Source of the DNA: a virus
Length of the DNA stretch: 24,553 nt
IMG/VR virus record: IMGVR_UViG_3300045119_000662
Span: 1 to 24,553 of that record
Strand: one strand, 5' to 3'
Under the pieces are notes generated by a model that made no database searches, had not been told where the DNA came from, and worked only from the letters and a program-made list of their open reading frames with translations. The position numbers and the translations under genes were made by a program. The first letter of the stretch is position 1. Each line of letters starts with the position of its first letter. Positions 1 to 24,553 of this stretch are shown here, piece after piece.

Positions 1-65
1 CTAGCCGTATTAGCAACTAGGAGCCCCCAGGATGAGGAAGAGGTGTTGGGATGGGAACTTACCCC

Positions 66-76
66 AGTAGTGTGCA
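66..76. repeat. Direct repeat copy 1 (AGTAGTGTGCA)
   Basis: The 11-base word AGTAGTGTGCA occurs here and again at 1042-1052, followed in both places by a GGTTG-containing stretch. Each copy lies upstream of a forward gene (114 and 1058) and contains the possible -10 box TAGTGT, the same hexamer used before the gene at 6193. It may be a shared promoter element. Chance is not excluded. Confidence 0.4.
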
Positions 77-101
77 GGTTGGGGTAGTGACGCCGTGATG
101 G

Positions 102-107
102 TAGGCT
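102..107 (+). promoter_or_regulatory. -10 box TAGGCT, leaderless start for gene at 114
   Basis: TAGGCT ends six bases before the ATG at 114 and no Shine-Dalgarno sequence lies between. TTGGGG at 79-84 is a possible -35 box at 17-base spacing. The six-base gap recurs at many first genes in this window. Confidence 0.55.
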
Positions 108-113
108 CTCCCC

Positions 114-755
114 ATGAACCGTGCTCATGTGATGGACCTTTCCTATTGGGAAGCTCAAGCTGCCGCTTGGAGGGCCGCCACGGGCCGCGTGCCTGCCGAT
201 GTGGCTGCCGAGTTGGAGCGCTTCCGGGCCCAAGGGCTGCAGGAGGCCGAACAGGCCGAGTTGCGCTTAGCGAAACTGGCCCAGGACTTCTTCCGGTTCG
301 ATGATGCCGGGGTTGGGTTGCAGGAGCGTGAGTACCGGGCTGTTTCCAATCTTCGGGCCCTGGCCCTGTTCTCCGAGGAGAGCGTGGAGAGCGTGCATCA
401 GAGTCTCCTGGCCGTGTTCGAGAAGCTCAACTCGGGCCGGCGGAACGTCACGAGGAAGTTCCAGCGGGAAGAGGGGGCGTTGCGGGAGCGGCAGGATCTG
501 CCGGCCACGGTCGTCAAGGCGTGGTTGGAGATCAAAGGCTACGCCAGGACCTGGAGCCGGCCCGGGCCCGGGGAGAAGTTCGAGCCCGTCTACTTGCGCC
601 CTGAGACGGTTCCGGCCAACTGTCTCGTGCAGTTGACCAAGGACTGGGTGTGCGTGCGGGATGGGAAGATCACCGGGTCCAAGAACGTGATGTGGGACTC
701 TTACCACGGCCGTTGGAGCGACCAGCGGGCCGTGAACGGGATCTGGGTGCCGTAG
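114..755 (+). CDS. Hypothetical protein, helical N-terminus
   Basis: This 213-residue protein is not recognised. Residues 1-130 are rich in Ala, Glu, Leu and Arg and look largely alpha-helical, possibly coiled coil (around 30-60 and 95-125). The C-terminal third is richer in Trp, Val and Gly and may form a small beta domain; the last residues read NGIWVP. There is no signal peptide, membrane segment or Cys cluster. The ATG is preferred because TAGGCT sits exactly six bases upstream, predicting a leaderless mRNA. It stands alone: a structured non-coding stretch of about 300 bases follows. The function is unknown. Confidence 0.75.
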   Translation: MNRAHVMDLSYWEAQAAAWRAATGRVPADVAAELERFRAQGLQEAEQAELRLAKLAQDFFRFDDAGVGLQEREYRAVSNLRALALFSEESVESVHQSLLAVFEKLNSGRRNVTRKFQREEGALRERQDLPATVVKAWLEIKGYARTWSRPGPGEKFEPVYLRPETVPANCLVQLTKDWVCVRDGKITGSKNVMWDSYHGRWSDQRAVNGIWVP

Positions 756-1045
756 GGAGCGTGTGACCTCGCCCGCTTCTCACCACGGGCCACCGGTTGG
801 GACCGGAGTCGTGACAGCGTGCTCGCCTGGTGTTCGTGACGGGCGAGGTCGGGGGCCAGGATAGGCGTGTGAGGGCGTGCTCGGGAACTCGTTGCGCTAA
901 GCGCACATGGGGCCGGTTAGGGTTGCCGCCTGGCCCCGGGGCCGGGAATGTCACGTCCCCGCTCCCTGGAGCCGCTGGCGTGAACCGCTTGTCGGCCCCG
1001 GGGCACTTGCTGCTGGCGAGTTGCTAATGCCCACACTTACAAGTA
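756..1045. other. Structured non-coding interval
   Basis: No convincing gene was found in these 290 bases. They hold an 11-bp perfect inverted repeat (765-775 with 840-850), which encloses a small hairpin CCGGT-TGGG-ACCGG (793-806). Further on is a hairpin TGCGC-TAA-GCGCA (893-905). The GC palindrome GGCCCCGGGGCC is at 932-943 and is partly repeated at 994-1004. The density of inverted repeats suggests a structured RNA, a terminator region or a protein-binding region. No T-rich tail marks a classic terminator. The role is unknown. Confidence 0.45.
765..850. repeat. Inverted repeat, 11-bp perfect arms
   Basis: GACCTCGCCCG at 765-775 is the exact reverse complement of CGGGCGAGGTC at 840-850, with 64 bases between them. 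The enclosed segment has its own 5-bp hairpin. Paired in RNA this would form a long-range closed domain. It lies in a gene-free interval. Confidence 0.6.
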
Positions 1046-1052
1046 GTGTGCA
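1042..1052. repeat. Direct repeat copy 2 (AGTAGTGTGCA)
   Basis: Second copy of the 11-base word at 66-76, immediately before the methyltransferase gene. It includes TAGTGT (1044-1049), a possible -10 box eight bases before the ATG at 1058. Confidence 0.4.
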
Positions 1053-1057
1053 TGAGC

Positions 1058-1801
1058 ATGCAGGTTGTGGCGGATTGGCAGAGTAAGGCCCGGTGGGCGC
1101 AGACGTGGGTGCCGTGGGCGGCCGGGGTGCGGGATAGCGCCCAGCGGGCCGTGTTGCGGGTGCTGAAGAGGCCGCACGAGAAGGAGTTCGCCGCCTTGCC
1201 GTGGCTGTTGCCGCCGGCTCCGTTCTGTGTGGATGTGGGGGCCAACCGGGGCCAGAGCATCCGGTCGATGAAGTTGGTGCTGGGGATGGTCGGGGTGTGG
1301 GCCTTCGAGCCCCAGCGGCCCCTGGCTGAGAAGTTGGCGTGGCGGTATCCGTGCGTGCAGGTCCATCCGTTCGGGCTGGGGGAGCGGCCGGAGACGAAGA
1401 CGCTGTACATACCCAGCTATCGGGGCTACCGGTTCGACGGGCTGGCCTCCACGGATCCGGTGCTGGCGGTGGAGTGGTTCGAGTACTCGATGTGGCGGTT
1501 CGATCCGCGGCACCTGGCGGTGGCCGAGGAGGTGATCGAGGTGCGGACGTTGGACAGCGTGACGTTCCCGCACCGGGTCGACTTCATCAAGTTCGACGTG
1601 CAGGGGATGGAGTTGGCGGCCCTGCGGGGCGCCCGGCGGCTGTTGTGCAAAGATCGGCCGGTGCTGATGGTCGAGACGCCCGACGAAAGCGTCATGACGT
1701 TTCTCAAGGGGGTGGGGTACCGCCCGATGTACTGGGTCGACGGGGCCCTGACCCTGGTGCGGCCGGTGTTCCCGTTGAACGTCTTCTTCGTGGCGGCGTG
1801 A
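1058..1801 (+). CDS. FkbM-type SAM-dependent methyltransferase
   Basis: The product is about 247 residues, the usual size for a single-domain FkbM methyltransferase. Motif I of the Rossmann fold is visible as CVDVGANRGQS (about residues 57-67, SAM binding). The family-typical segment FIKFDVQGMELAALRG, with the acidic and Gly residues, lies near residue 170. FkbM enzymes usually O-methylate sugars or other small acceptors. Here the target could be host surface glycans or a virion component, but the sequence does not say which. GTG at 1046 and ATG at 1052 are alternative in-frame starts. 1058 is preferred because TAGTGT at 1044-1049 may be the -10 box. It overlaps the next gene by one base and so heads the operon reaching about 2803. 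Confidence 0.85.
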   Translation: MQVVADWQSKARWAQTWVPWAAGVRDSAQRAVLRVLKRPHEKEFAALPWLLPPAPFCVDVGANRGQSIRSMKLVLGMVGVWAFEPQRPLAEKLAWRYPCVQVHPFGLGERPETKTLYIPSYRGYRFDGLASTDPVLAVEWFEYSMWRFDPRHLAVAEEVIEVRTLDSVTFPHRVDFIKFDVQGMELAALRGARRLLCKDRPVLMVETPDESVMTFLKGVGYRPMYWVDGALTLVRPVFPLNVFFVAA

Positions 1802-2016
1802 TGACGAACGAGGAACTGGCCCGCAAGATGGAGGCGATGTACGGGACGGCCCGTTCCTGCGTCATCTGCGGCGCTCCCAGCATCGGCATCTCCCGCCAGG
1901 GCGCCGAGGTGTGTGACGCCCACCGAGCGGCGCCGCACTTCTACTCCCGCCGCCCCGTCCACCTGTGCACGGACGAGGACGGCGAGGGGCCGCCGAACTG
2001 GGAGGCCTCATCGTGA
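1801..2016 (+). CDS. Small Cys/His protein, putative zinc-binding
   Basis: This 71-residue protein is not recognised by name. A CVIC pair near residue 19 and a later Cys-Asp-Ala-His (CDAH) form a likely zinc-ribbon or treble-clef knuckle. The C-terminus is acidic (CTDEDGEG). The ATG overlaps the methyltransferase stop (ATGA arrangement), which indicates translational coupling in one operon. Small single-knuckle proteins of this sort are common in actinophage accessory regions. Their partners are mostly unknown. Confidence 0.75.
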   Translation: MTNEELARKMEAMYGTARSCVICGAPSIGISRQGAEVCDAHRAAPHFYSRRPVHLCTDEDGEGPPNWEASS

Positions 2017-2108
2017 TGGTGGCAAGCCTGATCATCAGCGGCGCCGCCATCGTCACCAGTTGCGTCAGCTTCTACCTGCACTGGAGGTGGCGTGACTGGC
2101 CCTTCTGA
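2016..2108 (+). CDS. 30-residue single-pass membrane peptide
   Basis: This short frame starts at an ATG overlapping the previous stop by one base. It encodes about 20 hydrophobic residues (MVASLIISGAAIVTSC and onward to FYL) followed by a Trp/Arg-rich tail (HWRWRDWPF), as in a small membrane protein with its charged end in the cytoplasm. It overlaps the following GTG start at 2092 by 17 bases. Coupling on both sides supports it as a real gene. The function is unknown; small phage membrane peptides can act in lysis or superinfection exclusion, but nothing here shows that. Confidence 0.5.
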   Translation: MVASLIISGAAIVTSCVSFYLHWRWRDWPF

Positions 2109-2322
2109 CGGACCGCTGTCCATCAGCGAGTTGGCCGACGCAGCCGAGGTTGCCTGGCGCAACGTGCTCGTCGCCGAGTCGCAGTCGCTCCAGCCCGACG
2201 GCTGCTGCTCGGCCGACACCTGGCGCGGCCACCTGTGCCAGTACCACCAAGGATTCGAGGACGGCATCGACGTGGTGCTCGATCGGTTGCGCGCCATCGG
2301 GGAGATGATGGGCCGTGGCTGA
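2092..2322 (+). CDS. Conserved-type small phage protein with CC and CxxH motif
   Basis: The product is 76 residues. The central segment has a CC pair, then TWRGHLCQYHQGFEDGID, a pattern that resembles small conserved actinophage proteins of unknown function (from memory, not searched). Cys and His residues there could bind a metal. The C-terminal third is a likely amphipathic helix (VVLDRLRAIGEMM). The GTG start overlaps the membrane peptide upstream, and the end overlaps the next gene by eight bases, which indicates a tightly coupled operon. Confidence 0.75.
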   Translation: MTGPSDGPLSISELADAAEVAWRNVLVAESQSLQPDGCCSADTWRGHLCQYHQGFEDGIDVVLDRLRAIGEMMGRG

Positions 2323-2803
2323 CGGACCGCTGTCCGACCACGCCAGTCTGTGCATCTGGTGCGACGAGCCGTTGAACGACGTCCACCCGATTGCCATCCA
2401 CACGCTGGAGAACGGGATCCGCTATCAGCACCGGGAGTGCGCCCTGCGCGAGGTGCTGGGCGGCATCGGGCACCACATCGCCCACGAGTACTGGTGCCTG
2501 GTGCGACACGATCCCGACGCCGGGCTCAGCCGGCGGGTGTCGGCCATGTTGGTGGCCGACATGTACGGCTATCTGGGCGACGAGATGGTCACCCGGCAGC
2601 CGGCCGCTTCCGCACCAGCTTCCGACGAGGGGGATCGACAGGAGCTACCGCCACCTTCTTCCGACGACGCGGGGTGGACGTGGGGCGAGGATCTGGTGTG
2701 GGCTGATGCGGAGGACCCGCCGCCGTATCCTCACGGATGGCTTCCTCCACGTCCGCAAACGGATCAGGGGCCGGGTTCGGGCGGAGCTTCGGCGCCTGGT
2801 TGA
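2315..2803 (+). CDS. Conserved-type phage protein with CxxC knuckle and acidic tail
   Basis: The product is 162 residues. Residues 1-90 look like the conserved part: CIWC near residue 13, YQHREC, then GGIGHH, HEYWC and HDPDAGLSRR, giving several Cys/His candidates for zinc binding. I recall this block from actinophage proteins of unknown function. Residues 95-162 are low complexity (Pro, Ser, acidic, Trp) and lie antisense to the gene at 2589-2918. The tail may be genuine or may have grown by loss of an earlier stop. The GTG start overlaps the preceding gene by eight bases. It is the last gene of the operon. Confidence 0.7.
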   Translation: MADGPLSDHASLCIWCDEPLNDVHPIAIHTLENGIRYQHRECALREVLGGIGHHIAHEYWCLVRHDPDAGLSRRVSAMLVADMYGYLGDEMVTRQPAASAPASDEGDRQELPPPSSDDAGWTWGEDLVWADAEDPPPYPHGWLPPRPQTDQGPGSGGASAPG

Positions 2804-2918
2804 TGGCGTGGGCCAACTTGATGTGACGATCCAACGCCTCGGTTAGCGTCTGGCCCCTGATGGCCGGCGCGACGAAGCCCCTACACATCGGGCACTCGAT
2901 CCCCTTGGGCTTCGGCAT
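2589..2918 (-). CDS. Small basic protein with C2H2-like zinc finger
   Basis: The product is 109 residues, not recognised. CPMC (about residues 9-12) followed by a His-x4-His pair (about 31-36) resembles a C2H2 finger. The rest is disordered: Pro-rich, then strongly basic (RRRKKVAVAP to RRKLVRKRPAAG), which suits nucleic-acid binding. The ATG is fixed by TATCAT seven bases upstream on this strand, inside a palindrome shared with the divergent gene at 2937. The last 215 bases run antisense to the tail of the forward gene ending at 2803. A DNA-binding or regulatory role is inferred only. Confidence 0.65.
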   Translation of the reverse strand: MPKPKGIECPMCRGFVAPAIRGQTLTEALDRHIKLAHAINQAPKLRPNPAPDPFADVEEAIREDTAAGPPHQPTPDPRPTSTPRRRKKVAVAPVDPPRRKLVRKRPAAG

Positions 2919-2921
2919 GGC

Positions 2922-2934
2922 AAGTATGATACTT
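2922..2934. promoter_or_regulatory. Palindromic bidirectional promoter (AAGTAT-G-ATACTT)
   Basis: This perfect 13-base palindrome lies between divergent genes only 18 bases apart. Read forward it supplies TATGAT (2925-2930), six bases before the ATG at 2937. Read in reverse it supplies TATCAT, seven bases before the ATG at 2918. Both mRNAs are therefore predicted to be leaderless. The two -10 boxes overlap, so the two directions should compete. A sister palindrome is at 18018-18028. Confidence 0.6.
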
Positions 2935-2936
2935 CG

Positions 2937-3413
2937 ATGGCTCAGGCGGCGGGCGTGACGATCGGGCATCCTTGCACAGCGTGCGGGGCCACCATGGTGG
3001 CGTGCGACGCCACCATCCGGACCGAGGGGCACGGTTGCTGTCCGGAGTGCTTCGACACCGACACCCACGGGCTGCTCGACAAGTTCAAGGTCATCGACGT
3101 GGCCGTGCAGGAGCAGCAGATCCAGAACCTCAACCGGCTGGCCGCTCAGACCGTCATCGGCTTCTCGGAGCACGCCAAGACCATCCGGCGCCTGCTGGCC
3201 GACGTCGACCGCCTGACCCGTGAGAACGCCGAGATGCGGGGCCGGCTGGACCGGGCCGAGCCCGGCGAGAAGCAGCGCCTGCTGCACGAGGTGATGGACA
3301 CGGCCCGCGCCGCCGTGCGGAACCTGCCCGAGCGCATCACCGAGGTCGAGCAGTGCCTGGCCGCCATCGAGGAACGTTTGAAGATCCGCCGGGTCCCCAA
3401 GAGCCGGCGTTAG
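2937..3413 (+). CDS. Zinc-ribbon plus coiled-coil protein
   Basis: The product is 158 residues. The N-terminal 40 residues hold CTAC and CPEC with a nearby extra Cys, a plausible four-Cys zinc ribbon. Residues 45-150 are Leu/Arg/Glu-rich with heptad-like spacing (TIRRLLADVDRLTREN and so on), so a long coiled coil and oligomerisation are likely. There is no signal peptide. The start is fixed by TATGAT six bases upstream. The stop shares bases with the stop of the convergent minus-strand gene at 3410, leaving no room for a separate terminator. The function is unknown. Confidence 0.75.
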   Translation: MAQAAGVTIGHPCTACGATMVACDATIRTEGHGCCPECFDTDTHGLLDKFKVIDVAVQEQQIQNLNRLAAQTVIGFSEHAKTIRRLLADVDRLTRENAEMRGRLDRAEPGEKQRLLHEVMDTARAAVRNLPERITEVEQCLAAIEERLKIRRVPKSRR

Positions 3414-4627
3414 GGGGCGACGTAGCCCGGAGCGGGCTCGGGCCCGTTGGGCGGGTTGACGGCCACCCGGTCCCAGTGGAAGCGCACGGCTTGGTTGGCG
3501 GAGGGCTTGTAGACCCACGACGACAGGTACACGTAGACGTTGCCGTTGACGATGGCGTCGGGCAGGAGATGCTGGCCTGGTAGTGCGTCGTGCTCCATGA
3601 AGCGCTGGCCGTTGACGTAGAGGGTGATCGAGTCCTGCGTCAGTTCCCAGCGGAAGCGGTCCCGGCAGTTGGTGTCGGGGTCGTCACCGTTGCAGGTGCG
3701 CTCGGCGCCAGGGGCCGCCCATTCGCCGCCGCCCCACGTCGTGGCGACGTCGGGCTGGCCGCACTGGGCGCCGGCCGAGCCGGACTGGAACCAGGACAGT
3801 TCCCATGTCCGCCCGCACGGGAAGCCGCGCTGGGTCGTGTCGTAGAGCGCCTCGACCGGCCGGGTCCCCTGGAGCCGGATGCCCAGGGCGTCGTAGCCGC
3901 CGAACTGGCCGTAGCCGTAGAGGTCGTCACCGATCGACTTGCCGGGCGTCGGCCCGTACGGGGTCGATGCGGCCGGGCTGGAGGCCGTCGAGACGTCGAT
4001 CTCGGGCCACTCGTTCTCCGTGGAGTCGGCGTTGCCGCCGTAGTCCAGGATGTTGGCGGCGACGTCGGTTTCGATCACCAGCTTGCCGTTGGAGAACTTG
4101 AAAGATCGATCGGGGCGCATCTGGGCGCCGCCCACCTCGCCCGGTGCGTAGATGTCGACCATCCAGTGGTTGTTGTGGCGGAAGAAGCCGGTCTTACCGG
4201 GAGCGTCGATCGAGGAGTTGTTGAACATCACGTAGCCGGTGCCCATGTCGGCCATCGAGGCGCCGTGGTTGAAGTCGTCGACCCAACTGTTGGCACCGTT
4301 GACGAACGTCGCCGGCACGCCTGCGAGTAGTGAGTCGCAGAGCATCGGCAGAGCCGGGGGCAGAGCGCCGAGCGGCGTGACGTCAGGGACGTCGGGGCAC
4401 GGGTGGTGCATCGCCATCCCGCCCATCGGCATCGTGGTCGTGGTGCTCCCCTCCGTCGTCGCCGTGGTCGTCGTGGGGGCGGTGGTCGTCGTGGTCGTGG
4501 TCGGGCAATGCCTCGACCGCGGCGTGCAGCGGCTGGGGGCTGCCGAGGCGGCCGGCATGGTCATCGACAGGACGCCCGCAGCGAGCAGGGCGGCAGCGGC
4601 ACCGAGTGTCACGTGTCGTGTACGCAT
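3410..4627 (-). CDS. Secreted GH16/LamG-like jelly-roll protein
   Basis: The product is 405 residues and probably acts outside the host cell. Residues 1-30 are a Sec signal peptide (Arg-rich start, Ala/Leu core, ASA cleavage site). A Thr-rich linker follows (about 43-66), then a large beta-rich domain (about 100-395). EWPEIDVST (206-214) resembles the GH16 motif ExDxxE, but the final acid/base Glu is Ser/Thr. WELTQDSITLYVNGQRF (327-343) resembles a concanavalin-like strand pair. At least six Cys in the mature domain suggest disulfides. It may bind rather than cut glycans. TAGGCC lies six bases before the ATG. Fold is inferred from motifs; the exact family is uncertain. Confidence 0.7.
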   Translation of the reverse strand: MRTRHVTLGAAAALLAAGVLSMTMPAASAAPSRCTPRSRHCPTTTTTTTAPTTTTATTEGSTTTTMPMGGMAMHHPCPDVPDVTPLGALPPALPMLCDSLLAGVPATFVNGANSWVDDFNHGASMADMGTGYVMFNNSSIDAPGKTGFFRHNNHWMVDIYAPGEVGGAQMRPDRSFKFSNGKLVIETDVAANILDYGGNADSTENEWPEIDVSTASSPAASTPYGPTPGKSIGDDLYGYGQFGGYDALGIRLQGTRPVEALYDTTQRGFPCGRTWELSWFQSGSAGAQCGQPDVATTWGGGEWAAPGAERTCNGDDPDTNCRDRFRWELTQDSITLYVNGQRFMEHDALPGQHLLPDAIVNGNVYVYLSSWVYKPSANQAVRFHWDRVAVNPPNGPEPAPGYVAP

Positions 4628-4633
4628 CGCCCT

Positions 4634-4639
4634 GGCCTA
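4634..4639 (-). promoter_or_regulatory. Possible -10 box TAGGCC for the secreted protein gene
   Basis: On the minus strand TAGGCC lies exactly six bases before the ATG at 4627. It departs from TANNNT at the last base. Position, not sequence, is the main support. Confidence 0.35.
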
Positions 4640-4662
4640 GCACGTTACGGATGCGTGACGGG

Positions 4663-4678
4663 CCATAGCCGACTTAGA
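4663..4678. repeat. Degenerate copy of the CCATAG-N4-CTATGG site
   Basis: The left arm CCATAG is perfect and is followed by a four-base spacer, but the right arm (CTTAGA) is poorly conserved. It sits between the divergent genes at 4627 and 4687 and overlaps the -10 box of the latter. It is counted only because stronger copies occur elsewhere. Confidence 0.25.
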
Positions 4679-4680
4679 AT
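4675..4680 (+). promoter_or_regulatory. -10 box TAGAAT, leaderless start for gene at 4687
   Basis: TAGAAT ends six bases before the ATG at 4687. There is no Shine-Dalgarno sequence. Same geometry as the other first genes. Confidence 0.6.
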
Positions 4681-4686
4681 GCGTCG

Positions 4687-4911
4687 ATGGATCACGCCCG
4701 CCGCTTCGAACTTCATCGGGATGAGGACGTCACTGGTGTCTCCGGCACCGGAGTAGTGGCCGAGGGCGTGATCTTCCGAGACGGCGTGGGCTGTCTGCGC
4801 TGGCTGACCGAGTGGCCCTCCAGCGTCGTGCACTACGACCGCGGCCTGGAGTCGATCGAGACGATCCACGGCCACGGCGGCAAGACCCGGATCGTGTGGA
4901 TCGATGAGTGA
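4687..4911 (+). CDS. Conserved-type actinophage small protein
   Basis: The product is 74 residues. Blocks such as TGVSGTGVVAEGVIFRDG and ETIHGHGG match my memory of a small protein widespread in actinophages whose role is unknown. Predicted structure is mainly beta with no Cys pair, signal or membrane segment. The start is set by TAGAAT six bases upstream. It opens a three-gene forward operon, overlapping the next gene by eight bases, and is divergent from the secreted GH16-like gene. Confidence 0.8.
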   Translation: MDHARRFELHRDEDVTGVSGTGVVAEGVIFRDGVGCLRWLTEWPSSVVHYDRGLESIETIHGHGGKTRIVWIDE

Positions 4912-5119
4912 CTACGCCGAGGCCTTGCAGACCTTCCTCGACCTGTACGCCAACCAGACGCCGCGCCAGGCCGAGTTGGTGATCCCCGGCTGGGCCCTGC
5001 GCCGACTCAACGCCCTGGACGAGCACGAGCGGTTGAAGATCATGAACGAGATCGACCACATCGCCGCCAGCCACGGCCTCTTGACACCCACCAAGATCAT
5101 CGTGGTCCCCAATGGCTGA
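4904..5119 (+). CDS. Small helical hypothetical protein
   Basis: The product is 71 residues, not recognised. It looks helical, with a charged middle (LDEHERLKIMNEIDHIAAS) and a hydrophobic C-terminus (KIIVVP). There are no Cys residues, unlike its neighbours. The ATG overlaps the upstream stop, and the 3' end overlaps the next gene by eight bases. The overlaps and consistent codon use support it as the middle gene of the operon. Confidence 0.7.
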   Translation: MSDYAEALQTFLDLYANQTPRQAELVIPGWALRRLNALDEHERLKIMNEIDHIAASHGLLTPTKIIVVPNG

Positions 5120-5381
5120 CCACACAGACTTCGACGTCGACAGCGTCTGTCCGGTGTGTCGCGCCGTGCACAACGGGATGGCGAACTTCACCGACGACCG
5201 ACACCCCGCTGACGGAGCCGTCAACTTGTGCATCTACTGCGGCGGGATATCTATCTATGACGGCAGCGTCCCTACAAAGTTGCGCTTCCCGACCGACCAT
5301 GAGCTACGTTCCATCGAGGCCGATGAGGACATCATCGCCCTGCGGTGGGCTTACAAGCAGTTGGGGCCGCCGCGTCGTTAA
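5112..5381 (+). CDS. Small two-knuckle zinc-ribbon protein
   Basis: The product is 89 residues. CPVC (about residue 13) and CIYC (about residue 40) give the two CxxC knuckles of a zinc ribbon. The C-terminal half is helical, ending in Arg. It may bind nucleic acid or protein; no catalytic motif is visible. The ATG overlaps the previous gene. The TAA at the end is interleaved with the stop of the convergent Pro-rich lipoprotein gene (four bases shared), so neither gene has its own intergenic terminator. Confidence 0.75.
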   Translation: MADHTDFDVDSVCPVCRAVHNGMANFTDDRHPADGAVNLCIYCGGISIYDGSVPTKLRFPTDHELRSIEADEDIIALRWAYKQLGPPRR

Positions 5382-5926
5382 TCGGGCTGTTTCGGCGTAG
5401 CGGGAGTTGCGGGTGGTTTGGGCTTCTTGGGAGTGGGCGGTGTGGGCTCTGGCGCGCCTCGTGGTGGCGGTGCTGGGGTGGCTGGCGTGGCCGGAGGAAC
5501 AGGTGGAGCAGGGGCGGGAGGCGCTGCGGGCACCGTCACGGGCGGTTGCGCCACAGGAGGTGCCGGCGGCTCTGTCACAGCCGGAGGCGGCGGTGCCGGC
5601 GCTGAGGTCGTCACCGCCGCCTCCGTAGCTGGTGGCGGCACGGGGTGCGAAGCAGCCCGAGGCCGCCGCGTCGGCGCAGCCGTGGCGGGCGGTGGCGCCG
5701 TTGCGTAGATGATGACAGTTGGCGGCGTCGAGCGCCAGTCGGGAGTTGGCGGCGGCGTCACGATCGAGGCCTCGTTGGCGAGCGTGCCGAGGGTCGCCGT
5801 GGCCGTCGGTGGTGACGGCTGCACCCCGCCGTTGTGGGTCGGGATCGGCGTGAGCACGTTGTGCCCCCCGCTGCTACATCCTGCTACTAGCAACACTGTC
5901 ACAACGATCGACCCCGCCCGCCTCAT
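5378..5926 (-). CDS. Pro/Ala/Thr-rich lipoprotein
   Basis: The product is 182 residues. Its signal peptide MRRAGSIVVTVLLVAGC has a clear lipobox (VAG-Cys17), so export and lipid anchoring in the host membrane are expected. The mature part is low complexity: Pro, Ala, Thr and Val, with runs such as PPAPPVAQPP and a Lys/Pro tail. It resembles an extended wall-spanning stalk and no folded domain is visible. The ATG is fixed by TAGGGT six bases upstream on this strand. It is a monocistronic gene facing an operon. It may be a surface stalk or an exclusion factor, but the function is unknown. Confidence 0.7.
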   Translation of the reverse strand: MRRAGSIVVTVLLVAGCSSGGHNVLTPIPTHNGGVQPSPPTATATLGTLANEASIVTPPPTPDWRSTPPTVIIYATAPPPATAAPTRRPRAASHPVPPPATEAAVTTSAPAPPPPAVTEPPAPPVAQPPVTVPAAPPAPAPPVPPATPATPAPPPRGAPEPTPPTPKKPKPPATPATPKQPD

Positions 5927-5932
5927 GCCGGC

Positions 5933-5938
5933 ACCCTA
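5933..5938 (-). promoter_or_regulatory. -10 box TAGGGT, leaderless start for the Pro-rich lipoprotein
   Basis: On the minus strand TAGGGT ends six bases before the ATG at 5926, with no Shine-Dalgarno sequence between. Confidence 0.55.
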
Positions 5939-5985
5939 CACGGGTGCATACCCGGTAGGGGTATCTCTGAAGGCAGGAGGTACGG

Positions 5986-6024
5986 ATGAGGTACGCAGGT
6001 GTACGAGCCCTGAACGATTACTGA
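5986..6024 (+). CDS. Possible 12-residue leader peptide
   Basis: The frame MRYAGVRALNDY starts five bases after a perfect AGGAGG (5975-5980), one of the best ribosome-binding sites in the window. Its stop is followed within seven bases by another ATG. Such a peptide upstream of palindromes and a hairpin could be a regulatory leader. It may equally be chance; the length alone proves nothing. Confidence 0.3.
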   Translation: MRYAGVRALNDY

Positions 6025-6079
6025 CAGGAGCATGAAAGGAGACTTACGAAGCCTGATAGGGATCACCCCGATCGCCGAT

Positions 6080-6095
6080 CCATAGCCAACTATGG
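6080..6095. promoter_or_regulatory. Palindrome CCATAG-CCAA-CTATGG
   Basis: Perfect 6-bp arms around a four-base spacer. The same arms and spacer length recur at 20494-20509 and, with 5-bp arms, at 12871-12885 and 15605-15618. It is likely a protein-binding site (operator or activator), here about 100 bases before the LPHTG protein gene. Confidence 0.5.
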
Positions 6096-6103
6096 AAGAA
6101 ACC

Positions 6104-6133
6104 CCTGGTCAGAGCCCTCCCTGGGCTACCAGG
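6104..6133 (+). other. Bulged hairpin in leader of the LPHTG gene
   Basis: CCTGGT (6104-6109) pairs with ACCAGG (6128-6133), and inside it AGCCC (6113-6117) pairs with GGGCT (6123-6127). This gives 11 base pairs with a three-base bulge and a five-base loop. There is no T run behind it, so it is not a classic terminator. It may be an RNA regulatory element. Confidence 0.4.
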
Positions 6134-6180
6134 TTCAACGCTCGACCCGGGCCCTTATCGGCCTGTCTAAGAAGTTTGTC

Positions 6181-6186
6181 TAGTGT
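6181..6186 (+). promoter_or_regulatory. -10 box TAGTGT, leaderless start for gene at 6193
   Basis: TAGTGT ends six bases before the ATG at 6193. No Shine-Dalgarno sequence is present. The identical hexamer lies before the methyltransferase gene. Confidence 0.6.
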
Positions 6187-6192
6187 TCGCCC

Positions 6193-7548
6193 ATGCGCCG
6201 TTCCCTTGCAGTCCTGTTTCTCCTCCTCCTGACTGCGTGCGGAGCCACGGTTGCGGCCGAGGGGCACGGTGGGCCGACCACGACCTACAAGCCCCACGAG
6301 ACGACGACGACCACCTACAAGCCTCACGAGACGACGACCACCTACCCCCAGCACGTCACCACGACGACCAAGCCGCCTCACGAGACGACGACGACGTACC
6401 CGCACCAGACGACGACCACCAAGCCGGCGCACGAGACGACGACCACGTCTCCGGGGCCCACCACGACGAAGCCTCCGCACGAGACGACGACCACGGCGGC
6501 AGCCACCACCACGACGAGTCACGCCACGACGACCACCACGGGCGGTGGCGGCGGCACGACCACGACCGCGCCGCCGAAGCCGAGCCTGTTTGCCGTGCAG
6601 TCCAGCGTCATCTGCGCCGACGGGGCCCCGGTCATCCAGATCACCTTCGGCAACCGGCCTGATCTCGACGGTCAGACCGGCGAGCTACAGATCAAGCTGG
6701 CGACCAGCGGGCGGATCATCGACAACCAGTTGCTGACCTTCCAGTCCGGCCAGACCGTCACCATCCCGTACCCCGACACCAACCAGGCGGTGACGCTGAC
6801 TTACATGCTCAACGGTGAGCAGGTCGTCAACACGGTGGGCCCGCCGCCCACCAACTGCGCCGTGACCACCACGACAGGAGTGCCGCCATCGACGACCATC
6901 TTGCTGCCGTCTACGACGACGAGTTCAACGACCTCATCGACAGCGCCGTCGACTACTACAACGACCTCGCCCGGGCCTACAACGACGCTGCCCGAGACGT
7001 TCCAGTTCGCTGGAGCGGCGACCGTCTGCATCGCTGAGGTCCCGACGATCGAGATCGTCTTCCAGAACTTGTTCCCGCAGTTGGCGGGACGCACCGGCAC
7101 GCTGACGATGAGCGACATCAACGGCAACGTGGTGTCCGTCCAGCCGCTCGTGTATCAGCCCGGCGCCACGGTGCACATCCTCTACCCCGGCACCAGGGTC
7201 AACCCGGACGGCTCGATCGCGGATGTCCCGGGCTGGAATCTCAACGCTGACGGCTTCTGGGTGCGGGACCCCAGCGACGCCTTCTTGCGTGACGGCATCC
7301 ACCTCCACTACGAGGTCAACCCCAGCGCTGACGCCTTCGTGACCTACCCGCCGGAGTCGAGCGGTTGCGCCAACCCGACCGGTCCGTTCCCTCCGGGCGC
7401 TACGACCACCACGGTGCCTGGTGCACCCACGCCCACCGGATCGCTGCCCCACACCGGAGCCAACGAGAACTGGACGGCGGGGATGGCCGCTCTGGTCCTG
7501 GCGGCCGGCTCGTCGCTGCTCCTCATCGCCCGGCGGCGTCGCTCCTGA
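6193..7548 (+). CDS. Surface protein with lipobox and LPHTG sorting signal
   Basis: The product is 451 residues. Its signal peptide has a lipobox (LTA-Cys16). A Thr-rich stalk (about 30-130) contains roughly six copies of a P-x-H-E-T-T-T-T type unit. Two related beta domains follow (about 133-225 and 270-395), each starting near a VICADG or VCIAEV segment and carrying a Cys at each end. The C-terminus is a textbook sortase signal: LPHTG (418-422), a hydrophobic helix and RRRRS. Sortase would join the cut Thr to the cell wall while the lipobox would anchor the N-terminus in the membrane. Having both is unusual. It is likely displayed on the infected or lysogenised host; the ligand is unknown. 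Monocistronic and leaderless, it ends at a strong hairpin. Confidence 0.8.
   Translation: MRRSLAVLFLLLLTACGATVAAEGHGGPTTTYKPHETTTTTYKPHETTTTYPQHVTTTTKPPHETTTTYPHQTTTTKPAHETTTTSPGPTTTKPPHETTTTAAATTTTSHATTTTTGGGGGTTTTAPPKPSLFAVQSSVICADGAPVIQITFGNRPDLDGQTGELQIKLATSGRIIDNQLLTFQSGQTVTIPYPDTNQAVTLTYMLNGEQVVNTVGPPPTNCAVTTTTGVPPSTTILLPSTTTSSTTSSTAPSTTTTTSPGPTTTLPETFQFAGAATVCIAEVPTIEIVFQNLFPQLAGRTGTLTMSDINGNVVSVQPLVYQPGATVHILYPGTRVNPDGSIADVPGWNLNADGFWVRDPSDAFLRDGIHLHYEVNPSADAFVTYPPESSGCANPTGPFPPGATTTTVPGAPTPTGSLPHTGANENWTAGMAALVLAAGSSLLLIARRRRS
6282..6545 (+). repeat. Imperfect Thr-rich coding repeats
   Basis: About six imperfect copies of a unit encoding P-H-E-T-T-T-T with variable neighbours (alternating ACG and ACC codons) lie in the stalk of the LPHTG protein. 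They are protein-coding low-complexity repeats, prone to length change by slippage or recombination. Confidence 0.7.
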
Positions 7549-7555
7549 ACGCAAA

Positions 7556-7581
7556 GAGCCGGGGCCCGTCGGCCCCGGCTC
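7556..7581. terminator. Hairpin terminator between convergent genes
   Basis: GAGCCGGGGCC (7556-7566) and GGCCCCGGCTC (7571-7581) form a perfect 11-bp stem with a CGTC loop, eight bases after the LPHTG gene stop and 12 before the Rpf gene stop. It can act on both convergent transcripts. A T run is absent, as is common in actinobacterial hairpin terminators. Confidence 0.75.
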
Positions 7582-7593
7582 CTGCGACGCTGT

Positions 7594-8169
7594 CTACTTG
7601 TGAGGTGTCGGGCACTGCCAGGCGCGGGCAGCACCGACGCGGGCGGCGATGCGCTCGGCCACGATGATCTGCTCGGCCCGGCTGGCCTGGCCGGCGGTCG
7701 GCGCGAACTGCGTCCCACCGAACTGGCGCCACGCCGAGTTCATGATCATGAGCCCGCCGCTGAACGTGCCGACCGAGTTGGTGACCTGGCCGTGGCCCCA
7801 CTGGCTACCGCTCTCGCACTGGGCCACGGCGTCCCAGTTGACTCCCGAGGCACCACTACCGCCGCCACCCGAGTTGGCACGAGTCGTGGTGGCCGGTCGG
7901 GCGGGCCTGGCGGGCCGGGCCGGCCTGGTGGTGTTCGTCCTCTGGGCCGTCACGGTGGCGTGCGGAGCCGGGTCGGGCTCGACGACACCGTCGTGGTCCC
8001 AGTCCTGCACGATGAGGGCCTGGACCTCGGGCTGGGCGGCGTAGGCCTCGGCGGCTGCCGGGTCCTGGGCGTGCCAGTCGTTCCACTGCTTGATCTGGTC
8101 CGGCGTGCAGCTTGAAAGTGCTCCGACCGCCGCGACAGCGGTCACCGCCAGGATCATCCTTCGTCGCAT
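7594..8169 (-). CDS. Rpf-domain lipoprotein (transglycosylase-like)
   Basis: The product is 191 residues. Its signal peptide has a lipobox (LSS-Cys21). An Arg/Pro/Thr/Gly-rich linker (about 62-108) leads to a C-terminal resuscitation-promoting-factor domain (about 109-187). VNWDAVAQCESGSQW carries the expected catalytic Glu119, preceded by Cys118 and matched by Cys186 (the family disulfide). FSGGLMI, WRQFGGTQFAP and a final helix follow the family pattern. Rpf proteins cleave peptidoglycan and wake dormant actinobacteria. A lipid-anchored phage copy could remodel the wall or promote growth of the infected cell. AAGGAG five bases before the ATG is a good Shine-Dalgarno sequence, with TAGGGT upstream, so this gene is not leaderless. 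Confidence 0.85.
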   Translation of the reverse strand: MRRRMILAVTAVAAVGALSSCTPDQIKQWNDWHAQDPAAAEAYAAQPEVQALIVQDWDHDGVVEPDPAPHATVTAQRTNTTRPARPARPARPATTTRANSGGGGSGASGVNWDAVAQCESGSQWGHGQVTNSVGTFSGGLMIMNSAWRQFGGTQFAPTAGQASRAEQIIVAERIAARVGAARAWQCPTPHK

Positions 8170-8199
8170 GTTGCTCTCCTTCGTGTGACGAAGGTCGTC

Positions 8200-8205
8200 A
8201 CCCTA
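8200..8205 (-). promoter_or_regulatory. -10 box TAGGGT for the Rpf lipoprotein gene
   Basis: TAGGGT on the minus strand lies about 30 bases before the ATG at 8169, giving a leader that includes the Shine-Dalgarno sequence AAGGAG. No clear -35 box was found. Confidence 0.4.
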
Positions 8206-8241
8206 GCGCAACCTGTTAGTAACCTCCATTCTAAGACGCCA

Positions 8242-8252
8242 AGTATCACACT
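8242..8252. repeat. One-mismatch copy of the AGTATCATACT palindrome
   Basis: AGTATCACACT differs by one base from the palindrome at 18018-18028. It lies in the divergent region between the Rpf gene and the gene at 8289, about 40 bases from each probable promoter. Confidence 0.3.
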
Positions 8253-8275
8253 CAGCCTCGTCACCCACACGAGCG

Positions 8276-8281
8276 TAGGAT
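8276..8281 (+). promoter_or_regulatory. -10 box TAGGAT for gene at 8289
   Basis: TAGGAT ends seven bases before a GTG (8289) that is followed directly by an ATG (8292). The identical hexamer precedes the gene at 12010. Confidence 0.5.
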
Positions 8282-8288
8282 GGCCGGC

Positions 8289-8519
8289 GTGATGCGCGAG
8301 ATCTTCTACTGCGAGCAGTGCGGTGCGGAGACGGGGTTCTGCATCAACGGTGCCCCGTACTGCCCTGACCACGTCTTCGAGGGCATCGGGATCCAGGCGC
8401 GCCTGGTCGCTTCGCTCAACGGCCAGCGGGGCGAGGACGTGGCCGAGGCCGGCCGCTGGGCCCAGGAGACGATGATGGTGCTGCTCGGAGAGAGGCCTGA
8501 CGATGAGTTCCGGATCTGA
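8289..8519 (+). CDS. Small Cys-rich protein with CxxC and CxxH
   Basis: The product is 76 residues from the GTG at 8289. ATG 8280 and ATG 8292 are alternative in-frame starts, but 8280 overlaps the presumed -10 box. CEQC near the N-terminus and CPDH about 20 residues later form a probable zinc-ribbon. The C-terminal half is helical. It opens a forward operon and overlaps the next gene by 17 bases. It is divergent from the Rpf gene. The function is unknown. Confidence 0.7.
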   Translation: MMREIFYCEQCGAETGFCINGAPYCPDHVFEGIGIQARLVASLNGQRGEDVAEAGRWAQETMMVLLGERPDDEFRI

Positions 8520-8880
8520 GGACATGTTCACGGAGATCCCGGTCGAGCGGGCCCGGCTGCTGCGGGATCTCCTCAGCGCGGCCCAGACCTGGCGGGGTTC
8601 GCTTATCCCCAGCACGTCCACAGGGGTGTGGATGCCGACCCGCAATCTCCTCGCCGCCATCGCTGCGCTCGACCCGGTGCCATGCGATCATCCACGGTCA
8701 TGGCGGGTGTTCCGGATCAGCAGCCTCAACGCCGACGAAGGCTGCGGCTACTGCGGGACGACGCTCGTCGCCGGCATCACGCAGGGGCCACCGAGTCCCC
8801 TCGTGCTCGACACCATCTCCCCCGCATTGGGCGACCCCGCGACCTCATCCCCACAGGAGTCGTCGTCCTCTGCGCCTTGA
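8503..8880 (+). CDS. Hypothetical protein with Cys/His motif
   Basis: The product is 125 residues, not recognised. Residues 1-55 look helical (ERARLLRDLLSAAQ, LLAAIAALD). CDHP and later CGYC could make one zinc site. The last 35 residues are Pro/Ser-rich and probably disordered. The ATG overlaps the upstream gene. Downstream is a 106-base gap with no clear gene. Confidence 0.65.
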   Translation: MSSGSEDMFTEIPVERARLLRDLLSAAQTWRGSLIPSTSTGVWMPTRNLLAAIAALDPVPCDHPRSWRVFRISSLNADEGCGYCGTTLVAGITQGPPSPLVLDTISPALGDPATSSPQESSSSAP

Positions 8881-8986
8881 TCGGTCCGCTCCTTCCCGGG
8901 CATACTGCACACCCCTGCACGGGACTGGGGACAGATGATGCCCAGTTCCAGTGCTGGCTCGATCACTACCCCGGAGAATCACCACC

Positions 8987-9295
8987 ATGACCGCTGAGTT
9001 CACCGACGACCCCGACTGGGACGCCAAGTACATCGTCTTCAAGCGCGAGGACTTCGAGAAGCACGTCTTCGGCGAAGTGGCCTACGCCCAGTGGGAGGTC
9101 AAGGACGCCGTGGTGATCCGGCGCCAGGACAAGTTCGCCTCTCCCTGCCTGGCTACCTACGCAGCGATGATCGGCCTGGTCGCCTCGGAGTCCGAGGACC
9201 CCAAGAAGAAGGCCCAGTTGCTGGCGATCAGCGACTACTTCGAGCGCCAAGCCCAACTGGCCGCCGAAGAGGGCTGGAAGTTGCCCGACCTCTGA
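8987..9295 (+). CDS. Conserved-type small phage protein (VFKREDF motif)
   Basis: The product is 102 residues. The start at 8987 is chosen over an upstream TG-type start at 8951 because GGAGA sits about ten bases before it and the residues upstream look non-coding. Segments KYIVFKREDF, VKDAVVIRRQDKFA and TYAAMIGLVA recall a small actinophage protein of unknown function (memory only). It is a mixed alpha/beta protein with no Cys cluster. Its stop overlaps the next ATG by one base. Confidence 0.75.
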   Translation: MTAEFTDDPDWDAKYIVFKREDFEKHVFGEVAYAQWEVKDAVVIRRQDKFASPCLATYAAMIGLVASESEDPKKKAQLLAISDYFERQAQLAAEEGWKLPDL

Positions 9296-9732
9296 TGACC
9301 CACTCGAATCCTCCGATCGCCGGGCACCACCTGCTCTACGAGGGCCGTTGCTGGCTCGACCCGGCATCGCAGAAGTTCACCGACCCGTACTACGGCGAGC
9401 CCCGCTGGGACGAGGTCACCCGGGACATGGTGATGGGCGGCTGCCAGTGCGGAGCGCTCCCCGACCCCTTCAGCCCCCGCGCCCTGCCCTCGATGACGCG
9501 CATGCGGGTGTGGCACCGCCAGCACAAGGAGGAGCTACGGGCCCAGGGCATCGGCGTGATCGTCACGGACCGCGTCGACCGGGTCAAGCTGATGCACCAG
9601 GTGCTCGACGACGCCGAGACGGCGCTGCGGATGGGCGACATGGAGCGCTTGCACAAGGTCATCTTCGTGTGGTCGCAGCGCCGTGAGTACCTGCTGGCCG
9701 GCGAGGAGACGTGGGAGGACGAGCATGTCTGA
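9295..9732 (+). CDS. Hypothetical protein with CQCG segment
   Basis: The product is 145 residues, not recognised. The N-terminal half is Trp/Pro/Tyr-rich with a GGCQCGA segment. The C-terminal half is helical and charged (DRVKLMHQVLDDAETALRMG and WSQRREYLLAGEE). The ATG overlaps the upstream stop and the 3' end overlaps the following gene by eight bases, so it belongs to the operon opened at 8289 or 8987. Confidence 0.7.
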   Translation: MTHSNPPIAGHHLLYEGRCWLDPASQKFTDPYYGEPRWDEVTRDMVMGGCQCGALPDPFSPRALPSMTRMRVWHRQHKEELRAQGIGVIVTDRVDRVKLMHQVLDDAETALRMGDMERLHKVIFVWSQRREYLLAGEETWEDEHV

Positions 9733-9961
9733 CTGCCCTGCTCATCTGAGCGACCCCGGCGATATCCGCCGTTGCGAGAAGTTCGGATGCCGCAACCGAG
9801 CGTCCTGCTACCACGTCTACTACTACTGCGACACCCACTGCCCCGTGCTAGGAGGAGCCCGTGTCCGATCACGATCACTACACCCTTCCCGACCAGATTC
9901 CGCAGGGGGCGGAGTTGCACGAGATCCTCTGGCATGCCCTCCGCCAGAACTTCCACGCTGA
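9725..9961 (+). CDS. Small Cys-rich protein with long 3' overlap
   Basis: The product is 78 residues. Residues 1-45 carry seven Cys and two His (CPAHL, RRCEKFGCRNRASCYH, YYYCDTHC), a likely zinc or metal cluster. The remainder is basic and Ser/Pro-rich and lies inside the next gene, overlapping it by 101 bases. The overlap region is coding-like in the other frame, so the functional part is probably the Cys-rich N-terminus. Confidence 0.55.
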   Translation: MSDCPAHLSDPGDIRRCEKFGCRNRASCYHVYYYCDTHCPVLGGARVRSRSLHPSRPDSAGGGVARDPLACPPPELPR

Positions 9962-10127
9962 CTGCGCCAACTCGGCGATCCACACCGCTCCGGTTCGATA
10001 CTCGCCTTTGACCTTCCGCATAGCTGAGTATCTGTGGAACCACTTCCCGAGCTATCGGAACCGGGTGGAACTGGCCCTGGTCGCTGCCGATCTCGGCTCT
10101 TACGCTGAAGATCCCGGGCGGGCGTAG
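9861..10127 (+). CDS. Hypothetical small protein overlapping tRNA-Gly
   Basis: The product is 88 residues, not recognised. The GTG start has an excellent AGGAGG (9850-9855) five bases upstream, which decides the start despite the overlap with the upstream gene. The His/Asp-rich N-terminus (MSDHDHYTLPDQ) is followed by helices. The TAG stop lies inside the tRNA-Gly gene, ten bases past its first base, so tRNA processing would cut off the end of the message. Confidence 0.7.
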   Translation: MSDHDHYTLPDQIPQGAELHEILWHALRQNFHADCANSAIHTAPVRYSPLTFRIAEYLWNHFPSYRNRVELALVAADLGSYAEDPGRA

Positions 10128-10188
10128 CTCAGTGGTAGAGCCCCACCTTGCCGAGGTGGTGACACGGGTTCGAGTCCCGTCGTCCGCT
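10118..10188 (+). tRNA. tRNA-Gly(GCC)
   Basis: All arms can be drawn. The acceptor GCGGGCG pairs with CGTCCGC (one G-T). The D arm is GCTC/GAGC, the anticodon stem CCACC/GGTGG with loop TTGCCGA (anticodon GCC), and the T arm ACGGG/CCCGT with loop TTCGAGT. CCA is not encoded. The gene overlaps the last ten bases of the upstream CDS. Confidence 0.9.
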
Positions 10189-10191
10189 CTG

Positions 10192-10264
10192 GGGCGTGTA
10201 GCTCAGTCGGAAGAGCGCCAGCACGACACGCTGGAGGCCGAGGGTTCGATTCCCTCCACGCCCA
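10192..10264 (+). tRNA. tRNA-Val(GAC) with unusual anticodon loop
   Basis: The acceptor GGGCGTG pairs perfectly with CACGCCC. The D arm is GCTC/GAGC, the anticodon stem CCAGC/GCTGG and the T arm GAGGG/CCCTC with loop TTCGATT. The loop ACGACAC gives anticodon GAC, but position 33 is C where almost all tRNAs have U. CCA is not encoded. It starts three bases after tRNA-Gly, so the two form one processed transcript. Confidence 0.85.
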
Positions 10265-10296
10265 CGCCGGACGAGTACTTCAACATCCCGCACTGG

Positions 10297-10479
10297 ATGT
10301 GGATCTGGAAGGTGGGCTCCAAGATCTTCTGCGACTGGCGCTCCGACGAGTGGCCCTATCGCTGCGCCCATCACATCATCGGGGTCCACGTCCGCGACGG
10401 CGAGCGGATTGCGAGGTACTGCCGCCCGCACATCCCCGAGGGTCTGACGGTCATCGACCGGAACCAGCCCACAAAGTAG
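10297..10479 (+). CDS. Small Cys/His hypothetical protein after the tRNAs
   Basis: The product is 60 residues from the only ATG available in frame. The frame stays open back through the tRNAs, and the dozen residues before the ATG also look protein-like, so the true start is uncertain. There is no ribosome-binding site. CAHHIIGVHV and CRPHIPEG supply Cys and His for a zinc site, and the N-terminus is Trp-rich (MWIWKVG). Confidence 0.5.
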   Translation: MWIWKVGSKIFCDWRSDEWPYRCAHHIIGVHVRDGERIARYCRPHIPEGLTVIDRNQPTK

Positions 10480-10499
10480 CTGCAAACGATTCCGTATGT

Positions 10500-10505
10500 T
10501 ATGCT
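10500..10505 (+). promoter_or_regulatory. -10 box TATGCT, leaderless start for gene at 10512
   Basis: TATGCT ends six bases before the GTG at 10512 in a locally AT-rich patch. CTGCAAACG upstream resembles TTGCAAACG before the promoter at 13233. No Shine-Dalgarno sequence. Confidence 0.6.
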
Positions 10506-10511
10506 GCGTTC

Positions 10512-10655
10512 GTGACCGTCAACGAACTCATCACCCAACTCGACATGCTCCCGGCTGACGCCCAGGTGCTCCTCAGTACCGAGGACAACGAGTACTTCCC
10601 GGCCGCCAACGTCCGCTTGAGCGAGAGCGCCATGCAAGTCGTGGTGGAGGTGTGA
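10512..10655 (+). CDS. 47-residue protein, conserved-type VNELITQL start
   Basis: This short protein begins with a helix (TVNELITQLDMLPADAQVLL), then has an acidic stretch (STEDNEYFP) and ends in strand-like VVVEV. I recall similar N-termini in small actinophage and bacterial proteins of unknown role. The leaderless promoter sets the GTG start. The stop overlaps the next GTG, so it opens the 10512-12000 run. Confidence 0.65.
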   Translation: MTVNELITQLDMLPADAQVLLSTEDNEYFPAANVRLSESAMQVVVEV

Positions 10656-10828
10656 CCCACCTCCTCAAGGAACGCACCGCCAAGGCCTGCGTGACCAAGT
10701 GCCTCGTGCAGGTGCCGGTCAACGAGACGACGGCGTGGCACACCGACGTGACGTGCTCCGACTGCCTGGCGCTGATGAACCCCTCGCGCCAGCGTCGCCG
10801 CCTGGTGAAGAAGAAGGTGCAGCGATGA
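10652..10828 (+). CDS. 58-residue basic zinc-ribbon-like protein
   Basis: The frame starts at a GTG overlapping the previous stop and ends with an ATGA overlap into the next gene. A Cys-x3-Cys (CVTKC) and a CSDC pair about 22 residues later form a possible zinc ribbon. The tail is strongly basic (RQRRRLVKKKVQR), suggesting nucleic-acid binding. Overlaps on both sides and high third-position GC support it as a gene. The function is unknown. Confidence 0.6.
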   Translation: MTHLLKERTAKACVTKCLVQVPVNETTAWHTDVTCSDCLALMNPSRQRRRLVKKKVQR

Positions 10829-11169
10829 GTGTGCAGACGTTCACCCGGCTGGGATTGCGCTACCGCCACTACGAGACGGGCCCCAATCGCTGGGGTCAGG
10901 GCAGCGTCCACCTCCAGTTCTGGAGCAAGGAGCATCGCCAGTGGGTGCTGCTCTGCCGGCCCAACGACGCCGGGTCCTTCTCCGGCTACCACGGCTTCGA
11001 GGTCGAGCCCAAGCCGGTGACTTGCAAGAAGTGCATCAAGAAGGGCCCGCGCCCCGCCGAGCACACTCGCAACGTTGGCATCATCGGTGCACCGGACGCC
11101 GGCAACACCACCCTCACAGAACGGATCGACCATGACGCTGACTTTCACCTTGGACATCACCCCGACTGA
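10825..11169 (+). CDS. Hypothetical protein with CxxC and EF-G/RF3-like P-loop relic
   Basis: The product is 114 residues. The first 75 have basic and aromatic residues and a CKKC pair (67-70). Residues 83-101 (NVGIIGAPDAGNTTLTERI) strikingly resemble the first GTP-binding motif of translation GTPases such as EF-G and RF3 (DAGKTTLTE), but the essential Lys is Asn94 and no other G motif follows. GTP hydrolysis is therefore unlikely. The last 38 bases overlap the next gene. It may be a short mimic or a remnant. Function unknown. Confidence 0.65.
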   Translation: MSVQTFTRLGLRYRHYETGPNRWGQGSVHLQFWSKEHRQWVLLCRPNDAGSFSGYHGFEVEPKPVTCKKCIKKGPRPAEHTRNVGIIGAPDAGNTTLTERIDHDADFHLGHHPD

Positions 11170-11284
11170 CGGCGCCGACCCCAACGAGGTCGCTGACCAG
11201 ATCTTCGAGTACCTCGTCAACGCCGAGGACGAGGATCTCCCGCTCGTGGGGTCCGTGGACGGCGTTGGGTGGAAGCTGACGTGA
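11132..11284 (+). CDS. 50-residue acidic hypothetical protein
   Basis: The ATG at 11132 is preferred over 11075 because the residues from MTLTFTLDITPTDGAD onward look like one small alpha/beta unit (strand, helix DPNEVADQIFEYLVN, strand). There is no Cys. It overlaps the upstream gene by 38 bases and is followed immediately by the GTG of the next gene. The function is unknown. Confidence 0.6.
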   Translation: MTLTFTLDITPTDGADPNEVADQIFEYLVNAEDEDLPLVGSVDGVGWKLT

Positions 11285-11677
11285 GTGGAGCCCCAAGACG
11301 TCCTCGTCCAGCGCATCATCGCCTACGTCAACACCCAGGTGCCTCCTGAGCAACGAGAGCTTGTCACCCGAACCGTCTGCATGACTCTCGCCACCCTGAT
11401 GGCGGACCCGACCTTCACCAACGAGTTGGTCGTGGTCAAACAACTGCGAGAAGAGAATCAGTGGCTCAGAACCAACTACCAGATCCTCAAGAACATGATG
11501 GACAAGGTAGGCGTCAAGCCCTCCGCGCCAAAGAAGCGCTCAACCGGGCAGAAGAAGTCCGCCGCCAAGCGGCCGGCGGCTGGGTCTACTCCCCGCGCCA
11601 AGCCGGCAAGTCGGCAGCCGCCGAACTCATCCTTCCGCCAGGGGTTCGAAGAGATGCGGGGGCCGCGGCCTTCCTAG
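11285..11677 (+). CDS. Hypothetical protein with Lys/Pro/Ala-rich tail
   Basis: The product is 130 residues. Residues 1-75 are helical, with a likely coiled coil around KQLREENQWLRTNYQILKNMM. Residues 78-130 are a disordered tail rich in Lys, Pro, Ala and Ser. From about 11575 the tail looks less like coding sequence than the overlapping frame at 11461-12000, so the true protein may shift frame by -1 into that frame. The GTG follows the previous stop without a gap. Confidence 0.65.
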   Translation: MEPQDVLVQRIIAYVNTQVPPEQRELVTRTVCMTLATLMADPTFTNELVVVKQLREENQWLRTNYQILKNMMDKVGVKPSAPKKRSTGQKKSAAKRPAAGSTPRAKPASRQPPNSSFRQGFEEMRGPRPS

Positions 11678-12000
11678 AGCGCTACCACACCGATCCTGAG
11701 TTCCACGCCAAGATCTACGAGGCCGTCGAGGCCAGCCTTGCCGAGGAGCGCGACAAAGTCATCCTCGACGCTCAGGGCAAGCCGTTCCTGATCGAGACGG
11801 AGGACGGGCTGCCGGCCAACACGGCGGCGAACATGCTGGAGGAGATCCGCAAGATCCGCACCTGGGAGCAGATCGAGGCCGAGGCCAAGGCCGAGGAGGA
11901 AGCCAAGCAAGCGGAGGAGGCCAGCCGTATCTGCATCTGGTGCGGCAAGGTCTGCGAGAGCGTCGAGGCGCTCGAAGTGCACGAAGACGAGTGCGCGTAG
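11461..12000 (+). CDS. Helical acidic protein with C-terminal zinc knuckle
   Basis: The product is 179 residues if it starts at the GTG at 11461 (GAGAAGAG upstream). The first 35 residues use AT-ending codons unlike the neighbours, so the start is doubtful. From about residue 40 (GGWVYSPRQAGKSAAAELI, a Walker-A-like word) onward the frame is convincing. A long Glu/Ala helix (EQIEAEAKAEEEAKQAEEA) leads to CIWCGKVC and HEDEC at the end, a zinc-finger-like cluster. It overlaps the previous frame by 217 bases. No ATPase domain is otherwise visible. Confidence 0.6.
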   Translation: MAQNQLPDPQEHDGQGRRQALRAKEALNRAEEVRRQAAGGWVYSPRQAGKSAAAELILPPGVRRDAGAAAFLERYHTDPEFHAKIYEAVEASLAEERDKVILDAQGKPFLIETEDGLPANTAANMLEEIRKIRTWEQIEAEAKAEEEAKQAEEASRICIWCGKVCESVEALEVHEDECA

Positions 12001-12003
12001 GAT
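11998..12003 (+). promoter_or_regulatory. -10 box TAGGAT, leaderless start for gene at 12010
   Basis: TAGGAT overlaps the preceding TAG stop and ends six bases before the GTG at 12010. No Shine-Dalgarno sequence. Confidence 0.6.
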
Positions 12004-12009
12004 CTGGTC

Positions 12010-12402
12010 GTGGCACGAGCGCCATCTAAGAAGATTTCGCAGGTCGACAAGCAGTCCCGGGGCGACCGCAAGAAGGTCCACGCCGGCATCTACGTGCACG
12101 ACGAGGCCTACGACATCGACCAGCACGACTGCGGGCCGTGGATCCAGGTCAACAGCACCCGCGTCGAGGCCATCCGGTACGACTACCAGAACCGGGCCGT
12201 GCAGGTGCTGTGGACCAAGTCGGGCCGGGAGCGCGGCTACATCTACCTCGACGTCCCCTACGAGCGCTTCCGCAGCTTCATCCGCTCCTCCTCCAAGGGC
12301 AAGTACGTGAACAGCGCGATGAACAGCTACGAGTACCGTCAGATGACGCCGGAGGAGTTGGACGCTCCCTCCAACGACACCAGGAGCAAACTGGGGAACT
12401 GA
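12010..12402 (+). CDS. KTSC-domain protein
   Basis: The product is 130 residues. Residues 48-115 match the KTSC domain: an NSTRVEAIRYD start, strand VQVLWTKSGRERGYIYLDVP, helix YERFRSFIRS and the SKGKYVNSAMN ending. KTSC domains are small and occur in phages and as C-terminal parts of larger proteins, including some linked to RNA or lysyl-tRNA synthetase-like proteins. Their role is not settled. The N-terminus is basic. The GTG is set by the leaderless promoter. It overlaps the next ATG by one base. Confidence 0.75.
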   Translation: MARAPSKKISQVDKQSRGDRKKVHAGIYVHDEAYDIDQHDCGPWIQVNSTRVEAIRYDYQNRAVQVLWTKSGRERGYIYLDVPYERFRSFIRSSSKGKYVNSAMNSYEYRQMTPEELDAPSNDTRSKLGN

Positions 12403-12737
12403 TGCCAGCGCACGAGAAGCTCAACGGGGTGCAGTTCCAGTACGACCAGCCCGACCTGGGCGAGTCGAGCGTCACCCACCGGGTGCTGGCCTTCGCCGGC
12501 CCCACCGGCTCCAACGTCGGCTCGATGCTGTGGAACGCCAAGGGGATCCGCAACATCACCGTCGCCCCCGACCAGCAGCGTCGTGGCGTCGCCACGGCGA
12601 TGTGGAACGAGGGGCATCGCCTGGCCGCTGAGTCCAAGAGCGTCCCGCAGCCCAAGCACTCCGACGATCGCACCAAGGCGGGCGACGCCTGGGCCCGATC
12701 GGTTGGGGGGCGCCTGCCCAGGCGTCGCACCGGGTGA
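12402..12737 (+). CDS. GNAT-like acetyltransferase, short form
   Basis: The product is 111 residues, shorter than the usual 140-170 for GNAT enzymes. The acetyl-CoA binding motif A is visible: strand NITVAPDQQRRGVATAMW with the Q/R-x-x-G-x-A loop, then helix MWNEGHRLAAES. The C-terminal HSDDRTKAGDAWARSVGG resembles the part of GNAT folds near the final strand. The substrate is unknown; phage GNATs may modify host proteins. It overlaps both neighbours by one to four bases. Confidence 0.65.
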   Translation: MPAHEKLNGVQFQYDQPDLGESSVTHRVLAFAGPTGSNVGSMLWNAKGIRNITVAPDQQRRGVATAMWNEGHRLAAESKSVPQPKHSDDRTKAGDAWARSVGGRLPRRRTG

Positions 12738-13207
12738 TCAGGATACGCGGCTTCGGTCCCGTCTACTGGGGGATCGAGTACGACCCCGTCGACCGGGCCA
12801 TCTTCACGGCAGCCTGGCTGCAGCAGGACATCCCGCCCTGGCGGCGCTCGACTCACGGCTATCGGATCCGCATAGGTCGCTATGGTCTGCACGTCGGGCT
12901 GTGCGTACGCGGCGAGGATCCGCACCGACCTTTGAAGTTCGATCCATCCGCCATTGGTGCATGGAAGTGGGGGGCACATGGTGCTGAGGCTCAAGAGGAC
13001 GACGTACCCGCCCCCGACGGCCCCGAGCCGGTTCGATCCGTGGGGGCCGGAGGACATCTATCAAGTCCTGGAGTCCCAGGTCATGACCATGGCGGCGCAG
13101 ATGGACGAGTATCGCCGGAGCCGGCAGGAGGACAAGGCGAAGGTGCTGGCGCTGATGGATTCGAGCTTGGAAGAAGCCCGGCAAGCCCTAACGGCACTGC
13201 GTCGTAA
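12734..13207 (+). CDS. Hypothetical protein, probable frame loss after about residue 80
   Basis: Residues 1-80 (MIRIRGFGPVYWGIEYDP to GAWKWG) look like a real basic, aromatic protein with typical codon use. After about 12970 the frame turns Gly/Pro/Ala-rich with non-typical codons and overlaps the gene at 12978 by 230 bases. The switch lies at a run of six G (12969-12974), so a natural frameshift, a sequencing indel or a lost stop is likely. GTG start, overlapping the previous stop by four bases. Confidence 0.5.
   Translation: MIRIRGFGPVYWGIEYDPVDRAIFTAAWLQQDIPPWRRSTHGYRIRIGRYGLHVGLCVRGEDPHRPLKFDPSAIGAWKWGAHGAEAQEDDVPAPDGPEPVRSVGAGGHLSSPGVPGHDHGGADGRVSPEPAGGQGEGAGADGFELGRSPASPNGTAS
12870..12885. 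promoter_or_regulatory. Palindrome GCATAG-GTCG-CTATGG
   Basis: Member of the CATAG-N4-CTATG family (5-bp perfect arms) lying inside the gene at 12734, about 90 bases before the next gene. TATGGT at 12881-12886 would fit a -10 box. The location within a reading frame weakens the regulatory call. Confidence 0.35.
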
Positions 13208-13235
13208 GGTTGCAAACGGTAAACGAAACCAGTAG
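12978..13235 (+). CDS. Small coiled-coil protein
   Basis: The product is 85 residues. The basic, Pro-rich N-terminus (LKRTTYPPPTAP) is followed by a probable coiled coil (VLESQVMTMAAQMDEYRR and later EEARQALTALRRKV) and a basic end. The ATG at 12978 is chosen because a G-rich Shine-Dalgarno-like run lies just upstream. It could instead be the C-terminal part of the preceding protein joined by a +1 frameshift. It is followed by the promoter at 13210-13238. Confidence 0.65.
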   Translation: MVLRLKRTTYPPPTAPSRFDPWGPEDIYQVLESQVMTMAAQMDEYRRSRQEDKAKVLALMDSSLEEARQALTALRRKVANGKRNQ

Positions 13236-13238
13236 TTT
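13210..13238 (+). promoter_or_regulatory. Promoter TTGCAA-N17-TAGTTT, leaderless start at 13245
   Basis: TTGCAA (13210-13215), 17 bases, TAGTTT (13233-13238), then six bases to the ATG at 13245: the most complete promoter in the window. TGCAAAC (13211-13217) and GTTTGCA (13235-13241) also form a 7-bp inverted repeat spanning both boxes, so a repressor could bind here. Confidence 0.65.
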
Positions 13239-13244
13239 GCAGGC

Positions 13245-13538
13245 ATGACCGATGTACAGCCCCAACTAGATCTGGAGTGGCCCGACGTGCCCGATCACTT
13301 CACCATCGAGCTTCGCCGGGGCCCGATGTCCGACGAACTCGTGATTCGCCGCCACGAGGCCAAGACGGCGAGCGACGCCGAGAAGCTCGTCGAGGGTCTG
13401 CGTGACACCTACAACCAGCGTGACGGCGTCACCTGGCAGTACGAGGAGACGAACGCCGAGGGGATGCTCTACGGCCTCGGACCGGGCGGCATGGTCTACG
13501 TGATCGCGGTGAGCCCGCCCCTGACTCACGAATCGTGA
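13245..13538 (+). CDS. Hypothetical small beta protein
   Basis: The product is 97 residues, not recognised. It alternates strands and turns (FTIELRRGPMSDELVIRR, VTWQYEETN, GGMVYVIAVSPP) with one helix (DAEKLVEGLRDTYNQ). No Cys, signal or membrane segment. The start is fixed by the leaderless promoter. It overlaps the following GTG by four bases, forming a two-gene unit that ends at the terminator before the terminase. Confidence 0.7.
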   Translation: MTDVQPQLDLEWPDVPDHFTIELRRGPMSDELVIRRHEAKTASDAEKLVEGLRDTYNQRDGVTWQYEETNAEGMLYGLGPGGMVYVIAVSPPLTHES

Positions 13539-13801
13539 GTGTCGAGGCCCGGCTGGCCTCGCTGGAGACGCGGGTCGCTGCGCTGGAGGGCGCTGCTCAT
13601 CCCGGTCGTCGGAGGTTCCCAGTCATCGTCAGCGAGGAGGGGGTGTGCGGCGTCGATCCGGACAGCGACCCCACCACTTGCCCCCACGCTTCCCTGTACC
13701 GCAGGCGGAAGGGGTGTCTTGGGGAAGGGTGCATGGCGAAGGCCAGCGCTTACTACGAGGGGTACCGGGGGCGGGTTGCCCAGGAGAGCATCGACAAGTA
13801 G
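13535..13801 (+). CDS. Conserved-type phage protein, coiled coil plus Cys cluster
   Basis: The product is 88 residues. The first 20 form a heptad helix (ARLASLETRVAALEG). Next come CGVDPDSDPTTCPHASLYRRRKGCLGEGC, given here in words: four Cys and one His in about 28 residues, ending with AYYEGYR. That Cys pattern with YRR..GC.G..C recalls a small actinophage protein family of unknown role. Zinc binding is likely. GTG start, coupled to the previous gene; last gene before the terminator. Confidence 0.75.
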   Translation: MSVEARLASLETRVAALEGAAHPGRRRFPVIVSEEGVCGVDPDSDPTTCPHASLYRRRKGCLGEGCMAKASAYYEGYRGRVAQESIDK

Positions 13802-13854
13802 AGTGATCTCCAGTGTCTCGCTTTCATCAGGGGTTGGGCACGGTTCGGGAAGTC

Positions 13855-13889
13855 GAGGGTCGGAGTCATCCGGCCCTCCTTCTCGTTTA
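13855..13889 (+). terminator. Rho-independent terminator before the terminase gene
   Basis: GAGGGTCGG (13855-13863) pairs with CCGGCCCTC (13870-13878) over nine pairs including one G-T, with a six-base loop, followed by the T-rich CTTCTCGTTTA. It separates the small-gene unit from the packaging and head genes. Confidence 0.65.
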
Positions 13890-13905
13890 GGGGCTCGGAC
13901 GGTGC

Positions 13906-13911
13906 CATGCT
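13906..13911 (+). promoter_or_regulatory. Weak -10-like box CATGCT before the terminase
   Basis: CATGCT ends six bases before the GTG at 13918, the same geometry as the other leaderless starts but with C in place of the first T. No ribosome-binding site is visible. Confidence 0.35.
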
Positions 13912-13917
13912 GGGCGC

Positions 13918-15507
13918 GTGAGCCTGATCACCGATCTCGGCTACGCCCTGCCAGACGAGGAGCCCGAGGAGGACATCGACCCGGCGCTGCTCGTTGACGA
14001 GGAGCCCGAGGAGATCATCGACCTCGATCCCGACATGGCCGGGTTCGTGGACCAACTCATCCAGCGGATCATCCTGTTCTGCGAGGAGTTGGCCGACTTC
14101 GAACTCTTCCCGTACCAGCGGACCGTGGCCTACCGGATCATCGAGAGCCTGATCCTCAAGGACGCCGAGGAGATCACCGGCCTGCAGGCCCGCCAGTCGG
14201 GCAAGAGCGAGACGATCGCTACCACGCTCGCCGGCTGCATGGTGCTGCTGCCCAAGCTGGCCCTGACGTTCCCCATCCTGGAGCGCTTCAAGCGGGGCCT
14301 GATGGTCGGCATCTTCGCTCCCGTCGAGGAGCAGGCCGACATCGTGTTCAGCCGCATCGTCACCCGGCTCACCTCGGAGAAGGCGCAGAAGCTGCTGCTC
14401 GATCCCGAGATCGACGAGCGCGTCGACGGCAAGTCCAAGATCATCCGGCTCTCGGGCGGTTCCTACGCTCGCCGCCAGACGGCCAACCCCCGGGCCAAGA
14501 TCGAGGGCGCCAGCTACCACATCATCGTCATCGACGAGGCCCAGGATGCCGACGAGGGCGTGGTCCGCAAGAGCATCCACCCGATGCTCAGCTTCTACGC
14601 CGGCAGCATCGTCAAGATCGGCACGCCCGGCTATCACAAGGGCGACTTCTACAAGGCCATCAACCTCAACAAGCGCCGGCAGGTCGCCAAGCGGCGCACC
14701 CGCCAGAACCACTTCGAGTTCGACTACCGGGTCGTCTCCAAGTACAACGGCGACTACGCCCGCTTCGTCCAGAACGAGAAGCGGCGCATCGGGGAGGACT
14801 CCGAGGAGTTCCAGATGAGCTACGCGCTCCGCTGGATGCTCGACCGGGGCATGCTCATCACCGAGGACGACCTGGACTACCTGGCCGACCCCACGATGAC
14901 GCTGCAGCGGGGCTGGACGCGCACGCCGTGCGTCGTGGGCATCGACCCGGCCCGCGTCAAGGACTCCACGGTCGTGACGGTGATGTGGGTCGACTGGGAC
15001 TTCCCCGACCCCGCCGGCTACCGGGAGCACCGGATCCTCAACTGGTTCGAGATCCGCAACACCGAGTGGGAGGAGCAGTACTGGGCGATCATGGACTTCC
15101 TCGACCCGTACTCGATCGCCTACATGGGGGTCGATGCCCAGGGCATGGGCTCGGCGGTGGCCGAGCGGTTCAGCCGCCTGATGGGCAGTCGCTGCGAGGT
15201 GTACCCGTTCTCCAGTGACGCCAAGAACCAGAGCGAGCGCTGGCAGCACCTCATCCAGTTGATGCAGCGCAAGATGTTCATCTACCCCGGCCACTCCAAG
15301 GCCCGGCGCACCCGGGTGTGGCGGCGGTTCCGCCAGCAGATGGTTGACGCCGAGAAGGTGATGAAGGGCCAGTACCTCCTCATCGAGGCTCCCAACGAGC
15401 GCGACGCCCACGACGACTACGTCGACAGCGCCGCCCTCGCCTGCGCCTGCTCGATGATGGACTCGGTGCCCTACGTGGAGCAGGTCAACAGCCCGTTCTA
15501 TCGATGA
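13918..15507 (+). CDS. terL: Terminase large subunit
   Basis: The product is 529 residues, a normal length for the motor that cuts and pumps phage DNA into the prohead. After an acidic N-terminus with two DEEPEE repeats comes Walker A (LQARQSGKS, 89-97) and Walker B (HIIVIDEAQD, 201-210, with the catalytic Glu). The coupling segment VKIGTPGY is at 232-239. The RNase H-like nuclease has GIDPA (Asp343), GVDAQG (Asp406) and HDDYVDSAALA (Asp499/500), the three expected acidic sites. No small terminase was recognised; it may be one of the small upstream genes. GTG start at a weak leaderless promoter just after a terminator. Confidence 0.95.
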   Translation: MSLITDLGYALPDEEPEEDIDPALLVDEEPEEIIDLDPDMAGFVDQLIQRIILFCEELADFELFPYQRTVAYRIIESLILKDAEEITGLQARQSGKSETIATTLAGCMVLLPKLALTFPILERFKRGLMVGIFAPVEEQADIVFSRIVTRLTSEKAQKLLLDPEIDERVDGKSKIIRLSGGSYARRQTANPRAKIEGASYHIIVIDEAQDADEGVVRKSIHPMLSFYAGSIVKIGTPGYHKGDFYKAINLNKRRQVAKRRTRQNHFEFDYRVVSKYNGDYARFVQNEKRRIGEDSEEFQMSYALRWMLDRGMLITEDDLDYLADPTMTLQRGWTRTPCVVGIDPARVKDSTVVTVMWVDWDFPDPAGYREHRILNWFEIRNTEWEEQYWAIMDFLDPYSIAYMGVDAQGMGSAVAERFSRLMGSRCEVYPFSSDAKNQSERWQHLIQLMQRKMFIYPGHSKARRTRVWRRFRQQMVDAEKVMKGQYLLIEAPNERDAHDDYVDSAALACACSMMDSVPYVEQVNSPFYR

Positions 15508-15587
15508 TCACTGTCGTCCTGGTCATCATCTTCGTGGTGGCGATCGCGGCCGTCGCGCAGGGGGTCCGCAAGCGCGGCAGACCCTGA
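15504..15587 (+). CDS. 27-residue single-pass membrane peptide
   Basis: The frame opens at an ATG overlapping the terminase stop (ATGA) and encodes MITVVLVIIFVVAIAAVA, a near-perfect transmembrane helix, followed by a basic tail (QGVRKRGRP). Translational coupling and composition support it. The function is unknown. It is followed by a palindrome and the next head-region promoter. Confidence 0.5.
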   Translation: MITVVLVIIFVVAIAAVAQGVRKRGRP

Positions 15588-15604
15588 TAGCGGCTGCGTA
15601 CGGC

Positions 15605-15618
15605 CATAGCGGTCTATG
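15605..15618. promoter_or_regulatory. Palindrome CATAG-CGGT-CTATG and possible -10 box
   Basis: Perfect 5-bp arms with a four-base spacer, between the membrane peptide and the gene at 15652. TATGCT (15615-15620) could be the -10 box of an mRNA with a leader of about 25 bases carrying GAGGAGG. Same family as 6080 and 20494. Confidence 0.5.
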
Positions 15619-15651
15619 CTCCCGGGCATACCCGTCTAACGAGGAGGCCCC

Positions 15652-16014
15652 GTGTCGTACCAACCCGCCAGCGGCTACGAGCACGCCATGGCCGTCAACA
15701 ACACGCGGCGTGGCCCGCTGCGCTTCGAAGAGGGCGTCGCCACCGACACCGACATCCCCAACGACTTCGGTGCAGGCGCCTACGGCGACCCCGGCGGCGA
15801 CGCTCGCGGCCGGCCGTTCGTGGTCCGCAAGGACCCGAGCGAGACGATGCGTGAGCGCGCTCACATGGGCTCGTCGTCGTGGATCGAGGCCCCGACGATG
15901 CTCAGCGACTTCGTCATCGGCGCCAGCGTCGGCCAGTCGGGCCCGCAGTTCGAGATGGAACTCGGCTCGGAGCGCCGGCTGATCCGTCAGAACCCGGCCC
16001 AGGTCAGCGACTGA
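15652..16014 (+). CDS. Hypothetical head-region protein
   Basis: The product is 120 residues, not recognised. It is Gly-, Asp- and Arg-rich and probably partly disordered (DFGAGAYGDPGGDARGR), with a more ordered C-terminus (MLSDFVIGASVGQSG). GAGGAGG five bases before the GTG is a strong ribosome-binding site. It lies between terminase and portal, so a virion or packaging role is possible but not shown. Confidence 0.7.
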   Translation: MSYQPASGYEHAMAVNNTRRGPLRFEEGVATDTDIPNDFGAGAYGDPGGDARGRPFVVRKDPSETMRERAHMGSSSWIEAPTMLSDFVIGASVGQSGPQFEMELGSERRLIRQNPAQVSD

Positions 16015-16021
16015 GCCGGGC

Positions 16022-16471
16022 ATGGCCGACAAGGCCAAGCCCAAGCGCAAGCCGTTCATGACGGTCGGTGTGCCGGGCGCACGCCGGACTCTGGGCGGCG
16101 GCACGACCGGAGGTGGGTCCCCCGTCTTCCAGCCCAACCTGCTCGGGGTCATGAGCAGCGCTCGGGCGCCTGTGAAGACGGCCACCACCCCCACCTCCAA
16201 GGTGATGCCGACGCTCGGTAGTGGAGGGCCCGGTCGGCCGCCGTCGAACCTCGGGAAGTACCTGATCAAGCCCACCGACACCTCGATCACGGGCTACGAG
16301 ATGCTCAACCAGCAGCCCGACCTCCTGGACGACGTGCACAAGAAGTTCCTCCAGAAGTTCGAGTTGCCGACGCACCTGCGCCCGACCCGCTTCCTCTCCC
16401 CGGAGTTGGAGCACGGGCGCAGCACCAACATCAGCCGGGGCTTCCGCAAGCCACGAAGTCGAGCAGGGTGA
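16022..16471 (+). CDS. Hypothetical basic head-region protein
   Basis: The product is 149 residues. The N-terminal 90 residues are basic, Gly/Pro/Ser/Thr-rich and probably disordered. Residues 90-130 (GYEMLNQQPDLLDDVHKKFLQKFELP) look like a helical unit. The end is Arg-rich. It starts eight bases after the previous stop and is followed almost directly by the 509-residue gene, so the three are probably co-transcribed. Not recognised. Confidence 0.7.
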   Translation: MADKAKPKRKPFMTVGVPGARRTLGGGTTGGGSPVFQPNLLGVMSSARAPVKTATTPTSKVMPTLGSGGPGRPPSNLGKYLIKPTDTSITGYEMLNQQPDLLDDVHKKFLQKFELPTHLRPTRFLSPELEHGRSTNISRGFRKPRSRAG

Positions 16472-16472
16472 C

Positions 16473-18002
16473 ATGAAGCGAACCTGGCGTGAGATCAGCC
16501 ACCCTCGCGAGGGCTTCCACTTCGAGAGCCTGACCCCGGACCGCCAGTCCGCCGCCATCGCCTCGGTGGAGTCGCTGGGCGGCGGCGGCTCCAACGCCGG
16601 CAAGGTGCGCCAGACGATCGCCACCAACCTGACGACGGCCAGCGGCGAGATCCGTGACCTGGAGTCGGCCGGCAAGTCGGTGCCGGCCAAGAAGTACCGC
16701 CAGTTGGCCGTGCTCAAGAAGGGCCACGAGGAGGCCCAGTCGCTGCCGGCCACCGGCATGGAGGCCTCGGTCAAGACCATCAAGGACACGGCGATGATGC
16801 CGGTCAAGGCGGTCCGGGCCCACGCCAAGGAGACGGGCGAGATGCTCGGCGTCTCGGCCGGCGAGTTCTACCCCGAGCGCTCCCGCATCGGTGAGGCCAT
16901 CGGGTCCAAGGTGTTCGGCAAGGGCAGCGAGGAGAGCTACCGCCTGCAGGTCGCCTCACCCACGCTGTCGGCGCGCATGGCGCCCCAGAAGGAGGTGGCG
17001 GCGGCCGCCGGCATGGCGAGCGTGATCAAGGGCGGCGGCGAGATCGGCATCGACATCGGCCACACCGCAGCCCGCTACCTCAGCCACGAGTTCCGCGGTG
17101 CCGGCGGGCGCCCGCCGGTCGAGGCCGGCAGCTACAGCTTCGACGAGATCGCCCGTTCGCACCCCCACGTCGCCTCGATGCTGCTGCAGCACGGCGCCAA
17201 CGCTTCCGGGCTCGTCGTGCCGACCGGCAAGCAGGAGCAGACCGAAGCCAAGAAGGCCCAGGTGCAGGCGCTGTCGGGTCAGAGCGGGGCCCGGGTGCAC
17301 ATCCCGGACCTCCTGGAAGCCCCGACGGCGGCGTTCGTATCCGGCTATGGCATCACCGGCCATCCCAAGGGCGCCCGGGCGCTGGCCCGCTTCCACTCCG
17401 ACCCCGAGAGCTTCGGCGGCTTCGACTTCCACAAGATCCCCTCGTACACGTGGAACATCAACAACGCCCAGAGCATCTCGAAGGGCACGCACCACTTCCT
17501 GGGCGCCCTCGCCCACGGTGACCGCTGGTTCGCTGCCCACCCCGACGCCGAGGACCACATCCGTCGCGCTTCCGCCCATCCGGCGTGGAACGACCCCACC
17601 TCCACCATCGACGTGTGGTCGGGCCGGGCCGCTTCCGGGCTCCCCTACCACGTCGCCCGTTCCCTCGGTGAGGTCACCAACCCCGAGGACATCATGGGCT
17701 TTGCCGGAGCCGGCAAGCACCGCTTCTCCCGCCAGCCCGGTGGGCTGGGCAAGGCGTCCGACCTCGGGTACCTCTACGGCGAGGAGGCGCATCGGCGTGC
17801 CGGCGCTGCCATGTCGGTGCGCCTCCCCGGCGGCGGCCGGGTCGCCATGCCGGGCCACATCGCCCAGTCGCTGTCGTGGTACGGCGTCCAGGCCCAGGAG
17901 TACCCCGGAAAGATCAAGTCCGGCGAGAAGACCTTGGTCCCCAAGAACGCCCGTGACCCACGCGGTCTGAACCCGCTCCGCATGCCCATGACCTGGTCAT
18001 AA
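16473..18002 (+). CDS. Large conserved-type phage protein of unknown function
   Basis: The product is 509 residues. The first 150 residues are helical and basic with GGGGS-like turns. The C-terminal half (about 270-490) is a folded unit with blocks GARALARFHSDPES, FDFHKIPSYTWNINN, IDVWSGRAASGLP and YLYGEEAHRRAG, ending with SLSWYGVQAQEYPGK. I recall this block pattern from uncharacterised actinophage proteins encoded near terminase and portal. There are several conserved His and Trp but no assignable catalytic motif. A structural, ejected or toxin-like role is possible. It ends just before the next leaderless promoter. Confidence 0.7.
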   Translation: MKRTWREISHPREGFHFESLTPDRQSAAIASVESLGGGGSNAGKVRQTIATNLTTASGEIRDLESAGKSVPAKKYRQLAVLKKGHEEAQSLPATGMEASVKTIKDTAMMPVKAVRAHAKETGEMLGVSAGEFYPERSRIGEAIGSKVFGKGSEESYRLQVASPTLSARMAPQKEVAAAAGMASVIKGGGEIGIDIGHTAARYLSHEFRGAGGRPPVEAGSYSFDEIARSHPHVASMLLQHGANASGLVVPTGKQEQTEAKKAQVQALSGQSGARVHIPDLLEAPTAAFVSGYGITGHPKGARALARFHSDPESFGGFDFHKIPSYTWNINNAQSISKGTHHFLGALAHGDRWFAAHPDAEDHIRRASAHPAWNDPTSTIDVWSGRAASGLPYHVARSLGEVTNPEDIMGFAGAGKHRFSRQPGGLGKASDLGYLYGEEAHRRAGAAMSVRLPGGGRVAMPGHIAQSLSWYGVQAQEYPGKIKSGEKTLVPKNARDPRGLNPLRMPMTWS

Positions 18003-18017
18003 CAAGATGCGACCGCT

Positions 18018-18028
18018 AGTATCATACT
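18018..18028. promoter_or_regulatory. Palindromic leaderless promoter (AGTAT-C-ATACT)
   Basis: An 11-base perfect palindrome matching the core of the one at 2922-2934. TAGTAT (17-22 of this stretch, 18017-18022) ends six bases before the GTG at 18029. Only one gene is served here. Confidence 0.6.
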
Positions 18029-18370
18029 GTGAAGCAGATGCCCTTCTTCGACAGGGTCGAGATCGATGTGCCCGGGCGCGTGGATGCGCTCGTGGCTGCT
18101 CTCTCGGAGGCGCAGGTCGCAGAACTGGAGCGTCTGGGCGGCGTCCGCAAGGCGTACTACCGGGACATGAAGCAGGTGCTGACCGACGAGTTCTCCAGCA
18201 TCCTGGCGGACGACGACGTGGACCAGCAGACGGTCATCGACCTGACGCTCATGGCGACCAACCTGATGCTGCGGGCGATCACCAAGTTCTCGCTGGCGAC
18301 GGCCGAGATCGCCGCCTTCGGGGAGCCGCAGGGCCTGCTCTTCCCGGAGAGCAGCCACCGCGCCGACTGA
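18029..18370 (+). CDS. Helical hypothetical protein
   Basis: The product is 113 residues, almost wholly helical and acidic (VDALVAALSEAQVAELERLG, then DMKQVLTDEFSSILADDDVD), with hydrophobic helices near the end (LTLMATNLMLRAITKF). There is no Cys, signal or known motif. The GTG is fixed by the palindromic leaderless promoter. It is a separate unit before the ParB-like gene and portal. It could be a small packaging or assembly factor, but nothing proves this. Confidence 0.7.
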   Translation: MKQMPFFDRVEIDVPGRVDALVAALSEAQVAELERLGGVRKAYYRDMKQVLTDEFSSILADDDVDQQTVIDLTLMATNLMLRAITKFSLATAEIAAFGEPQGLLFPESSHRAD

Positions 18371-18383
18371 CGTTGGGGCGGCC

Positions 18384-18818
18384 GTGATGGCCGCCTCCGA
18401 TCATCTGCACCCCGAGCAGATGAAGCTGTTCATGACGGGCACCGAGTTGAAGGGCGCCATCACGGGCTCGATCGATCGCGCTCCGATGCAGTCGATGGAC
18501 GACATGTGGAAGCGCAAGACCCGCGAGTCCAAGAGCGACGCCTACCACGGCGGCGGCACCCACGCCAGCCTCAAGGCCCAGGGCTGGGTCGGCCCGGGGC
18601 CGGGGATCTACCACCGTCGTGAGTACGGGCCCATCCCCGAGTTCGACAAGGAGCACCTCCAGGTGGACGACGCTCACCACCGCATCGCCGCGGCCGCCGA
18701 CATCGAGGCGAAGTCGAAGGGCAAGCGCAACATCTGGATCCCGACGACCGACCGCTCCGAGGCTGACGTGCAGACCCGCTCTCAGAAGTTCAAGCGGTTC
18801 GACCAGGACGCGATGTAA
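18384..18818 (+). CDS. ParB-like motif protein upstream of the portal
   Basis: The product is 144 residues. Near residue 95 the segment VDDAHHRIAAAADIE, followed by NIWIPT, resembles the nucleotide-binding DGxHRxxAA loop of ParB-like/Srx-fold domains, with Asp in place of Gly. The rest is charged and helical. GTG 18384 or ATG 18387 may be the start. The stop overlaps the portal ATG by one base, so the two are translated together. ParB-like folds occur near portals in several phages. Nuclease or CTPase activity is unproven. Confidence 0.6.
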   Translation: MMAASDHLHPEQMKLFMTGTELKGAITGSIDRAPMQSMDDMWKRKTRESKSDAYHGGGTHASLKAQGWVGPGPGIYHRREYGPIPEFDKEHLQVDDAHHRIAAAADIEAKSKGKRNIWIPTTDRSEADVQTRSQKFKRFDQDAM

Positions 18819-20476
18819 TGGGCATAGCGTTCTATCCCCCGAGCTATCGAGCGGCGGCGTCTGACCTCACCATCGCCATCAGCCCGCTCGGCCTGGTTGA
18901 ACTCGCCGACGAAGAGTTTGAAGTTCACGGCCCCCGCCTGAACCGCTACGCCAACAACTGGGCGTGGTTCCTGGGCCACCACTGGGCCTACCGGCGGGAG
19001 ATCGGGGAACCGCAACTCGTCTTCAACTGGGTCCGGGCGTTCAGCGACTTCCTGGTCAACTTCTCATTCGGGCGCGGCATCTACTTCGGCAGCCCTGAGG
19101 CGACCCAGGCCATCACCCCCTACCTCCTCAAGGAGGTGTGGGAGGTCCACAACGACAAGCACGCCGTGATGAACGAGATCGGGCAGCAGGGCTCCGTCTC
19201 GGGCGACGTGTTCGCCAAGGTCGCCTACGAGCCGCCCTACGTAGACGTCGCCGGCCTGCCCCACGAAGGTCGCATCCGCATCCTGCCCCTCAACCCTGCC
19301 TTCTGCTTCCCCGAGTGGCATCCGCACGACCGCACCCGGATGATCCGCTTCAAGCTTCGTTACAAGTTCTGGGGCACGGCCGTCGATGGCACCCGGCAGG
19401 TGATGACGTACACGGAACTCATCACCGACGACGTCATCGAGGAGTACATCAACGACGAGTTGATCGACCAGCGGCCCAACCAGATGGGGGAGATCCCCAT
19501 CGCCTACACGCAGAACTACGCCGTCTCGTCCTCACCGTGGGGCCTCTCCGACATCCAGGAGATCATCCCGCTGAATCGGGAGTACAACGAGAAGGCCACT
19601 GAAATATCCGACATCATAAACTACCACGTTGCCCCAGTCACCATCATCACGGGGGCGAAAGCAAGCAACCTGGAGAAGGGCCCCCGCAAGATCTGGGCCA
19701 TCGGCTCCGACAAGGCCAAGGTGTCGAACCTGGAGTTGGAGACGAACTTCACGGGCCCGCTGGGCTACATGGAGTTGCTCAAGCAGGCGATGCACGAGAT
19801 GACGGGTGTGCCAGCGACGGCCCTGGGCACGCTCCAGCCCATCAGCAACACCAGCGGCGTGGCGCTGGCCCTGCAGTACCAGCCGCTCATGCTCAAGCAC
19901 GAGCGCAAGAAGACCCAGTACATCCCCTTCTTCCAACGGGTGAACGCCCTCATCATCAAGACGGCGTTCCTGTTCGCCCCCGAACTCACGATCTACAACC
20001 CGTACCTGTCGAGCATCCAGATCCGGCCCGACCAGATCCCACAGTTGGATCCAAGCGACCCGGTGACGTTCCGGACCACGGTCGAGTGGACCTCCCCGAT
20101 GCCGATGGACACGCTCATCAAGATCAACGAGATTCAGGCGAAGATGGCGATGAACCTGGAGAGCCGGCGCGGCGCCCTGGTCGACCTGGGCGAGCAGTTC
20201 CCGGACCAGAAGATGCGGGAGATCTTCGAAGAGATGATCGAGGACGCCAAGTCGCAGGGCGCCCTCGACCTGATCCGCAGTCAGTTGGCGGCCTTCAACA
20301 TGGCGGCGACGGGCATGACGCCCGACGGGCAGCCGCTCATGGGCCAGGACGCCGAAGGCAACCCGGTGCCGGCGCAGCCGCCGGTCGATCCGAACCTCGC
20401 TCGGGAGGTTCAGCAGTTGGCGTACGGGATCATGCCGCCGCAGATCCTCGACTTCAACTCGGAGGACTCGGGGTGA
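18818..20476 (+). CDS. Portal protein
   Basis: The product is 552 residues, typical for SPP1 gp6-like portals, which form the dodecameric ring at one capsid vertex through which DNA passes. Recognisable blocks are NWVRAFSDFLVNFSFGRG (about 69-86), the middle beta region with ILPLNPAFCFPEW, and the helical stem segment LLKQAMHEMTGVPATALG with SNTSGVALALQYQPL. The C-terminus is acidic and Gln/Pro-rich (the crown). It is coupled to the ParB-like gene. A degenerate CATAG palindrome covers the first codons. The end is followed by the palindrome at 20494. Confidence 0.93.
   Translation: MGIAFYPPSYRAAASDLTIAISPLGLVELADEEFEVHGPRLNRYANNWAWFLGHHWAYRREIGEPQLVFNWVRAFSDFLVNFSFGRGIYFGSPEATQAITPYLLKEVWEVHNDKHAVMNEIGQQGSVSGDVFAKVAYEPPYVDVAGLPHEGRIRILPLNPAFCFPEWHPHDRTRMIRFKLRYKFWGTAVDGTRQVMTYTELITDDVIEEYINDELIDQRPNQMGEIPIAYTQNYAVSSSPWGLSDIQEIIPLNREYNEKATEISDIINYHVAPVTIITGAKASNLEKGPRKIWAIGSDKAKVSNLELETNFTGPLGYMELLKQAMHEMTGVPATALGTLQPISNTSGVALALQYQPLMLKHERKKTQYIPFFQRVNALIIKTAFLFAPELTIYNPYLSSIQIRPDQIPQLDPSDPVTFRTTVEWTSPMPMDTLIKINEIQAKMAMNLESRRGALVDLGEQFPDQKMREIFEEMIEDAKSQGALDLIRSQLAAFNMAATGMTPDGQPLMGQDAEGNPVPAQPPVDPNLAREVQQLAYGIMPPQILDFNSEDSG
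18823..18836. repeat. Degenerate CATAG-N4-CTATC site in the portal start
   Basis: CATAG-CGTT-CTATC differs by one base from the palindrome family and lies in codons 2-7 of the portal gene. It could affect translation or be chance. Confidence 0.25.
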
Positions 20477-20493
20477 GCCGCTAAGACCCGAGG

Positions 20494-20509
20494 CCATAGC
20501 CATCTATGG
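20494..20509. promoter_or_regulatory. Palindrome CCATAG-CCAT-CTATGG
   Basis: Perfect 6-bp arms, identical to those at 6080-6095. It lies between portal and scaffold. A possible -10 box TATAGA (20519-20524) is just downstream, so the palindrome would cover its -35 region, as an activator or repressor site could. Confidence 0.55.
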
Positions 20510-20562
20510 TGGCTCTGGTATAGATATGGGGTGACACGGGGCCGAACGAGGGGCAACAGTCG

Positions 20563-21399
20563 ATGACCTTCCAGGACAACACCGCCCAGCAGCAGCCTGC
20601 AGGTGGCATCGTAGAGACGAGCGACGGCTTTCTGGTCGGCGTTCAGCCTGCTCAGCCACGCCAGGCCAACGGCTGGGGCGAGAACGGGGCGCAGACGCTC
20701 CAACAGCAACCGCAGCCGCTGCAGCAACCGCAGGGCCGTCTCTTCACCGAAGCCGAGGTCGAGGCACTGCGCCGGCAGGAGCAGGAAGCGATCGCAGCGC
20801 GCATGGAGGAGATGAACAGCCAGTTGCAGGCGCTGCGTGAGGAACGCGAGGCCGAGGCGGCCGCTCGTCAGGCCGCCGCCGACGCCGAGGCGGCCGCGCA
20901 ACGCCAACGTGAGGAGTCGGAGATGGATCTCCGGGCCCTCATGGAGAAGCGCGACCAGGAGTGGACCCAGCGCCTCGAAGAGACGGAAGCCCGCTACGCC
21001 ACCGACCGGGCCGTCTTCGAGAAGGAGCGGCAACTGACGCAGTTGTCCGAGTACCGACGGGATCGCATCGAGCAGGAGCAGGAGTGGATCCTGCCCGAGC
21101 TTCGGGACTTCGTGACCGGCGACACCGTCGAGGCGGTGGACCAGTCGATCGAGTTCATGAAGCAGCGGAGCGAGATCATCGCTTCGAACTTCGCGGCAGC
21201 GGCGCAGCAGCAGCAGGCGCAGTTGCCGTTCCGGGGCGGGGCCATGCCCACCGTCCCACCGGTAGGACCGATGGAACAGCTACCGAGCTATGAGCAGATC
21301 ACACCAGCGATGGTGGATTCGATGACCATGGACGAGTACAAGCGCCACCGACCCCAACTCCTACAGGCGGCCAATCCCAACCGACGGCGGGGCCAGTAG
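20563..21399 (+). CDS. Putative capsid scaffolding protein
   Basis: The product is 278 residues. Position between portal and major capsid, and composition (Gln/Glu/Arg-rich, long helices from about 60 to 190 such as EVEALRRQEQEAIAARMEEM), match phage scaffolding proteins that guide prohead assembly and then leave. The N-terminus is Gln-rich (QQQPQPLQQPQ); the C-terminus (TMDEYKRHRPQLLQ) looks like a short helix that could bind the shell. No protease motif was seen. GAGGGG about eight bases upstream of the ATG is a fair ribosome-binding site. The role is inferred from context. Confidence 0.75.
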   Translation: MTFQDNTAQQQPAGGIVETSDGFLVGVQPAQPRQANGWGENGAQTLQQQPQPLQQPQGRLFTEAEVEALRRQEQEAIAARMEEMNSQLQALREEREAEAAARQAAADAEAAAQRQREESEMDLRALMEKRDQEWTQRLEETEARYATDRAVFEKERQLTQLSEYRRDRIEQEQEWILPELRDFVTGDTVEAVDQSIEFMKQRSEIIASNFAAAAQQQQAQLPFRGGAMPTVPPVGPMEQLPSYEQITPAMVDSMTMDEYKRHRPQLLQAANPNRRRGQ

Positions 21400-21417
21400 C
21401 CCCAAGGAGACAACACA

Positions 21418-22815
21418 ATGGCAACTGCCGGCGCCCTAGGTGGCGAGCTTCCAGTCATTTCCGGGATCACCGGAACCACCCGACTCGCCTCCGGCGGGCC
21501 GATGTCCCAGTACATGCCCGCAGCCGGCTACGACTCCGTCGCCGGCATGGACAACACCGCCGTTGGATACGGAACGGGGGTGGTGTCGGGCTCCACGATG
21601 ATGGGCCCCGCGATCCAGACGATCTGGTCGAAGGAGATCCTCTTCCAGAGCATGCCAGTGCTCCGCTTCGAGCAGTTCGCCGTCAAGAAGACGGAACTGG
21701 GAACGATGCCCGGTCTGACGGTCAACTTCATGCGCTACAACAACCTGCCGATCCCGGCGGGTCCCCTCCTGGAGGGCGTGCGGATGAAGACCCACGCCAT
21801 CTCGGCCAACCAGTACGCGATCACGGTTGCCGAGCAGGGCTTTGCGGTGGCTGTTTCGGAACTGCTCCTCAATGCCTCCTTTGACGACGTGATGGCCTCG
21901 GCCAGCCGTCTCCTGGGGCGCAACATGGCGTTGTACATGGACGGCCAGGCCCGGGCCACGCTGCAGCGTGCGTCGAGCGTCGTGTTCGGCTACCAGAAGC
22001 CGGGCGCCATCAACACCGGCTACGGCATCTACGAGCCGGGCTCGCCGCCCACCGGCACCACGCCGGTTTCCTCGGTCCTCGCCGCAGCGGCCACGCCGGC
22101 CAACTGGTACATCCTCCACCCGTGGTCGGTCAAGGACGCCGTCGAGGTGCTCGCCACGAAGAACGTCCCTCGCCTCGGTGAGACGTACGTCTGCTTCGTG
22201 CACCCGCACCAGAGCCGCAAGCTGCGCGACACGCCGGAGTGGATCGAGGTCACCAAGTACGCCGCCCCCGGCAACTTCATGCTCGGGGAGATCGGCCGGC
22301 TCGACGACGTCGTCTTCATCGAGACGACGCAGATCGGGGCTCCGGTCGGCACCGACGCCAACGTCGCCGGCTGGTCGCCGGTCAACGACCAGTACCCGCA
22401 GCTTCCGGGCTCCAACGTCACCACGCCGAACCCCTCGAACCCGGACTGGCGCGGCACGGCGTTGGGCAAGGCGGGCGACGCTGAGACGACGTTCCCCGAC
22501 ATCCTGCAGCCGGCCGCCGGCACGCCCGACGTCCCGCCCTACAACTCGGCCTCGGATGGCGGCGCTGCCGGCCTCGCCTTCGACAACGACGATGTGGCGA
22601 CGCCGGGCTGGGGCGCCCCGTGGGGTCCGAGCACCTCGGCCTACGAGGCCATCATGCTGGGTGACAACGCCTTCGGCCAGGCCATCAGCCTGCCCGTCGA
22701 ACTGCGCGACGGCGGCGTGCTCGACTTCGGTCGTGAGCACGCGCTGGCGTGGTACTCGATCTGGGGCTGGGGCGTCATCACGGAGTCCTCGGTCGTCAAG
22801 ATCGTCACGAACTGA
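21418..22815 (+). CDS. Major capsid protein, N4-gp56-like
   Basis: The product is 465 residues and probably forms the icosahedral shell with an HK97-type fold. Segments TIWSKEILFQSMPVLRFEQF, LTVNFMRYNNLP, then VAEQGFAVAVSELLLNASFD and later YVCFVHPHQSRKLRD with FMLGEIGRLDDVVFIETTQ follow the N4-gp56 major capsid pattern. The stretch about 320-400 is Pro/Gly/Asn-rich and may be an insertion or surface loop. AAGGAGA seven bases before the ATG is a strong ribosome-binding site. A 13-bp hairpin lies 16 bases after the stop, fitting a highly expressed gene. Confidence 0.88.
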   Translation: MATAGALGGELPVISGITGTTRLASGGPMSQYMPAAGYDSVAGMDNTAVGYGTGVVSGSTMMGPAIQTIWSKEILFQSMPVLRFEQFAVKKTELGTMPGLTVNFMRYNNLPIPAGPLLEGVRMKTHAISANQYAITVAEQGFAVAVSELLLNASFDDVMASASRLLGRNMALYMDGQARATLQRASSVVFGYQKPGAINTGYGIYEPGSPPTGTTPVSSVLAAAATPANWYILHPWSVKDAVEVLATKNVPRLGETYVCFVHPHQSRKLRDTPEWIEVTKYAAPGNFMLGEIGRLDDVVFIETTQIGAPVGTDANVAGWSPVNDQYPQLPGSNVTTPNPSNPDWRGTALGKAGDAETTFPDILQPAAGTPDVPPYNSASDGGAAGLAFDNDDVATPGWGAPWGPSTSAYEAIMLGDNAFGQAISLPVELRDGGVLDFGREHALAWYSIWGWGVITESSVVKIVTN

Positions 22816-22830
22816 ACGACCGAAGCGAAC

Positions 22831-22863
22831 GGGGCAGGGGGCATGCAAGGTGCCCCCTGCCCC
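22831..22863 (+). terminator. Perfect 13-bp hairpin after the capsid gene
   Basis: GGGGCAGGGGGCA (22831-22843) and TGCCCCCTGCCCC (22851-22863) pair perfectly around a seven-base loop. No T run follows. It could be a partial terminator or an mRNA-stabilising 3' end that sets capsid levels above the downstream genes. Confidence 0.65.
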
Positions 22864-22883
22864 GACCAGTGTGAGGAGCGCGC

Positions 22884-23441
22884 ATGAGCATGGTCACCGT
22901 TCACGGCCCGTACACGATGTACTCGCGGGCCGTGGTGCAGAACGCCTCGGGCAGCGCCCGAGCCACCGTCAATCCCTCCAACGGCTTGATCTGGACCTTC
23001 GTCCCCCGGGATCAGAGCCAGCCGGCCGCCAACTACGACTGGGCCTACACCGGCCTGACCGGTGTCCCGGCGACCCCGGTCAACGACACCATGTCGCCCA
23101 CCGTCACCTTCGCCGGGGCGGGCACGGCGACCGTCACGTTGACCCTGAACGGAGTCGCCCAGGCCCCGATCACGATCAACGCCGTCGCCGGCACGGGGGG
23201 AGCGGGGGTCAGCCTGTTGGAGGCCGAGGAGGGTGGAGGCGATGAGCCGCCGCCGGACGACGGCGGGACCGAGGCGCCCGAGGTGGCCGTGGGCTACGAC
23301 CCCGGTGCCCACACGGTGCCCGAGGTCGAGCAGTTCGCACAGGACAACCCCGACCAACTGGAAGAGATCATCGCTGCCGAGGAAGCGGGCAAGGCCCGGG
23401 TGACGCTGCTGTCCTTCCTGGAGTCCATGCGGGACGCCTAA
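22884..23441 (+). CDS. Ig-like head decoration or neck protein
   Basis: The product is 185 residues. Residues 1-110 form a beta-sandwich-like domain (TVTFAGAGTATVTLTLNG, APITINAVAG) as in Ig-like or PKD virion decoration domains. A Gly/Asp/Pro-rich linker follows. The last 45 residues (VPEVEQFAQDNPDQLEEI and KARVTLLSFLES) resemble the small helical C-terminal unit I recall from actinophage head-to-tail or tail-associated proteins. GAGGAG precedes the ATG. It sits right after the capsid hairpin. The virion location is inferred. Confidence 0.7.
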   Translation: MSMVTVHGPYTMYSRAVVQNASGSARATVNPSNGLIWTFVPRDQSQPAANYDWAYTGLTGVPATPVNDTMSPTVTFAGAGTATVTLTLNGVAQAPITINAVAGTGGAGVSLLEAEEGGGDEPPPDDGGTEAPEVAVGYDPGAHTVPEVEQFAQDNPDQLEEIIAAEEAGKARVTLLSFLESMRDA

Positions 23442-23444
23442 TCT

Positions 23445-23460
23445 CCATACCTGGCTATCC
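23445..23460. repeat. Degenerate palindrome CCATAC-CTGG-CTATCC
   Basis: Shares the arm layout and four-base spacer of the CCATAG-N4-CTATGG sites, with three mismatches. It lies 15 bases before the GTG at 23476. Confidence 0.25.
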
Positions 23461-23475
23461 CAAGGAGCACCGAAC

Positions 23476-23763
23476 GTGGCCGCACGCACAACCCAAGAGC
23501 CCGAAGAGCCGCAGCCCGAGAACGAGGTGACGACTCCCGAGAGCTTGGGCTTCCGCCGTCCGGAGATCGAGGTCGAGCAGGTTCAGGTCCGTCCCCAGGT
23601 GGCCGATAGCGACGGCACGGTGCAGATCCGCATGAGCCGCACGATCGAGGAGTTCACGTTCGGCAACCCGCACGTGCACTACCACCTGGAGGAGGGGAAG
23701 ATCTACAAGATGCCGGCTGGCATCGCTCACTACCTCGACACGCTCGGAGCCGTGTACCACTGA
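23476..23763 (+). CDS. Hypothetical small virion-region protein
   Basis: The product is 95 residues. The first 30 are Glu/Pro-rich and disordered; the rest (VQIRMSRTIEEFTFGN, YHLEEGKIYKMPAGIAHYLDTLG) looks like a compact beta-rich unit of the kind found in small neck or head-associated actinophage proteins (memory only). AAGGAG nine bases before the GTG is a usable ribosome-binding site. Its neighbours are head and tail genes. Confidence 0.75.
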   Translation: MAARTTQEPEEPQPENEVTTPESLGFRRPEIEVEQVQVRPQVADSDGTVQIRMSRTIEEFTFGNPHVHYHLEEGKIYKMPAGIAHYLDTLGAVYH

Positions 23764-23780
23764 CCATGTAAGGAGATCCG

Positions 23781-24553
23781 ATGCCAGCCCCCTCGGTCCA
23801 GCACCAGGGGTTCTTCGTCCCCAACGCGCAGGACGTCACCCAGCCCGAACTGGCCGAGCCCGATCGGATCGACTTCAACTCCCTCGGCAACGCCAAGTGG
23901 GGCGTGCTCTCCGGGTGCAAGGTCACCGTCAACGGGTCCTTGGCGACGGTCACACCCGGCGTTGCGCTCGTCAACGGCGTCCTCGTGGACGTCACGGGCG
24001 GCCAGAACTCGAACGTCGGCTCGGGGGGCACGCAGGACCGCTTCGACCTCGTCGGATGCGACGTCACGGGAGCACTCGTGACCGTCGGCGGGGCTCCGTC
24101 GCTCGACCCCGTCTTCCCGGACCCGCCGTCGACCGTCACCGTGTTCGCCGCCGTGCTGTGCACGGCCGGCGGCGGGCCCTACGACAACAACGTCATCGAC
24201 AAGCGGGTCATGTTGGCCGACTCGCTCAAGACGAAGCTGTCGCCCAGCGCCGACCTGATCTTCAACAAGAACGGCTCGGGGAACCTCTACAAGGTCATCG
24301 GTGACGGCACCACGTCGTGGAACGACGACGTCACCGTCCGCCGCTACGACGTCGGCGTGCTGCAGATCAGCACCAGCCTGCGCGTCGATGACTCGATCAC
24401 CTCGGGCGGCAACGTCTCGGTGGGCAAGAACCTCATCGCCACGAACCGGGTGCTCGGCTCGAACCTCCGCAACGACAGCGCTCTGCCCCCCGACGCCAGC
24501 GGCAACCCCGGCGACATCTTCCAGGACGGCGTCACCGGCAAGGCGTACATCTC
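23781..24553 (+). CDS. Tail fibre or tail-associated protein, 5' part
   Basis: This frame runs off the right edge after 257 codons. It starts at an ATG with a strong Shine-Dalgarno sequence (AAGGAG, six bases upstream). Residues 1-140 are beta-rich (WGVLSGCKVTVNGSLA, VALVNGVLVDVTGG), like receptor-binding or baseplate domains. Residues 150-250 are repetitive and strand-rich (SADLIFNKNGSGNLYKV, SLRVDDSITSGGNVSVGKNL), typical of trimeric fibre shafts. Host recognition is the likely role. The 3' end and full domain layout are not visible. Confidence 0.75.
   Translation, partial: MPAPSVQHQGFFVPNAQDVTQPELAEPDRIDFNSLGNAKWGVLSGCKVTVNGSLATVTPGVALVNGVLVDVTGGQNSNVGSGGTQDRFDLVGCDVTGALVTVGGAPSLDPVFPDPPSTVTVFAAVLCTAGGGPYDNNVIDKRVMLADSLKTKLSPSADLIFNKNGSGNLYKVIGDGTTSWNDDVTVRRYDVGVLQISTSLRVDDSITSGGNVSVGKNLIATNRVLGSNLRNDSALPPDASGNPGDIFQDGVTGKAYI

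Follow-up and report, generated by a model that had tools for sequence, protein, structure and literature searches.

Four phage genes for predicted exported proteins suggest a modular modification of the actinobacterial host envelope

Introduction

Sortase substrates normally need a membrane segment and a charged tail after the sorting motif. Rpf domains encoded by phages, LPxTG proteins and surface lipoproteins all belong to established types. Among the lipoproteins, Ltp of Streptococcus thermophilus phage TP-J34 is moron-like and stops DNA injection (PMC3952083). Wall enzymes offer a precedent for exchange of modules, as non-orthologous domain displacement has been described for Rpf and Sps, wherein a common N-terminal part carries unrelated wall enzymes across lineages (PMC1084345). 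During infection by Rhodococcus phage WC1 four host rpf genes rise (PMC10986025), and a conference report describes Rpf-deficient mycobacteria as less well infected by some phages (PMC12908700); by analogy, both reports would be compatible with Rpf taking part in infection.

Here we analyse IMG/VR virus record IMGVR_UViG_3300045119_000662 over its full 24,553 bases, a stretch that we call the window, which carries large terminase, SPP1-type portal and major capsid genes on its plus strand. The original prediction placed at 3410-8169 four exported proteins, each with a promoter of its own, in a moron-like cluster that might remodel the host envelope. We find that this mostly holds, although confirmation is partial.

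Results

By terminase, the nearest cultured relatives of the window are the BRock-like Streptomyces phages (112-116 kb genomes), at 46% identity. Related terminases occur in 54 uncultured loci, most of which are closer to the window than the BRock-like phages. Judging from the Rpf domain, the base composition and the relatives, the most likely host is an actinobacterium. With neither an integrase nor a repressor seen within it, the window gives no sign of lysogeny. Tandem tRNA-Gly (gcc) and tRNA-Val (gac) genes lie at 10118-10265, and an FkbM-type methyltransferase (PF05050, 58 bits) that could modify surface glycans is encoded at 1046-1801, upstream of the exported cluster.

The features of the cluster are collected in Table 1. 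Four open reading frames for exported proteins are present as predicted, with a signal sequence in all four: a signal peptidase I type signal in the secreted orphan, and lipoboxes VAGC, LTAC and LSSC in the Pro-rich lipoprotein, the Thr-rich rod and the Rpf lipoprotein, respectively, as called by a heuristic rather than by SignalP. Substitutions relative to homologues are in excess at third codon positions in all four frames, which shows them to be coding. Thr/Pro-rich linkers are indeed common to the four proteins, and three of the genes do run on the minus strand against the forward operons; in our hand-made gene list, these are the only minus-strand genes found in the window.

Table 1 Features of the exported-protein cluster, in window coordinates.
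Feature	Coordinates	Strand	Basis or remark
Secreted orphan protein, 405 aa	3410..4627	-	ORF, signal, coding pattern, relative L002 (62% identity)
Pro-rich lipoprotein, 182 aa, lipobox VAGC	5378..5926	-	ORF, signal, syntenic L046 homologue, coding pattern
Leaderless promoter-like site TAGGGT-N6	5927..5938	-	directly before ATG of Pro-rich lipoprotein
Leaderless promoter-like site TAGTGT-N6	6181..6192	+	directly before ATG of LPHTG protein (rod)
Thr-rich rod, 451 aa	6193..7548	+	ORF, signal, profile matches, family of 20 distinct members
Conserved second domain of rod, profile A3	6988..7428	+	profile and all-beta model
Strong hairpin, candidate shared terminator, no T run	7556..7581	.	-31.7 kcal/mol, z -4.65
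Rpf lipoprotein, 191 aa	7594..8169	-	ORF, profile match, lipobox LSSC, coding pattern

A sigma-70 promoter scan of the window found none, against 1.0 expected, and sigma-70 promoters were accordingly rejected for the cluster genes. The leaderless signature TANNNT-N6-ATG, by comparison, has six occurrences in the window where 1.2 were expected, a count reached in none of 100 shuffles. The sites, at 102, 2925, 4675, 5938 (minus strand), 6181 and 13233, all lie at predicted gene starts, which suggests that this phage makes general use of leaderless transcription. The predicted promoter for each gene can thus be recognised at two of the four, the Pro-rich lipoprotein and the rod; before the orphan and Rpf genes the signature is absent and no promoter was recognised. 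Each of these two genes stands alone between genes of the opposite strand, so that separate transcription, from promoters of their own, would follow from position and orientation alone. The hairpin sits between the convergent rod and Rpf genes. As regards the promoter and terminator expected of a moron, we therefore see leaderless sites at two of four genes, one shared hairpin, and an argument from orientation for the other two. Variable presence, also expected of a moron, is seen directly, as L046, L003, L006, L010 and L012 differ in the genes that they carry upstream of the terminase. With single-gene units, mostly set against the forward operons, and exported products, the layout fits the moron-like description.

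The secreted orphan had been predicted to be a GH16/LamG-like protein, and this identity is not supported. The protein comprises a signal peptide, a Thr-rich linker and a domain of about 320 residues that has no match in Pfam, NCBIfam or PHROG, nor among PDB sequences. GH16 was rejected because, besides the lack of a profile match, the catalytic motif (ExDxxE or ExDxE) is missing: the region reads WPEIDVSTAS in the window and WPEITVTTAS in L002, with the second Glu missing in both and the Asp missing in L002. A structure model built from the two-sequence alignment reached a pLDDT of 29.5, too low to be used for the fold. L002, the single relative found, comes from an unrelated phage, where its gene immediately follows that of an amidase endolysin; the record of L002 is the only one among 30 related records to carry the domain.

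For the Rpf lipoprotein the original prediction was borne out, and the Rpf identity of its predicted domain is beyond doubt (PF06737, 66 bits against a cut-off of 27, E 4.9e-18). The lipobox is followed by an anchor module, a TTRPARPARPAR linker and the Rpf transglycosylase domain, in which the catalytic Glu119, within a CESG motif, is invariant in the alignment. Comparison of muralytic lipoproteins shows that the N-terminal anchor, CTPxQIxxWxxWHxxDPAAAEAFAxxPEV, is conserved and that the payload differs. The anchor carries an Rpf payload in the window, L006, L059, L060, L061 and L003, and a payload with an RESGC motif in L046 and L057. On the strength of that motif we assign the second payload as probably lysozyme-like; it has no match in Pfam or among PDB sequences. 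The reverse swap is seen in L062, wherein an Rpf domain 87% identical to that of the window is placed on an ordinary signal peptide with a PG_binding_1 domain. In L059 and L062, an Rpf gene and a lysozyme-like gene lie side by side.

The third lipoprotein, predicted to combine a lipobox with an LPHTG signal, does so. This Thr-rich rod comprises its lipobox, PHETTTT repeats, two beta domains and a C-terminus of LPHTG, a hydrophobic membrane segment and the basic tail ARRRRS, and thus has all three parts of an LPxTG sortase substrate. It exceeds the curated cut-offs of both PF00746 (21.9 against 20 bits) and TIGR01167 (22.6 against 15.9). The second domain gave an all-beta predicted model (pLDDT 82.8), but its PDB matches were no better than E 0.011, and an 'Ig-like' label for it is therefore only an impression. 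Beyond the sorting signal, the rod family has no Pfam or PHROG match, and there was no match in 50,697 phage records. Identification of a host by scanning a genome collection with the rod was abandoned, as the single match was a large repeat protein and false. The GH16-like domain of the orphan had no match in 347 genomes from the phylum of the MAG that gave this false match, a result of little weight because no positive control matched.

We then compared gene order among relatives. The Pro-rich lipoprotein, predicted correctly, has a syntenic homologue in L046 (2153-2806), with a common TPDWRxxPPTVxI. The order in L046, the nearest relative, is o4687, o5112, Pro-rich lipoprotein (minus strand), muralytic lipoprotein (minus strand), o8280 and o8503; an LPHTG gene is absent from this stretch. 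The same frame recurs in L003, there filled by two Rpf genes in tandem and a small exported protein (1176-1505). The L057 counterpart of this protein (9176-9505) belongs to the WGxxGxxG family (NF041742, 55 bits). Between the exported cluster and the terminase lies a small conserved lipoprotein family, SCGDDD...NGVPRAIVNAG, in L003 (5910-6251), L040 (769-1098) and L046 (6132-6464); the L046 member has no family match. In G012, the record of L046, the terminase at 17920-19496 appears split between two frames, with a TGA, which may reflect an error of sequencing or assembly.

Among the 30 related records, the rod domain is present in 16 and Rpf in 10. In the 17 records with a related terminase, the rod is found in nine and an Rpf domain in five, one of these domains being part of a 937-aa frame, possibly a tail protein. 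Rods with a secreted muralytic gene no more than about 5 kb away are seen in the window, G007, G008, G010, G015 and G025 (6 of 20 cases, a raw count taken without a background rate). Most relatives have one or two of the exported families, many of them one member only, and the full combination was found in the window alone among the 30 records. The expectation that the genes travel together is thus upheld for pairs of members and not for the set: parts of it recur in changing combinations, and the four-gene set does not. On these sequence comparisons, two of the four members, the muralytic lipoprotein and the Thr-rich rod, are families of a larger phage clade.

The C-termini of the rods take two forms. 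LPxTG or IPxTG with a hydrophobic tail is found in 8 of the 20 distinct members, with a strongly basic tail in all but L085, a partial exception. The remaining 12 have no membrane tail and therefore lack the full sortase-substrate signal, and 11 of these carry LPxT at position -5, stopping one residue after the Thr (LPPTR, LPPTL, LPATE, LPPTA, LPATA, LPQTR or LPPTG); the twelfth ends VPTE. When the last 30 residues were shuffled, LPxT-x ends arose with a mean of 0.027 per trial and a maximum of 2 in any of 20,000 trials, as compared to the 11 observed. Descent of the tail-less rods as one clade was rejected (AU p 0.005), with about five changes on the tree. An N-terminal lipobox is present in 7 of 8 tailed rods and 2 of 12 tail-less ones, representing only 2-4 independent contrasts, and the association of lipobox with membrane tail is suggestive.

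The same ending is seen on two unrelated secreted proteins encoded beside rods. One is an Rpf in L074, which ends SLPVTR and whose export rests on a hydrophobic N-terminus not called by the signal heuristic; the other is a repeat protein of about 676 residues in L081, L083 and L087, which ends LPLTC or LPATC. Among 9,005 ORF ends from all loci, LPxT is found at -5 in 17 cases, compared with 4 at -4 and 4 at -6. When only proteins with a signal sequence are taken, the numbers are 13 at -5 and zero at the other two positions, in counts that include relatives and are not independent. Each of six near-complete genomes surveyed has either full or tail-less ends, never both.

Neighbouring unrelated secreted proteins with such endings are encoded in L074 (7891-9663 and 9814-10203, ending LPPTA and LPVTR), L083 (9164-11197 and 14181-16211, LPPTR and LPLTC), L081 (3364-5391 and 8117-10156, LPPTR and LPLTC) and L087 (1978-3966 and 4603-6585, LPATC and LPPTL).

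A phage-encoded sortase was rejected, as none scored above cut-off in 33 phage records. Stop read-through or a frameshift into a hidden membrane tail was likewise rejected, since there is no hydrophobic same-frame continuation and all three stop codons, TAG, TGA and TAA, are in use. In the family of about 676 residues, the ORF of a secreted neighbour begins on the stop, and for other tail-less proteins nothing is found there. In L082 (10441 onward) and L078 (3921 onward), a small ORF with a single membrane segment begins on the stop of a tail-less rod, in another frame.

Discussion

We give about an even chance to the view that the phage carries the four as accessory genes, each transcribed separately, and that the infected actinobacterial host would export their products and anchor them in its envelope. 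This view draws on sequence-level evidence: export signals, lipoboxes, a complete LPxTG signal, the Rpf catalytic Glu, single-gene units, and two families that recur with swapped anchors or payloads. The Rpf lipoprotein, on the outer face of the membrane, would trim peptidoglycan locally. A lipid would anchor the N-terminus of the rod, and host sortase would join its C-terminus to the wall; together with the Rpf and Pro-rich lipoproteins, the rod may change or mask the envelope during infection. As to the benefit, our guess is that the wall is kept in growth, that rival phages are excluded, or that dormant cells are woken. The coordinated remodelling originally proposed for the four proteins is plausible. 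Our reading is of a modular, phage-encoded modification of the host envelope, in which the four genes would be one phage's selection from a pool of modifiers that varies, and not one fixed system. An exported Rpf is also present in the nearest cultured relatives, in favour of this reading; against it, the full set is unique and many relatives have one member.

Other explanations account for parts of the same data. The surface lipoproteins and rod might serve superinfection exclusion, blocking adsorption or DNA entry of other phages, with the muralytic domain secondary. The placement of lipoproteins outside the membrane, the single-gene units set against the operons and the variable content all suit this idea, as does the precedent of Ltp in phage TP-J34 (PMC3952083). 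We nonetheless consider exclusion unlikely, because the proteins show no sequence relationship to known exclusion families, an exclusion protein would not be expected to have an active muralytic domain, and lysogeny is not evident, with neither integrase nor repressor seen in the window. It is still less probable that the muralytic proteins and the orphan are lysis or release aids, loosening the wall or surface polymers late, with the rod a spectator. Unlike endolysins, such enzymes would be kept where they are by lipid and wall anchors, no recognisable lysis cassette lies anywhere near the genes in the window, and leaderless single promoters are not a late operon; these points stand against the ability of Rpf and lysozyme-like domains to cut peptidoglycan and the location of the orphan's sole relative directly after an amidase endolysin.

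Lastly, a tolerant region upstream of the terminase might gather host-derived exported genes by chance, making the neighbourhood meaningless. The uniqueness of the four-gene set, and the one or two families of most relatives, are compatible with such hitchhiking. We rate it the most improbable of these explanations, as rod and muralytic genes lie near each other in six records, anchors have been exchanged repeatedly within families, and the genome-collection scan confirmed no rod homologue, its one match being false.

The tail-less ends invite a further proposal, less likely than not, that this phage group marks secreted proteins with a tail-less tag of LPxT plus one residue. The tag would be carried by at least three unrelated families (the Thr-rich rod, an Rpf and the repeat protein of about 676 residues), with each surveyed phage using one form, and tagged proteins could be attached in trans to host or neighbour walls by host sortase, or could bind or inhibit sortase. 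If functional, such ends would break the rule of a membrane-spanning tail for sortase substrates.

Within the scope of our searches, what is new is the rod family, the lipid anchor on which muralytic domains are exchanged, and the LPxT ends without a tail; no description of them was found in the open-licence literature. The recurrence of modular wall enzymes and wall-attached rods, both exported, among uncultured actinophages of soil makes rebuilding of the host surface a testable idea, and the exported set would tie Rpf, a factor of actinobacterial growth and dormancy, to infection.

Among known systems, the Rpf lipoprotein of the window resembles Rpf factors (PF06737; RpfC and RpfE of Mycobacterium tuberculosis) in its domain, catalytic Glu, CESG motif and predicted export. 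It differs in being phage-encoded, in having its own lipid-anchor module, and in that the domain is swapped for a lysozyme-like one in relatives; it also falls below the cut-off of the NCBIfam RpfC equivalog (49 against 200 bits). Whereas the Rpf/Sps displacement involves DUF348 and Sps, the exchange seen here occurs within one phage group and involves a lipobox module and an RESGC lysozyme-like domain. BRock-like Streptomyces phages also encode an exported Rpf, the Rpf-LysM protein LuckySocke gp182, but this protein combines an ordinary signal peptide with LysM in place of a lipobox anchor, and its gene is about 67 kb away from that of the terminase. The window proteins are like Ltp (PMC3952083) as phage-encoded surface lipoproteins on single-gene units. 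They differ in having an enzyme domain and no lysogeny module seen in the window, and they have no match to the Ltp or host-cell-surface-exposed lipoprotein family in Pfam, PHROG or NCBIfam. The rod shares its motif, hydrophobic segment and basic tail with LPxTG sortase substrates (PF00746, TIGR01167). It departs from them in also having a lipobox, so that it is possibly anchored at both ends, and in belonging to a family in which most members, 12 of 20, have no membrane tail.
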